Shown piece by piece: positions 1 to 62,438 of a stretch of 62,438 nucleotides of DNA (its first letter is position 1; the number at the start of each line of letters is the position of its first letter). The translations under genes and the position numbers were made by a program. Below the pieces are notes generated by a model. That model made no database searches, was not told the DNA's origin, and saw only the letters and a list, made by a program, of their open reading frames with translations. The DNA comes from Candidatus Saccharimonadota bacterium. GTDB lineage: Bacteria; Patescibacteriota; Saccharimonadia; Saccharimonadales; Saccharimonadaceae. The stretch spans positions 1-62,438 of the forward strand of contig JAFYXW010000013.1 of NCBI GenBank assembly GCA_017557865.1, in the 5' to 3' direction.

Positions 1-1
1 C

Positions 2-358
2 GAAGTCCCATGCGTAGACAACGTTCACGAAGGCCCATTCGAAATTAAAATCAAATTTACCGACGACCTCGCCGGATTTAAGGCCTACAAATTTGTAAAC
101 GTCGAAATAGACGAAAACGGCAACGCTACCGTCGGCGAAACTGTCGAACTCACTCTTGTAGATGGCTATCTAGTTGGCACGCTCCCACATCTTAGTGGCT
201 ACGCCTTGATTGGATCAAATAATGTCTCCGCTCCAGATACAGGCTCCTTCCAGTCTTTTACCGACGCCGCGGCGATCTTCCCATTCCTCTCGATTCTTGG
301 CCTAGCCGTCTTCGCCGGTCTAGCCTTTGCATTGAAAAAAGCCACCACTAAAATATAG
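2..358 (+). CDS. C-terminal end of a membrane-anchored surface protein (partial)
   Basis: The window opens inside this frame, and 118 codons remain before a TAG stop. The visible part is a beta-rich, Thr/Val/Asn-containing extracellular-type segment. It is followed by an APDTGSF motif, then a hydrophobic stretch (AAIFPFLSILGLAVFAGLAF) and a short basic tail ending KKATTKI. This order of PxTG-like motif, membrane span and basic tail is the layout of a sortase-type or C-terminal membrane anchor. The first motif residue is Ala rather than the canonical Leu, so sortase processing is an inference. The N-terminus and the bulk of the protein lie outside the window, so its binding role cannot be judged. 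The stop lies two bases before the next gene, suggesting co-transcription. Confidence 0.8.
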   Translation, partial: EVPCVDNVHEGPFEIKIKFTDDLAGFKAYKFVNVEIDENGNATVGETVELTLVDGYLVGTLPHLSGYALIGSNNVSAPDTGSFQSFTDAAAIFPFLSILGLAVFAGLAFALKKATTKI

Positions 359-360
359 CT

Positions 361-915
361 ATGATAGAAACCATTATTGTCACAGTAATTATCATCATCG
401 TTGGCACAGCCGCACATTTTCTTTACGATCTTACCAACCATAACAAATTTATAGGTCTTTTTGCCGCCGTCAACGAAAGCACATGGGAACACATCAAAAT
501 TGCTCTCACTCCAATTCTACTTTGCGGGCTTTACGACGGTTTTATCTACGGCCAAAATCCAAACTATTTCCTCGCTAAATTCACTTCGCTCATTACACCG
601 ATTATATTTATCCCGTGCATTTTTTACGGCTACAAATTCATTTCGAAAAAACCAATTTTGCCAATCGACATTCTCACATTTTGTGTAGCGATTTTCCTCA
701 GCCAATTCTTCTTTAAACTGATTATCGATGCGCCAGCCATTCCATACATCTGTGAATATCTCGCCACCATTGGTGTCTTTGCCATTTTTGCCGCTTACTC
801 CACTCTCACTTTAATGCCCCTAAAAACTTTCCTTTTCCGCGACCCAATTTCTCACAAATTCGGCTTCCAAGCCCACACCGAAACTTTCAACATTTTTAAA
901 AAGAAGAAAAAATAA
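361..915 (+). CDS. DUF6512-type integral membrane protein
   Basis: A 184-residue protein that is mostly hydrophobic with about five predicted membrane spans. The first is residues 4-20. After it comes the family-like signature HFLYDL, then FAAVNESTWEHIK at about residues 33-47. That signature is what I associate with DUF6512, a small multi-span family of unknown function. The C-terminus is a lysine run (KKKKK), probably cytosolic. It starts two bases after the upstream stop with no clear Shine-Dalgarno, so translation is probably coupled to the surface-protein gene before it. No enzymatic motif is visible. The family name is a recollection, so function stays unknown. Confidence 0.75.
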   Translation: MIETIIVTVIIIIVGTAAHFLYDLTNHNKFIGLFAAVNESTWEHIKIALTPILLCGLYDGFIYGQNPNYFLAKFTSLITPIIFIPCIFYGYKFISKKPILPIDILTFCVAIFLSQFFFKLIIDAPAIPYICEYLATIGVFAIFAAYSTLTLMPLKTFLFRDPISHKFGFQAHTETFNIFKKKKK

Positions 916-977
916 CATAGCCTATATTCCGAAGGCGTTTTGTTTGGCGACATTTGCCAATACTACTATTTCCAGAA

Positions 978-1898
978 TTAAGCCAAAAACCCATTAATAA
1001 TTTGCGCCACGGCTTGTTCTTCATAAAGCCCGAGCGTCATAAGCTTCTCAATTTGCTCGCCTGCAATCTTGCCAATAGCGGCCTCGTGAATTAACTCCGC
1101 ATCAAGATTTCGGGCGTCAAGGGACGGCACAGCAAGCACCTGAGCCTCATCCATCAAAATAGCATCACATTCAGAATGCCCACGACATTTTGAATTGCCG
1201 ATAATGTTAGACGAAAACTTTTGTTTTGATTTGTCACGCGCAACGGCACGAGAAACAATATCGACCCTAGAATCATCACCGTTCACACTCACATTTATTT
1301 CGCTATTTACAGTCTGGCGGCCTTCAGAAAAAGTCTTTTCATGCACAATCACATCAGACCGTGCACCCAGCTCGACAGTAGTTATACGCTCAGTAGAATC
1401 AACGCCCTTTATCTGCTCAAGCTCAAGTTCCACAGAACTATCATCTTTTACAAAAACTTCTGTTTTTGGATTCAAGATTTTGCCCGCTCCCGCACCCATG
1501 CCGTAATGTTTTTCGATATACTTCACTTTACAGTTATTCCCCACATGAAAAGTGTGTACGCCATTGTGTACAGATTTTTTCGCGCCACAGTTATAAATAC
1601 CACACCCCGCCACAATAGTGACATCAGCACCGTCTTCAATATAGAAATCATTATAAACAACCTCTTTTAGCCCAGTCTTACTAATGATCACCGGGATGTG
1701 CACGGCTTCATTTCGAGTTTTACCAGAAATAAATATCTCTAATCCCTTTTTATCTGGGCGAATTTTTACGTCAATATTCTCACTACTACTGCGGCTAATA
1801 GATTTTCCATTAACACGAAAATTGTAAGCCCCTTCCGGAATGCCATCAATCCCAGCGACAGTTTTTAAAACTTGTTTTTCGATTTCATCAAGTTCCAT
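978..1898 (-). CDS. sufB: SufB/SufD-family Fe-S cluster scaffold
   Basis: A 306-residue protein of the SufB/SufD core family. It has the beta-helix-like central part (SVELELEQIKGVDSTERITTV, then KSKQKFSSNIIGNSKCRGHSECDAILMDEA) and the helical C-terminus typical of SufB/D (AELIHEAAIGKIAGEQIEKLMTLG). It is short, because the long N-terminal domain of classical SufB (about 470 residues) is absent. Its role would be scaffold for iron-sulfur cluster assembly in the cytosol together with the SufC ATPase. The start lies one base after the sufC stop, so the two genes form an operon. No SufS, SufU or SufE gene adjoins. The short length and two-gene layout resemble the minimal SUF-like (SmsCB) arrangement described in archaea and some anaerobic bacteria. 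SufB versus SufD cannot be separated by eye. Confidence 0.88.
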   Translation of the reverse strand: MELDEIEKQVLKTVAGIDGIPEGAYNFRVNGKSISRSSSENIDVKIRPDKKGLEIFISGKTRNEAVHIPVIISKTGLKEVVYNDFYIEDGADVTIVAGCGIYNCGAKKSVHNGVHTFHVGNNCKVKYIEKHYGMGAGAGKILNPKTEVFVKDDSSVELELEQIKGVDSTERITTVELGARSDVIVHEKTFSEGRQTVNSEINVSVNGDDSRVDIVSRAVARDKSKQKFSSNIIGNSKCRGHSECDAILMDEAQVLAVPSLDARNLDAELIHEAAIGKIAGEQIEKLMTLGLYEEQAVAQIINGFLA

Positions 1899-1899
1899 A

Positions 1900-2568
1900 T
1901 TAATCTTTTACCCTCCCGTGCGAAAGCACAATGGTTCTATCTGCCATCTCAAGAATTTTTGCATTATGAGAAATGACAATAATTGTAGATTCACGATAAG
2001 TTTTCTTAAGTTCCTTTAAAGAATCGAGAAGATTATCGAGACTCCACATATCAATACCAGCTTCTGGTTCATCAAATATCAAGATTTTTGCCGAACTGGC
2101 ACGTGCAAAAACAGACGCAATCTCGATTCGCTTTAATTCGCCACCCGAAAGAGATGCATTTACCTCACGCGTTAAATACTCTTTTGGGTCTAGTCCAACT
2201 TGCTCCAAGAACTTAGCATTCTTTCCATCAAATTTACCATCAAGCACATCCTCTCCGGTAGCCGCTACCTGCAAAAGACTTGCCACAGTTACACCTTTAA
2301 ATCTTACTGGAGTTTGAAAAGCATATACAACCCCGAGCTGAGCACGCTCAGAAATTGATAAATCCGTAATATCCTTTTCACCCAAAAAAATCTTTCCAGA
2401 AGTAGGCTTAATAAGCCCCATGATAATCTTAGCAAGAGTAGATTTTCCGCTGCCGTTCTCGCCAGTAATAGCGACAAACTCGCCAGCAGAAAAATCAATA
2501 GAAACATCAGACAAGATAGTCTTTTTCTCTGGCCCCAATTTACACTCTATATTTTTGATAGCCAACAT
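1900..2568 (-). CDS. sufC: SufC, ABC ATPase of the Suf Fe-S assembly complex
   Basis: A 222-residue soluble ABC ATPase. Visible motifs are Walker A GENGSGKST, signature LSGGELKRIEIA and Walker B ILIFDEPEAGID, with the SufC-type continuation DSLKELKK and the HNAKIL H-loop. It energises cluster assembly on the SufB-like partner encoded immediately downstream. I chose the ATG at 2568 (MLAIKNIECKLG) because the upstream in-frame codons cross the tRNA-derived repeat and give a non-family extension. Ten bases before this ATG sits TATAAT on the minus strand (2579-2584) and no Shine-Dalgarno is visible, so the mRNA is probably leaderless or nearly so. Confidence 0.93.
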   Translation of the reverse strand: MLAIKNIECKLGPEKKTILSDVSIDFSAGEFVAITGENGSGKSTLAKIIMGLIKPTSGKIFLGEKDITDLSISERAQLGVVYAFQTPVRFKGVTVASLLQVAATGEDVLDGKFDGKNAKFLEQVGLDPKEYLTREVNASLSGGELKRIEIASVFARASSAKILIFDEPEAGIDMWSLDNLLDSLKELKKTYRESTIIVISHNAKILEMADRTIVLSHGRVKD

Positions 2569-2595
2569 AGTGAATATAATTATAGCATAAAAAAA

Positions 2596-2613
2596 TGGTG
2601 ATCCGGGAGGGGC
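2596..2613 (-). repeat. Copy of the tRNA-Lys 3' end
   Basis: Eighteen bases identical to the 3' end of tRNA-Lys at 2678-2695 (CCA tail, 3' acceptor strand and start of the T-arm), lying about 80 bases downstream of the real tRNA. The match stops abruptly inside the T-arm. On the minus strand it is followed by a T-tract and the sufC -10 box. It could be a remnant of a second tRNA copy or of a past integration at the tRNA end. Confidence 0.75.
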
Positions 2614-2650
2614 AGGGATCCTCGTTGGCGAAGCCCGAGGGTTCCCAAAC

Positions 2651-2670
2651 AAAAAAGCTCCAACTGGAGC
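2651..2670 (-). terminator. Rho-independent terminator after tRNA-Lys
   Basis: On the minus strand a six-base-pair stem (GCTCCA / TGGAGC, two-base loop) is followed directly by six Ts, seven bases after the tRNA CCA end. It should end the tRNA-Lys transcript before sufC. Confidence 0.8.
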
Positions 2671-2677
2671 AAGTTCG

Positions 2678-2754
2678 TGGTGATCCGGGAGGGGCTCGAA
2701 CCCTCGACACCAAGCTTAAGAGGCTCGTGCTCTAACCAACTGAGCTACCGGACC
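2678..2754 (-). tRNA. tRNA-Lys (anticodon CUU), CCA encoded
   Basis: On the minus strand the sequence folds as a complete cloverleaf. The acceptor GGTCCGG pairs with CCGGATC (one G-U), the D-stem is GCTC/GAGC, the anticodon stem CGAGC/GCTTG carries the loop CTCTTAA (anticodon CTT), the T-stem is GAGGG/CCCTC with TTCGAGC, and the discriminator is A followed by an encoded CCA. It reads lysine AAG codons. A promoter is proposed at 2843-2871, giving an approximately 80-base 5' leader that contains a long palindrome, and a terminator lies just downstream. Partial copies of both tRNA ends flank the gene. Confidence 0.95.
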
Positions 2755-2834
2755 GAGTGAGTACAATAACGAAAACTCGTTTTCGTTATTGTACGAACGA
2801 GGGAACGGAAAGCGCGAAGCGCTTACCGGACCGA
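2746..2834. repeat. 11-bp direct repeat of the tRNA 5' end flanking a 67-bp insert
   Basis: The sequence TACCGGACCGA occurs at 2746-2756 (the 5' end of tRNA-Lys plus two bases) and again at 2824-2834. The 67 bases between them hold a perfect 34-base palindrome and a smaller hairpin (agcgc-gaa-gcgct). The arrangement resembles a small palindromic element with a target-site-like duplication. It may equally be the decayed remains of a tandem tRNA. Confidence 0.6.
2761..2794. repeat. Perfect 34-bp palindrome upstream of tRNA-Lys
   Basis: Two 16-base arms (gtacaataacgaaaac and its exact complement) flank a two-base centre. It lies in the proposed 5' leader of the tRNA-Lys precursor and would form a very stable hairpin in RNA. 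No T-tract follows, so it is not an ordinary terminator. Confidence 0.9.
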
Positions 2835-2842
2835 CTCCCATT

Positions 2843-2871
2843 ATTATACCACCAAACTCTCTATTTTACAA
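2843..2871 (-). promoter_or_regulatory. Probable sigma-70-type promoter for tRNA-Lys
   Basis: On the minus strand TTGTAA is followed after 17 bases by TATAAT. Transcription would begin near 2836 at GGGAG and run through the duplicated tRNA 5' fragment and the palindrome into the tRNA. It overlaps the 3' end of the small gene ending at 2861. Confidence 0.65.
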
Positions 2872-3073
2872 TATGCTTTTCCCCGCCGGTCAAATGCCAG
2901 TGGTTGCCATATTCACACTTGTACACAGACAGCCCGCTGATTTTGTGGTCGTACTCCGCTACCTTGGCGGCCGCCTCGGCCTCTTCACGCGTAGCATAAC
3001 AAATCTTCTGGGTTTCGCCAACCCAGCATTTTTTTGGTTCGTAAATCTGATTTTTGTAATTCATTTTTGCCAT
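2861..3073 (-). CDS. Small Cys/His-containing conserved hypothetical protein
   Basis: A 70-residue soluble protein, MAKMNYKNQ..., with the pattern KCWVGETQKICYATREEAEAAAK and a C-terminal YKCEYGNHWHLTGG. It has three cysteines and two close histidines (C16, C25, C53, with HWH at 58-60) and is acidic/alanine-rich in the middle. The ending resembles small proteins in which a YxCxYCxxWHLT-like motif follows a helix, but I cannot name a family or function. TATAAT on the minus strand (3081-3086) sits seven bases before the ATG with no Shine-Dalgarno, so a leaderless mRNA is likely. The upstream gene ends at a strong terminator just before this promoter. Confidence 0.7.
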   Translation of the reverse strand: MAKMNYKNQIYEPKKCWVGETQKICYATREEAEAAAKVAEYDHKISGLSVYKCEYGNHWHLTGGEKHIVK

Positions 3074-3087
3074 TTATTATATTATAC

Positions 3088-3113
3088 AAAAAATTGCTCC
3101 CCTGGGGGAGCAA
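3088..3113 (-). terminator. Rho-independent terminator for the 3118-4213 gene pair
   Basis: On the minus strand a nine-base-pair stem (TTGCTCCCC / GGGGAGCAA) is followed by six Ts, a few bases after the stop at 3118. The T-tract runs straight into the -10 box of the next gene. Confidence 0.88.
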
Positions 3114-3117
3114 TTAA

Positions 3118-3624
3118 TTAGCGGTGCTTCTTGTCAACTGTAACGTTAAAGAATTTTGGAGAAGCTTCTAATGCTTCCTGAATTATCTGGCCAGCATACT
3201 TCATATAATCATATTTTGCCTTTTTATACTCACCCTGGGGGCCGAAAATCAATTTAAATTTGATAAAGCCCTGGCCAACATACGCTGAAGGCGTTGGACG
3301 ACTACGAATAGAATTAAAATCGAAATAGACTTCCAACCATTCTTTCTGTTCATAGAAAGAATTTATATCCACTGAGTCGATGTCGGTTTGTTCATCCCTC
3401 GGGTTCCCAATATAGTTAATCAAATAATACTCTTTTTTGTCGCCCTCCACTAAACAAAACACAACTTCAAAACGAAAAGCCTCCCAAGTATCACAAATTA
3501 CATCGGATCTACTAAGCAATGGATTGATTATGGTCTCGAGAACAGCATCTCTCTCATCACTATTCGAAAATAGTACACTATGACGCGCCTTCTCCTCTAT
3601 TTTCGCAACAACATTATGCTTCAT
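3118..3624 (-). CDS. Hypothetical protein, second gene of an accessory pair
   Basis: A 168-residue soluble protein with no recognised domain. I chose the ATG at 3624 (MKHNVVAKIEEKARHS) because AAAGGAGGG lies nine bases upstream; the longer frame would run into the upstream gene. The start overlaps the 3' end of that gene by 11 bases, so translation is likely coupled. The sequence is mixed alpha/beta with aromatic-rich middle parts (KEYYLINYIGNPRDEQ, KEWLEVYFDFNS) and a helical C-terminus. There are no signal peptide, membrane span or catalytic motif. It may be distantly related to its upstream neighbour, since both carry a segment running from a conserved E/D-R into a helix and a beta strand, but this is a weak impression. 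Confidence 0.75.
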   Translation of the reverse strand: MKHNVVAKIEEKARHSVLFSNSDERDAVLETIINPLLSRSDVICDTWEAFRFEVVFCLVEGDKKEYYLINYIGNPRDEQTDIDSVDINSFYEQKEWLEVYFDFNSIRSRPTPSAYVGQGFIKFKLIFGPQGEYKKAKYDYMKYAGQIIQEALEASPKFFNVTVDKKHR

Positions 3625-4213
3625 CTTCCGTGCCCTCCTTTTCATCGCAATCTTCGTCGCAATCTTCGTCGCAAAATTCCGAATAAACAACATCGTAAAA
3701 ATACACCGGGAAAAAGCTGACTACGTTTTCGATTTTCTCGCTAAAGTCGTTGTAAACCTCTGTCCGATGAGCAGGGGCAAACTCGTCGAAATCGTCAATT
3801 TCAGCGTATTTTGCCTTGATAGTGAGTTTCAACGGCTTAGCATCGCGCTCACCAAGTACATCTCCACTACCCTTAAAGAAATATCCGTCGTCCTCTAACA
3901 TGGCTTCCAAAAGGTTTTCGGAACCCCTGTCATCTTCAACGGCGTACTCTACTTCGAGAGTGGATTTTTCTTCGCCAAGAAGAATTTCTGCACAGACATT
4001 GAGCGCAACTTTGTCTTTCCTGAAGTCGAAAACAGTAGCATGAGCCGCCGTAATTACTCCATTCATAATAGCATAAAGGTCTTGTATAATCCTGGATTCA
4101 TAGGGGCCTAAGCTATTCTCTACTGAGCCTACATATACTGCATTCATCTTAAAATTGTGAAATGCGGCTTTAGGAAACTGTTCAAAAATAAGTTTGTTAC
4201 GTTTTACTGCCAT
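3614..4213 (-). CDS. Hypothetical protein with acidic Cys-Asp-Glu tail
   Basis: A 199-residue soluble protein without a recognised domain. The C-terminus carries a tandem acidic repeat (DEDCDEDCDEKEG), written in DNA as a repeated gcgacgaagatt-type unit, and ends EDEA. The middle is strongly acidic (AVEDDRGSENLLEAMLEDDG). AGGTGAT lies just upstream of the ATG, and a TTGAAA-17-TATAAT promoter at 4273-4301 gives a leader of about 55 bases. It forms an operon with the overlapping downstream gene. The cysteine-acid tail could bind metal, but that is a guess from composition alone. Function unknown. Confidence 0.75.
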   Translation of the reverse strand: MAVKRNKLIFEQFPKAAFHNFKMNAVYVGSVENSLGPYESRIIQDLYAIMNGVITAAHATVFDFRKDKVALNVCAEILLGEEKSTLEVEYAVEDDRGSENLLEAMLEDDGYFFKGSGDVLGERDAKPLKLTIKAKYAEIDDFDEFAPAHRTEVYNDFSEKIENVVSFFPVYFYDVVYSEFCDEDCDEDCDEKEGTEDEA

Positions 4214-4272
4214 AGATAATCACCTACTTTCTAAAATTCTAGGGCCTAAAAAATGACCCTCTACTTTATATT

Positions 4273-4301
4273 ATTATAACATGTTTTTATCTATATTTCA
4301 A
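4273..4301 (-). promoter_or_regulatory. Promoter for the 3118-4213 pair
   Basis: On the minus strand TTGAAA, 17 bases, TATAAT. The -35 lies inside the end of the CmpB-like gene, a sign of tight packing. Confidence 0.7.
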
Positions 4302-4889
4302 CCCTATTCCGCGGTAAAAGTCCATCGCGGTAGGGAGATTCAGATTTTTACAGATTAGATTCCCGAGTTCATCTATCATTACCAGACTAAATAAGGTGAT
4401 AGCGAGGACAAGAAATGCACGCCGGCTCATCGTGCGCGCAAGTTTAATACAAAACGGCATAATAAGGTATGTAAGAATCAGCGCAGATACGCCAAAGAAC
4501 AGCACGCTTCTAAGGCACACAAAGCCACCGATGTTGCCAAAATTCCAAATCTCGTTATTATAATCCCAGTAGCGCGTGCCGTTGCCAATCGTGTAAACCA
4601 GCCAGCCCGCGGTGAGCTCTAGAAGCCCCGTCGTGACTACAGAAATCAAAAACACCGCCCACGGATATTTGCGCAGCCGCCACGTAGTTGCAAGAATTAA
4701 AAGCGCACCAATCGCATAAATATTAATCCACGGCAAAAAGTTCCCTCCCTCCATATAGAACTCCTTGGCCCCGCCATCAAGAAAATAAAAGAAAAATTCG
4801 TACACCCACCCGAAGAACCCACCAATCACCACCACGAGCATCAAAACCCCAAGCTTCTGCCACTTATCCAACTTTTTGATTTTGGTCAT
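4287..4889 (-). CDS. CmpB-like (PF06541-type) six-span membrane protein
   Basis: A 200-residue integral membrane protein with about five or six hydrophobic helices. Its motifs match the family often labelled putative ABC-transporter type IV CmpB: FFGWVYEFFFY near the N-terminus, LPWINIYAIGALLI, LLELTAGWLVY and the characteristic RYWDYNNEIWNFGNIGGFVCLRS. No ATPase partner is adjacent, so a transport role is only a family label. TATAAT on the minus strand (4896-4901) is six bases from the ATG and there is no Shine-Dalgarno, which fits a leaderless transcript. Confidence 0.82.
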   Translation of the reverse strand: MTKIKKLDKWQKLGVLMLVVVIGGFFGWVYEFFFYFLDGGAKEFYMEGGNFLPWINIYAIGALLILATTWRLRKYPWAVFLISVVTTGLLELTAGWLVYTIGNGTRYWDYNNEIWNFGNIGGFVCLRSVLFFGVSALILTYLIMPFCIKLARTMSRRAFLVLAITLFSLVMIDELGNLICKNLNLPTAMDFYRGIGLKYR

Positions 4890-4929
4890 GTTTATATTAT
4901 AACATACCCGTGCCTCACCTCTGTTATTC

Positions 4930-4958
4930 TTGACTTTTTAACCAAAGTGTGCTATAAT
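4930..4958 (+). promoter_or_regulatory. Near-consensus promoter for the 5008 gene
   Basis: TTGACT, 17 bases, TATAAT. This is one of several near-perfect promoters in front of small accessory genes in this window. Confidence 0.85.
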
Positions 4959-5007
4959 ATATAGTATAACTGTAGGCCCCAGGATTAGAGAAAGAGAGGT
5001 AAACGCT

Positions 5008-5289
5008 ATGGGAATGCCTAAAGAATTAAAAGTTGAAATGAGTGATTATGGTTATCGTATGGTTCTTGACACCGCAAAACAGTACTGCGCGCAGGAAGAA
5101 CCCCACTGGCACCTTTGCAAGAACGGCAGAAGAGTTGGTCAGATCTCTGCATATGGTACATGGACAGAATATCCTTCTACGGATGTTAGTTCAAAAATGA
5201 TCAGAGAAGCAGAAGACTTAACCAGACAGTATTCATCAACAATCATTGATTACTACCGTTACAATAAAGAAAACGGTGCAGATTACTAA
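5008..5289 (+). CDS. Small soluble hypothetical protein
   Basis: A 93-residue protein, MGMPKELKVEMSDYGYRM..., rich in aromatic and charged residues (EEPHWHLCKNGRRVGQISAYGTW). It has no signal peptide or membrane span, and I do not recognise a family. It is transcribed alone from a strong promoter and closed by a strong terminator. GAGAGG lies about nine bases before the ATG. The monocistronic, strongly expressed, Shine-Dalgarno-led layout matches other accessory hypotheticals in the window. An EEPHWHL-type segment also faintly recalls the HWHL ending of the 2861-3073 protein. Confidence 0.72.
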   Translation: MGMPKELKVEMSDYGYRMVLDTAKQYCAQEEPHWHLCKNGRRVGQISAYGTWTEYPSTDVSSKMIREAEDLTRQYSSTIIDYYRYNKENGADY

Positions 5290-5303
5290 AATTCAATATC
5301 GTA

Positions 5304-5329
5304 AGCCACGACAAAAGTCGTGGCTTTTT
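5304..5329 (+). terminator. Rho-independent terminator after the 5008 gene
   Basis: Nine-base-pair stem AGCCACGAC / GTCGTGGCT with an AAAA loop, followed by Ts. It directly abuts the end of the convergent res gene. Confidence 0.92.
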
Positions 5330-5330
5330 G

Positions 5331-7673
5331 CTACAATTCAAATGGTTCCCACTGCCCAGTTTTTCCATCACCAAATACGTACTCGGGATCGTCATTCAAA
5401 TAGAAACGTTCATTCACGACATTAATAATCCCGCCAAATAGCCCTAGATTACGATGCTCGCTAATATATTTTTGCAACGCATTCGCCTTTTGTGCAGCGT
5501 TCTTGTCCTCGGCGGTCCAGCCACTCTTTGTATCAAAAATGCCAATTCTCCCATCATTAAACTTTACGATATAATCCGGATAAAATGCTTTGCCATAACT
5601 CTTTGCATCCTCGCCAAGTTCAAAATACTTTATTGCAAAATACTTATCCATTTTCTCGCCATTCTTATACCACCACTCAACTTTAGAAGACCTGTCTAAG
5701 GCTTCTTCGAAAGGGACTTCTGTCGAAGGTGGGGCATCTGCTTTACGGAAAAACGGCAACGTAGCAGTTTTACTCATCCCAACTTCAACATACCTGTCGC
5801 TAAACTCATCGACTTGTGGAATACTAAAATCAAAGACCACATCCTGCCTTTGCCTGCGCTCAAACATTTCCTTACGGTTGACTTTGTCATATTGGTCAAT
5901 TGCTCTATCAAAAATATCAGCAAATACTCTCTGATTATGCTCAGAACAAGTAAATATTCTTTGGACATCAATCCATTCAATGCCCGCCTTTTTAAACCAA
6001 GGTTTCAAAGTCCCAACAATCTTCGTTTCAGAGCGAGCAAAACTTTTAAATCTCCCACAGTAGCCACGAAGCACATCGCGAAAGACTCTCTCCATAATTA
6101 GGTCACCCATAGTTAGATTTATAGTTTTTATCTCGTTTTGTTCCATCACATCATCAACGTTTTTCACAACAACATCTGAAATAACCGGCGTCATTAACTC
6201 TTCAGGATGAATTTCAAGTTTTTCATCGATCCTTTCATATCTCTTCTTTTCTGAATCAGGTTCGCCCACGCCAAAAGCTAAGTCTAGCTCCCCTTCAAGT
6301 ACTTGTTTAAAATTCGCTTTCAGGTCACCATAATCGACACGATGAACATAAATAGATTCAGGCAAAACAATGCTAACACCTGGCCTTAAGAAAGATTTTT
6401 TGTACTTAATTAAATTCTTAGCGTCGGTATCGTCTTGATCAATCTTAATAGTACGGCCGCTATTTGTATACACATATGCGCTATCAAGTAATTCATTTCC
6501 GTAGTGCTTTGCTTCCGGCATGCGAAGCACACGCCCTACTGTCTGGATCTGAAAAGCCTCATTTTTAATCTCACGAAGCATCACAAGAACTTGTGCCCTA
6601 GGGCAATCCCAACCGAGTGCAATAGCCTGTTTAAATATAAGCACCTCAACCATATTATTATTGTTAGTTATATCGTCAAGATTCTCTTTTTCTTCCGAAA
6701 GCCAAATTGCAAGATTCTTATTGTAGTATTCATAACCTTCGTTCGACAAAATTTCCTCAACAATAGCGCGTACTTTCGCATCTAGCTCACTTAGCTCTTC
6801 CTTATTCTCAGTTGGAAGTTGTATGGCCATCAACGGATTTATGCTCAACCCAAGCTTTTCGTATTCTTTTGCAAGCTCATCACGCTTCTTCAGCCCGGCC
6901 ATCACCGCGACAGTAATTGCATCACGATCCAGTTCATCGGCGATTGAATCAATATTGCTATTAACCAGGACTTGTTTTTTAATCAACCCACTATCGACTA
7001 CATCGTCCGTAGAAACCTTAATCCGACGATACTTGTCTATATCTTCTAAAGAATTGTACCTAGGGGTTGCAGATGCCTCAATGACCAAAGCAGGTTTAAT
7101 GATGTCTCGAACAAACATTTGTGAGTTTTCACCATAAAAAGTTTGATGGCTTTCATCAACAATGATAATGGTTTTTAGGCCTACTTCGCGTGTGGCATCC
7201 AAAATATCTTGGATGTTTCTGCCGTTTTCGCCTTTTCTCACGGCCACATTATTAAACTCCCCTTTTTTAATGCCCTTCTCTTCATCATCTTTTGCCGCGC
7301 GCTTAAAAACTTTTTCCCAGTTTGTAAAGATAATTGTATTTTCTTGTAGCGCTCCTGCCTCCAGCGACTCAATATCAATTAATCTATACTCGGTATCAGC
7401 AAGAGCATCTGCAAGCTTTTTATGGCTCTGCGTATGAAGCTTATTTGGCGCAGCCCACACATACACATATTGCTTCGACAAATCGCGTTCTTTTAATTCG
7501 CGCAGGATTTCTGCTAGCATAATAGTTTTCCCAGAGCCAGTACAAGACTGCAGCACAAAATGGGCTGGGCTATCGTCGCCTTTCGCCTCACGAACATTTG
7601 CAATTTCAAGAAGCTCATAAATATGGCTCACGGATTTATGAACCGCTTCATTCTGAAAATCTTTAAGCTCCAT
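5331..7673 (-). CDS. res: Type III restriction enzyme Res subunit (helicase-nuclease)
   Basis: A 780-residue superfamily-2 DNA translocase with nuclease. Walker A SCTGSGKT is at residues 43-50, followed by YVWAAPNKLHTQS (motif Ia region), the DEAD-like box IIIVDESHQTF near residue 174, IEASATPRYN (motif III), the long insertion, and FKQAIALGWDCPRAQVLVMLREI with QIQTVGRVLRMPE (motifs V-VI). The C-terminal PD-(D/E)XK nuclease shows as YPDYIVKF...GIFDTKSGW near residues 690-717. With Mod it cleaves DNA carrying unmethylated head-to-head sites. The ATG follows the mod stop with no gap, so the two are translationally coupled. It looks intact. Res proteins are often longer (about 900-1000 residues), so this is on the short side. 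Confidence 0.95.
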   Translation of the reverse strand: MELKDFQNEAVHKSVSHIYELLEIANVREAKGDDSPAHFVLQSCTGSGKTIMLAEILRELKERDLSKQYVYVWAAPNKLHTQSHKKLADALADTEYRLIDIESLEAGALQENTIIFTNWEKVFKRAAKDDEEKGIKKGEFNNVAVRKGENGRNIQDILDATREVGLKTIIIVDESHQTFYGENSQMFVRDIIKPALVIEASATPRYNSLEDIDKYRRIKVSTDDVVDSGLIKKQVLVNSNIDSIADELDRDAITVAVMAGLKKRDELAKEYEKLGLSINPLMAIQLPTENKEELSELDAKVRAIVEEILSNEGYEYYNKNLAIWLSEEKENLDDITNNNNMVEVLIFKQAIALGWDCPRAQVLVMLREIKNEAFQIQTVGRVLRMPEAKHYGNELLDSAYVYTNSGRTIKIDQDDTDAKNLIKYKKSFLRPGVSIVLPESIYVHRVDYGDLKANFKQVLEGELDLAFGVGEPDSEKKRYERIDEKLEIHPEELMTPVISDVVVKNVDDVMEQNEIKTINLTMGDLIMERVFRDVLRGYCGRFKSFARSETKIVGTLKPWFKKAGIEWIDVQRIFTCSEHNQRVFADIFDRAIDQYDKVNRKEMFERRQRQDVVFDFSIPQVDEFSDRYVEVGMSKTATLPFFRKADAPPSTEVPFEEALDRSSKVEWWYKNGEKMDKYFAIKYFELGEDAKSYGKAFYPDYIVKFNDGRIGIFDTKSGWTAEDKNAAQKANALQKYISEHRNLGLFGGIINVVNERFYLNDDPEYVFGDGKTGQWEPFEL

Positions 7674-9419
7674 CTAGGCCTCCTTTTTCCTAAATATCTT
7701 TTTATAAACTTCAAGGACCGATTCCGGGATCGAGCACGCCGTCCATTCTAACTCGGTGTCCTCCGGAATTTCTTCCTCATTGGCGTGGCGATTATAGCTA
7801 AAGTTGTAGCAATGCACCGGCAATTTCTCAGTGTTAAGCTCCTCAACCTTTTCCCAAGTCTCCGCAATCGCAAACTGGTCAAAAATTATCGGCACAAACA
7901 CTTTGTTGTTTTTATAAAATCTATACTCTGGTGTACTTGCTACAAAATCAAATGCATCCTCACGAATGCAAATCATTTCAGTGCATCTCGTCACCAATGC
8001 TTCACGGTCATCATCTGTAGTCTTCCCCTTTTCAACAAAATCTGTTTTGTAATACCTTAAATTCGCAGCCAACCCATCTGAATATTTGCTCCTATCCAAA
8101 CGAGTACCGGTAATTACGGTCTTTATACGCGGGTATGTCACTTTTTCTGCAATCCCTTCGGCCCCGGCGTCAGATTTTCCATTAGCCTCATTATTAGTCA
8201 CAAGTATAAATTGTCTATGTCCGCAATCTTCGTTATTAAGTTCCATTACCGCTTGCCCAGTCGTTCCTGACCCGGCAAAAAAATCTAATATAATTCCGCC
8301 CGACGGGACTAAACTTATTAGATATTTTATTAGTCGTACGCTTTTTGGGTACCCAAAAAAACCTCCCATACCTAATTTTTCTAAGTCATATGAGCCTTTA
8401 TCAGTTATTTCAATAACACTTTCCAAATCGTCATACCCAACTTTTTCGAGAATAGGTTGGAACCTAGTTCCCCTTAAGAATAGTCTTTTCAATTCTTTCC
8501 CAAATTTATTGTATATTGGAGCATCTGACCCACTTTTTATTTTATCTACATATTTTCTAATATCATTCGGGCAAGACCATCGAGCTTTTAGCTCAACGTC
8601 ATTCAACAATTTACCATTTACTATTTCAATTTTACCACTAATCAGATTGACGTCCTCATTGCCTCCAGTACCCCTAGGATGATCATATGATCCATCCTCT
8701 ACGCCTTCAACTTCAAGCCCAGCTGGAAATAGCAGCACAGGCTGCGTCTGATTCTCTTTACCAGTGGTGCACCTAGCCGATTGCGATATTCTCTTACCGC
8801 TCAAAATCTTTTTGTCTCCCAAATTTAAACCATAAGCAAGAATATACTCATGTACTTGTTTTTTGTTCTTATCGTTAGTTTGATTTGGCGTTTTATTCAC
8901 TATATTGGCTATAAAATTATTTTCCCCAAATATTTGATTGCACAATAATCTCAAATTAGCCTGCTCTATATCATTTATAGAAATAAATATTACACCATCA
9001 TCCGACAATAAATTTTTTGCAAGTCTCAAACGTTTATCCATAAATGAAAGCCATTTAGAATGGCGAAATGTATCTTCTTTATCGACATAGCAATCGTCAT
9101 ATATAAAATCCTTGTTGCCAGTATTGTATGGCGGATCAATATATATTACATCAATCTTCCCAGCATGAGTATAATTAAGGACAGCCAGGGCATGGTAATT
9201 ATCCCCCTCAATAATAATGTTGGTAGGCCCGCCTTCACCCTTAAGAATAGCCTTGCCTTCAACTTCTTTCAAAACTGGCAACTTTTTTTCGCACTCTTCA
9301 ACAACTTTTTCTGGTTTTATTTTTTCTTCCCAAACCAAACCATAGTTCTTCTGTCTCTTCAATTTTTTTATTTCTTCAATTAATTCTTCTTTTGTGTGCT
9401 CATCCCAACTTTGAGACAT
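7674..9419 (-). CDS. mod: Type III DNA methyltransferase Mod subunit
   Basis: A 581-residue beta-class N6-adenine or N4-cytosine methyltransferase. DPPYNTG (motif IV) is at residues 95-101, followed by a target-recognition stretch and then the AdoMet site DFFAGSGTTGQAV near residue 381. This DPPY-first order is typical of Mod. An N-terminal helix (DEHTKEELIEEIKKLKRQ) probably makes contacts within Mod2Res. I chose ATG 9419 (MSQSWDEHTKEEL), preceded by AAGGAAG; the longer frame would translate the structured leader. It modifies the host's own sites and recognises targets for Res, encoded just downstream. No long simple-sequence tract is present inside the gene, so the familiar poly-repeat phase variation of mod genes is not evident. 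Instead the leader is heavily structured. Confidence 0.95.
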   Translation of the reverse strand: MSQSWDEHTKEELIEEIKKLKRQKNYGLVWEEKIKPEKVVEECEKKLPVLKEVEGKAILKGEGGPTNIIIEGDNYHALAVLNYTHAGKIDVIYIDPPYNTGNKDFIYDDCYVDKEDTFRHSKWLSFMDKRLRLAKNLLSDDGVIFISINDIEQANLRLLCNQIFGENNFIANIVNKTPNQTNDKNKKQVHEYILAYGLNLGDKKILSGKRISQSARCTTGKENQTQPVLLFPAGLEVEGVEDGSYDHPRGTGGNEDVNLISGKIEIVNGKLLNDVELKARWSCPNDIRKYVDKIKSGSDAPIYNKFGKELKRLFLRGTRFQPILEKVGYDDLESVIEITDKGSYDLEKLGMGGFFGYPKSVRLIKYLISLVPSGGIILDFFAGSGTTGQAVMELNNEDCGHRQFILVTNNEANGKSDAGAEGIAEKVTYPRIKTVITGTRLDRSKYSDGLAANLRYYKTDFVEKGKTTDDDREALVTRCTEMICIREDAFDFVASTPEYRFYKNNKVFVPIIFDQFAIAETWEKVEELNTEKLPVHCYNFSYNRHANEEEIPEDTELEWTACSIPESVLEVYKKIFRKKEA

Positions 9420-9420
9420 T

Positions 9421-9626
9421 GCAGAAACTTCCTTCTGCAATACATATTTAGCTGTTATTATGCAAATCTGCCCCAAACAAAAAACGGGGCCCCATATCGG
9501 TTTGCAATACACCAACATCAGAATCAAATCCTCAGCTGGGCCGAATAGGACCCCGTTTCTGGATTTGATTCCACTGCAAGTGTATTGCACAGATTCTTAA
9601 TGTTGATGTATTGCCCCTTAATTATA
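9421..9626 (-). promoter_or_regulatory. Long structured 5' leader of mod with competing stems
   Basis: TATAAT on the minus strand (9621-9626) implies a leader of about 195 bases before mod. In RNA sense it holds arm A (9614-9592), arm B (9588-9561) and arm A' (9531-9504). A' pairs with A over about 22 bases, or alternatively with B (GCAATACAC/GTGTATTGC plus an 11-base perfect stem). AAACGGGG (9558-9551) can pair with CCCCGTTT (9489-9482), followed by Ts, giving a terminator-like hairpin that encloses A'. Next to the ATG, GCAGAA/TTCTGC (9421-9438) traps the Shine-Dalgarno in its loop, and another TGTATTGC copy (9437-9444) adjoins it. The layout looks like an attenuator. The structures are read by eye. 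Confidence 0.6.
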
Positions 9627-9660
9627 CCGCATTTTTGTCTTCAAAGTAAACAACTAATAC

Positions 9661-9957
9661 TTACCAAAACAAAATCACACGTTTAATTCGCATTCTTATT
9701 ATTCGACGCCTATTATATTTAATTATCTTCTCAAACTCATCTGGCATGAATTGCCCCTTTAGTTCATTGCATTTCTTGTGAGCAAGCTGATAATTTTCTA
9801 TTGTATTCTTCCCGCCTTTAGCTAAAGGAATAATATGGTCAATGGTCAAGTCATCCAAATCTTTAATCTTTCGTCCACATATTGCACAGCGTTTACCTCT
9901 CTCCCAAACCAACTGTAGTTTCATTTTTGTCTTTGCACGGCTAGTTTTTGTTACCAT
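9661..9957 (-). CDS. HNH endonuclease
   Basis: A 98-residue protein with a compact HNH fold: CxxC at 24-27 (CAICGRK), LTIDHIIPLAKGGKNTIENYQLAHKKCNELKG with the catalytic D-H at 40-41, a second conserved His at 60 and Cys at 63. The two cysteine pairs probably hold a zinc. The C-terminal tail is strongly basic (NRRRIIRMRIKR). I start at ATG 9957, one base after the stop of the ImmA/IrrE gene and preceded by a GGAG-like sequence; an upstream in-frame ATG at 9984 is an alternative. It lies between a regulator-protease pair and a type III restriction unit, so a DNA-cleaving defence role is likely but not shown. Confidence 0.88.
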   Translation of the reverse strand: MVTKTSRAKTKMKLQLVWERGKRCAICGRKIKDLDDLTIDHIIPLAKGGKNTIENYQLAHKKCNELKGQFMPDEFEKIIKYNRRRIIRMRIKRVILFW

Positions 9958-9958
9958 G

Positions 9959-10561
9959 TTATTCCCCAACTCCAGGGAATGCATCACGCATTCTCCTTGC
10001 AATTACAACATCAGACACTTTAAAATGTTTTCTTACCAGTGCGAGGATTTTGCCAAGCTCTACTGAACTAGCATTCCAATAATTACGAACAAAACTACCA
10101 TCAAACTCATAGTCTAATACTCTCACTAGCTCTTCTTCTGGCACTAACAAACTTCCAGCAAAATAGTTTGCTTGAAATTCAGCATAGTTGTTTAGTATGT
10201 TTTGCGATATTTTTATCCACTTTCCCATCTCTTTCACGTTTCTAGGATAATATTTTCTGTGTAGAAAAAAGTGGCCAAGCTCATGCGCAACACTAAATCG
10301 ATACCTGTTACTATCTTTCTCATATTCATATGAATCAACATAGATAGATGTAAAATCCATCGAAATAAAAGCATCTATGTGTTTTGCTTTTGCCAAACCA
10401 GGAATCGGCAAAATACTTATTTCCAACTCATCGCAGATTTCTTCCACATCGATTGGGAATTCTCTACCGCCATAATATTTTTCTAATACTTCTTCCGCGC
10501 AACTTATTATTTTCTGTTTATTCAAGTAAGGAATTTGCCCACCCTCACCTAAATAAGTCAT
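9959..10561 (-). CDS. ImmA/IrrE-family metallopeptidase
   Basis: A 200-residue M78-type zinc protease. The catalytic helix reads FSVAHELGHFFLHR (HELGH at residues 93-97), with the third ligand probably E128 in NYAEFQANYFAGSLLVP, a typical family match. ImmA-type proteases cleave a partner XRE repressor after DNA damage or other signals, and the partner here is the XRE gene just upstream in the same operon. The C-terminal part (ALVRKHFKVSDVVIARRMRDA) is helical and may sense or bind the partner. It sits six bases after the regulator stop and one base before the HNH start, so proteolysis of the XRE protein could switch on the HNH nuclease. Whether it reaches mod-res, which has its own promoter, is less clear. 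Confidence 0.9.
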   Translation of the reverse strand: MTYLGEGGQIPYLNKQKIISCAEEVLEKYYGGREFPIDVEEICDELEISILPIPGLAKAKHIDAFISMDFTSIYVDSYEYEKDSNRYRFSVAHELGHFFLHRKYYPRNVKEMGKWIKISQNILNNYAEFQANYFAGSLLVPEEELVRVLDYEFDGSFVRNYWNASSVELGKILALVRKHFKVSDVVIARRMRDAFPGVGE

Positions 10562-10567
10562 ATATTA

Positions 10568-10939
10568 CTAGTCCTCCTCCCCAGATTTTTTAATAAGATC
10601 TAATAATTCTTGCACCTCATCTTCATCAAGCTCTTTCTTTCTGAGCGTCCTATAAAAAGCAGGGAGTACAGACGCAATTCTTTCATCATCGTGTAAGTCA
10701 GATGGTAATTCACACTTCGCAATTGCCGCTAGATCCAAAAACTCTTGCCACTCATCAGTTCCTCTTTTTAGACCAAGAGCAAGCCCAATCTTCGCAAGTT
10801 TATCCTGATCTTTCGGCGGGAGAGTTATGCCATTTTCAAGACGTGATATATAAGCCGCGTCAAAACCATTCTTTTTTGCAAACTGACGAACTGTGCCAAA
10901 CTCTCTCCTTCGTAATTTAAAGAATTCACTAAAAGTCAT
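10568..10939 (-). CDS. XRE-family transcriptional regulator
   Basis: A 123-residue protein with an N-terminal helix-turn-helix (FFKLRRREFGTVRQFAKKNGFDAAYISRLENG at about 6-37) followed by an acidic helical C-terminus (KKELDEDEVQELLDLIKKSGEED) suited to interaction with the adjacent ImmA/IrrE protease. AAGGAG precedes the ATG. A TTGACT-17-TATACT promoter lies at 10970-10998, and a perfect 10-bp inverted repeat (10947-10971) spans the start of transcription, which suggests autorepression. It is the first gene of the defence operon. Confidence 0.9.
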   Translation of the reverse strand: MTFSEFFKLRRREFGTVRQFAKKNGFDAAYISRLENGITLPPKDQDKLAKIGLALGLKRGTDEWQEFLDLAAIAKCELPSDLHDDERIASVLPAFYRTLRKKELDEDEVQELLDLIKKSGEED

Positions 10940-10946
10940 ATTTCTC

Positions 10947-10971
10947 CTTGTTGTATTACTTATACAACAAG
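10947..10971. promoter_or_regulatory. Candidate operator of the XRE regulator
   Basis: Perfect inverted repeat CTTGTTGTAT-N5-ATACAACAAG between the -10 box and the Shine-Dalgarno of the XRE gene. A second, looser GTTGT...ACAAC pair lies upstream across the -35 (10980-11003 region). Position and symmetry fit binding by a dimeric XRE repressor. Confidence 0.75.
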
Positions 10972-10998
10972 TATAACGCTGTTGTAAATAAAAGTCAA
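10970..10998 (-). promoter_or_regulatory. Promoter of the XRE-ImmA-HNH operon
   Basis: On the minus strand TTGACT, 17 bases, TATACT, overlapped by the candidate operator repeats. Confidence 0.78.
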
Positions 10999-11070
10999 CA
11001 ACTTTTTATTCCTAATGCTTTTTTCAAAAAAACCACAATGATATAATGTATGTATTAGAGCGAGATAGGT

Positions 11071-11289
11071 ATGAAAAAATATGGCGGAATAAATGCGGTA
11101 GCATTTGAAAACATTCAAGAAGCAGAAATCTGTGCCAAACCACAGACTTGCAACAATTCTAATGCCGGCATCAATATCGTTGCCGCCATGATAGCTTTGC
11201 CAGTCGCAATTATCAAACTATTACCAATTACATTATTATTAATGCTCGTAATGTATGGTTTTAGTTGTCTTATTCTTTGGATATTATAA
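11071..11289 (+). CDS. Small membrane protein, hypothetical
   Basis: A 72-residue protein with a polar N-terminal third (MKKYGGINAVAFENIQEAE...CNNSN) and a hydrophobic remainder (INIVAAMIALPVAIIKLLPITLLLMLVMYGFSCLILWIL) that could form one long or two short membrane helices. TATAAT is at 11042-11047, leaving a leader of about 17 bases with only a weak GATAGG site. The 3' end overlaps the convergent MBL gene by six bases. No family is recognised. A small membrane toxin or spacer protein beside a defence island is conceivable, but nothing in the sequence proves it. Confidence 0.5.
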   Translation: MKKYGGINAVAFENIQEAEICAKPQTCNNSNAGINIVAAMIALPVAIIKLLPITLLLMLVMYGFSCLILWIL

Positions 11290-11838
11290 TTTTTCCATCA
11301 CCTTTACCGGCAACCCCTCTGCCAACTTCAAAAACTCATCCACCGTATCAAGCACTGGATAGCCAGAAGTATCCGTTCTGTAATGCATTGGTATCACGCA
11401 CTTCGGCCCGCATGTTTTGCAAATCTCCGCCGCGGTGTTCGCATTAATCGTATAATATCCGCCCACTGGAATTAGCAAATAATCCGCATCGGAAATTGCC
11501 GCAAGTTGTTCCTCGTTTGGGAAATGTCCCAAATCGCCAAGATGTACCAGTTTCTCCCCTGCCTGGTTTGTAACCACAAAAATTGTGTTTGGCCCACGAA
11601 GTGCACCCTGCTGGTCATCATGCCAGCTCGGAATCTCACGTATATCCAAATCACACTCGCCCGGAATCATTTCCACGCACTCGCGCCCACTATGGTCCGC
11701 ATGCTCGTGCGAACAAATTACTTTCACGCCTTGTGTACGAAGTGGCATAAGGCCCGGCACCGACCCATCCTTATACGGATCTATCACCAAGCTCCCATCA
11801 ATTCTAAAACATGCATGTCCAAGATATTCTATTTTCAT
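11284..11838 (-). CDS. MBL-fold metal-dependent hydrolase (UPF0173-like)
   Basis: A 184-residue metallo-beta-lactamase-fold protein. It starts MKIEYLGHACFRIDG, has the metal motif SHEHADHSG (H44-H49), a later LGDLGHFPNEEQL aspartate/histidine segment, and a C-terminal VIPMHYRTD histidine. This is the compact form seen in L-ascorbate-lactonase-like and UPF0173 hydrolases; the substrate cannot be predicted. I start at 11838 because the codons before it are non-conserved and TATAAT on the minus strand (11845-11850) lies six bases upstream, implying a leaderless mRNA. The 3' end overlaps the small membrane gene. Confidence 0.88.
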   Translation of the reverse strand: MKIEYLGHACFRIDGSLVIDPYKDGSVPGLMPLRTQGVKVICSHEHADHSGRECVEMIPGECDLDIREIPSWHDDQQGALRGPNTIFVVTNQAGEKLVHLGDLGHFPNEEQLAAISDADYLLIPVGGYYTINANTAAEICKTCGPKCVIPMHYRTDTSGYPVLDTVDEFLKLAEGLPVKVMEKL

Positions 11839-11923
11839 ACTACTATTATACCCCATCCCACCAAATTAGCTATTCCCTCGCTTACCGTAATGCCACATGA
11901 TATAATAACATTGGAGTTGATAT

Positions 11924-12700
11924 ATGAATTATGTAATGAATACCGACATTCCGGGTAATTATAAAAACAAATCTCAAAAAGCAAGGGTCATAACAGAGGC
12001 ATGGCTATTAGAGAATTTTAAATGTCCTTTTTGCAATTCAAAGCTGGCCCAATACACAGCTAACAACAAATGCACTGACTACTATTGTAAAAAATGTAAT
12101 GAAGATTTTGAATTAAAAACAATTAATGGTAAGTTCCCGAAAGGCAAAATGAATGGCGCTAGCTACAAAGCGACTTTAGAAAAAATCAACAGTGACAAAT
12201 CTTCGCATTGGATTTTACTAGAACATAATAATTTTACGGTTAATAGATTAACCTTTATACCGAAATTTTTCTTTTATGATGAAATGATAGAACCAAGAAA
12301 AGAATTAAGCAAAACTGCAAAACGCCACGGATGGCAGGGGTGCAAAATATCATTAAACATGATCCCATCTTTTGGTAAAATATCCTACATTAAAAATAAT
12401 AAAGAAGTTGACGACAAAATCATTAACTATAAATTAGAAAAAGCGTCAGGGTTCAAAAATGCAAATTTAAAAAACAAGAATTGGAAACTTGAAATTTTGT
12501 CCTTAATTGATTCCGTGCCTGAAACAGTTTTTTCAGCAAGTGACTTATATGAATACATACCTGCACTTGAAGAAAAACACCCAGACAACCATAACATTGA
12601 TGCAAAAATTAGAGAAACTCTTCAGCAGCTTAGAGACGAAGGCTATGTCAAATTTCTTGATAAAGAAGGTTTCAAAGGCTTATACCAAAAACTATTTTAA
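11924..12700 (+). CDS. DpnI-like methyl-directed restriction endonuclease
   Basis: A 258-residue protein closely following the DpnI layout. NYKNKSQKARVITEAWL resembles the DpnI N-terminus. It is followed by a zinc site (C34, C37, C55, C58) and a PD-(D/E)XK active site with D52 and FELK (E63, K65), one residue off the D53/E64/K66 positions known for DpnI. Next come the ARRAGW-like segment (AKRHGWQGCKISLNMIPSFGK) and a C-terminal winged helix (about 190-258, IDAKIRETLQQLRDEGYVKFLDKEG). DpnI cuts GATC only when the adenine is methylated, so the expected target is foreign Dam-type methylated DNA. GGAG lies nine bases before the ATG. It stands alone, with no methyltransferase partner, as expected for a methyl-dependent enzyme. 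Confidence 0.93.
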   Translation: MNYVMNTDIPGNYKNKSQKARVITEAWLLENFKCPFCNSKLAQYTANNKCTDYYCKKCNEDFELKTINGKFPKGKMNGASYKATLEKINSDKSSHWILLEHNNFTVNRLTFIPKFFFYDEMIEPRKELSKTAKRHGWQGCKISLNMIPSFGKISYIKNNKEVDDKIINYKLEKASGFKNANLKNKNWKLEILSLIDSVPETVFSASDLYEYIPALEEKHPDNHNIDAKIRETLQQLRDEGYVKFLDKEGFKGLYQKLF

Positions 12701-12747
12701 TAGGTGCCAAAACCACTCTCTTGTTTTTTAGTGCGTAATTTTTTTGC

Positions 12748-12753
12748 TATAAT
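12748..12753 (+). promoter_or_regulatory. -10 box of the 12760 gene (leaderless)
   Basis: TATAAT is separated from the ATG at 12760 by six bases, so transcription should start at or next to the start codon. No clear -35 and no Shine-Dalgarno. Confidence 0.65.
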
Positions 12754-12759
12754 ATCCTT

Positions 12760-13020
12760 ATGGATATTTTCGACATCATCGGTTGGATTGGCATGGTTCT
12801 CGTGCTCGTCGCCTACATTTTACTTTCACTCGGCAAAATCAAAAACGGCTACTTTTACCAATTTCTAAATCTCGCCGCTGGTACACTTATGGCCATCGGT
12901 CTCTTTCCAAAGAATGCCTGGTTTTCTTTCACCCTCCAAATCATTTGGGGCCTGGTCGCCATCATTGCCATTATTAAACTTGCCACCAAAAAACCAAAAA
13001 CCAAGAAGAAAAAGGCTTAA
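12760..13020 (+). CDS. CBU_0592-type small membrane protein
   Basis: An 86-residue protein with three hydrophobic helices (residues 5-24, 30-48, 53-71) and a lysine-rich tail (KKPKTKKKKA). The opening IIGWIGMVLVLVAYILLSLGKIKNGYFYQFLNLAAG is the pattern of the small family named after CBU_0592, function unknown. It is preceded by a -10 box six bases from the ATG and no Shine-Dalgarno. It converges on the 13023-13472 gene, with two bases between stops. Confidence 0.75.
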   Translation: MDIFDIIGWIGMVLVLVAYILLSLGKIKNGYFYQFLNLAAGTLMAIGLFPKNAWFSFTLQIIWGLVAIIAIIKLATKKPKTKKKKA

Positions 13021-13022
13021 AT

Positions 13023-13472
13023 CTAGTCCTTTTTCTTCTTAAATAGTCCGGCTAGATGCTTGGCATAGCTAGCCTTCTCGGAAATATCAATCGCCTCGCC
13101 CACGCCCGGAATATCACGCGCTGCATCGTAGGCTTTTTGATGCACAGCCGCACGAGTTGGGACTACCTTCCCCAACGCGTTTCTGGCTACACCTTCAATC
13201 GCACCGGTAGCCATACTTGCCGCCACACCAGCCGCTGCTTGCTTGCTGGCCGACCCAGTTGCAATTTCCGTAAACAAATCCATATATTTTTGGTTTAATG
13301 GGCTAGCCTGGAATTTCGTCTCAAATTCCCCGGCGTCTTTACACTCCGCGCCAAGTTTTTCTATTTCAGAAAACAAATCATCTACTTTTTTCTGCGCCTT
13401 ATCATCCAATTTAAAACTACCGGTAATCGCGGATTTACGTCCATCGATACTCATTTTTACATACTGATCCAT
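13023..13472 (-). CDS. Hypothetical protein with hydrophobic Ala/Gly segment
   Basis: A 149-residue protein. The N-terminal half is charged and helical (KAQKKVDDLFSEIEKLGAECKDAGEFE). The middle is a small-residue stretch (SASKQAAAGVAASMATGAIEGVARNALGK) that could insert in or perturb a membrane, and the end is basic (HLAGLFKKKKD). I do not recognise it. AGGAG precedes the ATG and TATAAT lies about 16 bases upstream, so the leader is short but has a Shine-Dalgarno. The Ala/Gly segment recalls small effector or bacteriocin-like proteins only in composition. Confidence 0.7.
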   Translation of the reverse strand: MDQYVKMSIDGRKSAITGSFKLDDKAQKKVDDLFSEIEKLGAECKDAGEFETKFQASPLNQKYMDLFTEIATGSASKQAAAGVAASMATGAIEGVARNALGKVVPTRAAVHQKAYDAARDIPGVGEAIDISEKASYAKHLAGLFKKKKD

Positions 13473-13496
13473 ATTTCTCCTTTTTTTAATTATAAC

Positions 13497-14186
13497 TTAT
13501 CTTCGCATTTTGCGAACCAAGGCTTTGGTTTCGTCGTCCACGCGGTAGGAGTCGCAGATTTTGGACAACGCTTTGTTGTACGTCCAGTCCGGCAATTTGC
13601 ACGAGACTAAATAGCCAGTTGTCGCAGTTGGGTATTTAATAAAACAATCACATAAAAGCCACGCAATCCCCATCCGAATATAGTATTCTTTACGCGCACC
13701 TAATTTTTCTATGCGGTCGAAAATTACGTGCAAATAATCCGGCTCTACATAACAGGCCTTCAATAATACCAAACCTACTCTCACTGCAAACTCACGTTTG
13801 TCATCAAGCAGTTCATCAATTTTCGCTTCAAAAAACTCCGTACGATGTTTCTTTATTATTTTAGAAATCGCCGAACAAAACGTATCGCACGTACTCCAAT
13901 CATCAATCGCATCCACCTGCGAATCAAACCATTTAAGCATTTCATCATAACTAAGTCTCGCAATCAAAAAACCACGCGCCAAAACTTCTTCATACCCCAC
14001 CGGCTCCACCGCGAGAATCTCCGGGATTTTTTCTTTTGACACTTTCTTACACACATCACGAATCAGCGGCACCCTTACACCCAGAAATGGTCTTTCGCTC
14101 GGGCAAATCTTCATCACGAACTCGCGGTACTCGTCCTCCGCTAATCCGGCCAAAGCCGTCTTTAACTCCTTAAAGCTAGAAATCAT
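13497..14186 (-). CDS. AlkD-like DNA alkylation repair protein
   Basis: A 229-residue all-helical HEAT-like protein of the DNA alkylation repair family. Signature stretches are FLGVRVPLIRDVCKKV, EEVLARGFLIARLSY, IDDWSTCDTFCSAISK (family W-D region), EFAVRVGLVLLKACYV, YYIRMGIAWLLCDCFIKYP and KLPDWTYNKALSKICDS. Such enzymes excise N3/N7-alkylated purines without base flipping. Length and motif order suit a functional AlkD-type glycosylase. TATAAT on the minus strand (14193-14198) lies six bases before the ATG and inside the T-tract of the preceding terminator, so the mRNA is predicted leaderless. Confidence 0.9.
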   Translation of the reverse strand: MISSFKELKTALAGLAEDEYREFVMKICPSERPFLGVRVPLIRDVCKKVSKEKIPEILAVEPVGYEEVLARGFLIARLSYDEMLKWFDSQVDAIDDWSTCDTFCSAISKIIKKHRTEFFEAKIDELLDDKREFAVRVGLVLLKACYVEPDYLHVIFDRIEKLGARKEYYIRMGIAWLLCDCFIKYPTATTGYLVSCKLPDWTYNKALSKICDSYRVDDETKALVRKMRR

Positions 14187-14200
14187 ATCTCTATTATAAC

Positions 14201-14233
14201 AAAAAATCCCCCGCCAAATCCGGCGAGGGATTT
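14201..14233 (-). terminator. Rho-independent terminator after the 14247 gene
   Basis: Twelve-base-pair stem (AAATCCCTCGCC / GGCGGGGGATTT, one wobble) followed by Ts. The T-tract continues as TTTTTTGTTATAAT, the -10 box of the alkD-like gene. Confidence 0.9.
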
Positions 14234-14246
14234 CCTAGTAGTATCG

Positions 14247-14690
14247 CTAATTGCTCTTCTTGCCCATTCTGTCTTCAAGTGGCATAAAACTGTCGATCCT
14301 GTTTTTCAATTCGTAGAATGTTTCTTTTATAGATATATATGCTTTGTCCTGATTTTTATAAACAAACAGCTTTATTTTGAGGCAACACTCTACAGGAACA
14401 ATCTTTCCAGTTCCCTTCGGAAGCAAACAATGGCAATAGCAAAGATAAAGGCATCTCTCTTCTTCGATTTTATCCATATTCTCACCCTGAACATCAATAT
14501 TGTATGCATCCAGTTTTAAATACGGCTCGCCTAACTTACCATCTTTACAGTCAAAGTACTCTTCCATTTGAACACGAAAATCATCGTTTATTGCTTTTAG
14601 AAGCGCCATTATTAAAGGGCGCGAATCGTACTCATAACCACTTATCAGTTCCTCGTTTACCTCACATTTAATAGATTTTGGTGCTTTCAC
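14247..14690 (-). CDS. Hypothetical Cys-containing protein
   Basis: A 147-residue soluble protein starting at a GTG (V/M-KAPKSIKCEVNEEL). I prefer this start because AAGGGAGGG lies six bases upstream; the slightly longer frame would translate the Shine-Dalgarno itself. It has several cysteines in LYLCYCHCLLP and VECCLKIKLF and no membrane span. No domain recognised. A -10 box lies upstream of the RNase Y terminator hairpin, so transcription from it must read through that hairpin. Layout resembles the other accessory hypotheticals, and the SRPLI/SRIIQ-type helix hints at distant kinship with the 3614-4213 protein. Confidence 0.72.
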   Translation of the reverse strand: MKAPKSIKCEVNEELISGYEYDSRPLIMALLKAINDDFRVQMEEYFDCKDGKLGEPYLKLDAYNIDVQGENMDKIEEERCLYLCYCHCLLPKGTGKIVPVECCLKIKLFVYKNQDKAYISIKETFYELKNRIDSFMPLEDRMGKKSN

Positions 14691-14722
14691 AATTATCCCT
14701 CCCTTCACGATACTCTAATTGT

Positions 14723-14750
14723 AAAAAATACGAGGCGCTTGGCCTCGTAT
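14723..14750 (-). terminator. Terminator after rny / attenuator-like hairpin before the 14247 gene
   Basis: Nine-base-pair perfect stem ATACGAGGC / GCCTCGTAT with a five-base loop, then six Ts on the minus strand. It lies between a TATAAT (14753-14758) and the Shine-Dalgarno of the next gene. Confidence 0.88.
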
Positions 14751-14769
14751 TTATTATAGCATAGATTAT

Positions 14770-16287
14770 CTATTTTGCATATTCTACGGCGCGGGTTTCG
14801 CGAATCACGTTTACCTTGATCACGCCAGGATAACTCATAGTTGCTTCGATCTTGTTTGCAATATCGCGTGCAAGCTTTAGTGCAGATAAATCATCAATTT
14901 GCTTTGGTTCTACAATTACGCGAATCTCACGACCAGCAGAAATTGCATAGGCCTTGTCGATGCCTGGGAAGCTCGTTGCAATATTTTCGAGATCTTTCAT
15001 ACGTTCTGCAAAGTTCTCAGCAGAAATGTTGCGAGCACCTGGACGAGCAGCAGATACTGCATCTACAATTTTTACGATAATAGCTTCAGTAGAAGTTGGC
15101 TCAATATCGTCGTGATGAGCAGCAATTGCATGGACAACTTCTTCTGGAAGACCGTATTTCTTTGCAAGCTCTGCACCAATTTCTGCGTGTTTACCTTCAA
15201 TCTTGTGAGTTACGGCTTTGCCCACATCGTGAAGAAGAGTTGCCATTTTGGTTACACGCTTGTCTGCACCAATTTCTTCAGCAATCATACCAGCCATGTG
15301 TGCAGCTTCGATAGAGTGTAGGAGCACGTTTTGCCCGTAAGAAGTACGGAACTTAAGCTCACCTAATAGATGGAGCATTTCGCGTGGAATACCAACTACG
15401 CCAACTTCACGAGCGGCGTCTTCACCAGCACGCACTACTTCTTTTTCGATTTCGCGTTCAGCTTTTGCTACAGCTTCTTCGATAGAAGTTGGGTTGATAC
15501 GGCCGTCTTTCATCAAGCGCTCAAGGGCGTATCTAGCAACTTGGCGGCGAATTGGATCAAAGGATGAAAGTACTACCATACCAGGAGTATCATCAACCAT
15601 AATATCTACGCCAGTTGCGCGTTGCAACGACTGAATGTTGCGGCCTTCCTTACCAATGATACGACCTTTCATATCATCATCAGGAAGTTTAAGTGCAGTA
15701 ATGGTACGATCTGCAGTAACCTCAGAACTCATACGTTCCATAGCAGTCACAAGGATTGCTTGTGCAGTTTCGTCGATATCGTTTTTGATTTCTTTTTGCT
15801 CTTTAGTAATAAGACCAACGAGATCCTGTTTGATATCGTTCTCGGTCATCTTCATAAGCTTGTCGCGAGCATCAGCTTTAGAAAGCCCTGCGATCTTTTC
15901 AAGCTTCTCGTGTTGCTTTTCGCGGATGTCACGAATCTCGTTTTTGAGCTCGTCGATTTCCTTTTCTTCTTTGGTAAGCTTCTCGGACTTTTTCTCGAGT
16001 TGATCTAGCTTAGCATCGAGTGTAGTTTCACGCTCAGCAAGACGGTTTTCGGTTTTCTTCCATTCCTTGCGGCGTTCGTTTTCTTCAGCTTGATTCTTTT
16101 CGGTAATCGAAGCTGCTTCTTTTTTGGCATTTAAAACAATTTCCGATGCTTCGTGCTTTGCTTTACGCACCAAGTCATCAGCCTTGTTTTTGCCGCCGTT
16201 CTCTTTTTTCTTGTTGTAGGCAAAAATTCCGCCTGCACCAACAGTAAGACCTGCCACCGCGGCAATAATTGGGATTATTATCTCCAT
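14770..16287 (-). CDS. rny: Ribonuclease Y
   Basis: A 505-residue membrane-anchored endoribonuclease that begins mRNA decay. An N-terminal membrane helix (residues 2-23) is followed by a long coiled coil (about 25-165, alternating Lys/Glu), a KH RNA-binding domain (GRIIGKEGRNIQSLQRATGVDIMVDDTP, about 208-265) and an HD domain with LLHDVGKAV near 352 and HHD in IAAHHDDIEP. Length matches the family (about 510-520). A weak Shine-Dalgarno (AAAGGGAAA) precedes the ATG, and an inverted repeat lies in the leader. It is probably transcribed alone. RNase Y would be the main decay nuclease if the genome lacks RNase E, which cannot be judged here. Confidence 0.97.
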   Translation of the reverse strand: MEIIIPIIAAVAGLTVGAGGIFAYNKKKENGGKNKADDLVRKAKHEASEIVLNAKKEAASITEKNQAEENERRKEWKKTENRLAERETTLDAKLDQLEKKSEKLTKEEKEIDELKNEIRDIREKQHEKLEKIAGLSKADARDKLMKMTENDIKQDLVGLITKEQKEIKNDIDETAQAILVTAMERMSSEVTADRTITALKLPDDDMKGRIIGKEGRNIQSLQRATGVDIMVDDTPGMVVLSSFDPIRRQVARYALERLMKDGRINPTSIEEAVAKAEREIEKEVVRAGEDAAREVGVVGIPREMLHLLGELKFRTSYGQNVLLHSIEAAHMAGMIAEEIGADKRVTKMATLLHDVGKAVTHKIEGKHAEIGAELAKKYGLPEEVVHAIAAHHDDIEPTSTEAIIVKIVDAVSAARPGARNISAENFAERMKDLENIATSFPGIDKAYAISAGREIRVIVEPKQIDDLSALKLARDIANKIEATMSYPGVIKVNVIRETRAVEYAK

Positions 16288-16309
16288 ATTTCCCTTTCTA
16301 ATTGTTTTT

Positions 16310-16333
16310 GCTAGTATTTTTCTCTATACTAGC
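16310..16333. promoter_or_regulatory. Inverted repeat in the rny promoter/leader
   Basis: GCTAGTAT-N8-ATACTAGC, perfect eight-base arms, upstream of RNase Y. One arm contains TAGTAT, which lies 16 bases after TTGATG and could serve as the -10. It may be an operator, or a hairpin through which RNase Y controls its own mRNA. Confidence 0.5.
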
Positions 16334-16399
16334 GGGGTAACAAATAACATCAAATTATAAATTTCCACTTCTATTATACCACAAAAATAACGAATATGC

Positions 16400-16428
16400 T
16401 TGCATTTCATTTTTAAAGGGCGTACACT
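16400..16428 (+). promoter_or_regulatory. Possible promoter of the 16454 gene
   Basis: TTGCAT, 17 bases, TACACT. A leader of about 20 bases with GGAGG follows. Confidence 0.55.
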
Positions 16429-16453
16429 AGAGGAAATTAAACGGAGGAAATTT

Positions 16454-16672
16454 GTGGGGTATTTAGAAGAAATGCTTTTGAGAAATGGAATGATCTATCG
16501 CTCGCCGGATGGTTCCAGTTCTCACATTGAAGGCAGCCTGGTATCAAACACATTAGTAGTTCGCAATTCGGCCGGTTGGGTCACCCACCGAATTGAGCGC
16601 GCTTCAAATGGCGTAGACTTGGTAGTAAGAAACACTTCTACTGGACTAGTAGAGATGAGAATTGCAGCTTAG
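16454..16672 (+). CDS. Small beta-rich hypothetical protein
   Basis: A 72-residue protein starting at GTG (V/M-GYLEEMLLRNGMIYRSPDG). CGGAGG lies six bases upstream, which decides this start over the longer frame. The body alternates polar and hydrophobic residues in strands (SLVSNTLVVRNSAGWVTHRIERASNGVDLVVRNTSTGLVEMRI) with an internal repeat of VVRNS/VVRNT. There is no signal peptide. Function unknown. It is transcribed alone between a candidate promoter and a strong terminator, like the 5008 gene. Confidence 0.65.
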   Translation: MGYLEEMLLRNGMIYRSPDGSSSHIEGSLVSNTLVVRNSAGWVTHRIERASNGVDLVVRNTSTGLVEMRIAA

Positions 16673-16689
16673 GTAGCTGCAATTTTTTT
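16661..16689 (+). terminator. Rho-independent terminator overlapping the stop of the 16454 gene
   Basis: ATTGCAGCT / AGCTGCAAT stem with the TAG stop codon in the loop region, followed by seven Ts that also include the end of the convergent J-domain gene. Confidence 0.88.
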
Positions 16690-17590
16690 ATCCCCAAAAT
16701 CCACGTTTTTTGTTACTCTTGAATTCTTCTAGTAATTCTTTTTGCTTTTTAGAAAGATTCTTTGGCGTCTCTACAATAATCGTTACAATATGTGGTCCTC
16801 TATCGCCATCTGCGCGTAGCGGCACACCATGGCCAGATAGTTTAAACGGCGTTCCACTTTGTGTGCCAGCTGGCACTTTCATTGTTACCGTTCCGTCTAC
16901 TGTTTCTACTTCAATCTCGCAACCAAGAGCTGCATCCACCATATCGATTTTTTCCTCGGATAGGATAATTGCACCTTCACGAGTTAAGTGTTTGTGTGGC
17001 TTTACACGTACACGTACATACAAATCTCCGCGCTCCGTGCTGCCTTCCGGTGCCGGACCGCCCTTGCCGTGCAAGCGGATGCTCATACCGTCATCAATTC
17101 CAGCTGGAATTTTGATCTTAGTGCTTTTACCATCAATATCTACCGATTTTGTTGTACCAAAAATTGCTTCTTCAAAAGTTAACGTTACGCTGGTTTGGTA
17201 ATCTGCTCCTCTACGAGGTCTGCGTGGTCCACCAAAACCAAAAAGGTTGCCAAGAATATCATCTAGCCCACCGCCACCAAAATCAAAGTTAAAGGTTTGT
17301 CCGTTAAAGTTAAACGCGCCACCTTGTCCAAACGGATTACCTGCGCCGCCGCCAAAACCATTCCCGCCCACGCCAGCATGACCAAACTGGTCATAGCGTG
17401 CACGTTTTTGTTTATCAGAAAGCACGTCATGCGCTTCGTTAATCTCTTTGAACCTAGCTTCGGCTTCTTTATCGCCAGGATTTTTGTCTGGATGATATTT
17501 TACCGCCAACTTTCGATAAGCTTTCTTAATTTCATCATCAGATGCGTTTTTGGAAACGCCTAGCACTTCATAATAATCACGTTTTGCCAT
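16688..17590 (-). CDS. dnaJ: J-domain co-chaperone lacking the zinc finger (DnaJ/CbpA-like)
   Basis: A 300-residue Hsp40. The J-domain spans residues 3-68 ([35 protein letters not shown] with HPD), followed by a Gly/Phe-rich linker (about 75-115) and two C-terminal substrate-binding domains (about 120-290). The four CxxCxGxG zinc motifs of classical DnaJ are missing, making it a class II, CbpA-like protein. It delivers substrates to DnaK, which is not in this window. Start at 17590: TATAAT (17598-17603, minus) lies seven bases upstream, so the mRNA is probably leaderless. A CIRCE element covers the -35 region, so HrcA control is expected. Confidence 0.94.
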
Positions 17591-17608
17591 ATCAATTATT
17601 ATACCCCT

Positions 17609-17635
17609 CTGGCACTCAAAAAGCAAGAGTGCTAA
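17609..17635. promoter_or_regulatory. CIRCE heat-shock operator (HrcA site)
   Basis: CTGGCACTC-N9-GAGTGCTAA against the consensus TTAGCACTC-N9-GAGTGCTAA: the right half is perfect and the left half matches seven of nine. It sits just upstream of the dnaJ -10 box, where bound HrcA would block RNA polymerase. Confidence 0.88.
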
Positions 17636-18550
17636 TTACAAACTGTTTGCTATATCTAGAACATTCACCGGCACATCCGTTGTGTTGTACACGGTAGCAA
17701 TTGGCTCTATTTTAGAAGAAACCAATTTCCATTTTTCGTCTTCTTTTTTCAAAACCACTACATAATGCACTAAGGAATAAGTGTTTTCAGACCCAGTAGA
17801 AACCCTCGCTAAATAATATTCATTATTCTGGCCACTATTAATCAAGCTAAAACTAGAGACCCCGCTAAACCCAGTCTTGATATATTCTGCTGGATCAGTT
17901 TTATCGTTCTCTACAAATTTACCATTTAGTGTATTCGAAAAACCGCTAAACTCAATACTGTATTTTGCGAGCGTGTCTACACCAGATGCGGCATTTTTAA
18001 GCTTGTCTACTGCAACATCTACATAAGCCAAACTAGTGTTTACCGTTAATTTAATTTCATTATTTTCTGTTACGTATCCAATTTTATAAAGCGAGTTAGA
18101 AATTGGCAACTTTGTAATAATTGGCCACTCTTTTTCCATAGCCATGCCTTGTTTTTGGAGTTCTGCGCTGGCATAACCTTCTACTACCGCATAATCATTT
18201 AAATGCTCATTCGCGATTTTCTTCGCTGCTTCAGTTTGTGCCGTAATGTTTCCATAAAGCGCTGTGGTTTCTTTGTCTACTACTACGATTTCTTCTATGG
18301 AGCTAAAACCCTCGTAGCTCACACTTAGCTCATACTCACCTGGTTCTAGGTACGTTTTTTCATTATTCTTTATTGCCTTACCATCAAGCGTAACGTTTGC
18401 AACAAATGGCGCATAACCCACATATACTTCGACCTTCCCAAGTTTCGGAATAATATTAATTAGAGCAATAACAATAATTGCAAGAATTACGACCGCAGCG
18501 GTAATGACCAATGTTGTTATCTTTTTCTTATCGTAATTCTCGTTTTGCAT
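17636..18550 (-). CDS. Membrane-anchored PEGA-like protein linked to the T4SS cluster
   Basis: A 304-residue protein with one N-terminal membrane helix (ITTLVITAAVVILAIIVIALINII, about 10-34) and the remainder outside. Residues 40-100 look like a PEGA domain (VYVGYAPFVANVTLDGKAI...YLEPGEYELSVSYEGFSS). A mixed alpha/beta C-terminal domain follows (about 110-300) that resembles nothing I can name. The start overlaps the stop of the VirB1-like gene by one base (TAATG type). Being last in the T4SS operon suggests a role as an envelope component, as with VirB8-like proteins, but there is no direct VirB8 motif. The stop lies one base from the CIRCE site. Confidence 0.78.
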   Translation of the reverse strand: MQNENYDKKKITTLVITAAVVILAIIVIALINIIPKLGKVEVYVGYAPFVANVTLDGKAIKNNEKTYLEPGEYELSVSYEGFSSIEEIVVVDKETTALYGNITAQTEAAKKIANEHLNDYAVVEGYASAELQKQGMAMEKEWPIITKLPISNSLYKIGYVTENNEIKLTVNTSLAYVDVAVDKLKNAASGVDTLAKYSIEFSGFSNTLNGKFVENDKTDPAEYIKTGFSGVSSFSLINSGQNNEYYLARVSTGSENTYSLVHYVVVLKKEDEKWKLVSSKIEPIATVYNTTDVPVNVLDIANSL

Positions 18551-19923
18551 TATCTTACCTTTCTATACCAGCGTGCGCCACTCACGCTTTCCCTACCAGA
18601 CATTGGTGCGCGTCCAGATGTATTGCTGCTGCCAGAATATGAGGCCGAAGCAACATTAGTTTCAAAACCAAGCCCATCGCCGATGAACATAAAGGTGTGT
18701 TCACCGCCAGCAGAACAGCTGCCAGTGTATTCGCCAGTAAAGGCCACGTCGCCTAATTGCAAGTCAGCAGCGTTCATATTGTGACCATCCGAATTTAACC
18801 ATTCCCAATTTGCCGAGCCGCCGCCTTCTCTTAGCCAGTATTCCTGCGGGCCAGTGTTGCTTCTACAGCCATTATACTCTGGATCAAATCCACTTTCCTG
18901 CATCACTGTAGTGACAAAACCACCACAGTCAATCCCGGCCACACCATCTACCGTACCGCCTACATATTTATCTTCTTTAACTCTTCTAGAAACAGCTTCT
19001 GCGTACATTGGCATCCGCTCCGTAAAGTTGCGTCCTTCTGATTTCATATAAGTTGGCCAGGCGTAGGCGACTACATAATCCGCCAAACTTTGTAGATTGG
19101 TCGAGCAACTACCGCCACTTATGCTTCCAGAATATTTATTATAGAAATTTTCTGCAGAAGTTACGCGGTCCATGTGCTTATCAATAGTCGGGTTTTCTGG
19201 TTTTTCTACATTCTCTAGGAAGAACTTAGTAGCATCATATACTGTGGTTGTTTGTAATATACCGCTATAGCTGGAGTTATTATTTAATTCGTCTTTTAGA
19301 TACTGCAATTCTAGAGAAACAAGTTTGTCAAACGCTTCTTCCCCAGCCGCTGCAACGAACTGGTCGCCGTTTGAGTAAGTTGGACTATACTTTTGATAAT
19401 CATTAAAGAAGTTTACCAAAGACTCGTCCGAAGATTTTACATAATTATACATCCCGATCCTGCGGCCAAAGGACCATTGAATTAGCCCAAGGCCATATGA
19501 AACATCTGAATTTTCATCAAGGGCAAAGCCTGGTTGGTATTTATTCATCATTGATACTTCATGCTGAGCAGGATTAAAGTGTGACTCATGTTCCATATTC
19601 CCCATCACACCCGCCGCCTGTTCTGGCGTCAAAAAGCCTGTAAGCCCAGCCCAGATTTTTTCTTCTACCGTGCTGCCGCTAATTGCTACCGGACCATCCA
19701 AATATGCACCTGGCGAACAAACATATTGGTTGTCGCACGGGTTATAAAACAAGATCCCGCTTTCGGCGAATTTGTCCATGGTGCTGCCCACAGGGCGTCC
19801 ATTTTCACATTCCACTTGCGATGCCGCGTAGACGCTATTTATCGGTGCAACTGTCATAAAAACAGCAAACAAAATAGTCATCCCCGCTATTCTCACCTTT
19901 TTGAAGAAATCTCTCTTCACCAT
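18550..19923 (-). CDS. VirB1-like bifunctional peptidoglycan hydrolase (lysozyme + NlpC/P60-type)
   Basis: A 457-residue exported protein. The signal peptide is residues 1-33 (VRIAGMTILFAVFMTVAPINSVYA-A). About 85-245 is a phage-tail-lysozyme-like domain (WAGLTGFLTPEQAAGVMGNMEHESHFNPAQHE, then SYGLGLIQWSFGRRIGM) with a catalytic-type Glu in HESHF. About 285-450 is a Cys/His amidase domain (GIDCGGFVTTVMQESG for the Cys, GGEHTFMFIGDG for the His), as in NlpC/P60 or CHAP enzymes. Two-domain hydrolases of this kind open peptidoglycan for T4SS assembly. In an epibiont they could also act on the host wall. TATAAT (19930-19935, minus) lies six bases before the ATG, so a separate leaderless start is possible although it follows virB4 closely. 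Confidence 0.9.
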   Translation of the reverse strand: MVKRDFFKKVRIAGMTILFAVFMTVAPINSVYAASQVECENGRPVGSTMDKFAESGILFYNPCDNQYVCSPGAYLDGPVAISGSTVEEKIWAGLTGFLTPEQAAGVMGNMEHESHFNPAQHEVSMMNKYQPGFALDENSDVSYGLGLIQWSFGRRIGMYNYVKSSDESLVNFFNDYQKYSPTYSNGDQFVAAAGEEAFDKLVSLELQYLKDELNNNSSYSGILQTTTVYDATKFFLENVEKPENPTIDKHMDRVTSAENFYNKYSGSISGGSCSTNLQSLADYVVAYAWPTYMKSEGRNFTERMPMYAEAVSRRVKEDKYVGGTVDGVAGIDCGGFVTTVMQESGFDPEYNGCRSNTGPQEYWLREGGGSANWEWLNSDGHNMNAADLQLGDVAFTGEYTGSCSAGGEHTFMFIGDGLGFETNVASASYSGSSNTSGRAPMSGRESVSGARWYRKVR

Positions 19924-19955
19924 ATATATATTATATAATATTTTACCGTTTATTT

Positions 19956-21773
19956 CTATGTCTTATTCGGGTTAGTCGTAATTAATCCTTCTTCTGTTTC
20001 AGATGCAATAACACGAATATGTACGTGGTTTGGCCCTGCAAAGAACAAGCCTTCACCCACTGGGAAGTTTGCAAGACGAGCTTTTTCCTCTTCGGTTAGT
20101 TTGAACACGTCGGAAAGCACGTCTACTGCCGAAGTAGATTGTTTCAAAAGTAATTGCATTGATGAGTTTGCTACAATCGCACGACCCATCTTGGAACCCA
20201 TAAAGTCTTCTACGTCCTGCGTAATCGTTGTAAGACCAAGGTAATACTTACGTGCACGCTTAGCTAGCGAGAACATAAAGTTTGCGGAATCTTCATATTG
20301 CATCAACTGCCATGCCTCATCCACGATCAAAAGACGTTTCTTTTGCTTTGCCCTTACAATGTTCCAAATGTGCGAAAGCACGATGTACATTGCTACTGGG
20401 CGAAGCTCATCCTCTAGATCACGAATATTAAACACCACCATTTGGTTATTAATATCTACGTTACTTTGTTGCGAGAAAATGCCTGCAAAAGTACCAGTAG
20501 TGTACTTACGTAGCCTTTGCGCCAAAGATGGGCCATTGCCACCCATATGTAGCAAAGTATCATACAAATTCAAAATCGTTGGCGGCGTAGATTGGTGCGT
20601 TAGTGGATCTGATGTAATCCCGGCTCTAGCATAAGTATCAATAAGAGCTTGGTCTAGGTCTGCTTCTTCGGCAGCAGAGAGTGCCGGCACTACTTGCCCG
20701 CTCGCCGACATTTGATTACCACCAAGCATCAATCTAAATAGACCGTGGAGCGTGACCAAATTTGCACGCAAAGCATCGTTGGCGTCTTCGTTGTCTACTA
20801 CTTTTGGCAAGTCGAATGGGTTAATCCGAACATCCGAGTTTAGAGACAAACGAATATAAGCACCGCCCACTGCGTCGCATAATTTTTGATACTCGTTCTC
20901 TGGGTCGATAATAATAATTTCACTACCCACCATCATTGAACGAAGCGCCTCAAGTTTTACCGCAAAAGATTTACCTGCACCAGACTTTGCAAACACCACC
21001 ATATTGGCGTTTTCTAGCGAGAATCTGTCAAAGATTACTAGACCATTGTTGTGCATGTTGATGCCATACAAAATCCCTTTGTCTTGGGTAAGGTCTGCCG
21101 AGGTAAATGGGAACGATGTCGAAATCGCGCCAGTGTTCATGTTGCGGCGAATTTGTAGTTGATCAGAACATTGTGGCGTCACCGAATTTAGACCCTGCTC
21201 TTGTTGCGAAGCGGCAACCTTAGAGAAAATCATTTGTTGGCCAAAAATTGTTTCAATCTTTTGTTGAACAAATTTTAGTTCATCCAAAGAATCAGCCCAC
21301 AAAGTAATATAAAGTCCAAAGCGGAAAAATCTCTCCATACCTACCTGAAGTTTGTCGCGAAGTTCCTCGGCATCGTTGATCGCTGCCTCTAGCTCTGGAT
21401 CACGTACCTTACCTTTTTCGGCATTTAGGTTCATCGAAGCTTCAAGTTGCGTCACTTTGGTACGCAAATTTTTCATCACCACTGCCGACTCTACTGGGTA
21501 AATATACATCGATACATCGATTACTTCATCCATATTAATGATTGGCGAAATCCAACCCGTATAAAGCGAGCGTGGGTAACCATACACATAAAGCGTACGT
21601 CCATACTTAGTGCCAAGACGGAAATAGTCCGAATGAATTTCAATTGACGCCGGCGAAATCAAATCACGAAGCGTATTAGTACCCTGCTCAAATGCATGTT
21701 GGATTTCTGCCGCTTCCATTGCTTCGGCTTGTGCCGCAATTTCCGCTGGAGTTAGCTGCCTCTTTTTAGCCAT
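19956..21773 (-). CDS. virB4: VirB4/TraC-family T4SS ATPase
   Basis: A 605-residue ATPase. Walker A FAKSGAGKSFAVK is near residue 262, IIIDPENEYQKL follows, and Walker B KRLLIVDEAWQLM is near 490 with LTTITQDVEDFMGSKMGRAIVANSSMQLLLKQS, the VirB4/ConE/TrsE C-terminal signature. It powers substrate transfer or pilus assembly at the membrane inner face. Classical VirB4 is about 800 residues, and its N-terminal domain seems to be encoded separately by the gene upstream, whose stop overlaps this start by eight bases. AAAAGGAAA provides a Shine-Dalgarno. No VirD4 or VirB11 is in the window. Confidence 0.95.
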   Translation of the reverse strand: MAKKRQLTPAEIAAQAEAMEAAEIQHAFEQGTNTLRDLISPASIEIHSDYFRLGTKYGRTLYVYGYPRSLYTGWISPIINMDEVIDVSMYIYPVESAVVMKNLRTKVTQLEASMNLNAEKGKVRDPELEAAINDAEELRDKLQVGMERFFRFGLYITLWADSLDELKFVQQKIETIFGQQMIFSKVAASQQEQGLNSVTPQCSDQLQIRRNMNTGAISTSFPFTSADLTQDKGILYGINMHNNGLVIFDRFSLENANMVVFAKSGAGKSFAVKLEALRSMMVGSEIIIIDPENEYQKLCDAVGGAYIRLSLNSDVRINPFDLPKVVDNEDANDALRANLVTLHGLFRLMLGGNQMSASGQVVPALSAAEEADLDQALIDTYARAGITSDPLTHQSTPPTILNLYDTLLHMGGNGPSLAQRLRKYTTGTFAGIFSQQSNVDINNQMVVFNIRDLEDELRPVAMYIVLSHIWNIVRAKQKKRLLIVDEAWQLMQYEDSANFMFSLAKRARKYYLGLTTITQDVEDFMGSKMGRAIVANSSMQLLLKQSTSAVDVLSDVFKLTEEEKARLANFPVGEGLFFAGPNHVHIRVIASETEEGLITTNPNKT

Positions 21774-22653
21774 TTTCCTTTTCTCCCTTCTTCACATACA
21801 TAGTTGCAAGTTTCGAAAAATCTACCAAAGGTTCCCTTACTGCCGTATCTGGATTGTTGAAGTTATAATAAAGCTCTGCGAGTTCCCTTGTTTTTAGTCT
21901 CACTGCGTGTACGCCAATTCTAAACAAACCATCCACTACCGAGTTTACGCGGTTGTTTAATTCTTCCATGGCTTTGTCGTAAGTAGCGCGATCAATTCTG
22001 GTTACTTCTGGACCCTTGGCTTTACCAAATGTCTTGAACAAATTCTTGGTCTGGTTCAACACTTTTTCTGCATCCACCGATGTATAATATGGGATTACAA
22101 TAAAGAATGATTTATCCATGATGTTTGCTTCTTGCGACAGAATATCGATAAAGTTAATGTAGTCATCCATCAAGACGCTAAGCAGCATGTTATCGTTATT
22201 GCGACGAATCTCAGACAATTTTTCGATATATGGGCCAATGTCTACGCGTTGGCTTCTTACCAAAATCTGCGTAGTAAACTTTAGTGAGTTCAAAAATTGT
22301 TGATACGAAAATTCTACCGCTTCACGTTCTGCATCGGACATCAAATCAAAGTTAATTGATTTACAAGCCACTACCGCACGGAAAGAACCATCTTTCATAA
22401 TCACAACATTATCGCGTAGCTCAGAAATAAGCAGCGTAGATTGTGTAGAAGTTGGCACATCCTTGTTTGGCGAAACTGGCGCCACTTGATTTGCTGTCAT
22501 TGCTGCCGACCCAAGCAAAGCCGCATTCGGATTTTGACTCTGGGTTGGCGCCATTTGTGGTGCCGTTTGTGTTGCCGGCACTGCAGGAGCTACTGGCGCT
22601 GGTTGCGCCGGTTGACCAGGAAACATCATTTGGGGATTCTGTTGTGGATTCAT
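21766..22653 (-). CDS. Stand-alone VirB4/TraC N-terminal-type domain protein
   Basis: A 295-residue protein. Residues 1-75 are a low-complexity Pro/Gln/Ala tail (QQNPQMMFPGQPAQPAPVAP...) and look disordered. Residues 80-290 resemble the TraC-like domain that begins VirB4 ATPases: LRDNVVIMKDGSFRAVVACKSINFDLMSDAEREAVEFSYQQFLNSLKF and RVDIGPYIEKLSEIR. It lies between PrgI and the VirB4 ATPase, overlapping the latter by eight bases. The simplest reading is a VirB4 split into two polypeptides. Only three bases separate it from prgI and there is no Shine-Dalgarno, so translation is probably coupled. Confidence 0.8.
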   Translation of the reverse strand: MNPQQNPQMMFPGQPAQPAPVAPAVPATQTAPQMAPTQSQNPNAALLGSAAMTANQVAPVSPNKDVPTSTQSTLLISELRDNVVIMKDGSFRAVVACKSINFDLMSDAEREAVEFSYQQFLNSLKFTTQILVRSQRVDIGPYIEKLSEIRRNNDNMLLSVLMDDYINFIDILSQEANIMDKSFFIVIPYYTSVDAEKVLNQTKNLFKTFGKAKGPEVTRIDRATYDKAMEELNNRVNSVVDGLFRIGVHAVRLKTRELAELYYNFNNPDTAVREPLVDFSKLATMYVKKGEKENG

Positions 22654-22656
22654 AAC

Positions 22657-23475
22657 TTAGTGTAGCGATATAAAAACTTCGCCCTCATCCTTTCTATTTA
22701 TACGGTTAGCTTCCTTCGCGATAGTCGCAACTGAAAAATCAGAATTATTAGCTAATTCCATTATACTAGGTTTTGGTGGAGTTGCCACCGGTTTTTCTTC
22801 CTTTTCCACAGGCTTTTCCACAAGCGGTTTCGGCTCTTCTGCCGTTTCGCTCTTTTTTACCACTGTAGCACCCATTGTCTCGATATTAGTATTTCTTTCA
22901 ATCGCTTCGCGCATCTCTTCAATTGCTTCACGATGTCGATCTTTAGTATCTTGATTTACCGCCCGGTCTATAATTTCGGAATGATAATTATCAAACATAT
23001 CATCGATAGCATTAGCCTCGGCAGCCAAATCGTCCCGCATGTTATTATTTATACTTTTAATTGCCTGTCCTTCTGAATCTACGATATCCGCAAGGAAAGA
23101 CAATCTATGCGTTGCTTCCTCCTCAGACAAGTCGCGTTTTTTGGACTCTTCTGTAATTTTTGGCGCCGTAATCAAAATTGTAGATTCCCTCTGCCCTGGT
23201 ACCCACAAGCGCTTGCGCGGCTTTAGGTAATAAGAAACTAGCGCAGCTAAATATGTTTCCATCGGTTGGTCTTTTTTAAGTGGTAGCGCCAAGACCAAAA
23301 AGAATAATGCCACCGGAATTGGTATGATTACTAGTAGTGGGAAAATTTGGAAAAGCCCCACCGCTAGCGCAACACAACCACCGGCAATCAAAAGATATAC
23401 GAACTGCCGAAAACTAAACGGCCCGATTAATTTGTCGTCCGCCTCAACGTCTTGAGGCACTTTATATTGCGCCAT
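22657..23475 (-). CDS. PrgI-family T4SS membrane protein (VirB3-like) with long tail
   Basis: A 272-residue protein. The PrgI signature opens it: YKVPQDVEADDKLIGPFSFRQFVYLLIAGG, followed by two membrane helices (about 22-40 and 45-66) and YLAALVSYYLKPRKRLWVPG. PrgI proteins take the VirB3 place next to VirB4 in Gram-positive conjugation systems. Here the domain ends by about residue 105, and an unusual charged, largely helical cytosolic tail of about 165 residues follows (KKRDLSEEEATHRLSFL, EEPKPLVEKPVEKEEKPV). Ordinary PrgI proteins are about 100-150 residues. TATAAT (23484-23489, minus) is eight bases before the ATG, so the T4SS core operon probably starts here as a leaderless mRNA. Confidence 0.88.
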   Translation of the reverse strand: MAQYKVPQDVEADDKLIGPFSFRQFVYLLIAGGCVALAVGLFQIFPLLVIIPIPVALFFLVLALPLKKDQPMETYLAALVSYYLKPRKRLWVPGQRESTILITAPKITEESKKRDLSEEEATHRLSFLADIVDSEGQAIKSINNNMRDDLAAEANAIDDMFDNYHSEIIDRAVNQDTKDRHREAIEEMREAIERNTNIETMGATVVKKSETAEEPKPLVEKPVEKEEKPVATPPKPSIMELANNSDFSVATIAKEANRINRKDEGEVFISLH

Positions 23476-23524
23476 ACATATACATTATAACATAAGAATT
23501 ATCTTAAAAAAAGAATTGGACAAG

Positions 23525-23552
23525 AAAAAACCGCCGAGTTTACACCCAGCGG
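23525..23552 (-). terminator. Terminator after the 23559 gene
   Basis: On the minus strand CCGCTGGGT pairs with ACTCGGCGG (two wobbles) with a four-base loop, then six Ts. It is nearly the same element as at 25075-25104, sharing the 18 bases ttggacaagaaaaaaccg. Confidence 0.82.
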
Positions 23553-23558
23553 CTTTTG

Positions 23559-24233
23559 TCATTTTTTAGAAAGTTGATAATACAATTCATTGAGGGTTGC
23601 TTCCCAAGGTCCTCTCTCCTGGCATACGCCATTAGCAAAGTCAAAGTTTATTTTAAACTTTTCATTGAAAACGCGGTGGAAAACAATATTGCTTGAGCCA
23701 CTTTCGTCCTCCCATTGTGCCAAGACAGAGTTTGAAAACTGTTGACTGCCGCTATAACATAATTTCAATTTGTACCAAGGGCCATCCTCATAAGTCTTTT
23801 TGTACTCGTACCAATAATCGAAGTAGAACCAATCTCCATTTCTGGTGCCACAACGTGTTGCCAATTTGATAATCTGCTCGGTTATTTGTTCCATACGACG
23901 GCGGTTCGCTTCTGCCTGCAATCTGCAAAGCTGCTCTAACGTCTTGTTGTCACGAGCTCCTGCACCAGGCCAACGGCAATTGTCTTCTTCGTGCTCCAAT
24001 AAATTGTCAACGAATGGTTCCCATATGCCGGGTTCATAACAGCTAGGGCGATCCGACTCTTTTTCGTCTTCGAAGACTTTCATTCCCCCGAGCCAAAGTG
24101 CTATATTTTCATCACCTTTTAAAACCATTAAACCAGTTCCAAAAGGGTCGAAATAACACCTGAGGTTTTGGTCTTTGAGGGTATAGCCATATTCAATTAG
24201 TTCATTTAACTTGTCATACATACGCTTACTCAT
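23559..24233 (-). CDS. Hypothetical protein, paralogue A of a tandem pair
   Basis: A 224-residue soluble protein without a recognised domain. It is a clear paralogue of the next gene: shared landmarks are a start with LxELIEYGYT/LEELVFYGYT, YFDPFxxGL, LWLGGMKVF/VWLGEKLVF, YEPGIWEPFVDNLLEHE/YYPGIWEQFAGNLLEYE, then LxRLQAEANRR and a final GPWEATLNELYY/GAWEDLFDKW. AGAGGTG precedes the ATG, 15 bases after the paralogue stop, so they share one operon. The pair sits inside the T4SS cluster but has its own consensus promoter and terminator. It could be a toxin-immunity or regulatory pair; nothing shows which. Confidence 0.78.
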   Translation of the reverse strand: MSKRMYDKLNELIEYGYTLKDQNLRCYFDPFGTGLMVLKGDENIALWLGGMKVFEDEKESDRPSCYEPGIWEPFVDNLLEHEEDNCRWPGAGARDNKTLEQLCRLQAEANRRRMEQITEQIIKLATRCGTRNGDWFYFDYWYEYKKTYEDGPWYKLKLCYSGSQQFSNSVLAQWEDESGSSNIVFHRVFNEKFKINFDFANGVCQERGPWEATLNELYYQLSKK

Positions 24234-24248
24234 GTTTTCACCTCTTTT

Positions 24249-24932
24249 CTACCATTTGTCGAATAAGTCTTCCCAGGCTCCTGGGACATAATACCCGTTA
24301 TCGCCAATCGGGTTGATTTTGCCACGTTCGTTGATGTAGCGAAGAAAGACGGTTTCACAATTGTAGGTGACGACTACAAAATCTTGGTACTTGACGCTTT
24401 TTGCGTAACTAAAAGAGGCTTTGCCTTTTTCACCAAGACGAAAGACGTTTTCGCGAGAGCAATATATATTGCTTTCTGTGTATTCGCCTTTGAGTGCAGC
24501 AATTCCGACGGCAATTCCGATACACCTTTCTGTATACTCGTTGATAAAACGATTGTTTGCCTCTGCCTGCAACTTGGCTAAGCGCATCAGCGAATGATCA
24601 AACACAGGAGCGGGTGCATCGGGAGCGAGTATGTGTTCACTTCTGTAGTTTTCATACTCCAGCAAGTTTCCTGCAAATTGTTCCCATATGCCAGGATAGT
24701 AATAGTCGCGTTCGTTTTCGTGATACGGATGGCTAATAAAAACCAGCTTCTCTCCTAACCAAACTTTGAACACGCTATTGTCTTCTCCTTCTACGCTTAG
24801 GTCTTTTTTGTATGCGATTTTTAGACCGGCGTCGAATGGGTCAAAATACGTTGTTACATTTTCGTCTTCGTCGGTATAACCATAAAAAACGAGCTCTTCA
24901 AGAACAGATAAATCAAGATATTTTTCCTTCAT
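24249..24932 (-). CDS. Hypothetical protein, paralogue B of a tandem pair
   Basis: A 227-residue soluble protein related to the downstream gene (see the shared YFDPF, PGIWEQFAGNLLEYE and RLAKLQAEANNR segments). A nearly perfect AGGAGGTG lies six bases before the ATG. A consensus promoter at 25026-25054 gives a leader of about 85 bases, in which a 17-codon reading frame with its own Shine-Dalgarno overlaps this start. No membrane span, signal or catalytic motif is seen. The pair lies between the VirB6-like and PrgI genes, which suggests a later insertion into the secretion operon. Confidence 0.78.
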   Translation of the reverse strand: MKEKYLDLSVLEELVFYGYTDEDENVTTYFDPFDAGLKIAYKKDLSVEGEDNSVFKVWLGEKLVFISHPYHENERDYYYPGIWEQFAGNLLEYENYRSEHILAPDAPAPVFDHSLMRLAKLQAEANNRFINEYTERCIGIAVGIAALKGEYTESNIYCSRENVFRLGEKGKASFSYAKSVKYQDFVVVTYNCETVFLRYINERGKINPIGDNGYYVPGAWEDLFDKW

Positions 24933-24966
24933 TAGTCCACCTCCTATAAATATCTTTGCGCTTCAT
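24913..24966 (-). CDS. Possible 17-residue leader peptide
   Basis: ATG at 24966 with GAAGGTG upstream encodes MKRKDIYRRWTNEGKIS and stops inside the next gene, overlapping its start by about 20 bases in another frame. It is short and basic. It may couple or regulate translation of the 24932 gene, or it may be chance. Too short to test by composition. Confidence 0.35.
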   Translation of the reverse strand: MKRKDIYRRWTNEGKIS

Positions 24967-25025
24967 TATTATCACCTTCTTTCTCTCAAGGTTCCAAACT
25001 GCCCACATGTTTCTAATTTACATAT

Positions 25026-25054
25026 ATTATAACAAAAAAGCCCTGTTTTGTCAA
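25026..25054 (-). promoter_or_regulatory. Perfect consensus promoter for the paralogue pair
   Basis: On the minus strand TTGACA, exactly 17 bases, TATAAT. Both hexamers match the housekeeping-sigma consensus. The spacer ends TTTTTTGT, the T-tract-like junction seen at other promoters here. Confidence 0.9.
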
Positions 25055-25074
25055 AAGGCACCCCTTTGGACAAG

Positions 25075-25104
25075 AAAAAACCGTCGGGGTTAGAGCCGGC
25101 GGCT
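25075..25104. terminator. Bidirectional-looking terminator after the VirB6-like gene
   Basis: CCGTCGG / CCGGCGG stem flanked by A6 on one side and T5 on the other. It ends the VirB6-like transcript on the minus strand (one mismatch there) and is a near copy of the element at 23525-23552. Confidence 0.75.
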
Positions 25105-25106
25105 TT

Positions 25107-28100
25107 TTATCTTACAAGAATATCTAGATCTTCAAACCATCCTTTAATTTCAGGCAGATCTGCGTTTGGAAACTCGTTGCATTGGTCTTCAAAGCGTTGC
25201 AATGCCCTTGCGTATCTATCGTCGCCATTTAATATCTCAAATATCCTATGCTTCAACTCTTCTGGAGTACTACTCCTATCATAAGCGTCTTCCAATTCGC
25301 TTAGTAAGTTGCCCCTGCGCTCATTAGAGCGATTGTGCCCACCACGATCGTCCACATATATAAGTCGGCCATTTTTGTCGTGCTTTTGCTGGCGGAATTC
25401 CTTTGAAGCGGTCTGGAGATCTTGATCCACAAGCAACGGGTCAAAGGCGATATCTGGATTGTTTATCCACTCTCTCTTAACCATCTCCAAGAACTCATAC
25501 TGTCTATCGGCGGTACCAGGCTTCTGATTATCCGCGGTATTACTGGTCCTGAGCCTATCAAATGCTGGCAACACTTTTTTCATTGCTGGGAACAAGAGTT
25601 TGCGTTTGACAGTGTTCATACGCTCTTCGTAAGTTGGTTCTCTGTCCTTTACAGGCTCATATTTAATCTCGCCGTCGTCATCGTATACTAGTTTACCACG
25701 TTCATTGTATACCCAATTCTCACCGGCGGCAAATATCTTATTATTAATATTTTTGTCGTTCTTAAGCTCTTCTTCAGGGAAAATCCTATCCCAGTTCTTT
25801 GGGTTCAACACGTCTGTTAGATATTCAACTGATGCTGGGTTTTGTGTGTTAAACGAACCTGGCTTCAAAGTTTTTACGATACTATCGAGCACCCAAAGTG
25901 CATGGCCTGTTGAGCTTGTAATCTGACGGTTGCCAATACCCGAGTTGAACATTGAACCAGCCCAAGCTGCATTGCCCTTATAATCTTTCATGGCGCGACC
26001 AATGGTCGTACTGTATCTAGACAAGCCAATATCATTTGGAGCAGGAGTAGGGATAGAACCTGGTTTTACGCCGGCAAGAATAGAATATAAATTATTAATT
26101 GGATCGGCGATTGGAATGTCATAGTTTGAAAGTACTTCTTTCATAAACGCCGCGTCATCATGGTTTTTGCCATCAGCACCAAGACCACGGTGAAGTCTAG
26201 CGATAATCTTACCGTTTTGATCCTTGAAGTCAAAGTATAAACCATTTTCGTCTCTCTTATCATAAAGTGTCAATCTTTCTGGAGCCTTTAAGAGAGCTTC
26301 GCCTTGAACCAACTCAAGGTTAACTTCTTTGCCTTTTTCATCTAACAGCACGTTACCATTAGCATCCAAGGCCTTCAAACGTTTACCGTTTTTATCTACT
26401 GCCCAGCCGTCATCATTCACCTTATAGCCAGCTGCCCAGCTACGAAATTCTTGTTTGTTAAAGCCGTTGTGACCATACTTTGCCAACCAGGTAAAGTATT
26501 CTGAACGTTGTTTGTTTTCTACCCTTGCAGCTTGCGCAATGACTTTGGCATTCAAACGTTGTTCGCCATTTGGCCCAGCTACAGACTGGATATAACGTCT
26601 AAATGTTTCTGGGCGCAAAGGATTGTTGTTCTCATCGCGCTCATCCGCATAGAGATATTGGTCAACCAAGAAGTTAATATCATCCTCTTCGTCCATTTCT
26701 TTCTGGTAGGCGGCACGGCCGTAATCAAGCCAGGCATTTACCGACTGCTCACCTAGCGCGGCATCTCTTGCATCATTCGTAAAGTATTCACTATAATGAT
26801 CAAGCACGTGATCGGTATGCGAAGACGCATTCTGAGACATCAACGAGTAGTTACGTGCAGCTTTCGCATTGCGTGAATATCTAGAAGTACGAGACGAACG
26901 ACTCTTCGTATCGCCAATTTCACTATCCGCAATCTTACGTTGTGTATATATATTTGCCCTGCCGCTAACAATATCTAGCGCATTCTTCGTATCTGTCTCT
27001 CTTAGCATACGTCTGCTTTCCAAATACTGCCTTAGCCTTGCAGATGGAGTTATGCCATTTGCCATAGTATTCGCAAGCGTTTGCGCCTTGTGTGATTCTG
27101 CCCAAGCTCTGTTTGTAGCAAGTGGCGCTGCAAAGAGCCCAGTAATCTTGGCGTTGACCGTACCAAGGAACGTACCAGACATTTTCATGAGAGACCAAGA
27201 GAAGAATAGTGGCAAAATCTTTACGATTGTACCCAAAATCATACCAAAGCCGTCGCTTGAGCTTGCAATAATCGCCCAACCAGCCAAGCTAGATGCGCCA
27301 AACAGTAATGAATACATTGGGTAAAATACCAACATTTTCACTAGCAAATCTTTCCATTTTCTAAACAGGCTTTCTGTATTCGGCAAAATATACGCCACGA
27401 TCGCAAGCGGTGCAATCATAATAAGTAGCGTTACCACCACCTGACGAAGTGCAATCGTAATAAGACCAGCAACCACAGCTACGAGGGCAGCTAGTGCTGC
27501 TGGGATCAACATCCAAATTTCACCACCTTCAAATGCCACCGTACCGGCACCCACCGCCAGTGTTGTGCCATCAGATAGCGATGTATAAAGTTTCGTCATT
27601 GCCACGCTGGTTTCCACATCAGAATAATGCTCCACCGACAGCATATCCGGCACCGTAGATTCCTCTACCGCTGTAAATATACCGCGCGCGCCATTACCAA
27701 TAATATTGGATGCGTCCACCGCTAGCGAACAAATCAAAAAGCTTAGGTTCACCATAATTGCGGCTACAATTAGTTTTGGCAATACCTTCTTTATGCCATA
27801 ATTCGAGATCCCCACCCCTGTTATCTGTGAATATACTGCTACTAATAGGAAGATAATGAACGCGATGTTCGCCACGCCCAAACAGTATTTCCAAATCTGG
27901 TAAATCGGCGATTCCTCGCTTGCTACAACTGGATTCACCTCTAATAGATCTTTGTTTTTAGCATAGAGCCAGTCCACTGCCTCAGAAATTTTACCAGTGG
28001 TTGGACAGACAAGCCAACCCAGAGAGCCCAAGCTGTCATCACAAGTCTTGGTTTCTACCTTTGGTTCTTCCTCTTCAGTGGTTGTTTTTTCTACGGTAGT

Positions 28101-28247
28101 TTCTTCAACGGCCGTATCTGTATTATCAGGGACAGCGTATGCCGCATTGCTACTTGCAAAAATTGGCAAAATAAGTCCTAAAATACCAAAAAGACACCCA
28201 AAAATGGCGTTTACCAACCTAATTTTCAAAGGTTTTTTCGTTATCAT
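25107..28247 (-). CDS. VirB6/TrbL-like T4SS inner-membrane protein with large cytosolic domain
   Basis: A 1046-residue protein. An N-terminal signal-type helix (residues 10-38) and an acidic Thr/Glu stretch (EETTVEKTTTEEEEPKVE) come first. About six membrane helices follow between residues 115 and 375 (CLGVANIAFIIFLLVAVYS, KLIVAAIMVNLSFLICSLAVD, ALAALVAVVAGLITIALRQVVVTLLIMIAPLAIVAYILP, VKMLVFYPMYSLLFGASSLAGW). The RQVVVTLLIMIAPLAIV segment is characteristic of VirB6/TrbL channel proteins. The remaining 650 residues are soluble, charged and unfamiliar, with repeated tyrosine/arginine-rich helices. Start 28247 is chosen because AAGGGAGG precedes it and the longer frame overlaps the promoter. 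Confidence 0.88.
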   Translation of the reverse strand: MITKKPLKIRLVNAIFGCLFGILGLILPIFASSNAAYAVPDNTDTAVEETTVEKTTTEEEEPKVETKTCDDSLGSLGWLVCPTTGKISEAVDWLYAKNKDLLEVNPVVASEESPIYQIWKYCLGVANIAFIIFLLVAVYSQITGVGISNYGIKKVLPKLIVAAIMVNLSFLICSLAVDASNIIGNGARGIFTAVEESTVPDMLSVEHYSDVETSVAMTKLYTSLSDGTTLAVGAGTVAFEGGEIWMLIPAALAALVAVVAGLITIALRQVVVTLLIMIAPLAIVAYILPNTESLFRKWKDLLVKMLVFYPMYSLLFGASSLAGWAIIASSSDGFGMILGTIVKILPLFFSWSLMKMSGTFLGTVNAKITGLFAAPLATNRAWAESHKAQTLANTMANGITPSARLRQYLESRRMLRETDTKNALDIVSGRANIYTQRKIADSEIGDTKSRSSRTSRYSRNAKAARNYSLMSQNASSHTDHVLDHYSEYFTNDARDAALGEQSVNAWLDYGRAAYQKEMDEEDDINFLVDQYLYADERDENNNPLRPETFRRYIQSVAGPNGEQRLNAKVIAQAARVENKQRSEYFTWLAKYGHNGFNKQEFRSWAAGYKVNDDGWAVDKNGKRLKALDANGNVLLDEKGKEVNLELVQGEALLKAPERLTLYDKRDENGLYFDFKDQNGKIIARLHRGLGADGKNHDDAAFMKEVLSNYDIPIADPINNLYSILAGVKPGSIPTPAPNDIGLSRYSTTIGRAMKDYKGNAAWAGSMFNSGIGNRQITSSTGHALWVLDSIVKTLKPGSFNTQNPASVEYLTDVLNPKNWDRIFPEEELKNDKNINNKIFAAGENWVYNERGKLVYDDDGEIKYEPVKDREPTYEERMNTVKRKLLFPAMKKVLPAFDRLRTSNTADNQKPGTADRQYEFLEMVKREWINNPDIAFDPLLVDQDLQTASKEFRQQKHDKNGRLIYVDDRGGHNRSNERRGNLLSELEDAYDRSSTPEELKHRIFEILNGDDRYARALQRFEDQCNEFPNADLPEIKGWFEDLDILVR

Positions 28248-28281
28248 AGGAAAAATCGCCTCCCTTATAAGGCGTACTTTT

Positions 28282-28310
28282 ATTATAGCACGCATAAGCA
28301 TTTTTGTCAA
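28282..28310 (-). promoter_or_regulatory. Perfect consensus promoter for the VirB6-like gene
   Basis: On the minus strand TTGACA, 17 bases, TATAAT. The leader carries CCTTATAAGG, a palindrome touching the Shine-Dalgarno. Confidence 0.9.
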
Positions 28311-28332
28311 GAGTAAAATAGGCTATTTTTGC

Positions 28333-28361
28333 TTGGACTTTTCGATAAACTGTGTTATTAT
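28333..28361 (+). promoter_or_regulatory. Promoter of the pilin operon (leaderless)
   Basis: TTGGAC, 17 bases, TATTAT, then only six bases to the ATG at 28368. It is divergent from the VirB6-like promoter, with 22 bases between the two -35 boxes. Confidence 0.75.
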
Positions 28362-28367
28362 GAAAAT

Positions 28368-29036
28368 ATGTTAAAGAAACTAATTCTATCTATTGCAATA
28401 TTAAGCTTATCTTTATTCTCCGTCACCCCTGTATTTGCCGAATGCCGTACTGTTCTAGGCATGCCTTCTTGGGACTGTGATGTCAATTTAACCCCTTCAA
28501 ATGATGAAGAGCTCACTACTGGGACTATCTGGCAAATTGTGGCCAATATTGCTACAGATCTCTCTATAATTGCTACTTATCTTGCGCTTGGCTATGTGAT
28601 TTTTGGTGGCTATAAATATATCTTTTCTAGTGGCGATGTGGGTAAACTTGCCGTTGGTAAAAAGACTTTGAACCAAGCCTTTATTGGTCTAGCTATTGCG
28701 ATGTCTGCATCTGTTATTCTTGGCACTATCCGCACGGTTCTAGCCGCAAACAACCAACTTAACTGTGACCCAATCACTGGCGTTGGTTGTCTTAGCACTA
28801 GCGAAGTCACCACTACCGTGGCCGGCACCTTCCAGTGGGCCATCGGCGTAGCTGGTGTTGTTGCGCTTGTATTTGTAGTAGGCGGCGGCATCTTTTACAT
28901 GACTTCAAACGGCGATCCAAACCAACTGACAAAGGCCAAAAACATGATCAAATATGCTCTCATCGGCCTAGTAATCGTAGTTCTCTCCGAAGCTATTATC
29001 ACATTTATGGTTAACACAATCTTAAATACTAATTAG
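28368..29036 (+). CDS. Double-domain T4SS pilin (VirB2/TrbC-like)
   Basis: A 222-residue exported membrane protein with a signal peptide (residues 1-24, ending TPVFA-E). It holds two tandem pilin-like units, each with two membrane helices around a GGxxYxxSxGD loop: LALGYVIFGGYKYIFSSGDVGKLAVGKKTLNQAFIGLAIAMSASVILG and VALVFVVGGGIFYMTSNGDPNQLTKAKNMIKYALIGLVIVVLSEAIITF. Each matches the layout of the T4SS pilin family. The mRNA appears leaderless (TATTAT six bases before ATG). Two single-unit pilins follow. A fused tandem pilin is unusual and may cap, anchor or seed a filament. Confidence 0.88.
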   Translation: MLKKLILSIAILSLSLFSVTPVFAECRTVLGMPSWDCDVNLTPSNDEELTTGTIWQIVANIATDLSIIATYLALGYVIFGGYKYIFSSGDVGKLAVGKKTLNQAFIGLAIAMSASVILGTIRTVLAANNQLNCDPITGVGCLSTSEVTTTVAGTFQWAIGVAGVVALVFVVGGGIFYMTSNGDPNQLTKAKNMIKYALIGLVIVVLSEAIITFMVNTILNTN

Positions 29037-29046
29037 AAAGGATTCT

Positions 29047-29343
29047 ATGGGCAACGTAAACTGTAGCCAATTACCAGAAGCATTAAAAGAGGCCAACAAC
29101 TGCAACAGTAGCTCTGCTGTTGATGTTACCGACAACGTAAGGCATATCCTAGCCGGTATTATCGGTGCTGCTGGTCTTGTTGCGGTCATCTTTATTATCA
29201 TCGGCGGCATCAACTATATGACTTCGGGTGGCGATGCTGGCAAACTCAAAAAAGCCAAAGACACCATCCTTTACGCCGTAATCGGCCTCATTATCTGTGT
29301 TTTATCCTTTGCTATCGTCAACTGGGCCATCAACGCAATATAA
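29047..29343 (+). CDS. T4SS pilin (VirB2-like)
   Basis: A 98-residue protein with two membrane helices (about 34-56 and 75-97) around the loop GGINYMTSGGDAGKLKKAKDTILYAVIGL, the T4SS pilin signature. There is no cleavable signal peptide by eye; the N-terminus is polar (MGNVNCSQLPEALKEANNCNSSSAV) with two cysteines that could form a disulfide outside the cell. AAAGG lies five bases before the ATG, ten bases after the upstream stop, so it shares the pilin operon. Confidence 0.88.
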   Translation: MGNVNCSQLPEALKEANNCNSSSAVDVTDNVRHILAGIIGAAGLVAVIFIIIGGINYMTSGGDAGKLKKAKDTILYAVIGLIICVLSFAIVNWAINAI

Positions 29344-29351
29344 TAAAACTA

Positions 29352-29380
29352 TTGCATTTTCTTTAAAATAGTTATAAAAT
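29352..29380 (+). promoter_or_regulatory. Extra promoter for the 29406 pilin
   Basis: TTGCAT, 17 bases, TAAAAT. An internal promoter would let this pilin be made in excess of the two before it. Confidence 0.6.
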
Positions 29381-29405
29381 AAAGTTAAATTAAAAGGAAC
29401 TAATA

Positions 29406-29705
29406 ATGAAAAACATTTTATTGCAACTTGCCGCTAACACCCCAAAGCCAAACACGTTCAATGAGGGTGGCGATCTTCAAGGGAACATCAAAAGCGTCAT
29501 TAACGTAGTTATTGGCATTCTTGGTCTTGTTTGTGTTATCGTTATGATTATCGGTGGTATCAACTACATGACTTCTGCTGGTGATGCTGCCAAAGTTAAG
29601 AAAGGCAAAGACACTATCCTTTATGGTCTTATCGGCCTAGTTATCTGTGTGCTTGCTTACGCACTTGTTAACTGGGTTATCGGTAACGTTCTTGCTGGCG
29701 TTTAA
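29406..29705 (+). CDS. T4SS pilin (VirB2-like), probably the major one
   Basis: A 99-residue pilin, paralogue of its neighbour. Two membrane helices (about 33-54 and 73-96) surround GGINYMTSAGDAAKVKKGKDTILYGLIGL. The N-terminus is short and polar (MKNILLQLAANTPKPNTFNEGGD). AAAGGA precedes the ATG, a separate promoter lies upstream and a strong terminator follows, so its supply can be set independently; this is why I suspect it is the major subunit. Confidence 0.9.
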   Translation: MKNILLQLAANTPKPNTFNEGGDLQGNIKSVINVVIGILGLVCVIVMIIGGINYMTSAGDAAKVKKGKDTILYGLIGLVICVLAYALVNWVIGNVLAGV

Positions 29706-29720
29706 TTCGCTTCATCAAAA

Positions 29721-29745
29721 ACCGCTCCTCTCGGAGCGGTTTTTT
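29721..29745 (+). terminator. Rho-independent terminator of the pilin operon
   Basis: ACCGCTCC / GGAGCGGT stem with a TCTC loop, then Ts. Confidence 0.95.
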
Positions 29746-29769
29746 GTATAACCTGAATCAAGGTTGCTA

Positions 29770-30276
29770 TTATTGAATAGCGATCTTTTTAGGCGCTTCT
29801 ACTTTTTCCTTCTCAAACGTAATGGTAAGTACACCATCTTTGAGTTCAGCTTTTACGCTGTTCTCATCTTCACGTACTTGTACAGGAAGAGCGATTGTAC
29901 GAGAAAACTCACCCCAGTAACACTCTTGAATGTGCCAACGGGTAGTTTGCTCATCTTCACCACCAGACAATACGCCAGAGATGGTTAAAATGTTATCGGA
30001 AATGCTCACATCAAGGTCAGACTTAGAGATGCCAGCAGTCCGTGCTTTTACTACTAATTTGTCGGCGGTTTCGTAGACATCTACTGCTAGCTGCCCAGGA
30101 AAATCGTCGGCAGGTTCCCACTCATCTTCGACAGTTTCGCTAGCTTCTGCGACTGGACCTTCTTCAACTGCCATGATTTCCTCTTCCTTTTGGACAGGAG
30201 CCTCATCAGCACCATCAAGGAAAGCAGCGGCCAAATCGTCGTCAATTAGCAAATCGTCACTATTGTTACGAGCCAT
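29770..30276 (-). CDS. Small heat-shock protein (Hsp20/alpha-crystallin)
   Basis: A 168-residue chaperone that holds unfolding proteins. An acidic N-terminal arm of about 65 residues (DDLLIDDDLAAAFLDGADEAP...) precedes the alpha-crystallin domain (LAVDVYETADKLVVKARTAGISKSDLDVSISDNILTISG ... ELKDGVLTITFEKE), and the C-terminal I-x-I tail is IAIQ. Start at 30276 is fixed by GGAGG just upstream. The promoter at 30305-30333 has a palindrome centred on the -10 box. The very acidic N-terminal arm is unusual for the family. Confidence 0.93.
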   Translation of the reverse strand: MARNNSDDLLIDDDLAAAFLDGADEAPVQKEEEIMAVEEGPVAEASETVEDEWEPADDFPGQLAVDVYETADKLVVKARTAGISKSDLDVSISDNILTISGVLSGGEDEQTTRWHIQECYWGEFSRTIALPVQVREDENSVKAELKDGVLTITFEKEKVEAPKKIAIQ

Positions 30277-30297
30277 ATTTCCTCCACTTATATTGTT

Positions 30298-30333
30298 ATG
30301 CTTTATTATAAAGCATGTTAATAGTAAAATCAA
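30298..30333 (-). promoter_or_regulatory. hsp20 promoter with palindrome over the -10 box
   Basis: On the minus strand TTGATT (30328-30333), 17 bases, TATAAT (30305-30310). The -10 lies inside ATGCTTTA-TTA-TAAAGCAT (30298-30316), a perfect eight-base inverted repeat that could be a repressor site. It is not a CIRCE sequence. Confidence 0.7.
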
Positions 30334-30340
30334 GAGAAAT

Positions 30341-30997
30341 ATGACTTTTATTGTAAAAAATACAACATTTTTAAACCCGTTGAACCTTATCGCGCCCCAC
30401 TCCTGTAGGGGTTGCGGAAGCTTAGGCGAAGTTCTTTGTGAGTGTTGTAAAAATAACATTATCATGTCCCATGGTAATTTTGTGCCAGACTTAGAAGAGC
30501 ACGGACTGCCACCAATTTTTGTTTTAAACCATCGCGACACCATTATTGGCGATCTCGTCCACGACTTTAAATACAACTCTACTCGTGCCATTGGCACTAA
30601 ACTGGCCGAGATTTTAGACCAAACCCTTCCCCATTTTGACGGTCCCATCAATATTGTGCCGTTGCCCACCATCAGTCGACACATTCGTGAACGTGGTCTA
30701 GATCACACTCTTTTTATTGCCAAACGTTTAGCAAGGCTTCGCGGCAAAAACTATCAAGTTGCCCGCATTTTAGAACGCATGAACAATACCGTTCAGGTCG
30801 GCGCAGATCGAGAAACCCGTTTGTCCCAGGCCGAGTCTGCCTACGCATTAACAAATAACGCTAAAATCGACTCGGAAAACACTTATCTTCTTTTTGACGA
30901 TGTTTGGACTACCGGCGCCAGCATGAAAGCCGCCACAAAAAAGCTCCAGCAAGCTGGAGCTTCTAAAATCGTTATTGTAGTTTTAGCGCAAAGCTAA
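30341..30997 (+). CDS. comF: ComF-family phosphoribosyltransferase-like competence protein
   Basis: A 218-residue protein. The N-terminal zinc-finger region is HSCRGCGSLGEVLCECC (about 22-38), followed by a phosphoribosyltransferase fold with the PRPP loop LLFDDVWTTGASMKAA near residue 185 and NIVPLPTISRHIRERGLDHTLFIAKRLA. ComF proteins act in DNA uptake by naturally competent bacteria and handle single-stranded DNA in the cytosol. I chose ATG 30341 (MTFIVKNTTFLNPLN), after AAGAGAAA and a possible TAAAAT -10. Its 3' end overlaps the convergent pilin gene by 15 bases and contains that gene's terminator on the other strand. Confidence 0.9.
   Translation: MTFIVKNTTFLNPLNLIAPHSCRGCGSLGEVLCECCKNNIIMSHGNFVPDLEEHGLPPIFVLNHRDTIIGDLVHDFKYNSTRAIGTKLAEILDQTLPHFDGPINIVPLPTISRHIRERGLDHTLFIAKRLARLRGKNYQVARILERMNNTVQVGADRETRLSQAESAYALTNNAKIDSENTYLLFDDVWTTGASMKAATKKLQQAGASKIVIVVLAQS
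30937..30961 (-). terminator. Terminator of the 30983 pilin, embedded in comF
   Basis: On the minus strand GCTCCAGC-TT-GCTGGAGC followed by six Ts, 22 bases past the pilin stop but inside the comF coding sequence. Confidence 0.85.
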
Positions 30998-31396
30998 AGC
31001 TTCTGTAACACAAGACTGGGTTTCGTTACCACTTGGCAAAGCCGAGATCACGAAGTTTACAATTGCGAAAGCTAGGAATGCGATAATTAAACCGATGATT
31101 GCATAAAGCACGGTATTCTTGGCGTCGGTCACTTTCTTGGAGTCACCACCAGAAATTACATAGCGGATACCACCGATAATAAGCATAATAACGGCAATAA
31201 TACCTACAATGTAAAGAATTGTGTTGGTTACCTGCTTAAACACACCAGTGTCGCCAAAGAGATCTGCAGGACAGCCATCACAGCGTGCAGCCTCCGCGCC
31301 CTCTTGCAAAGTCATTGCAGAGACACTAGAAAATCCAGCTAACGCAATTGCCCCACTTACAAAGATTGATAAAAACAATTTCGCAATATTTTTCAT
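30983..31396 (-). CDS. T4SS pilin with signal peptide (VirB2-like)
   Basis: A 137-residue pilin paralogue. The signal peptide is residues 1-27 (SIFVSGAIALAGFSSVSA-M), then a CDGC motif, then two helices around GGIRYVISGGDSKKVTDAKNTVLYAIIGL and a short Cys-containing tail (ETQSCVTEALALR). Unlike the two short pilins it keeps a signal peptide. TGGACT-17-TATAAT (31403-31431, minus) leads after six bases to the ATG, so it is probably leaderless and expressed alone. Separate location and signal suggest a different filament role. Confidence 0.88.
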   Translation of the reverse strand: MKNIAKLFLSIFVSGAIALAGFSSVSAMTLQEGAEAARCDGCPADLFGDTGVFKQVTNTILYIVGIIAVIMLIIGGIRYVISGGDSKKVTDAKNTVLYAIIGLIIAFLAFAIVNFVISALPSGNETQSCVTEALALR

Positions 31397-31402
31397 ACTT
31401 CT

Positions 31403-31431
31403 ATTATATCACATTAATCAAATTTAGTCCA
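31403..31431 (-). promoter_or_regulatory. Promoter of the 30983 pilin (leaderless)
   Basis: On the minus strand TGGACT, 17 bases, TATAAT, six bases, ATG. Confidence 0.78.
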
Positions 31432-32905
31432 CAAGTTGTATTTTTTTATAAACTTCTAATTTGGTGTCCTCATTTTTATATACTAATTCATAGCCATCGT
31501 TTGCAGAACCATAAAAAGGATCATTTTCTGCTATAAGGTAATCAAAACTATACTTACTCAAAAACTCATTTTTATCTATTTTCCCACCTCTAAAATCTAC
31601 CCACTCCTGCAAAATATCTTCCCTTCCATTTAGTTTTTTCATAAAATCACAGCCTCTAGGATCCATATACGCTCTATATCCTCTGTATTCTACATACCCA
31701 CCAATATTGTATCCTGTATAAATCTTTAAGCTTCTTTTATCTCTGCCGTCTTCATATACATCAATAATATCCATCGCTTCCACCAATCCGTGCTCCGGAT
31801 AGTCATTAGAAACCCCCAACATAACTACCGGTAGCACAGCAACAAACGTTAACAATGCCAACCCACCAACCCATGCTACTGCCGCATTATTGCAAATTTT
31901 TACGTCAAATATTTTCCCTATTTTTACATTTTTATAAAGTAATGCTAGTGGGAAGAACATCACTAATATAACCTGCGACAAACCTTTGATTGTGTTTAAG
32001 CCCAAAGCCAAAAAACCCAGAAGCATCAAAAGATATCTGATTCTTGCATTTTGTCTCTTGCCAAATGCGTATAAGAATATTACTGCGCCAAGCAATATAT
32101 AAAAAATTGCGTTTTCTGCATTTTCAAGCGGTCCAAACGGGCTCAGTTCAATAACAAGATCAGAAAATGCTGCATCACCATAGACTTTGAACATTACAGT
32201 CAACATACTTAACCCATACGGGTTTATTAACCCTAGCAAAAGTGACACTGCGCCCGACACAAATAGTGGCACAATTTTATGCTCTTTTTTATGCTCAATT
32301 TTTGATGTTACAAACATATCCACCATAAAGGTAAGTATCACCAAAAACAGCATCGGCCAAAGTGAAGCATGCAAATTAACCTGCGCCAACGAAAAAGCCG
32401 GAATCCACCACAAATATTTCTTCTTCCCGGTTTTCACATAAAGTTCCAGAACATAGATTAGAGCCAAAAAAATCACAAAGCTCACCATTTGCGCCCGCGT
32501 TACAGAAAATCCAGAAAAAGTCAAAACTATGCTTGTTATCATCATTAGTAAAAGTGATAAATTTGTATTCTTTTCGCTAATTAACATGCATATCTTATAA
32601 ACAAAGAGACACACCAAAAAACTTAATACTAGCATAAATACATATATACCAGCCGCCCCAAACAAATTAAAAATCCAATAAAAAATCACTGCAAAACCAT
32701 AATTTTGCACAACTGTACTCAAGCCATCGTGCATTGACAGCACATCCTCATAATATACCCCGTTGTTTGCAATATATCTTCCCTCTGCCAACACTCCCCA
32801 AGAATCGTTATCTAGACCCTGTGTCGTCATCATTACAAAGACTAATGGTATCAAAAAAGCAGCTAAATACTTTAAACTGCTAATTCTCCAGAATTTTTTT
32901 AACAT
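31424..32905 (-). CDS. Polytopic membrane protein, GT-C glycosyltransferase-like
   Basis: A 493-residue protein with about ten to eleven membrane helices between residues 10 and 380 and a soluble C-terminal domain of about 110 residues (SLKIYTGYNIGGYVEYRGYRAYMDPRGCDF...). The early TQGLDNDSWGVLAEGRYIANNG, with acidic residues in the first outer loop, is typical of lipid-linked-sugar (GT-C/PMT-like) transferases. The NxGGYxxYxxY...DPRGxxF ending occurs in membrane proteins of this class. GGAGAGG precedes ATG 32905. The substrate is unknown. It lies away from the main polysaccharide locus, beside tRNA-Ser. Confidence 0.75.
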   Translation of the reverse strand: MLKKFWRISSLKYLAAFLIPLVFVMMTTQGLDNDSWGVLAEGRYIANNGVYYEDVLSMHDGLSTVVQNYGFAVIFYWIFNLFGAAGIYVFMLVLSFLVCLFVYKICMLISEKNTNLSLLLMMITSIVLTFSGFSVTRAQMVSFVIFLALIYVLELYVKTGKKKYLWWIPAFSLAQVNLHASLWPMLFLVILTFMVDMFVTSKIEHKKEHKIVPLFVSGAVSLLLGLINPYGLSMLTVMFKVYGDAAFSDLVIELSPFGPLENAENAIFYILLGAVIFLYAFGKRQNARIRYLLMLLGFLALGLNTIKGLSQVILVMFFPLALLYKNVKIGKIFDVKICNNAAVAWVGGLALLTFVAVLPVVMLGVSNDYPEHGLVEAMDIIDVYEDGRDKRSLKIYTGYNIGGYVEYRGYRAYMDPRGCDFMKKLNGREDILQEWVDFRGGKIDKNEFLSKYSFDYLIAENDPFYGSANDGYELVYKNEDTKLEVYKKIQLVD

Positions 32906-32926
32906 TACCTCTCCGCGCAAATCGTT

Positions 32927-33019
32927 TGGCGGAGGGTGGGAGATTCGAACTCCCGCTCCAGATCACTCCAGACTAACGATTTAGCAAACCGTCCCCTTCA
33001 GCCACTTGGGTAACCCTCC
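32927..33019 (-). tRNA. tRNA-Ser (anticodon GCU), CCA encoded
   Basis: On the minus strand acceptor GGAGGGT pairs with ACCCTCC and is followed by G and an encoded CCA. Anticodon stem ACGGT/ATCGT holds the loop TTGCTAA (anticodon GCT). The long variable arm (AGTCTGGAGTGATCTGGAGC region) is typical of class II serine tRNAs, and the T-stem is GGGAG/CTCCC. It decodes AGC/AGU. Confidence 0.95.
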
Positions 33020-33078
33020 GTACTCTATTATTCTACCACACTTTCCTATTTTTTCGCAATCTATGTTATAATGAGCTT

Positions 33079-33546
33079 ATGGTAAAACAAATTCAAGATG
33101 TCTCTTGGGAAGCCACCGAATATATCGCTCGTGGGCACAACGCCTGGTGGTATCTTGGCCTCTTTTTAGTAACAGCCGCGTTTTCTGCGCTTGCTGTTTT
33201 TATTAAAAGCTGGACTTTCCTTATCCTTATTATTCTTAGCGCAATCACTCTCCTAGTTTATACTATTCGTCCTCCACGCAAAATCAAATACGAACTCATG
33301 CGCGATGGTCTAAAAGAAGACGATCGTCTCCATAAATACGAAGAGTTCCGCGCTTTCGGCATCTTAAAAGAAGAAAACAATTTCTCCGCCGTTCTAATCC
33401 CAAAAAAGCGCTTCGGCCTTCAGGTAAAAGTCTATTTCCCAGAAGGTAGCGGCGAAGCCATTGTAGATGCACTTGGCGCTCGCTTACCGATGGAAGAAGT
33501 AAAGTTAGACATCTTGGATAAAATTGTAAACTTCTTGCGAATTTAA
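33079..33546 (+). CDS. Conserved membrane protein with two helices, unknown function
   Basis: A 155-residue protein. Two membrane helices are close together (about 23-43 and 46-62: WWYLGLFLVTAAFSALAVFI, WTFLILIILSAITLLVYTI), followed by a cytosolic beta-rich domain (KIKYELMRDGLKEDDRLHKYEEFRAFGILKEENNFSAVLIPKKRFGLQVKVYFPE) that resembles a small PH-like fold. The N-terminal helix is preceded by HNAWW. TATAAT (33067-33072) lies six bases before the ATG with no Shine-Dalgarno, so leaderless. No named family comes to mind. Confidence 0.75.
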   Translation: MVKQIQDVSWEATEYIARGHNAWWYLGLFLVTAAFSALAVFIKSWTFLILIILSAITLLVYTIRPPRKIKYELMRDGLKEDDRLHKYEEFRAFGILKEENNFSAVLIPKKRFGLQVKVYFPEGSGEAIVDALGARLPMEEVKLDILDKIVNFLRI

Positions 33547-33594
33547 CAAAGTTGTGATAATATTAAACATAAGCATAAATAAAAGGTGGGCAAA

Positions 33595-34137
33595 ATGGAC
33601 CAAAATCAAACCGTAGACAACGATCTACAAAAAGCAATCGACGATATCACTCAAACTACTAACATAGACCCGGTTTTTTCAGACCCAGTAGCGGCTCCTT
33701 CTTCTGTACCAGAAGGTGATACTGGCGAACTTGGCGAACCAGTTGGCCCATTCCCAGAACCAAAAATTGAACTCGACACTACACCTGTTGCACCAGAAAT
33801 GGCCCCACTAAATGATCTAAACGTTCCAGATCTCGCTCCAGCAGCGCCAGTGGCCCCAGCAGTTGAACCGGCAGTTGAGCCTATCCCAACCATTGCAGCA
33901 ACACCAGAGCTTGGCATCCGCCAAATCAAAGAGGCTGCCCTCCACGATCTCGTCCCACTTCTAGATCGTCTCAACATGAGTGCTTCCCAAAAATTTGGTC
34001 TATATCGCAATATTTTCGAAGATCTAAAAGACTACACCGTTCTAGAACCAGCCTACCGTGCCGCCTCCGAAATTGCCGACGACACTGAACGTGCTGAAGC
34101 CCTTCTCTACCTCGTAGAGTCTATCGACAAAATGTAG
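33595..34137 (+). CDS. Hypothetical protein with Pro/Ala/Glu-rich linker
   Basis: A 180-residue soluble protein. Residues 1-105 are acidic and proline/alanine-rich (DPVAAPSSVPEGDTGELGEPVGPFPEP, PAAPVAPAVEPAVEPIPTIAATPE) and look disordered. Residues 108-180 form a compact helical domain (GIRQIKEAALHDLVPLLDRLNMSASQKFGLYRNIFEDLKDY). A GGTGGG site precedes ATG 33595. It follows the membrane protein by about 50 bases and ends at a terminator shared with groEL. Function unknown; a scaffold or adaptor is possible from its shape. Confidence 0.72.
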   Translation: MDQNQTVDNDLQKAIDDITQTTNIDPVFSDPVAAPSSVPEGDTGELGEPVGPFPEPKIELDTTPVAPEMAPLNDLNVPDLAPAAPVAPAVEPAVEPIPTIAATPELGIRQIKEAALHDLVPLLDRLNMSASQKFGLYRNIFEDLKDYTVLEPAYRAASEIADDTERAEALLYLVESIDKM

Positions 34138-34147
34138 AACCTCAAGA

Positions 34148-34175
34148 AAATAGCCCCTCTCGGGGGCTATTTTTT
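34148..34175. terminator. Terminator between the 33595 gene and groEL
   Basis: ATAGCCCC / GGGGGCTAT stem, TCTC loop, six Ts on the plus strand. The other strand has TTTTC, so it may also close groESL. Confidence 0.9.
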
Positions 34176-35790
34176 AATACATTCCGCCCATATCTGGAGC
34201 GGCTAGTTTTTCTTCTGGTATTTCACAAATTAATGCGCCCATTGTAATTGCCGTAGCGGCGATTGAAGTAGCATTTTTTACTGCTTCCTTCGTTACCTTA
34301 GCTGGATCAATCACACCATCTTTCTTTAGATCTACTAACCCTTTTTCTGGTTTCATCACGTTTACACCAAAACCAGGTTTACTAGATTTTTCTACCTCGG
34401 AAAGTAGCGCTTGTGCATTTAGCCCAGCATTTTCTACAATGTGAATAAATGGAGCTTTCAATGCATTCTTCACGATTTTTACACCATCGTCACTGCCTGT
34501 TAGTTTTTCGGCAAGATTTACTAGAGTTACACCACCGCCTACTACAATTCCCTCTGCTAATGCAGCCTTAGTTGCTGCTACTGCATCATCTACACGATAT
34601 TTCTTTTCTTCAATCTCTGTTTCAGTTGCCCCACCAACCTTAATCACTGCCACTTTACCACAAAGTGCTGCAGCGCGTTTTTCAAATTCTTCACGCTCGT
34701 AGTCGCTTTTTGCAAGTGCAGCCTGCGCACCAATTAATTCAATCCTAGCTTTTACTGCCGCTGCCAAGCCAGCACCTTTAATAATTGTCGTCTCATCCTT
34801 TGTTGCAATAATCTTTTTGGCCGAGCCCAAAACTTCCATCCCCACCTCTTCAAGTTTTAAGCCCTTGTCACCAGACACCACCGTACCATCAGTTAGAATG
34901 GCGATGTCTTCCATGATTTCCTTACGACGATCACCAAATGCCGGAGCCTTAAGTACCAAAGAATTAAATACGCCCTTTAGTTTGTTCAAAACAAGCAAGG
35001 ACAAAGCTTCACCGCTTACTTCTTCAGCAATAATTACAAGGTCTTTCTTGCCGGCCTGTGCACATTTTTCAAGCAAAGGCAAAATATCATTCGCGGCGGA
35101 AATCTTTTTATCGGTTACAAGAATCAAAGGTTTATCAAACACAGCCTCTTGGCGGTTAGTATCCGTAATAAAGAATGGAGACGCATAACCTTTGTCGTAA
35201 CTAAATCCTTCAACAATTTCTTGCTCCATTTCTAGCCCTTGACCAGCCTCAACAGTTACCACGCCATCTTTCCCGATCTTAGAAATCACAGACGCGATCA
35301 ATTTACCGACTTCAGCATCACCAGCAGAAATCGTTGCAACTTCTGCCACTTTTTTGTCGTCGCCATCAATTTTCTCAGCTACTTTATCAATCTCATCAAT
35401 AATCGTTGCGCCGGCTTTTTCAATTCCGCGACGTAGCTCCATCGGATTTACGCCTGCCGCAATCAACTTGTTTGCTTCATTCAAAATGTTATAAGTTAGT
35501 ACTGTTACAGTAGTAGTGCCATCACCTGCAACTTTGTTTAGCTTCTGTGCCGCAGTCTTAATCAACTTAGCCCCCACTGCTTCACCGAGAGCTTCGTCTT
35601 TATTTGGAAGCTCAACGGCCTCAGCCACCGTTACACCATCATGCGTAATTACCGGTGCGCCGTATTCTTTTTCAATAATGACATTCTTGCCTTTTGGGCC
35701 AAAAGTCACCTTTACTGCATCGTAAAGTTGCTTTGCACCAGAAAGCACCTTTTCTCTAGCTTCGGCTTCATAATAAATCTTTTTTGCCAT
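34174..35790 (-). CDS. groEL: GroEL chaperonin
   Basis: A 538-residue Hsp60. Typical stretches are TFGPKGKNVIIEKEYGAPVITHDGVTVA, DGTTTVTVL (ATP site), EGFSYDKGYASPFFITD and IVGGGVTLVNLAEKL, and the C-terminus is the short PDMGGMY. Together with GroES it folds proteins in the cytosol. The start follows groES by eight bases with AAGGAG. No CIRCE lies before the operon; the promoter region instead carries a different small palindrome and a TetR-type gene upstream. Confidence 0.98.
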   Translation of the reverse strand: MAKKIYYEAEAREKVLSGAKQLYDAVKVTFGPKGKNVIIEKEYGAPVITHDGVTVAEAVELPNKDEALGEAVGAKLIKTAAQKLNKVAGDGTTTVTVLTYNILNEANKLIAAGVNPMELRRGIEKAGATIIDEIDKVAEKIDGDDKKVAEVATISAGDAEVGKLIASVISKIGKDGVVTVEAGQGLEMEQEIVEGFSYDKGYASPFFITDTNRQEAVFDKPLILVTDKKISAANDILPLLEKCAQAGKKDLVIIAEEVSGEALSLLVLNKLKGVFNSLVLKAPAFGDRRKEIMEDIAILTDGTVVSGDKGLKLEEVGMEVLGSAKKIIATKDETTIIKGAGLAAAVKARIELIGAQAALAKSDYEREEFEKRAAALCGKVAVIKVGGATETEIEEKKYRVDDAVAATKAALAEGIVVGGGVTLVNLAEKLTGSDDGVKIVKNALKAPFIHIVENAGLNAQALLSEVEKSSKPGFGVNVMKPEKGLVDLKKDGVIDPAKVTKEAVKNATSIAATAITMGALICEIPEEKLAAPDMGGMY

Positions 35791-35798
35791 AACACTCC

Positions 35799-36053
35799 TT
35801 ACATTGTCGCGAGGACATCTTCCTCTTTTAGAATAATATAATCTACGCCATCTACTTTTACTTCAGTCGTAGAGTATTCTTTATAAATAATCTTGTCGCC
35901 TTTTTTAATTGCAGAAACTTCTGGACCCACTGATTCCACTACTGCATAAGCTGGTTTTTCTTTGGCCTCACCTAGCAAGATTCCTGATGCGGTCTTTTCT
36001 AGTGGCTTTTCTTGTCTCGCCACAACTCTGTCTTTCAATGGTTTTAGTGTCAT
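35799..36053 (-). CDS. groES: GroES co-chaperonin
   Basis: An 84-residue Hsp10, shorter than the usual 95-97. It starts MTLKPLKDRVVARQE and contains the mobile-loop region KTASGILLGEAKEKPAYAVVESVGP and KKGDKIIYKEYSTTEVKVDGVDYIILKEEDVLA. It caps GroEL. The ATG at 36053 is preceded by AAAAGGAG; the longer frame would run into the TetR gene. Confidence 0.96.
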   Translation of the reverse strand: MTLKPLKDRVVARQEKPLEKTASGILLGEAKEKPAYAVVESVGPEVSAIKKGDKIIYKEYSTTEVKVDGVDYIILKEEDVLATM

Positions 36054-36071
36054 TTTCGCTCCTTTTCCCCT

Positions 36072-36088
36072 ATTATAGCACAATGCTA
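36072..36088. promoter_or_regulatory. groES -10 region with a TAGCA-CAA-TGCTA palindrome
   Basis: TATAAT on the minus strand (36072-36077) is overlapped by a five-base inverted repeat (36076-36088) that also contains the stop codon of the TetR-type gene. It recalls the GCTAA end of CIRCE but lacks the N9 spacing, so another repressor (perhaps the TetR neighbour) is more plausible. Confidence 0.45.
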
Positions 36089-36640
36089 AGCTCTTACCAG
36101 CGGCCCCAACCTCACTTTTAGAGTCTGCGTTAAATACATAATATCACCAAGCACACTAGCCATTTTGTCTTCCAAAAAACCCATCTCGCCCCACCGTTTT
36201 ACAACTACAATTATTTCGTTCGTATAGATTTCAAACACCATTTCAAAATCATCATGCATCTTTGCAAATTCTATTACTAAAGGTTTAATTTCATCCATCA
36301 TCTTTATTAACACATCCCTATCACTTCCCATTAAAAGGATCGAAAATACTTCACGATTAACCATTATAAATAGTAACATTCTGTTAAACACTTTGTTTAT
36401 TTTCATTCCCTCTAGCCGTCTTACAATGGCACAATATTCGCCTAAAATATATTTTTCATAATCTTGAACGATTTCGTTCACACGTCTATGATGATAATAA
36501 ACTGTAGACCTCGCTACACCAACCTTTTTTGCAATTTGTTCTATCGTAAGAGAACCGTTGCCCTCAAAAAATACCCGAAGAATTGCTTCTTCGGTTTTTC
36601 TAAAATGTTTGTTTTTTAGTTTTTGTCTTGTGATTTGCAT
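36086..36640 (-). CDS. TetR-family transcriptional regulator
   Basis: A 184-residue protein with an N-terminal TetR helix-turn-helix (EEAILRVFFEGNGSLTIEQIAKKVGVARSTVYYHHRRVNEIV, about 15-58; the STVYYHH recognition helix is typical) and a helical ligand/dimer domain. AGAGGGG precedes the ATG, 12 bases after the stop of the methyltransferase gene. It lies directly upstream of groES, with its stop inside the groES promoter. It might sense envelope or metabolite stress; the ligand is unknown. Confidence 0.87.
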   Translation of the reverse strand: MQITRQKLKNKHFRKTEEAILRVFFEGNGSLTIEQIAKKVGVARSTVYYHHRRVNEIVQDYEKYILGEYCAIVRRLEGMKINKVFNRMLLFIMVNREVFSILLMGSDRDVLIKMMDEIKPLVIEFAKMHDDFEMVFEIYTNEIIVVVKRWGEMGFLEDKMASVLGDIMYLTQTLKVRLGPLVRA

Positions 36641-36652
36641 CGCTGCCCCTCT

Positions 36653-37228
36653 TTAAGTTTCGATTATTACCATGCTTTCAACCACTATTTTATTATAATC
36701 TTTCTTGGCAATCCATTCATCCACTGCTCTTGCCACGCCCGGCAAAGCCGCATTATTATAATCATGCACAATTATTATGCCCCCTTCTGCCATTTTGCCT
36801 TCTACTAACTTTAGAGAGTCTTTGATAGATTCATAAAAATCGCCATCCAAAAACGAAAAAGCGATTTTTTCTGGCAAATCTGCGTCCGTTAGTTCGTTAA
36901 ACCAAGCTTTCTTGATCACCGGCACTGGTAAATTAGCGCGTAAAAATCTTTCCTTTACTTCTCGCTTCGTTACATATAGTTCGCCGCCCTTAAAATTCTC
37001 GCCAACAGCCGATTCATCTTCTGCTCGTTTTTCCGGCAAACCCTCAAAAGAATCATATATATATAATAGTTTACCTGTACCCCTTAACAGATCCGCAAGA
37101 AGAAGTGACGTGTCCCCCTTATAACAACCGAGTTCAACAAAGTCACCCGCGACTTCTAGACAGTCTCGTGCAACCTCAAGAATCTTATCTGTTTCCGTTC
37201 TGGAAACCTGATCATTGTTCCACGCCAT
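36653..37228 (-). CDS. TylF/MycF-type class I SAM methyltransferase
   Basis: A 191-residue protein. The AdoMet site is DFVELGCYKGDTSLLLADLL (about 30-49), followed by YIYDSFEGLP (acidic loop), FSFLDGDFYESIKDSLKLVEGKMAEGGIIIVHDYNN, the metal-binding DGD/HDY pattern typical of the TylF/MycF sugar O-methyltransferase family (PF05711). Length is short for the family (about 230-250). It could methylate sugars of surface glycans, but the nearest glycan genes are 7 kb away. TAGACA-17-TATAAT ends 11 bases before the ATG and no Shine-Dalgarno is seen. Confidence 0.85.
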   Translation of the reverse strand: MAWNNDQVSRTETDKILEVARDCLEVAGDFVELGCYKGDTSLLLADLLRGTGKLLYIYDSFEGLPEKRAEDESAVGENFKGGELYVTKREVKERFLRANLPVPVIKKAWFNELTDADLPEKIAFSFLDGDFYESIKDSLKLVEGKMAEGGIIIVHDYNNAALPGVARAVDEWIAKKDYNKIVVESMVIIET

Positions 37229-37239
37229 CAGTTGGACAT

Positions 37240-37268
37240 ATTATAACACACTTATTTACTTTTGTCTA
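37240..37268 (-). promoter_or_regulatory. Promoter of the TylF-like gene (nearly leaderless)
   Basis: On the minus strand TAGACA, 17 bases, TATAAT, 11 bases, ATG. Confidence 0.7.
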
Positions 37269-37277
37269 GTAAATCAG

Positions 37278-40200
37278 CTATTTTTTGACACAGCGGATAG
37301 CCAGGCCTTCATCTCTATCGCGCATGACTAGATTGAATGACCAAGGATTATCATCATAGAACAAAGAAGTCATAATGCCATCATATAGTCTATGTCTCCC
37401 CCAGTAATTACCATGACCTCCAACATCGGAAACTATTCCTAGGCCAGGATCTACGTATCCTGACATAGAGACGCGCCAGTCCTCCGCTAATGTTTCTTTG
37501 TCAGAATAGTAATTATACAAACTGGCATAAACGCTATCGTCAGGTATTTCCCAGTTTAGAGGGCATAAGTCTTCGGTTGCGTCTCCGGAAGAAGTCCCAG
37601 CACTAGTACCATTCCCGTAGCAATATGAGCCAGCCGAAGCGGCACAGAAATTATAATAAATACCTATTCTACCGTACCCACTATTATCAGCTATCCTATC
37701 GACAGTTTGAACACCACGTGAATAACTTTCAATATTCACACCCGTAGCGAAACCTTGAGTAGCATAAGGATCGGATGTTGTCCCGCCACCACTCATTAAG
37801 GACGTTAACGAAGCATCCGATGCATTAGTTTGCCCTTTTAGGGTGTTCAAAGATACTCTTCTTAAATCTAGAGCTAGATCATCTAGCATCCAATAATTAT
37901 CGTCAGCCAGTTTGCCTACAGCATAAGTTCTAAAGGCACGCACATCGGTTAGATATGCAACCTTATTGACATTGTCCGTTAATGTGCCAAGTGCCGAAGA
38001 AGAAGTTGATTGCATATAATGTTTTCGTACGCACCTTACCGATTGCAAGATATATCTTTCACCGTAGGTAGAAAAAGTTACATTACTGCTACTATCAGTC
38101 TGCAACCTATCCGTATACCAACTACCATGAATAGATGAAGTAGTATAATATCCCCCCGAAATTGCAGTAGAATTGTTGTCGAGCATACCGGACGTAACTA
38201 TAGAAGTCTCTCTCAAGAAGGCCGCATCATTAGCATAATTAGAATATAAGTTTGCGTACTCACCATTTTCACGACCTACTGGCATTCGCCAACCAGTAGG
38301 GCAAATATCTTGCGTCGCATCACCATAGTCGCTCCCGTAATTCATGTAGCTGTCGCTATAACAATATGAACCCGCTGATGCGGCACAATAATTATAATAT
38401 CCCCCCACCTTGTTTTGGCCTTTACTGCCACTTATAGCCCCTGTTGCTGCATTGTCCTTATTGTTCATATAAATAACTGGGGCTACATAGCTTCTGTTGA
38501 AACCATTCGTAACTCCTGCTTCCGCATAATTATCGGAATAAGTACCACCGCCACTTTTTAGCGTTTCAATAGAATAATTACTAGCATTTGTCTTCCCTGT
38601 TAGCACATCCGTTGGGGTATTCACTAAATCAATAGCTAGATTATCAAGGAACCAATAATTCTTGTCTGCAAGTTTAGCTATGGTATATGGATTCTCATCG
38701 CGTTTATCATAGAGTACCTTCGTATCACCAACATTAGGCATGAAGCCATCAAGATCTGCATCCGAAACATCCTGGAGATAAATATGCTGTTCACAATAAC
38801 CGGTAAGCGAAAGCGACGCACTAGGGATAATAGAACCACCACTATTATAATTGTTAGTGCCGTCAGTCCAGCCACATTCATATCCGGTCTTAGCAATAGT
38901 TGGGAGCGTGACACTGGCATTTGTGGTGTCCCAGCCGGCATAAAGGGTGACGTTGCCGTCGTTGGTCCATTTACTATTGGCATCGGTGTAGGCGGTGCTG
39001 GCTTGGAGGGCTGGGGTGGCAGCGTTTGAAGCAATCTTGTGAGTGGCGGCAGCTTCTTGATACCACCCGTCAAAGTCGTAGGTGGAAGTACAAGCAGAGG
39101 CGGAAGTACAGTTGCCAGAGCTTTGGTAGGTGACGGTGGCATCCGAGATAGAAGAGTCGAGAGTGAAGCCGTCTAGGGTGTAGGAGCGGGTTGGGAGAGT
39201 GGCGATAGCGCCAGCAAATTGGGTTGCATCATACCTCACGTACCCAGTTGAGCTTGGGCTATTGGTTGCTCCGTTTTTGTTTAGTGTGATAGTGTATTGT
39301 TTTGGTGCATAGTGTGCATAGAGCCTATTCTCGGCGACGTTGTCACCAAGGTTGGTGCCGGTCTTGCGCCAATAGCGATAAGTATAAGGTGTGTTATTGT
39401 TATTTACATAACTTTGATAGCTCCATCCCGCAACCGTATAGAGAATGGCTTGCCCTTTGTTGTTATAATATACGGTCTCTTCTCCTATAACTTTGTCTCC
39501 ACCACTAGCGGCAGTGTACCAACCGTCAAATTTATATCCTGTTTGGTTAGAAGTTGCTGTTGGGATGTTTGCTGGGGTCGTACCCGTAGAGGTAGTGTAA
39601 GCATACCGGCCAGGATAATAATTAACTCCATCGTACGTTAAAATATCGTGCCATGATGTGCTGCTACTGGCAGTTCGATAATAATATCCACCCAAGTTGT
39701 AGCTGGCATAGAGAGGGCTTGTGCCACTCAATGTACCGCCGTTGGCGTCGAAGTCAATCCTGGAGTTGATTAGCCCCATTGTGGTACGGGCACCGTTGCC
39801 AGATCCAGAAGTACAAGAATTACTGAACGTACCGTCTGTGACAACGATATTTACTCCATATTCTCTGCTACCACGATAGGCATCTTTGGCTATCGTTAGG
39901 GTATTACCAGATTGAGCTGAGCTCCAATTGCCAAGTTCGCCGTCGCCTTCTTCTGTGTAACCGAATGAGTATGTGATGGTTACACCACTATCATAGTTCG
40001 CGGAAACATCGGTGGCAGTTAGAGTGGTGTCTTGGTAATTGTATACTTTTCTAGTACCGCCAGAAATGGCACAGGTAGGGGCAGTGAGGCCGCTGGCGTT
40101 GAGGGTGATTGCGCCGGCACCGGCACCAACGGTGTAGTTGGAGCCGCTGAGTGTGCCGTAGGTATCGGTCTTTTCGTAGGCGGTGCCAGTATAGCCAGTC

Positions 40201-41618
40201 TTTCTGGTTGGGGTAATAGCAGAGAGGTCTACCACATCATCCATATAGAAGGTCTTGGAAATAGTGGCTGTGCCAGTGCCAGTCCAGCCAGATGCGGTAA
40301 GAGCAGAAACGCCAACACCTGCTGTTACTGTAATAGTATATGGATTTGGTGTACAGACAGCAGCAAGCGTAAGATCCGTGCCTGGAACGATGGCGCTCCC
40401 AGAGTTGTAATTGTTGGTACCGTCATTCCAAACACAAGTATAACCAGTCTTGGTAATGGTTGGAAGAGTGATGGAACTATAAGCCCCTGCCGTTTCTGTC
40501 CAGCCGGCGTAAAGTGTAGTGGCGGATGTTTTAACCCATTGACTGTTCTCGTCAGTATAACCAGAAACACTAGCTTGAAGAGCCGGGATAGCAGCATTAG
40601 AAGCTACTCGATCAGTAGCAGCGGCCTGTTTATACCAACCCTTAAAAGTATAGGTAGTGGCATTGGTGGAAGTACAGTTATTTGCCGCAGTACAGTTGCC
40701 AGTAGATGCGAAAATAACAGTGGCGTCATTTGGTGCAGTAAAACCACTGACGATGCGAGTACCGGTAGCATTACTACAAGTCGGAACGGTAATAGCACCA
40801 AGAGTAGTAGCTTTGTAGTTAACCGTAGTAGAAGTGGAGCCGGTAGCAGTAGTAGAACAATTTCTATCTAAAGTAACATCATAGGTGTGATTCTCCCAAA
40901 TAGCACGAAGTATAATATTGCCCCCATCCGCCGTCTGGTCTATACCGTATTCTGCACCAGCAGCATAGGTGGTGCCAGAACAGGTTTGGTTTAAAGAAGC
41001 ATCAGAAGTAGTAGTAGTACTGCACCAACCCATAAAGTCATAGCCCGTACGAAGTGGTGTAGCATTACTTAGTGTAGTTTTGCTGCTAGAAGTAGCAGTA
41101 CCACCAGGAATAGTAACTATTTGTGGATTAGTTACTGGCATATTGGTTACAGTATCACTGGTGTTCTTGTTGTAAGTGATACTATAGGTGATATCATTAG
41201 CAATAGCTGCAACTGTTATATCACGTGTGTAGGTTCCTGGTGGGATACCAAAGTCTATTTTGGCAGCAATACCAAGAGTATAGGTTTTGGCAGATGAGTT
41301 AGCTGTGGAGGTAATATCTAGAGTACTTCCTGTTGTACTTGGAGCTGGAAGATAGTTAGTGTTGTTTGTTACGATTTCATTAGAACCATTTACGTACTGG
41401 CTTGGTTTGTAACCCCATTTGTTGGTGTATGTTGAATTAGTTCTGAAGGTGTTTTCTGAAATGATATCACCAATGGATTCTACACTACTAATACCATTGG
41501 AAAGAGGGGTACCACCAATGGAAGTGATGATGAGATGATATCCTGAATAGTTGTCTGTAGTTACACTGATGGTGGCGTCATTAGACTGTACAAACTTACC
41601 AGTGGTTTCTGGAGAGAG
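37278..41618 (-). CDS. Giant surface protein: InlB-like repeats and two Fib_succ_major-type domains (main frame)
   Basis: This frame is open from 41618 to 37278 (about 1446 codons); the first in-frame ATG is far inside at 41141. From the N-terminus it has a domain of the VTTDNYSGYHLIITS type. InlB B-repeat-like blocks follow (GYDFMGWCSTTTT, TFKGWYKQAAATDRVASNAA, GYKFDGWYTAASGGDKV, TYDFDGWYQEAAATHKIASNAA, each ending LYAGW or similar). Last come two Fibrobacter-type paralogous domains starting near 38780 and 38020, with NYWFLDNLAIDL / NYWMLDDLALDL, ICPTGWRMP / LCPLNWEIP and a final VRCVRK / IRCVKK. No C-terminal membrane anchor is visible. The missing signal peptide lies in another frame just upstream. 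A likely adhesin. Confidence 0.88.
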   Translation of the reverse strand, partial: LSPETTGKFVQSNDATISVTTDNYSGYHLIITSIGGTPLSNGISSVESIGDIISENTFRTNSTYTNKWGYKPSQYVNGSNEIVTNNTNYLPAPSTTGSTLDITSTANSSAKTYTLGIAAKIDFGIPPGTYTRDITVAAIANDITYSITYNKNTSDTVTNMPVTNPQIVTIPGGTATSSSKTTLSNATPLRTGYDFMGWCSTTTTSDASLNQTCSGTTYAAGAEYGIDQTADGGNIILRAIWENHTYDVTLDRNCSTTATGSTSTTVNYKATTLGAITVPTCSNATGTRIVSGFTAPNDATVIFASTGNCTAANNCTSTNATTYTFKGWYKQAAATDRVASNAAIPALQASVSGYTDENSQWVKTSATTLYAGWTETAGAYSSITLPTITKTGYTCVWNDGTNNYNSGSAIVPGTDLTLAAVCTPNPYTITVTAGVGVSALTASGWTGTGTATISKTFYMDDVVDLSAITPTRKTGYTGTAYEKTDTYGTLSGSNYTVGAGAGAITLNASGLTAPTCAISGGTRKVYNYQDTTLTATDVSANYDSGVTITYSFGYTEEGDGELGNWSSAQSGNTLTIAKDAYRGSREYGVNIVVTDGTFSNSCTSGSGNGARTTMGLINSRIDFDANGGTLSGTSPLYASYNLGGYYYRTASSSTSWHDILTYDGVNYYPGRYAYTTSTGTTPANIPTATSNQTGYKFDGWYTAASGGDKVIGEETVYYNNKGQAILYTVAGWSYQSYVNNNNTPYTYRYWRKTGTNLGDNVAENRLYAHYAPKQYTITLNKNGATNSPSSTGYVRYDATQFAGAIATLPTRSYTLDGFTLDSSISDATVTYQSSGNCTSASACTSTYDFDGWYQEAAATHKIASNAATPALQASTAYTDANSKWTNDGNVTLYAGWDTTNASVTLPTIAKTGYECGWTDGTNNYNSGGSIIPSASLSLTGYCEQHIYLQDVSDADLDGFMPNVGDTKVLYDKRDENPYTIAKLADKNYWFLDNLAIDLVNTPTDVLTGKTNASNYSIETLKSGGGTYSDNYAEAGVTNGFNRSYVAPVIYMNNKDNAATGAISGSKGQNKVGGYYNYCAASAGSYCYSDSYMNYGSDYGDATQDICPTGWRMPVGRENGEYANLYSNYANDAAFLRETSIVTSGMLDNNSTAISGGYYTTSSIHGSWYTDRLQTDSSSNVTFSTYGERYILQSVRCVRKHYMQSTSSSALGTLTDNVNKVAYLTDVRAFRTYAVGKLADDNYWMLDDLALDLRRVSLNTLKGQTNASDASLTSLMSGGGTTSDPYATQGFATGVNIESYSRGVQTVDRIADNSGYGRIGIYYNFCAASAGSYCYGNGTSAGTSSGDATEDLCPLNWEIPDDSVYASLYNYYSDKETLAEDWRVSMSGYVDPGLGIVSDVGGHGNYWGRHRLYDGIMTSLFYDDNPWSFNLVMRDRDEGLAIRCVKK
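38830..39090 (-). repeat. Internal duplicated block of the giant surface protein (copy 2)
   Basis: Encodes FDGWYQEAAATHKIASNAA ... LYAGW ... LPTIAKTGYECGWTDGTNNYNSG and matches the block at 40380-40656, at protein level almost throughout and partly at DNA level. Confidence 0.8.
40380..40656 (-). repeat. Internal duplicated block of the giant surface protein (copy 1)
   Basis: Encodes FKGWYKQAAATDRVASNAA ... LYAGW ... LPTITKTGYTCVWNDGTNNYNSG, the partner of 38830-39090. Such repeats can recombine and change protein length. Confidence 0.8.
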
Positions 41619-41808
41619 TCATTACTAGCTTTCCAGTTTGCATGGTGAGGTTTAGGGAGCTTTGTTTGGCTGCGGCAAATGTGGATGGGGAGGAGAGGAA
41701 GAAAGAGGCCAAAAGAATAGAAAAGAACAAGAAGACACTCGCTTTTACGCGAGAGCCTATTATTTTCTCTCCCATCATAAAACTCATTTTGTTTGTTTTC
41801 TCCCCCAT
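41596..41808 (-). pseudogene. Signal-peptide fragment of the giant surface protein, frameshifted from the rest
   Basis: A 70-codon frame with a signal peptide (RVKASVFLFFSILLASFFLSSPSTFA-A at about 20-46), followed by SSLNLTMQTGKLVMTLS, then out-of-frame residues and a stop. The main frame becomes open at 41618, exactly where this protein should continue (SPETTGKFVQSNDATISV). Together the two frames give a sensible secreted protein. The shift must lie between 41599 and 41621. Promoter at 41830-41858. A start further in, at MSFMMGEK, is also possible with GGGGGAG upstream. Confidence 0.8.
41610..41619 (-). other. CT-dinucleotide run at the frameshift of the surface protein
   Basis: On the minus strand the sequence is A-CTCTCT-CCA. 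One more CT unit (or one base fewer) would join the signal-peptide frame to the main frame as KLVMTLSPETTGKF. The run is short (three units). Confidence 0.65.
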
Positions 41809-41829
41809 GTATGACCTATTTACACCACT

Positions 41830-41858
41830 AGTATAATATATTTTAAAAATAAGCGCAA
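41830..41858 (-). promoter_or_regulatory. Promoter of the giant surface protein
   Basis: On the minus strand TTGCGC, 17 bases, TATACT, with a leader of about 20 bases to the ATG at 41808. Confidence 0.6.
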
Positions 41859-41875
41859 GAGTTTTTTAGAAAAAA

Positions 41876-44755
41876 CTACAAGATTTTTTTCAAATATTCT
41901 CCTGTTGGAGTTTTGGCAGACTTTGCCAAATTTTCTGGGGTACCAGCCGCCACAATTTCACCACCCTTAAGCCCGCCTTCTGGGCCCATATCAATTACCC
42001 AGTCTGCAGATTTAATTACGTGCAAGTTGTGTTCAATAATAATCATCGAGTTACCGCCATCAACAAGCTTATTGAGAATAGCAAGTAATCTCTTTACATC
42101 ATCGGTATGAAGCCCCGTTGTAGGCTCATCAAGAATATAAAGCGTACGACCAGTGGATCTACGAGCAAGCTCTGTCGCAAGTTTAATTCTCTGTGCTTCA
42201 CCACCAGAAAATGTAGTTGCTGGTTGGCCTAAACGAATATAGCCAAGCCCAACTTCCTGGATAGTCTTAAGCTTTGGCGCAATCGACGGAATATTCTTAA
42301 AGAATTCTACTGCTTCATCAATGGTCATATTTAAGACTTCTGAAATGTCCTTGCCCTTGTATTTAATCTCTAGGGCCTCACTATTATAACGTTTACCATG
42401 ACAAGCTGGACAAGTTACATAAACATCCGGAAGAAAATGCATCTCAATTTTATTTACACCATCACCCTGACAATGTTCGCACCTACCACCTTTTACATTG
42501 AATGAAAATCTACCGGCTTTATAACCACGTACTTCCGCTTCTGGTTGTGAGGCAAAAAGCTCACGAATTGCATTGAACACACCAGTGTATGTTGCTGGAT
42601 TTGAACGCGGCGTTCTACCAATTGGGCTCTGGTCAATCACAATCACTTTATTGATATTTTCAATTCCATCAATTTTTTCATGTGTACCAGATACAGTTTG
42701 CGCGCGGTGAAGTCTTGCCAAAAGTTCATTCGCCAAGATTGAATTTACCAAGGTAGATTTACCAGAACCAGACACGCCCGATACCACCGTCATCACACCT
42801 AGAGGAAAATGGGCGTCAATATTCTTTAGATTATTTTCACGTGCTCCGCGTACTACTAGCTCATAACCTTCGCGAATTTTACGACGTTTCTTTGGCGTTG
42901 GAATATTAAGTTCACCAGAAAGATATTTACCTGTAATTGAATTTGGATCTTTCTCGATTTCAGCTGGAGTGCCAGCAGCTACAAGCTTGCCACCTTTTGC
43001 ACCAGCGCCTGGGCCAATATCAATAATATAATCAGACTGGCGCATCGTATCCTCGTCATGTTCTACCACGAGCACTGTGTTTCTAAGATCACGAAGATGT
43101 TTCAAAGTCGCAATCAATTTGTCATTATCACGCTGGTGAAGGCCAATCGATGGCTCATCGAGCACATACAGAACTCCTTGAAGACCAGAGCCAATCTGAG
43201 TTGCCAATCTAATTCTCTGTGCTTCGCCGCCAGAAAGTGTGTTTGCTGCACGGCCAAGCTCCAAATAGCCAAGCCCAACATCCTGCATAAATTTCACACG
43301 TTCACGGATTTCTTTTAGAATTGGTGCCGCAATTAGATTCTCTGCTTCGGTAAAGCCAAGATCCTGGCCTAGAACTTCAAGCGTTGCATCTACATCCAAA
43401 TTACAAAAATCTACAATATTAAGATCATGCACGGTCACAGCAAGAACTGCTGGCTTTAATCTTGCGCCATTACAAGTCTGGCACTTATGCACACGCATAA
43501 ATCTCTCGATATCATGCTTCATAAATTCTGAGATCTTCGGATCGTTATAACGACGCTCCAAAGTCGGGATTACGCCTTCATATGTTGTTTCGTATTTTGT
43601 CCCGTCTGCAAATCTACCAGATCCAGAAATTTTCATTTCGTATTTTTCGTCACCGGTACCATATAATATAATATGCTGTGCTTCTTCAGAAAGTTCGCCA
43701 ATTGGTACATGCAAAGAAAAGCCATGTTTTAACCCAACTTGTGCTAAACGTTTAAGCCACCAAGAATCTTGCTGTACCCTATTGAATGGTCTGATACCAC
43801 CTTCAGCAATCGTCAAATTCTTGTTAAATACCAAGCCTGGATCTACTTCCATTCTAGAACCAAGCCCAGTACAAGTAGGGCAAGCCCCTTCTGGTGCGTT
43901 GAAAGAAAATAGTCTTGGCGTAAGCTCTGGGATTAATTCATCCGGATGATCTGGGCAAGCATACCTTTGTGAGTATGTCAGAACTTCTGTTTTGTCCGAA
44001 TTAATCCGTGATTCGCCCACTGCTACCGAGTTGTCATTGATTTTAAGTAGCTTTATAATCCCTTGCCCAAGCTCCAAAGCTTGCTCAATCGAACCACTAA
44101 TTCGCGTATGCAAATCTGGGCTTAACACAAACCTATCTACTACAATTTCAATATCATGTCTTTCGTTTTTATTTAGTTCTGGAAATTCATCTAATGCATA
44201 AATTATACCGTCCACACGCACTCTCGAAAATCCTTTTGCCGAATATTGTTCCGGGACATGCAAAAACTCACCTTTTTTTGCCGAAACAATTGGTGCAAGC
44301 AACATTAATTTCGCGCCCAAAGGTAACTTCATCACCTCATTTACAATATCGTCCACCGTGCGGCGGCTTACTGGCTTATGACAAACTGGGCAATGTGGCA
44401 CACCTACACGCGCAAACAAAAGACGGAGATAATCATATACTTCTGTTACGGTTGCCACTGTAGAACGAGGGTTTCTAGAAGTCGACTTTTGGTCAATCGA
44501 GATTGCTGGAGAAAGCCCAGAAATTGAATCCACATCTGGCTTATCCATAATGCCAAGAAACATCCTGGCATAGGAAGAGAGCGACTCTACATAACGCCTT
44601 TGCCCTTCGGCGTAAATTGTATCAAATGCAAGGCTAGATTTACCGGAACCAGAAAGACCCGTGATAATTACAAGCTTGTCACGTGGAATATCAACATCAA
44701 GATCCCTTAAATTATTCTGCCTCGCCCCCCGAACTCGTATAAAATTATCTTCCAT
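41876..44755 (-). CDS. uvrA: UvrA, excision nuclease damage-recognition subunit
   Basis: A 959-residue double ABC ATPase. Walker A copies are [10 protein letters not shown] (near residue 30) and [10 protein letters not shown] (near 660), with signatures [12 protein letters not shown] and [12 protein letters not shown] and Walker [10 protein letters not shown] / [10 protein letters not shown]. Zinc modules are CPVCHKPVS with [29 protein letters not shown], and [16 protein letters not shown]...CPACHG. It finds bulky DNA lesions with UvrB, which is not in this window. Start 44755 ([16 protein letters not shown]) matches the family; the longer frame crosses the promoter. TGGACA-17-TATAAT leaves ten bases to the ATG and no Shine-Dalgarno. 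Confidence 0.98.
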
Positions 44756-44765
44756 AAACGCGTAT

Positions 44766-44815
44766 ATTATAACAAAAAAGTCAAAATTTGTCCAGATGGT
44801 AGAGCATGCTATAAT
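44766..44815. promoter_or_regulatory. Divergent uvrA / gtrA promoters sharing one -35 element
   Basis: Minus strand: TGGACA (44789-44794), 17 bases, TATAAT (44766-44771) for uvrA. Plus strand: TTGTCC (44788-44793), 16 bases, TATAAT (44810-44815), then six bases to the gtrA ATG. The two -35 hexamers are the same bases read on opposite strands, so polymerase could occupy only one at a time. Confidence 0.75.
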
Positions 44816-44821
44816 ATAAAC

Positions 44822-45319
44822 ATGACAGAAAATTTTCCTGATGTTAAAACCGCTAAGCATGCTAGCCGATATCTTGTTATTGGTGTTATTGTTACCTTAT
44901 TCAACTTTGTTCTATATACTATCTTAACTCGCATCATTAACAACAACGATTTACTTTGGCTTTCTACCCTTATTGCAACTTTTGTTACAATTTTTGTAGC
45001 GTTCGCCCTCCATTCTCGTATCACTTGGAAAGAACGCAACCCTGGCAAATTAGGCATCTACAAATTCTTTGTTTGGAATCTTCTTTCAGCTTTCGTAATT
45101 GGACCTTTTTGCACCTGGGCTTTTAGTATGCTCACTCCACTCTACGACATTGCCTATAACATATCATCCGCTATACATCTTCCTTTTGACTACAATTTTG
45201 TTCAAAGTACTGGGGCTTTTATTCTCACCTCCGCAGTCGCCATGATAATAAATTTCCTTTTCTATGACAAGCTTGTGTTTGGTAAAGCTAAAACGCCCAA
45301 ATCAATGGAGGAACAATGA
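44822..45319 (+). CDS. GtrA-family membrane protein
   Basis: A 165-residue protein with four membrane helices (about 16-36, 44-64, 83-104, 128-150). It opens AKHASRYLVIGVIVTLFNFVLYTIL and contains TFVTIFVAFALHSRITWKER and FILTSAVAMIINFLFYDKLVF, the GtrA pattern. GtrA-like proteins are thought to help move undecaprenyl-linked sugars across the membrane for glycan decoration. The first gene of the polysaccharide operon, it overlaps galE by four bases (ATGA). TATAAT sits six bases before ATG, so leaderless. Confidence 0.9.
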   Translation: MTENFPDVKTAKHASRYLVIGVIVTLFNFVLYTILTRIINNNDLLWLSTLIATFVTIFVAFALHSRITWKERNPGKLGIYKFFVWNLLSAFVIGPFCTWAFSMLTPLYDIAYNISSAIHLPFDYNFVQSTGAFILTSAVAMIINFLFYDKLVFGKAKTPKSMEEQ

Positions 45320-46311
45320 AAATCTTAGTCACTGGCGGCACTGGTTATATCGGCTCTCATGTCGTCGTAGAATTACTAAACCAAAATCATGAAATTACTA
45401 TCATAGATAACCTAGCGAATAGCAAAATCACCGTTCTAGATTCTATCAAAAAAATAACTGGCAAAAAACCAGTCTTTTACCAAATCGATCTACTGGAAAA
45501 AACTTCCCTCGAACAAATATTCCAGAATCATCATTTTGATCTTGTTATCCATTTTGCTGCGCTTAAATCCGTTTCCGAATCTATCGAGAATCCGTTGCTT
45601 TATTATAAAAATAACCTTATGGGGTCGCTCAATTTATTCGAATGTATGAAAAAACATAACGTCCCTAACCTAATTTTCTCATCATCCGCAACGGTCTACG
45701 GAGATATTAAAAATGGAGAATGCACAGAGTCGTTGCCTACTGGCCAAGGCATCACCAACCCTTATGGCAAAACCAAATACATGATAGAAGAAATTATGAA
45801 AGATTTAGCCTCCTCTTGGCCAGATTTTTCATGTATTTCCCTTCGCTACTTTAATCCAATCGGCAATCACTCATCCGGTCTTATCGGCGAAAACCCAAAT
45901 GGAATTCCAAATAATCTTATGCCATATATTATGAAAGTCGCCAAGGGGGAACTACCGAAACTATCAATCTACGGCAACGATTACCCCACTCCAGACGGAA
46001 CCTGTCTTCGTGATTATATTCATGTTGTTGACCTGGCTAAAGGCCACCTTGCCGCTATTTTAGCTTTAAAACCAGGTTTTTCAACTTTCAACCTTGGCAC
46101 TGGTAAGCCTACTTCAGTGTTAGAAATGGTCGCTGCCTTCAAAAAAGCTAGCGGCAAAGATTTGCCTTACGAAATCGCTCCACGTCGTGCCGGAGACTTA
46201 CCAGTTCTCTTCGCAAACCCAACCCTTGCCGAACAAGAACTAGGTTGGCACGCCGAATTTACAATCGAAGACGCGATGAGAGATACCCTAAATTTCCTCC
46301 AGCACCATTAA
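45316..46311 (+). CDS. galE: UDP-glucose 4-epimerase
   Basis: A 331-residue extended short-chain dehydrogenase. NAD site GGTGYIGSHVVVELL (about 7-21), catalytic SSSATVYGD (Ser) and NPYGKTKYMIE (YxxxK), GalE-type NPIGNHSSGLIGENPNGIPNNLMPYI and RDYIHVVDLAKGHLAAI. It interconverts UDP-glucose and UDP-galactose, supplying galactose for the glycan and for Glf, encoded 13 kb away. GGAGGAACAATG supplies the Shine-Dalgarno, overlapping the gtrA end. It looks intact. Confidence 0.96.
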   Translation: MKILVTGGTGYIGSHVVVELLNQNHEITIIDNLANSKITVLDSIKKITGKKPVFYQIDLLEKTSLEQIFQNHHFDLVIHFAALKSVSESIENPLLYYKNNLMGSLNLFECMKKHNVPNLIFSSSATVYGDIKNGECTESLPTGQGITNPYGKTKYMIEEIMKDLASSWPDFSCISLRYFNPIGNHSSGLIGENPNGIPNNLMPYIMKVAKGELPKLSIYGNDYPTPDGTCLRDYIHVVDLAKGHLAAILALKPGFSTFNLGTGKPTSVLEMVAAFKKASGKDLPYEIAPRRAGDLPVLFANPTLAEQELGWHAEFTIEDAMRDTLNFLQHH

Positions 46312-46332
46312 AATATGGTAAAATAATTCTAT

Positions 46333-47145
46333 ATGGCAATTCCTAATTTCCTATATAAAAACAATCGAGTTTTGTTGAAAGAACTCACAAAAACAGACTT
46401 CAAACTACGTTACCAAAACTCGGTACTAGGATATCTCTGGGCCCTTCTACGCCCACTCATGATGTTTGCCATTCTTTATATTGTCTTTGCCAAGCTCCTA
46501 AGATTTGGTGGTGACATCCCCCATTATCCAGTCTACCTTCTCACCGGCACAGTGCTTTGGAGTTTTTTTACAGAATGCACCATGCAAGGTATTAGAGCCA
46601 TCGTCCAACGCGGCGAGCTTCTTCGTAAAATCTGCTTCCCAAAATATATCGTAGTAGTATCCACTACCTTAACTGCAGTAATTAATCTCCTCATCAATCT
46701 TGTTGTCGTAGTCATCTTTGCGCTTATTAATGGAGTCACCCCGAGCCCTACTTGGCTGCTTGTCCCACTTCTAATTTTAGAAATCTATGCCTTTGCTTTA
46801 GGTATTTCTTTCCTGCTTGGTGCCATCAACGTTAAATTCCGCGATATTACTTCTATCTGGGAAGTCCTCATTCAAGCGCTTTTCTATGCAATCCCAATTA
46901 TTTACCCTATTGCCATGATCGCCTCCGCTGCTCCAATCGCAGCAAAAATAATCCTGTTAAACCCTATCGCTCAAGTCATCCAGGATATTCGTTACTGTCT
47001 AATCACAAAAGAAACTATTACTATTTGGAATTACGTAGACAACGTTTTTCTACAAATCATCCCTTTTGCAATCGTATTTATCGTCTTAATATGGGGTTCA
47101 TGGTATTTCCGTAAAAAATCTAAACGTTTCGCGGAGGAAATCTAA
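46333..47145 (+). CDS. Polysaccharide ABC exporter permease (Wzm/TagG type)
   Basis: A 270-residue ABC-2 permease with six membrane helices. It opens NRVLLKELTKTDFKLRYQNSVLGYLWALLRPLMMFAILYIVF, a classic Wzm/TagG/RfbD start, and has YLLTGTVLWSFFTECTMQG and LNPIAQVIQDIRYCLI. It exports a lipid-linked glycan built in the cytosol. Its stop shares a base with the ATPase start. A TAAAAT eight bases before the ATG suggests an extra leaderless start within the operon. Confidence 0.93.
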   Translation: MAIPNFLYKNNRVLLKELTKTDFKLRYQNSVLGYLWALLRPLMMFAILYIVFAKLLRFGGDIPHYPVYLLTGTVLWSFFTECTMQGIRAIVQRGELLRKICFPKYIVVVSTTLTAVINLLINLVVVVIFALINGVTPSPTWLLVPLLILEIYAFALGISFLLGAINVKFRDITSIWEVLIQALFYAIPIIYPIAMIASAAPIAAKIILLNPIAQVIQDIRYCLITKETITIWNYVDNVFLQIIPFAIVFIVLIWGSWYFRKKSKRFAEEI

Positions 47146-47882
47146 TGGAAAGAGACGTTGTTATATCGGTAAGAAATCTTTACAAAAGTTTTCGTCTCCC
47201 TACGGAGCGTGTTTCCGGGCTCAAACAAGCAATCTTTAACCGACTAAAGGGTATCAAAGGTTACAAAGAGCAAAAAGTTCTAACCGGCATTAATCTCGAT
47301 ATTTATCGTAACGAATTTATTGGTATTGTCGGGCGCAACGGTTCCGGCAAGTCTACTCTCCTAAAAACTCTTGCCAAAATTTATTTCCCGGAAAAAGGGA
47401 CAATCGATATCAATGGTAACCTAGTCCCATTCATTGAACTAGGAGTTGGTTTCAACCCAGAACTAACCGGGCGCGACAACATTTATCTTAACGGTGCACT
47501 CCTTGGTTTTTCAAATAAAGAAATGGACGCTATGTATGACGACATCGTAGATTTTGCTGAACTCCGCCCATTTATGGATCAAAAACTAAAGAATTATTCT
47601 TCTGGTATGCAAGTTCGCTTAGCATTCTCTATTGCCATTCGCGCCAAAGGCGACATTCTCTTGCTTGATGAAGTTCTTGCCGTCGGTGATGCTGCCTTTC
47701 AGAAAAAATGTAATAATTATTTTGAAGAAATTAAAGGTAAGCAAACCATCATCCTAGTTACCCATTCTATGGAAAACGTTCGCAAATTCTGCACTCGTGC
47801 AATATTAATCGATAATGGCAAAGTTTCTATCGATGGAAGCCCAGAAAAGGTAGCAAAAGCATATGAAAAACTTTGGAACTAG
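47145..47882 (+). CDS. Polysaccharide ABC exporter ATPase (Wzt/TagH type)
   Basis: A 245-residue ATPase. Walker A GIVGRNGSGKSTLLK, then LVPFIELGVGFNPELTGRDNIYLNGALLGF (Wzt-type Q-loop region), signature NYSSGMQVRLAFSIAI, Walker B ILLLDEVLAVGD and THSMENVRKFC. It lacks the C-terminal carbohydrate-binding domain of O9a-type Wzt, so export need not depend on a terminal sugar modification. GGAGG lies seven bases before the ATG. It ends 20 bases inside the next gene. Confidence 0.95.
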   Translation: MERDVVISVRNLYKSFRLPTERVSGLKQAIFNRLKGIKGYKEQKVLTGINLDIYRNEFIGIVGRNGSGKSTLLKTLAKIYFPEKGTIDINGNLVPFIELGVGFNPELTGRDNIYLNGALLGFSNKEMDAMYDDIVDFAELRPFMDQKLKNYSSGMQVRLAFSIAIRAKGDILLLDEVLAVGDAAFQKKCNNYFEEIKGKQTIILVTHSMENVRKFCTRAILIDNGKVSIDGSPEKVAKAYEKLWN

Positions 47883-49413
47883 AATTATTACATTTATAAA
47901 AAACTACAAGAAAGAAGCCCTCTTAACTTCTTTCTTTACTCTTTTAAATCTTGTTTTTCTTGGATTAAGCTTTGCAAAAACAAAGTGCAATTCTTTTTGG
48001 GTTCTTATCGTACTTGCTATTCTATCAATAGCACTAGAGATAGTTTCTTGTTTTTTCATATTCCGCTTTAAAAAGAACAACTGGAAAATCGAAAAACTAT
48101 TTCTTATTCTAGGTTTATTAATTGGCATTTTCTATGTCTTTGTAATCCCAGTAGGCCGAGCCCCAGACGAAGAGTCGCACTTCTTCCGCGTATATGAATT
48201 GTCGCGTGGCAATTTCGTCACCGCTACACATACCGAGGATGGTTACACTGGCAGCGTAGGGCCTTCAAATGTCGACAAGACAGTCCGCAGTATTTCAAAG
48301 CAAAACGCAACCTACAAAGATATGCTTCACTATTCAACTATTCAAGCGGACCCTAGCGACGAGAAAATCATCATCACTAGTGCATACGGGTATAATATCC
48401 TTAATTACCTCCCGCAAACCATCGGAATGACAATCGGAAACACCTTTAACCTTCCGTTTATCATGTCTGGTTATATTGCTAAACTATTCAACCTGGTCAC
48501 TTGTATTATTATTCTGTTCTACTGTATAAAATATATCCCTATTCTAAAGAAATTCATCTTCTTTATTGCGTTCTTACCATCCACCATGCAAGCTATGGCC
48601 TCCCTCTCTGTTGATGGGCTTATCTTTGCCGCCGCTATTGCATTAATTAGCTTTGTCTTGTATGCAAGATATTCCCTCAAAAAACCTCTCACCAACAAAC
48701 AGTTACTACTCTCCCTTATTATCTGTATATTCTTATCCGCTGGGAAAATAGTCTATGGCCTTCTTTGTCTCCTTCTGTTCGCCATTCCAAAAGAGCGGTT
48801 CGTTAACAACAAAAGAAAAATCATCACCATCTTTTTGATTGGTAGTATCACACTGGCAGTTACTTTAATTTGGTTCCTCATCAAACCATCTTCAGTCCCA
48901 GCCACAGATTCAGCTGCTCAAATTTCTACTATAATCAACACCCCACTTCGTTTCAGTGGAATAATGCTTAATTCTCTTTCAACCTTTGCCACGCTCTATA
49001 TAGGTGGCGCTCTTGGGCAATACCTCGAATGGTTTAATGTTGTTTTGTCTCCAATTTACGTTGTCCTTTGTTATACTGTCATGGTGATCCTCATCAATGA
49101 TGCCCGCCAAACCTTCCGCATTAATCGCGTTTTCAAAAATATCCTTATTTGGTCTTCTCTTGTTATATTTCTCTCGACATTTGTATTCATGTTTATCACC
49201 TGGACTAAAACTGGCGAGAGTTTAATAGATGGCATACAAGGCCGTTATTTCCTACCAATTTTGCCTGCAATACCAGTAGCGTTCATCACTGTGCAAAAAG
49301 ATAAAAAGTCTCATTTGATTAAGCCAGAATCCCTTAGGAACACTTTCTTTTACATTATAATCATTTCCGTATCCGTTTACGCTCTTCTCACTATTGCCTG
49401 TTCGCATATTTAA
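47863..49413 (+). CDS. DUF2142-type polytopic membrane protein
   Basis: A 516-residue protein with about eleven membrane helices. Hallmark near residue 100: VIPVGRAPDEESHFFRVYELSRGNFV, the first-loop acidic motif of DUF2142/GT-C-like proteins. It later shows FLPSTMQAMASLSVDGLIFAAAIALISFVLY and LLLSLIICIFLSAGKIVYG. This class probably transfers a sugar from a lipid carrier on the outer membrane face. It overlaps the ATPase gene by 20 bases, so it is in the same operon. No C-terminal soluble domain. Confidence 0.85.
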   Translation: MKNFGTRIITFIKNYKKEALLTSFFTLLNLVFLGLSFAKTKCNSFWVLIVLAILSIALEIVSCFFIFRFKKNNWKIEKLFLILGLLIGIFYVFVIPVGRAPDEESHFFRVYELSRGNFVTATHTEDGYTGSVGPSNVDKTVRSISKQNATYKDMLHYSTIQADPSDEKIIITSAYGYNILNYLPQTIGMTIGNTFNLPFIMSGYIAKLFNLVTCIIILFYCIKYIPILKKFIFFIAFLPSTMQAMASLSVDGLIFAAAIALISFVLYARYSLKKPLTNKQLLLSLIICIFLSAGKIVYGLLCLLLFAIPKERFVNNKRKIITIFLIGSITLAVTLIWFLIKPSSVPATDSAAQISTIINTPLRFSGIMLNSLSTFATLYIGGALGQYLEWFNVVLSPIYVVLCYTVMVILINDARQTFRINRVFKNILIWSSLVIFLSTFVFMFITWTKTGESLIDGIQGRYFLPILPAIPVAFITVQKDKKSHLIKPESLRNTFFYIIIISVSVYALLTIACSHI

Positions 49414-49429
49414 AAGATAGTGTTATAAT
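49401..49429 (+). promoter_or_regulatory. Internal promoter before the 49438 glycosyltransferase (leaderless)
   Basis: TTCGCA, 17 bases, TATAAT, eight bases, ATG at 49438. No Shine-Dalgarno. Confidence 0.65.
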
Positions 49430-49437
49430 AATATATA

Positions 49438-50154
49438 ATGCAAAATCCCAAAATTTTACTCATTATCCCGGCTTTTAATGAAGAAAAAACTATCTTAAAC
49501 ACGCTAAATTTAGTTAAGGCCACTAACTATGATTATATTGTTATTAATGATGGCTCCACAGACAATACGGCGAATATTCTTTACAAAAACAATGCGAACT
49601 TTATAGATCTTTTCTCTAATCTTGGCATTGGTGGTGCTGTTCAAACTGGTTACAAATACGCCTATGACAACAATTATGATATTGCCATTCAAGTCGACGC
49701 AGATGGTCAGCATGACATTTCCTATATTGACTCGCTAATAGAGCCAATTAAGAATAACGAGGCTGATCTGGTTATCGGTTCTTGTTTCGTTGATAAAAAA
49801 GCTAAAAGCAAGCGCTCCTCCAAAATTCGTAGAATCGGAATTCGTATCTTATCTAATTTTATTTTCATTATGTCTGGCGGCAAGCGCGTCTACGACCCAA
49901 CTTCTGGTTTTCGCGCCGCAAATCGCAAAACCATTGCGCTGTTCTCCGAAAAATACCCTTTAGAGTATCCTGAACCGGTATCAAACTATGAATTGCTTCG
50001 TTCTAAACATTATGTAATTAAAGAAGTCCCGGTCAGAATGAATAAGCGCGCTGGCGGCAAATCTAGTATTCGTTCTTGGAAAAGCGCCTATGCAGCTTTT
50101 AATGTTATCTTTTCAATTTTAATATTAAGCTTAGGAAGGAAAAAATATGACTAG
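49438..50154 (+). CDS. DPM1-like family 2 glycosyltransferase
   Basis: A 238-residue GT-A enzyme. IIPAFNEEKTILNTL (start), VINDGSTDNTANIL, LGIGGAVQTGYKYA, VQVDADGQHD (DxD) and DPTSGFRAANRK are the dolichol-phosphate-mannose-synthase-like features. There is one hydrophobic end segment (AAFNVIFSILILSLG). It probably charges undecaprenyl phosphate with a sugar for GT-C enzymes such as its neighbours. It overlaps the following DUF2304 gene by eight bases, a common pairing. Confidence 0.93.
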   Translation: MQNPKILLIIPAFNEEKTILNTLNLVKATNYDYIVINDGSTDNTANILYKNNANFIDLFSNLGIGGAVQTGYKYAYDNNYDIAIQVDADGQHDISYIDSLIEPIKNNEADLVIGSCFVDKKAKSKRSSKIRRIGIRILSNFIFIMSGGKRVYDPTSGFRAANRKTIALFSEKYPLEYPEPVSNYELLRSKHYVIKEVPVRMNKRAGGKSSIRSWKSAYAAFNVIFSILILSLGRKKYD

Positions 50155-50494
50155 TTTACAAATCGAAATGTCCATCACGGCAATTGTCTCATTTATTCTA
50201 ATTCTTATTTTCTTAAAAAGAAGTTCTTTGTCCGTCAAGAACTCTCTTGCTTGGTTGCTCCTCCCACTAATCTGCCTCATTATAGCAATCTTCCCAGAGC
50301 CATTATCTAATTTTTCAAGTTGGCTTGGTTTTGAAACGCCCTCTAACTTTTTCTTCCTTATCTTCATAGGAGTCCTATTTGCCATCTGTTTCTTCCTAAC
50401 AATCTCTATCAGCAAACAACAAAAGATCATCACCAAGCTCGTCCAAGAAGTATCAATCTTAAAAAACAAAGACAGCAATGGCAAAAGAAAATAA
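50147..50494 (+). CDS. DUF2304 small membrane protein
   Basis: A 115-residue protein with three hydrophobic helices (about 6-24, 31-47, 62-84) and a C-terminal coiled-coil-like tail (SKQQKIITKLVQEVSILKNK), typical of DUF2304. These proteins are usually encoded next to DPM-like glycosyltransferases and may anchor or regulate them. It overlaps both neighbours (8 and 17 bases). Confidence 0.87.
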   Translation: MTSLQIEMSITAIVSFILILIFLKRSSLSVKNSLAWLLLPLICLIIAIFPEPLSNFSSWLGFETPSNFFFLIFIGVLFAICFFLTISISKQQKIITKLVQEVSILKNKDSNGKRK

Positions 50495-51275
50495 CCTTCA
50501 CGCTTTTGTGGTCCTAGCTTTTGGAAAAAGTAATTTTTTGGAAGATTGCATCAAATCGGTCACAAATCAAACTTCCCCTAGCGAAGTTATCATCGCTACC
50601 ACCACCCCTAACGACCACATTACAAATTTGGCTAAACGATACAATCTAAAAGTCGTAAAAGGAACGCATACTAATATCGGCGGCGACTTCGATTTTGCGT
50701 TTAATTCAAGCGATTCCCCACTTGTCACCATCGCCCACCAAGATGATATTTACGACAAAAACTATTCTTCCGAAATTATTAAAGCCTACCAAAAGCACCC
50801 AAAATCGTCTATCATCTTTACAGACTATTATGAAATCCGAGGCGGCAAAAAAGTATACAGCAACACTCTTCTTAAAATCAAGCGCTTATTGCTTTTGCCT
50901 TTGTCTATCAAAAAAAGTGCCAGCTCCAAATGGAGAAAACGCTTAATTCTGCGCTTTGGTAATTCTATCTGCTGCCCAGCTGTAACTTTTGTTAAAGCTA
51001 ACTGCGGAAATAAAATCTTCGCTTCAAAATTTGAGTGCAACGTAGATTGGCACGCCTGGGAAACTTTGAGCCGTAAAAAAGGTTTATTCACTTATATCAA
51101 AGAGCCTTTAATGGGGCATCGCATTTCTGCTGAGTCCACCACTTCAGAAATAATCAAAAATGGCATCCGTACTAAAGAAGACTACGAAATATTCAAACGT
51201 TTTTGGCCAAAACCTGTTGCCAAGGTTCTCACCAAGTTTTACCAAAAAAGCGAAAAATCTAACTCTCTAAAGTAG
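50478..51275 (+). CDS. Family 2 glycosyltransferase
   Basis: A 265-residue GT-A enzyme: HAFVVLAFGKSNFLEDCIKSVTNQTSPSEVIIATT, SPLVTIAHQDDIYDKNY (DxD at the metal site) and IIFTDYYEIRGGKKVYSN, with a basic C-terminus. It adds one sugar to the growing glycan. The donor is unknown. The last 17 bases overlap the convergent rmlD gene. Confidence 0.9.
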   Translation: MAKENNLHAFVVLAFGKSNFLEDCIKSVTNQTSPSEVIIATTTPNDHITNLAKRYNLKVVKGTHTNIGGDFDFAFNSSDSPLVTIAHQDDIYDKNYSSEIIKAYQKHPKSSIIFTDYYEIRGGKKVYSNTLLKIKRLLLLPLSIKKSASSKWRKRLILRFGNSICCPAVTFVKANCGNKIFASKFECNVDWHAWETLSRKKGLFTYIKEPLMGHRISAESTTSEIIKNGIRTKEDYEIFKRFWPKPVAKVLTKFYQKSEKSNSLK

Positions 51276-52146
51276 CTAAAAATCTTTTTACTGCATCCTT
51301 CCAGTCTGGAAGCAAAGTAAATCCATTTTCTTTTAGTTTAGATTTATCGAGCCTAGAATTAAATGGCCGTTTTGCCACCGATTCGCCATATTCGGCTGTT
51401 GTTACACGATTCACCTTCACGTCCATACCGGTTTGGCGATAAATCTCTTCGGTAAAGTCTGCCCAAGAAATATAACCGCCCTCATTGGTTGCATGATAAT
51501 AACCATATTTATCAGTCTCGATCATATCTACAAGTAAGCGCGCTAAATCCACAGTATATGTAGGAGTACCAATTTGATCGTCTACCACACGTACTTCCGG
51601 ATGAGTTTTCCCTACTTCAATCATCGTCTTAATAAAGTTCTTGCCGTTTCTGCCAAACACCCAAGCAATACGCACAATAAAATATTTGTCTAAAGTTTCT
51701 GCTACCGCAAGTTCCCCATCTAGTTTAGACTGCCCATAAACATTGAGTGGTGCATAGTTCTTATCGTCTGGCTGCCATGGGCGCTCACCTTGGCCATCAA
51801 ATACATAATCAGTAGAAATATAAACAAATTTAGCATCTACTGCCTTTGCAGCTTCGGCCAAATTACGAGTGCCATCCACATTCACCGCGCGCACCTTGTC
51901 GATATTTTCTGGAGCTTCTGCCGCATCAACGTTTGTCCAGGCCGCACAGTGCACAATTACATCTGGGTTCACTTTCTTTACTGTCTCAAAAACTTTTTCT
52001 TTGTCTGTAATATCTAGAACCACATGTTCAAATTCTGCATCAGAATCAGACCTATCTGCGCCAATACCCTCGTAGCCACGACGAGCAAGCTCTTCCATTA
52101 CATCAAAACCAAGCTGGCCACTTGTACCAGTAACTAAAACTTTCAT
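51259..52146 (-). CDS. rmlD: dTDP-4-dehydrorhamnose reductase
   Basis: A 295-residue short-chain reductase. VLVTGTSGQLGFDVMEELARRG (cofactor site), FVYISTDYVFDGQGERPW, NVYGQSKLDGELAV (YxxxK), RIAWVFGRNGKNFIKTM and FNSRLDKSKL are RmlD features. It makes dTDP-L-rhamnose, the last step of the pathway encoded by the four-gene operon rmlA-C-B-D on the minus strand, where neighbours overlap by single bases. Confidence 0.96.
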   Translation of the reverse strand: MKVLVTGTSGQLGFDVMEELARRGYEGIGADRSDSDAEFEHVVLDITDKEKVFETVKKVNPDVIVHCAAWTNVDAAEAPENIDKVRAVNVDGTRNLAEAAKAVDAKFVYISTDYVFDGQGERPWQPDDKNYAPLNVYGQSKLDGELAVAETLDKYFIVRIAWVFGRNGKNFIKTMIEVGKTHPEVRVVDDQIGTPTYTVDLARLLVDMIETDKYGYYHATNEGGYISWADFTEEIYRQTGMDVKVNRVTTAEYGESVAKRPFNSRLDKSKLKENGFTLLPDWKDAVKRFLATLES

Positions 52147-53174
52147 TATTTACCTCCGTACATTTTTTCGTAATAATTTTGATAGTCGCCAGAAATAATT
52201 TCTTCCCACCAGTCCTTGTGATCTAGATACCATTTAATTGTCTTTACAATTCCATTCTCAAATTTCGTCTCTGGTTCCCAACCAAGTTGCGTTTTAATCT
52301 TAGTTGGATCAATTGCATAACGTCTATCATGGCCTTTTCTATCTTCCACGAAAGTAATTAAACTCTCTGGTTTACCAAGTTCCTTTAGAATAAGTTTCAC
52401 GATATCAATATTTGCCATCTCGTTATGGCCACCAACGTTATAAACTTCACCTACGCAGTCTGCATGGATAATCATATCGATTGCCTTGCAGTGATCTTCT
52501 ACATAAAGCCAGTCGCGGACGTTTAAACCATCGCCATACACTGGCAAAGGTTTATCGTTTAATGCGTTGATAATCATTAATGGAATTAATTTTTCCGGGA
52601 AATGATAAGGACCATAGTTATTTGAACAACGAGAAATCGTTACTGGTAACCCATAAGTTCTATGATAAGCCATCACTACAAGGTCTGCCGATGCCTTAGA
52701 TGCAGAATATGGAGAAGAGGCATGCAGATTTGTTTTTTCGGTAAAGAATAGATCTGGACGATCTAGAGGCAAATCACCATATACTTCGTCTGTAGATACT
52801 TGATGATAGCGCTCTATGCCATATTTTTTACAAGCGTCCATCAAAACTTCTGGGCCCATGATATTAGTCTCCAGAAACAGCTTTGGATTACGAATCGAAC
52901 GGTCTACATGCGATTCTGCCGCAAAGTTTACTACGATATTTGGATGTTCTTCTTCGAATAGTTTTTCTACCGCCTCAGCATCACAAATATCCGCCTTCAC
53001 AAAACGAAAATTCGGATTCTCCATCGCCTTTTTTAAAGTAGAAAGATTACCGGCATAGGTCAAAGCGTCCAAACACACAATCCTATAATTAGGATATTTT
53101 TTTAGCATATAATACACAAAGTTTGAGCCAATAAACCCAGCCCCACCTGTTACTATAATAGTTTTCTTATCCAT
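52146..53174 (-). CDS. rmlB: dTDP-glucose 4,6-dehydratase
   Basis: A 342-residue SDR enzyme. VTGGAGFIGSNFVYYMLKKYP, NFAAESHVDRSI, VSTDEVYGDL, YSASKASADLVVMAYHRTYGLPVTISRCSNNYGPYHFPEKLIPLMI, and the late GWEPETKFENGIVKTIKWYL all fit RmlB. Second step of dTDP-rhamnose synthesis. Starts at the last base of the rmlC stop. Confidence 0.98.
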   Translation of the reverse strand: MDKKTIIVTGGAGFIGSNFVYYMLKKYPNYRIVCLDALTYAGNLSTLKKAMENPNFRFVKADICDAEAVEKLFEEEHPNIVVNFAAESHVDRSIRNPKLFLETNIMGPEVLMDACKKYGIERYHQVSTDEVYGDLPLDRPDLFFTEKTNLHASSPYSASKASADLVVMAYHRTYGLPVTISRCSNNYGPYHFPEKLIPLMIINALNDKPLPVYGDGLNVRDWLYVEDHCKAIDMIIHADCVGEVYNVGGHNEMANIDIVKLILKELGKPESLITFVEDRKGHDRRYAIDPTKIKTQLGWEPETKFENGIVKTIKWYLDHKDWWEEIISGDYQNYYEKMYGGK

Positions 53175-53731
53175 TAAACCTCCTTAAATTTAAAATCTAG
53201 CTCACTAAGTGTTGGGTGTTTTAGGTCTTTCTCGGACAAAGTCAGATCCACATCTACCTCTGGCCACTCAATACCAGCTGAATCATACATAATGCCACCT
53301 TCATCTTCTGGGTGATAAAATTCGTCACACTTATAAACAAATTCGGCTTTGTCTGATACTACCAAAAAACCATGTGCAAACCCACGTGGTATCATTAGCT
53401 GTTTCTTGTTCTCTGCAGAAAGAAGTGCGCCTACCCATTTACCGAAAGTCGGAGAATTTTCACGAAGATCCACTGCCACATCAAACACTTCACCAGAAAT
53501 CACGCGCACCAATTTGGCTTGTGGGTGTGTTTTTTGAAAATGTAGACCACGAAGCACGCCTTTTCTAGAGCTAGACTGGTTATCTTGTACAAATTTATAA
53601 TTAAGGCCAGCTTCAGCAAAATCCGTTTCGCTATAGGTTTCCATAAAATAGCCGCGTTCATCACCAAAAACTGTTGGTTCTATAATATATACACCTTCTA
53701 TATCTGTTTTATTAAAAACAAATTTGCCCAT
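53174..53731 (-). CDS. rmlC: dTDP-4-dehydrorhamnose 3,5-epimerase
   Basis: A 185-residue cupin. VYIIEPTVFGDERGYFMETYSETDF, FVQDNQSSSRKGVLRGLHFQ (active-site His), AKLVRVISGEVFDVAVDLRENSPTFGKWVG, and QLMIPRGFAHGFLVVSDKAEFVYKC are the RmlC signature. Third enzyme of the pathway. Confidence 0.97.
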   Translation of the reverse strand: MGKFVFNKTDIEGVYIIEPTVFGDERGYFMETYSETDFAEAGLNYKFVQDNQSSSRKGVLRGLHFQKTHPQAKLVRVISGEVFDVAVDLRENSPTFGKWVGALLSAENKKQLMIPRGFAHGFLVVSDKAEFVYKCDEFYHPEDEGGIMYDSAGIEWPEVDVDLTLSEKDLKHPTLSELDFKFKEV

Positions 53732-54615
53732 TAACCCTTTATCCTTCCCTCTGCTACCGCCATCAAATGTTGGCCATAAGCCGTCTTTTTATATTTTTCG
53801 GCTGAAGCTACCAATTCTTCACGAGAAATCCAGTTATTACGATAGGCAATCTCCTCCGGCGAAGCAATCTGAATACCTTGGCGCTTTTCAATCGCTCTCA
53901 CAAAGTCAGAAGCGTCAGACAAAGAATCAATTGTGCCCGTATCAAGCCAGGCAAAACCGCGATCCAGAAGCTGCACATCCAAAGTGCCGTCATTTAAATA
54001 CATCTCATTGAGTGTAGTAATCTCTAGTTCACCACGAGCAGACGGTTGAATAGTTTTTGCTTTTTCCGAAACTCCAGCCGGATAGAAATAAAGACCAGTC
54101 ACGGCATAATTACTCTTTGGATTCTCTGGTTTTTCTTCAATTGAAATCGCGCGCCATTCACTGTCAAATTCTACTACGCCAAACCTTTCTGGATCATTCA
54201 CATAGTAACCAAACACAGTAGCTCGACCATTCATAGCATCGTCAGTTGCCTCTCTTAGGATATTAGTAAACCCAGAGCCATAAAAAATGTTATCACCAAG
54301 CACCATTGCACAAGGTTCACCAGCAATAAACTCTTCACCAAGAATAAATGCTTGAGCTAGCCCATCTGGAGAAGGTTGCACTTTATAAGAAAGGTTCAAA
54401 CCCATCGCTTTACCATCACCTAGGAGTCTTTCAAAATTTGGCAAGTCATCTGGAGTTGAAATAATCAAAATATCACGAATCCCCGCAAGCATCAAAGTAG
54501 AAAGCGGATAATAGATCATTGGTTTGTCATAAACCGGCAACATCTGTTTGGATGTACCAAGTGTTAACGGATAAAGCCGCGTACCGGACCCACCGGCCAA
54601 AATAATTCCTTTCAT
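53731..54615 (-). CDS. rmlA: Glucose-1-phosphate thymidylyltransferase
   Basis: A 294-residue nucleotidyltransferase. [45 protein letters not shown] (nucleotide loop), [11 protein letters not shown]-like [15 protein letters not shown], and [32 protein letters not shown] mark RmlA. First step of dTDP-rhamnose synthesis. AAAGGAG precedes the ATG, and an extended -10 (TGGTATAAT, 54636-54644 on the minus strand) inside the end of the upstream gene may start the rml mRNA. Confidence 0.98.
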
Positions 54616-54630
54616 AAAAAACTCCTTTAA

Positions 54631-55494
54631 TTACATTATACCATGTTTCATAGAGACACGATTGAGCTCATCATTCATATACATTACTGTTTTTTCATTT
54701 AAATCATATTTATCCTGCAACATCCTATGTATACTTTTAATTTCATCAAAATGCGCTCTATTTTTATGCGAATTGTGCGTTACGCTTCCCTTATGTACTC
54801 TAAAAATATTTAGCGGTTTCTTACAGTACGCAATTTTACCTTTTTCGAGCAGCTCCAAATAAATATACCAATCGCCAACCTGTGTAAACCCAGCCGCCTT
54901 TTCCATAATCTTTAACAATCGGTCAGACTTTTTAAACACCACTGCAGACACATTCGGGATACTGCATCTAATTGCTAAAATTTCTTTTATTTCGTCTTCG
55001 CCATTCTTGGTATAACTTCTCTTGTAATGCCCTGTTCTCTCTTTGTCACGAGAAAAACGCATATTTGGGGTCAACATCATCCCATACCCATTTATGGCAC
55101 TAGACTCCGTATAAGAAATTACTACATCTTTATCCTCAAACCCCTTCATCGCATTTTTTAAGAAATTCTTTTTTGACAGGTCGTCCGTTTCCGCAATCCA
55201 AACATAGTCCCCTTTTGCCAATTTCACCCCCTTTACCCATTGTTTTATTGCCTTTCCCGAGTTTTCTTTATTCTTTTCAAACCTTACTTTCAGCTTTGGA
55301 TACTTTTCCTTTATATTTTTTATTTCTTCTTCAATTACACTATCGGCCCCATCAGTCGAAGCATCGTCCAGGATTATTAATTCGTAGATCGGGTAACTTT
55401 GTGTTACGATACTAGCAAGTCGTTTTTTGATATATTTTTTATAATTAAAGTTCGGCACAATCACTGACACTTTCTTATTTTGCGAAGTAGTCAT
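54631..55494 (-). CDS. Family 2 glycosyltransferase
   Basis: A 287-residue GT-A enzyme. VSVIVPNFNYKKYIKKRLASIVTQSYPIYELIILDDASTDGADSVI, GDYVWIAETDDLSKKNFL (DxD-like ETDD), SIPNVSAVVFKKSDRLL and VGDWYIYLELLEKG fit a typical glycan-building transferase. It starts 20 bases inside the end of the next upstream gene, and is in the same minus-strand transcription unit as 55475-58695. Confidence 0.92.
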   Translation of the reverse strand: MTTSQNKKVSVIVPNFNYKKYIKKRLASIVTQSYPIYELIILDDASTDGADSVIEEEIKNIKEKYPKLKVRFEKNKENSGKAIKQWVKGVKLAKGDYVWIAETDDLSKKNFLKNAMKGFEDKDVVISYTESSAINGYGMMLTPNMRFSRDKERTGHYKRSYTKNGEDEIKEILAIRCSIPNVSAVVFKKSDRLLKIMEKAAGFTQVGDWYIYLELLEKGKIAYCKKPLNIFRVHKGSVTHNSHKNRAHFDEIKSIHRMLQDKYDLNEKTVMYMNDELNRVSMKHGIM

Positions 55495-56536
55495 AAGCCT
55501 CCTCTATCTGTTTCAAGAATTCTTCCCCAGCATAATGTTTAAGAGCATAATTACGCGCAGCCTTTGCCATTTTTTTGTTCTCTTCTGGATGTTCATAAAG
55601 ATACTCTAACTTAGAATACCACTCGCCTGGTTCTGCCAAAAAACCGTTTTTACCATCGGAGATAGCATTCTTAAAAGTAAACGACGGCGAAGCAATCGTC
55701 GTAGTTTCTACCGCTGCCGCCTCAAAAAACTTTAATTCAGATTTACAATTCGTAAAATCATTTATAAGAAGTGGCGCGATGTTCACATTCACTTCTGCCA
55801 TCATTTCTAACATTTCTAAATATGAGACCAATTTATGAATTTTTATTCTGCCAGATTTGATATACCCTGCTGCCTGGCTAGAAAACTCCATATACCCCAC
55901 TACATCCAATTTCACCTCTTTATGTTTATCTAGGAATCTCAGTAATTCTGGCTCCACCATTCGAAAATCTTTTGTATGTGTTGGTGATCCACTAAAATAC
56001 CCAATTCTAAAACCAGACGATTTCTTTTTTAAATATTCTTTAGACTTTTCAATCTGTTCACGATTCAATGAATTAAAAATCACTTTATATGGCCTACGAA
56101 AAGTACGCTGTATTTTTTTACCCAGAAAATCATTCGTTACGATAAACCCATCTACCTTCTTTGCAATTCTTCTAATCCCCCAAAAATAGCCTACCCAATA
56201 AAAAACATTCTTACTGTTAGTAGAACGCATCAGGGTCAACAAGTCTCTGTAATCAAAGACAAGATCATCTATATCTAGCAATACCTTCACATTCTGCCCA
56301 TGAGCTTTTTTAATAAAATCCAAAATGACGCCATCTTTAGCAGTTTGTCTTTCTATCACTACAAGGCTCGCCTCAGAAAGACGTTGTTCTGCATCGCCAA
56401 TTTTGTCCTTCAGAAAAATCTTTACAAAATATTTGTGGCTATTCTCAATCGCCTGTGCCACATTCAGACAACGATAACGATACTGTGCACTCTCACTATC
56501 CTGAGCTATATATAATATTTCTTTTGCACTGCTCAT
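55475..56536 (-). CDS. GT1/GT4-like glycosyltransferase (single GT-B domain)
   Basis: A 353-residue protein. KVLLDIDDLVFDYRDLLTLM, GFIVTNDFLGKKIQ, RIGYFSGSPTHTKDFRMVEPELLRFLDKH and IAPLLINDFTNCKSELKFFEAAAVETTTIASPSFTFKNAISDGKNGFLAEPGEWYSKLEYLYEHPEE are GT-B C-terminal motifs, with the EAAAVET-type donor site. It is a close relative of the N-terminal half of the next protein upstream (shared FFDIDDLVxDxxY, IGYLSGSxTHxPDF and LAPLxxxxxNxxKSExKxxEAA), which it overlaps by four bases, so the two arose by duplication. Confidence 0.88.
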   Translation of the reverse strand: MSSAKEILYIAQDSESAQYRYRCLNVAQAIENSHKYFVKIFLKDKIGDAEQRLSEASLVVIERQTAKDGVILDFIKKAHGQNVKVLLDIDDLVFDYRDLLTLMRSTNSKNVFYWVGYFWGIRRIAKKVDGFIVTNDFLGKKIQRTFRRPYKVIFNSLNREQIEKSKEYLKKKSSGFRIGYFSGSPTHTKDFRMVEPELLRFLDKHKEVKLDVVGYMEFSSQAAGYIKSGRIKIHKLVSYLEMLEMMAEVNVNIAPLLINDFTNCKSELKFFEAAAVETTTIASPSFTFKNAISDGKNGFLAEPGEWYSKLEYLYEHPEENKKMAKAARNYALKHYAGEEFLKQIEEAYDYFAK

Positions 56537-58695
56537 TTATATAATTCCAGTACTTCTTTCTCTAATTTTTTCCAATCCCTACTTTGCACAGTCTTCTTCG
56601 CGTTCGTAACAATAGTTTTTCGAAGTTCAGCGTCCTTCACCAACTTATTTATCTTACTCACAGCATCGTCTATGTCGCCTTGCTTATATAGCAAGCAGTT
56701 TTCGCCGTCTACCAAATACTCCACGTTCCCACCGTTTGGGGCCACTACTGCAAACCCGCCGGTAGCCATCATTTCTAGTGGCGGGTATGAAAAACTTTCC
56801 AAAATACTAGATTTTAATAATATATCGCTTTCACCATAAACGCGTCCTATTTCATCATGAGGAACCCTATGATAAAAATGGTCAACATGGTACCATTTTT
56901 TTGGTTTACCCTCGTATGATAAGTAAGAAATTTCGAATTTTTCCTTATCAAGCTTTTCTATAATCCTAAAACTTTCATCAACGTTTTTGTAATGGTCAGA
57001 GGAGTTTCCTTCTACTAATATTTTTATCTTCCCTTCAAATTTTCTATCTTCTACTTTAAATTTCTCAATATCAATTCCATTCCGCGCAAGTTTTGCCTCC
57101 TTGCCAAATTTCTTTTTTAGCCAGTCTTTGCACCATTCAGATATTGTAATATATTCTACGCCAATCGCGTTGTATGTAGCGTTTGCATCTCTCTTTACTA
57201 CAGAGCCATACTTACAAAAATCCGTCTCAAAGTTTTGCACTAGATACATCCTCCTATACGCCTCTGGGTACTTCTTTACGAACTCTAAAGTAGTATATAG
57301 CGTAGCGATTACTGCGTAAAATCTGGCGCATAGCCTATATTTCTTTACGCTCACCACATTTATTTCGCCGTCGTCATTAATTATATTGTTGCTCTCCTTC
57401 TCAACATTTATAATGGTGACGTCGGCACCATTCTTCCTAAGAATATTACAGTGTTTAATTACGACATTCACCCCTCCACTAATATTCGTGGACGGAAGCA
57501 CGAATGCATAATTTTTTGCCATCTTAGATTCAATAAATTTCGTCACATCAAACCCAGAATAAGTTGTAACACAGTTTTCAATTACATACTTATAGGCATT
57601 ATCTGCAATTTCTCTACCTTTGTTTTTATCGACAATCAAGGATTTTATTCCTTCATACCAATCATCTTCAGTATTACAAAGAATACCAGTTTTCCCATTT
57701 TTTATCATTGTCTTAAACGCACCAAAATCCGAAGCTACCGTAGGCGTCTTACAAAGTGCCGCCTCCACCCATTTGTTTTCAGATTTTGCTTCGTTAAACA
57801 CTGACTCTTGTAACGGAGCAAGATTGATATCAAGCTTCGCAATTATACTTGGTAGATTTTGCCAACTCCCAAACGGCTCCGTTGTGATTCTCTCTGCAAA
57901 CTTATCAAACTCTTTCGGCAAATCCAGATACCCAACTATTTTTAAGTTTACATCGTCAAATTCCTCCATTATCCTTAAAAGAGGTTTTTTAACTAAATCA
58001 AAATCCGGATTATGAGTAATACTCCCGCTAAGATATCCAATAGTCACATTATTGTGCAATTTCTTTTCTTTTTTAATCGCATCAAGAGACAATTCCACCA
58101 TTTCTTCGCTTGCGGTGTTTCTGTTTACAAAAACTTCTTTATTGAAGCGTTTTTTCAGTTCTCTTGCTAGCGCTTCGGTTGTGGTAATCACGTAGTCGCA
58201 CATCTTTAATGTTTCACCCATACGCACCACGCCATCATCATACACGGCCTTATCTTCCTTACTCATTTGTTGCACGTATGGGATGGTGTCGGTATAAAAT
58301 TTGTCGACTACCAAATCATCAATGTCAAAAAAAACTTTTTTATTAAAATATTTTGCACGCTCAATAAATTGTTTTACCTCAGGAGTAATTGGGCAACGAA
58401 AGAAGACAAACCCCCGATAGTATTTTAGGGTTTCCAGTTTCAAATTACCATAAAAAACCTTGTCCACAGACAGACCATTTGACTCGAGCTGTTCCATCTG
58501 ATGATCCACCCTATATCTTTCTGGGTGTGGCAAAGTACAGCCATTAATAAACAGAATATCCTTATATTTAGGCTTCCTGTTCATTTTTGATGAATTATAT
58601 ATAATATACCTTTTTGTCTTTGCGAACAAAGATGTGACGCCTTCATTTTTCAACGTCTGACCAACTTTACTAGCTAAATGTCCCATACTTTCCAT
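56533..58695 (-). CDS. Two-domain glycosyltransferase (GT-B fusion)
   Basis: A 720-residue protein. Residues 30-370 are a GT-B unit like the neighbouring 353-residue enzyme (KVFFDIDDLVVDKFYTDTIPY, TIGYLSGSITHNPDFDLVKKPLLRIMEEFDDVNLKIVGYLD, NEAKSENKWVEAALCKTPTVASDFGAF). Residues 395-720 are a second GT4-type unit (FVLPSTNISGGVNVVIKHCNILRKNGADVTI, ILVEGNSSDHYKNVDESFRII, KSSILESFSYPPLEMMATGGFAVVAPNGGNVEYLVDGENCLLY). The second half would add a second sugar, or polymerise rhamnose or galactose. TAGAAT six bases before the ATG suggests a leaderless start. Confidence 0.9.
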   Translation of the reverse strand: MESMGHLASKVGQTLKNEGVTSLFAKTKRYIIYNSSKMNRKPKYKDILFINGCTLPHPERYRVDHQMEQLESNGLSVDKVFYGNLKLETLKYYRGFVFFRCPITPEVKQFIERAKYFNKKVFFDIDDLVVDKFYTDTIPYVQQMSKEDKAVYDDGVVRMGETLKMCDYVITTTEALARELKKRFNKEVFVNRNTASEEMVELSLDAIKKEKKLHNNVTIGYLSGSITHNPDFDLVKKPLLRIMEEFDDVNLKIVGYLDLPKEFDKFAERITTEPFGSWQNLPSIIAKLDINLAPLQESVFNEAKSENKWVEAALCKTPTVASDFGAFKTMIKNGKTGILCNTEDDWYEGIKSLIVDKNKGREIADNAYKYVIENCVTTYSGFDVTKFIESKMAKNYAFVLPSTNISGGVNVVIKHCNILRKNGADVTIINVEKESNNIINDDGEINVVSVKKYRLCARFYAVIATLYTTLEFVKKYPEAYRRMYLVQNFETDFCKYGSVVKRDANATYNAIGVEYITISEWCKDWLKKKFGKEAKLARNGIDIEKFKVEDRKFEGKIKILVEGNSSDHYKNVDESFRIIEKLDKEKFEISYLSYEGKPKKWYHVDHFYHRVPHDEIGRVYGESDILLKSSILESFSYPPLEMMATGGFAVVAPNGGNVEYLVDGENCLLYKQGDIDDAVSKINKLVKDAELRKTIVTNAKKTVQSRDWKKLEKEVLELYK

Positions 58696-58760
58696 ATGAA
58701 TATTCTAGCAAATAACAGATGGTTTTTCTAGAGCTTTCCGCTACATATGTAGCATTTATC

Positions 58761-58789
58761 ATTACATTTTCAAACATTTAAGGTATAAT
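58761..58789 (+). promoter_or_regulatory. Promoter of glf (leaderless)
   Basis: ATTACA, 17 bases, TATAAT, six bases, ATG at 58796. Confidence 0.7.
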
Positions 58790-58795
58790 TACAAT

Positions 58796-59962
58796 ATGAA
58801 AAAAGTTGATTTATTGGTAGTGGGCGCAGGTATCTTTGGGCTTACTGTTGCAGAAAGAGCCGCAACTGTTTTAGGCAAAAAAGTGCTTGTTATAGACAAG
58901 CGCAATCACATTGGAGGGAATTCTTATTCCGAAATAGATAAAGAGACTGGCATAGAATGTCATAAATATGGTGCACACATTTTTCATACTTCCTACCAAG
59001 ATGTTTGGGAATATGTTAATAAATTCGATTCTTTTACAAACTATGAGCACCGTGTTTATACTGTACACAATCAGGAGGTTTTTCCTCTTCCAATTAATTT
59101 AGGCACCATCAACCAATTTTTTAAATCAAACTATTCTCCAGAAGAGGCAAAAAAGCTCATAAAGGGACAGGCTAAGAAAGCACCTAAAAACCCTTCTAAC
59201 CTAAAAGAACAAGGCATTTCCTTAATTGGCGAACCATTGTTTGACGCGTTCATTATGAACTATACTGCAAAACAATGGCAAACACCGCCAGAACAACTCG
59301 ACAAAAGCATCATTAATCGACTCCCTGTCAGATTTGACTATAATAATCGCTATTTTTCTAACACTTATGAGGGTATACCGAAAAGTGGGTATAAAGCTTT
59401 TTTTGAAAAAATGACTAATTCTGTCAAAGACTTAGTGAAAATCAAATTGAATACCAATTTCTTTGAAGACGAAGAGGCTCAAGAGCTCCTTGAGGCAGGG
59501 ACTTTAGTAGTATACACGGGGCCAATTGATGAATTTTATAAATATCAATATGGCGCCCTCAACTGGCGAAGCGTCAGATTTGAAAAAGAAATAATCCCAG
59601 TGGATGATTTCCAAGGATGCCCGGTAATGAATTATGCCGATCCAGACCCTAAATATACAAGAATTATCGAATTTAAGCATTTCCACCCAGAAAGAACTAC
59701 GGGTTCTTACGCAGAGGGTTCTAATAAAACCATCATTTTCAAAGAATACAGTAGCACTTGGGAGCTTGGCAAAGAGCCATATTACCCAGTAAAAACGCCC
59801 ACAGATTTAGAAAAACTTCAAAAATATAATACACTTGCTGCTAAAGAAAAAAACATCATCTTTGGTGGTAGGCTTGGCGAATATGCCTATTATGATATGG
59901 ATGCTACCTTTAAAAGCGCGTTAGACGCCTTTAACAGCAAAATTACCCCTTTGCTTAAATGA
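58796..59962 (+). CDS. glf: UDP-galactopyranose mutase
   Basis: A 388-residue flavoenzyme. FAD site DLLVVGAGIFGLTVAERAATVLGKKVLVIDKRNHIGGNSYS, GIECHKYGAHIFHTSYQDVWEYV, the catalytic-type GEPLFDAFIMNYTAKQWQTPPEQL, and MDATFKSALDAF near the end match Glf. It converts UDP-galactopyranose to UDP-galactofuranose, implying galactofuranose in the cell-surface polymer. GalE supplies its precursor. It stands alone and ends TGA, one base before the convergent glycosyltransferase gene. Confidence 0.97.
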   Translation: MKKVDLLVVGAGIFGLTVAERAATVLGKKVLVIDKRNHIGGNSYSEIDKETGIECHKYGAHIFHTSYQDVWEYVNKFDSFTNYEHRVYTVHNQEVFPLPINLGTINQFFKSNYSPEEAKKLIKGQAKKAPKNPSNLKEQGISLIGEPLFDAFIMNYTAKQWQTPPEQLDKSIINRLPVRFDYNNRYFSNTYEGIPKSGYKAFFEKMTNSVKDLVKIKLNTNFFEDEEAQELLEAGTLVVYTGPIDEFYKYQYGALNWRSVRFEKEIIPVDDFQGCPVMNYADPDPKYTRIIEFKHFHPERTTGSYAEGSNKTIIFKEYSSTWELGKEPYYPVKTPTDLEKLQKYNTLAAKEKNIIFGGRLGEYAYYDMDATFKSALDAFNSKITPLLK

Positions 59963-62209
59963 TTAATCGCCCTTCAATACATATATTCTACTAGTGTTTG
60001 GATTTTCTTTTGACGTAATTTCGTCTATTATAATATCTCTCCACACTTCTTTATAGCCATTGCCATTAAGAAAACTTACCACTCTTTCATCCACATAACC
60101 GCCCTGTACGATAAACACTTTCGGTTGGTTTTTTGCGACTTCATTAAAGAATTCATCTAATATAGATGGTCTCACTTCCGCTATTGGATATTGAAAGGAA
60201 TATCTAGATGCTGGCAAACGATTGCATCTTAAATATATATAGTCCAAATTCCCATATACTATAATCTTGTCGCCTTCATCTGTGTTTTCTTCCACTACCC
60301 CACATGAAGTCTTTGCCAATATAGGTATCGGTTCGCCTTCACGCCGATTACGAAAAGAACTCATAACCGAACTCAAAGTGCTAAACCACGCCTGATACGT
60401 AAGCGACACGATAAACACTGATACAATAATAACTAACCCTCTGCTTGTTGCGCTATTTCCAATACTCTCATAAAATTTAGCAAAAGGAAAGATTACCAAC
60501 GGGATTAAAACCATGACGTAATGTGGGAAGTTCCTCCCGGACATACTTGCCATGGCTATAGCCACTACAAACGCAACAACAAAACTCCAAAGAGCAAACT
60601 TTTCTTTTTTATTCTTCTCCATAAGTGCGCAACAACAACTTATCCCTAAACTGAAAAGAACTAAACTATACCCGAAAATATAGGAAATAGTTGAGAACGC
60701 TTTCATAATGCCAGTTTTTGTATACTCAGAATTAAACTTGATATACACATCAACAAATGACGACAAAGCCCCTTTTAAGCCCAACCATAACAAAATAGGT
60801 ATCACAACGGTCAAAACCCCACTAAAGAACACTAAAGCAAATTTAAATAATTCTTTATTTTTCTTTTCTATAATCATTTTAACTAAAATCGCTACCCCAA
60901 ACACACCCCAAATTGCCACCATATTGACACGAAGCATTAAAACACAAGCAAAGCCAATACCTACCATAAAAATCCTAAACAATGACGTCTCGCCCCTTAA
61001 CAAATACTTCATAAACTCATAAAGAGCCATCGCAATAAGCGGGAATGCATATTCTTCGGTTAAATTTCCACGATCTATAACATTCAGGGTAAAATACAGA
61101 GAGAAAACCGCCATCGTCAAAAACCAAGCAATGGCACGTTTGGACGTCATCAATCGAGCTATCTTATACATGTACGCTACTGCAATAAGCAGTGCCAGGA
61201 ATTCAAATATCAATATCCCACTCATAGGGTTGATTAGTACACCTAAAAAGTTAATAATATACAAAACTGGGCCCTTATGATCAAAGGTGTCCAAATACGG
61301 GGTAAGGCCACTTTTCATCTGTGTCCCAACTGTCAAAAACACTCCTGAATCGGTCACCGTTTCACCTCGATTCCATGGCGAAGACGGGCTAACCGAAATA
61401 GCCAAAAACGCCGCCCCAATAAAAGAAAGGGCTATGGCCAAAGACCCAATCTTATGCTTCGTAACATTTCTTGCGTTCTCTGGATCTGCTTTTTTCATAT
61501 CTTTACGGAATTTCATAAAAGCAAATAATGACTCTTTGCCAATTCTAAATATCTTCTTTAAGTTAATAGAGTTTGCCCCAGCGGCCCTCGGCTTAAAAGA
61601 AACTGTTTCGAAAGTTATTTTCTCGTTAAAGCGAGCAAAATACGCCGTAAGCATAATATTCGGCAAATCGTATTCGTTTGGAAGATTATCTATATATTTA
61701 TCAACCAGACTGGCTTTCATCAAGCGAAATGGAGCATTTGCGTCTGGCACACGCACCGAAAAGAATAAACGCAACAATAAACACACAATTTTTTCAACGA
61801 AAGCACGGACCTTCCCATCACCTCTTTTATTGCGATATCCTAAAATAGCATCAAAATCTTCCCTCTTTTCCCAGAAGCTCTCAAACTCTGCTGGATTCGT
61901 TTGCCCATCTGAGTCCGTCTGAAAAATATAGTCAGCACCTTTCTTTATAGCATACTTATAAAGTGCTATCACTTTTGGTCCATGATATTGGTTTGTTTTT
62001 TCAAGAATCTCAAGCTTTGAGTATTTCTTTTTTAGGCCTAGCAATAATTCGTGCGTGTTGTCTGTACTTCCACTATCAGCAATAACTAATCGCGACTTGC
62101 CTGATTTCCCATTAAGCACAGGCATCCACGACTCAACGGTTTCCATAATGTTATCGCCCTCATTATATGCAGGCATTACAATATAAAGCGTATCCTCCAT
62201 TCTATCCAT
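59963..62209 (-). CDS. Fusion of a DPM-like GT2 with a GT-C-like polytopic membrane domain
   Basis: A 748-residue protein. Residues 5-240 are a soluble GT-A domain (LYIVMPAYNEGDNIMETVESW, LVIADSGSTDNTHELL, DYIFQTDSDGQTNPAEF with DxD, VPDANAPFRLMKA). Residues 255-610 hold about ten membrane helices with an acidic outer-loop motif (GVFLTVGTQMKSGLTPYLDTFDHKGP). A 120-residue outer domain follows (DEGDKIIVYGNLDYIYLRCNRLPASRY...VFIVQGGYVDERVV). One polypeptide could charge the lipid carrier and pass the sugar on outside. TTGTAT-17-TATTAT, six bases, ATG: leaderless. Confidence 0.9.
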   Translation of the reverse strand: MDRMEDTLYIVMPAYNEGDNIMETVESWMPVLNGKSGKSRLVIADSGSTDNTHELLLGLKKKYSKLEILEKTNQYHGPKVIALYKYAIKKGADYIFQTDSDGQTNPAEFESFWEKREDFDAILGYRNKRGDGKVRAFVEKIVCLLLRLFFSVRVPDANAPFRLMKASLVDKYIDNLPNEYDLPNIMLTAYFARFNEKITFETVSFKPRAAGANSINLKKIFRIGKESLFAFMKFRKDMKKADPENARNVTKHKIGSLAIALSFIGAAFLAISVSPSSPWNRGETVTDSGVFLTVGTQMKSGLTPYLDTFDHKGPVLYIINFLGVLINPMSGILIFEFLALLIAVAYMYKIARLMTSKRAIAWFLTMAVFSLYFTLNVIDRGNLTEEYAFPLIAMALYEFMKYLLRGETSLFRIFMVGIGFACVLMLRVNMVAIWGVFGVAILVKMIIEKKNKELFKFALVFFSGVLTVVIPILLWLGLKGALSSFVDVYIKFNSEYTKTGIMKAFSTISYIFGYSLVLFSLGISCCCALMEKNKKEKFALWSFVVAFVVAIAMASMSGRNFPHYVMVLIPLVIFPFAKFYESIGNSATSRGLVIIVSVFIVSLTYQAWFSTLSSVMSSFRNRREGEPIPILAKTSCGVVEENTDEGDKIIVYGNLDYIYLRCNRLPASRYSFQYPIAEVRPSILDEFFNEVAKNQPKVFIVQGGYVDERVVSFLNGNGYKEVWRDIIIDEITSKENPNTSRIYVLKGD

Positions 62210-62215
62210 ATACCT

Positions 62216-62244
62216 ATAATATCTTAAAAAAGTTGTTGATACAA
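62216..62244 (-). promoter_or_regulatory. Promoter of the 59963 fusion gene (leaderless)
   Basis: On the minus strand TTGTAT, 17 bases, TATTAT, six bases, ATG. Confidence 0.65.
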
Positions 62245-62248
62245 GATA

Positions 62249-62438
62249 CTATATTACCCAACCGCCAGACGCAGTTGAATAATAAATCGTCCCGCCATCG
62301 TATTCCTGGTATTCTACACCGTTTGCATCCTTTACGATGTCGCTCTTCGGGAACCCTAGTGGGCCAAGCTCCCATTTCTGTTTTACCCATACTTCACGAA
62401 TGCCGCCCATAGACAAATAATATCCATGTGCTGCATTA
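62249..62438 (-). CDS. C-terminal end of an LGFP-repeat protein (partial)
   Basis: The minus-strand frame is open to the window edge and stops with TAG at 62249. The 62 visible codons end ELGPLGFPKSDIV...GVEYQEYDGGTIYYSTASGGWVI. LGFP followed by an F/Y-x-GG-x-I-Y strand is the LGFP repeat, a cell-wall-binding module also found on actinobacterial surface proteins and hydrolases. The N-terminal part lies outside the window. It is the next gene upstream of the fusion glycosyltransferase. Confidence 0.8.
   Translation of the reverse strand, partial: NAAHGYYLSMGGIREVWVKQKWELGPLGFPKSDIVKDANGVEYQEYDGGTIYYSTASGGWVI

Follow-up and report, generated by a model that had tools for sequence, protein, structure and literature searches.

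The window analysed here is a 62,438-nt stretch covering contig JAFYXW010000013.1 of a Candidatus Saccharimonadota bacterium (GCA_017557865.1, a genome of 694 kb), and all positions refer to this stretch. Its minus strand carries a type III restriction-modification (R-M) operon in which, by Pfam, mod (an N6/N4 methyltransferase gene) is followed by res (a helicase-nuclease gene). Between a TATAAT box and the ATG of mod lies a leader whose segments can pair with one another in more than one way. A preliminary description had read this leader as a candidate RNA switch or attenuator. The question raised by the locus is whether the leader is such a switch, and what it would control.

The start codon of mod was placed at the ATG 9419-9417, which corrects the preliminary description. 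An upstream extension of the coding region was rejected: the frame is open to 9590 in the window only, and the homologous loci in genomes G097 and G093 have no in-frame upstream ATG or GTG. Further upstream, genes for an XRE-type regulator, an ImmA/IrrE peptidase and an HNH protein form a conserved module (window 9661-10939, minus strand, and loci L100-L108). It lies upstream of most leaders homologous to that of the window (window-type leaders), and the genes that separate it from the leader vary.

The elements of the leader are collected in Table 1. Arm C is complementary to arm A over 15 nt at 93%, followed by a bulge and further pairs, and to arm B over 29 nt at 79%, in blocks of 9 and 11 bp. 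T1 pairs with T2 over 18 bp, then come six U. Hairpin F has an anti-A copy (GUAUUGC) and GCAAU in its arms. The competing arms, the terminator, the Shine-Dalgarno hairpin and the octamer found four times, directly or as its complement (9437-9444, 9504-9511, 9581-9588, 9607-9614), were all present as first described, with coordinates right to within a base or two. The terminator-like AAACGGGG/CCCCGTTT stem was also recovered, but the helix proved longer, namely the 18 bp of T1:T2. Folding of the minus-strand leader gave -73 kcal/mol (z = -4.9), and none of 200 shuffled sequences was as stable.

Table 1. Positions of the genes, promoter elements and leader segments in the window.
Feature	Position	Strand	Remarks
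Type III res	5331-7673	-	780 aa; Pfam ResIII, E 1.1e-13; abuts mod directly
Type III mod methyltransferase	7674-9419	-	581 aa; Pfam N6_N4_Mtase, E 2.8e-30
Hairpin F	9419-9443	-	covers the Shine-Dalgarno AGAAGGAAG (9436-9428); ends at the start codon
T2, 3' half of terminator, and U-run	9479-9502	-	T2 9502-9482; U6 9484-9479
Arm C	9504-9531	-	partner of A or B
T1, 5' half of terminator (AAACGGGGTCCTATTCGG)	9541-9558	-	T1:T2 helix
Arm B	9561-9588	-	rival of A for pairing with C; B:C forms the antiterminator hairpin, whose apical loop contains T1
Arm A	9593-9614	-	at the predicted 5' end; helix of about 22 bp, interrupted by a bulge, with the outer part of C
-10 box TATAAT	9621-9626	-	alignments and promoter scan
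-35-like hexamer TTTACT	9645-9650	-	18 nt before the -10 box; consensus scan; not conserved in homologues
XRE-type gene	10568-10939	-	three genes upstream of mod, within the conserved module

An architecture scan (a -10 box, an adjacent arm, its complement and a T-run) over 690 kb of the source genome returned five hits, against five in the reversed sequence. The mod leader had the longest helix of those five (17 bp, the others 13-14 bp) and a perfect TATAAT. It occurs once in the source genome, which led us to reject a multicopy or mobile element there. The decisive evidence for the putative switch is its conservation in homologous leaders.

A consensus scan placed a TTTACT-18-TATAAT promoter at 9650-9621, so that the predicted transcript begins at arm A. 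In the alignments the -10 box was conserved in all homologues, and the 20 bases 9626-9607 were identical in all of them. An extended -10 (TGn) was seen in 8 of 9 window-type leaders and in 43 of 48 surface-type leaders (the relatives described below), although the window itself lacks it, and the distance from -10 to arm A is fixed in both classes. This conserved -10/TGn at fixed spacing supports a transcription start at arm A, but is not proof of it.

When 174 genomes of the genus were searched at the DNA level, nine more leaders were recovered with E values of 1e-10 or lower, giving ten genomes in total. The contigs belong to Candidatus Saccharibacteria assemblies, several of them from ruminant gut. 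A covariance model returned the same ten leaders and seven weak ones, and among 393 genomes of the order its matches were confined to this genus. A hit in Bacteroidales (L056) turned out to be a chance pattern match with no element around it, and a viral origin was rejected, the pattern being absent from IMG/VR contigs. In the alignment, invariant blocks (-10 to arm A, GTTGGTGTATTGC and the start-codon hairpin) alternate with diverged ones.

Compensatory change was analyzed in nine distinct leaders, which come from two clades of one genus; their mean B:C duplex energy was -38.2 kcal/mol within leaders and -22.7 kcal/mol between clades. For T1:T2 the means were -28.0 and -17.6 kcal/mol, and the best between-clade pair (-21.5 kcal/mol) was weaker than the weakest within-leader pair (-26.7 kcal/mol). 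The T1:T2 helix measured 18-20 bp in 9/9 leaders, each with a U-run, which at the sequence level describes an intrinsic terminator maintained by compensatory changes. RNAalifold independently returned the terminator stem with double changes (U-A to C-G, G-C to A-U). B:C, which encloses T1, was likewise kept through compensatory change, as expected of a mutually exclusive antiterminator. The same segments paired less well on the opposite strand (B:C -26.6, T1:T2 -19.4 kcal/mol), and this stronger sense-strand pairing indicates that selection acts on the sense RNA. A:C pairing was -24.2 kcal/mol within leaders and -23.3 kcal/mol across them. Arm A is nearly invariant in its class, and A:C is therefore assigned there mainly by analogy with the surface-type class. 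Across all 10 leaders hairpin F hardly varies, which puts it beyond the reach of within-class covariation.

The reading of the mod leader as an RNA switch or attenuator thus gains from the covariation check that the preliminary description had proposed, since compensatory changes were found in both B:C and T1:T2. In the sequence data we found neither of the two outcomes it had named as contrary, a start downstream of the repeats or a lack of compensatory changes.

A compact promoter-to-terminator unit could also be the gene of a small RNA (about 135-150 nt) that has a promoter and a terminator to itself and acts in trans, mod being transcribed by read-through or from elsewhere; the terminated product would indeed carry sequence able to pair with the mod start region. 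However, the start codon of each of the ten window-type loci follows the terminator by about 40-90 nt and sits within a conserved hairpin of the same motif. Moreover, the unit is single-copy in the source genome and no stand-alone copy exists among the ten loci. We consider a small RNA improbable, and a cis-acting attenuator remains the preferred reading.

The genes downstream of the leader differ between genomes. It precedes a type III mod in G000, G093, G097 and G106, and a different, Eco57I-type system in G010, G024, G137, G144, G153 and, judged by the first codons, G132. This second system consists of a small MmeI-like methyltransferase piece and an Eco57I-type methylase, with a ResIII/T5orf172 helicase where the contig allows. 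We infer that R-M cassettes were exchanged beneath a retained leader. In L106 (G153), a transposase-like gene on the reverse strand, 1825-2862 bases past the element start, splits the Eco57I-type methylase. Two purposes had been suggested for the switch, and neither fits these loci well. Delaying Res is not something the leader alone can do, since mod and res abut (7674/7673) and the leader is expected to gate both. A response to Mod is also doubtful: with the same leader before a non-homologous R-M system, sensing of one particular Mod protein is unlikely.

The mod genes of the genus were searched for directly, with clear hits in ten genomes. The mod leaders of G036, G010 (a second system), G171 and G123 are unrelated in sequence and follow the same plan (-10, A, C, T1:T2 and T-run); those of G098, G131 and G130 do not show it. 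In genus g11, five mod genes carry the GGAAC-type leader of G010, four detected by scan (G385, G393, G302, G386) and one by inspection (G351), and the mod genes of G294 and G185 lack it. The sequence-unrelated mod leaders have a hairpin equivalent to F or a copy of A. A second copy of A occupies the start-codon region of most GGAAC-type leaders and pairs with C at about -19 kcal/mol, versus about -16 kcal/mol for A itself. This copy reaches significance in L140 and the majority of GGAAC-type leaders, and is weaker in L148. In window-type leaders and L143 it is absent, and an anti-A copy of mixed significance is found there.

The weak hits served to build a second covariance model. It matched 69 of the 174 genomes, several of them with hit counts that are lower bounds, and found the window leader again at E 2e-5. 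Stretches of G145 amounting to 400 kb yielded 21 hits with this model; they had been picked partly for the hits they hold, and the density should not be read as typical of the whole genome. When those stretches were scanned independently for the architecture, 25 hits came up, about 20 of which were surface-type, versus 5 in the reversed sequence. The leaders L153-L172 stand before about 20 surface-protein paralogs in these 400 kb, every one of which has a promoter and an attenuator-like leader to itself. Several G145 hits lie at contig ends, which suggests assembly-breaking repeats. Most of the downstream genes inspected open, by eye, with a signal-peptide-like segment, and one of four gave a weak Fib_succ_major match.

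In surface-type leaders the A:C pairing is private to each leader. On average 13.2 of 14 positions paired within leaders versus 9.0 across them (0 of 2000 permutations, in a test that ignores relatedness among leaders; the strand asymmetry is independent of relatedness). All 16 arms measured in G145 differ. The A:C cells held 65 G.U and 7 A.C, and 62 of the 65 wobbles had U in A and G in C, making the 5' arm a systematically weakened partner. In some surface-type leaders, e.g. L120 and L043, a further T1 copy (such as GTGGCACCGCAAGGGG) lies downstream of the terminator; pairing of this copy with T2 might open the hairpin at the start codon.

These relatives also bear on a metabolite riboswitch, for instance one sensing S-adenosylmethionine, as the controller of methyltransferase genes. 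Both downstream R-M types encode methyltransferases, and some loop and junction bases are invariant (CGGCCC, ACCG). However, neither the window leader nor any relative tested matched one of 4227 Rfam families at gathering score, and the relatives precede surface-protein genes, with helix arms that vary freely. A riboswitch is thus very unlikely. Equally small is the chance of leader-peptide attenuation, in which a short ORF in arm A would be translated and the ribosome position would set the fold. An ATG, GTG or TTG does stand at the start of A in 39 of 48 surface-type leaders, where a leaderless start is conceivable, but window-type leaders have none of these codons at that place, and in the surface-type class that frame shows the same scatter of distances to the first stop as the other frames do; there is no conserved short ORF in either class, for want of a start codon in one and of a conserved length in the other. 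Finally, inverted repeats serving at the DNA level as operator, recombination site or mobile-element ends are the least probable reading, despite GCAATAC repeats in both orientations and the conserved upstream module in most loci, because the helices tolerate G.U but not A.C and their pairing is stronger on the sense strand, an RNA signature, and the element is single-copy with its position fixed between -10 and start codon.

Altogether, the best explanation is very probably a cis-acting dual transcription attenuator with a second, translational gate. That the alternative helices would form as RNA and exclude each other is well supported by the alignments and folding predictions. It is likely that the leaders attenuate transcription, and we infer termination, resting state and trigger as follows. 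Transcription would start at or just before arm A, as the conserved -10 suggests. The emerging arm C would be captured by B (and A) into a long hairpin holding T1 in its apical loop, away from T2, and RNA polymerase would read through into mod-res. If capture failed, the T1:T2 terminator (18-20 bp and the U-run) would form and stop transcription after about 135-150 nt. For the read-through mRNA, hairpin F would form a second gate at the ribosome-binding site that it covers.

In window-type leaders the antiterminator state was computed to be 6-16 kcal/mol more stable than the terminator state, and B still held C when the first 30 nt were kept single-stranded. Equilibrium folding thus predicts read-through as their resting state, and with so clear a ground state some event would be needed before the terminator acts. 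In GGAAC-type leaders the two states are close in energy, and in several of them the T2 partners are split between the states. With the first 30 nt held single-stranded, the terminator became the best fold in L140, L143 and L148. As for the trigger, surface-type arms vary freely yet stay complementary, so they do not make up a conserved pocket for a ligand. Something general acting on the 5' arms is more likely, such as the speed or pausing of elongation, processing of the 5' end, or a factor that binds the conserved GCAAUA.

Known bacterial transcription attenuators (PMC2965389) share the 5' leader, the intrinsic terminator and the mutually exclusive antiterminator. They also form "regulons" before non-homologous genes, as one element does here. 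Unlike them, the present leaders have an antiterminator arm right where the transcript is predicted to begin, adjacent to the -10 box, two arms competing for one, and a second gate on the ribosome-binding site. The main text of that survey does not contain the words restriction or methyltransferase. Control of R-M systems has been described through methyltransferase autorepression, antisense RNA (EcoRI, Eco29kI) and C proteins (PMC4824078, PMC3874152). Here as there, the expression level is set from within the locus, but none of those controls is described as a terminator/antiterminator leader. For the type III system EcoP1, a review describes separate mod and res promoters, a possible antisense promoter, and stabilisation of Res by Mod (PMC3874151). 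The type I toxin mRNA aapA3 of Helicobacter pylori forms metastable hairpins that sequester the Shine-Dalgarno (PMC6733600). Hairpins forming during transcription would cover the ribosome-binding site in both cases, whereas the present leader has a predicted transcription terminator as well and belongs to an R-M operon. We found no description of an attenuator for an R-M system in the open-access literature that was searched.

A terminator/antiterminator leader common to unrelated R-M systems would be a further control route for such systems, and the leader appears to be kept while its R-M cargo is exchanged. It is possible, although rather unlikely, that in Saccharibacteria this architecture adjusts the expression of each gene separately, in four or more sequence-unrelated versions before type III mod genes and a multi-copy version before surface paralogs, with private antiterminator arms and a 5' arm detuned by U.G pairs, perhaps as independent stochastic on/off switching without a dedicated regulator. 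As the arms vary while the pairing stays, the leaders amount to a natural mutational experiment on attenuator design, and those before surface paralogs offer a regulon open to testing in ultra-small bacteria, a group in which gene regulation has been little explored.
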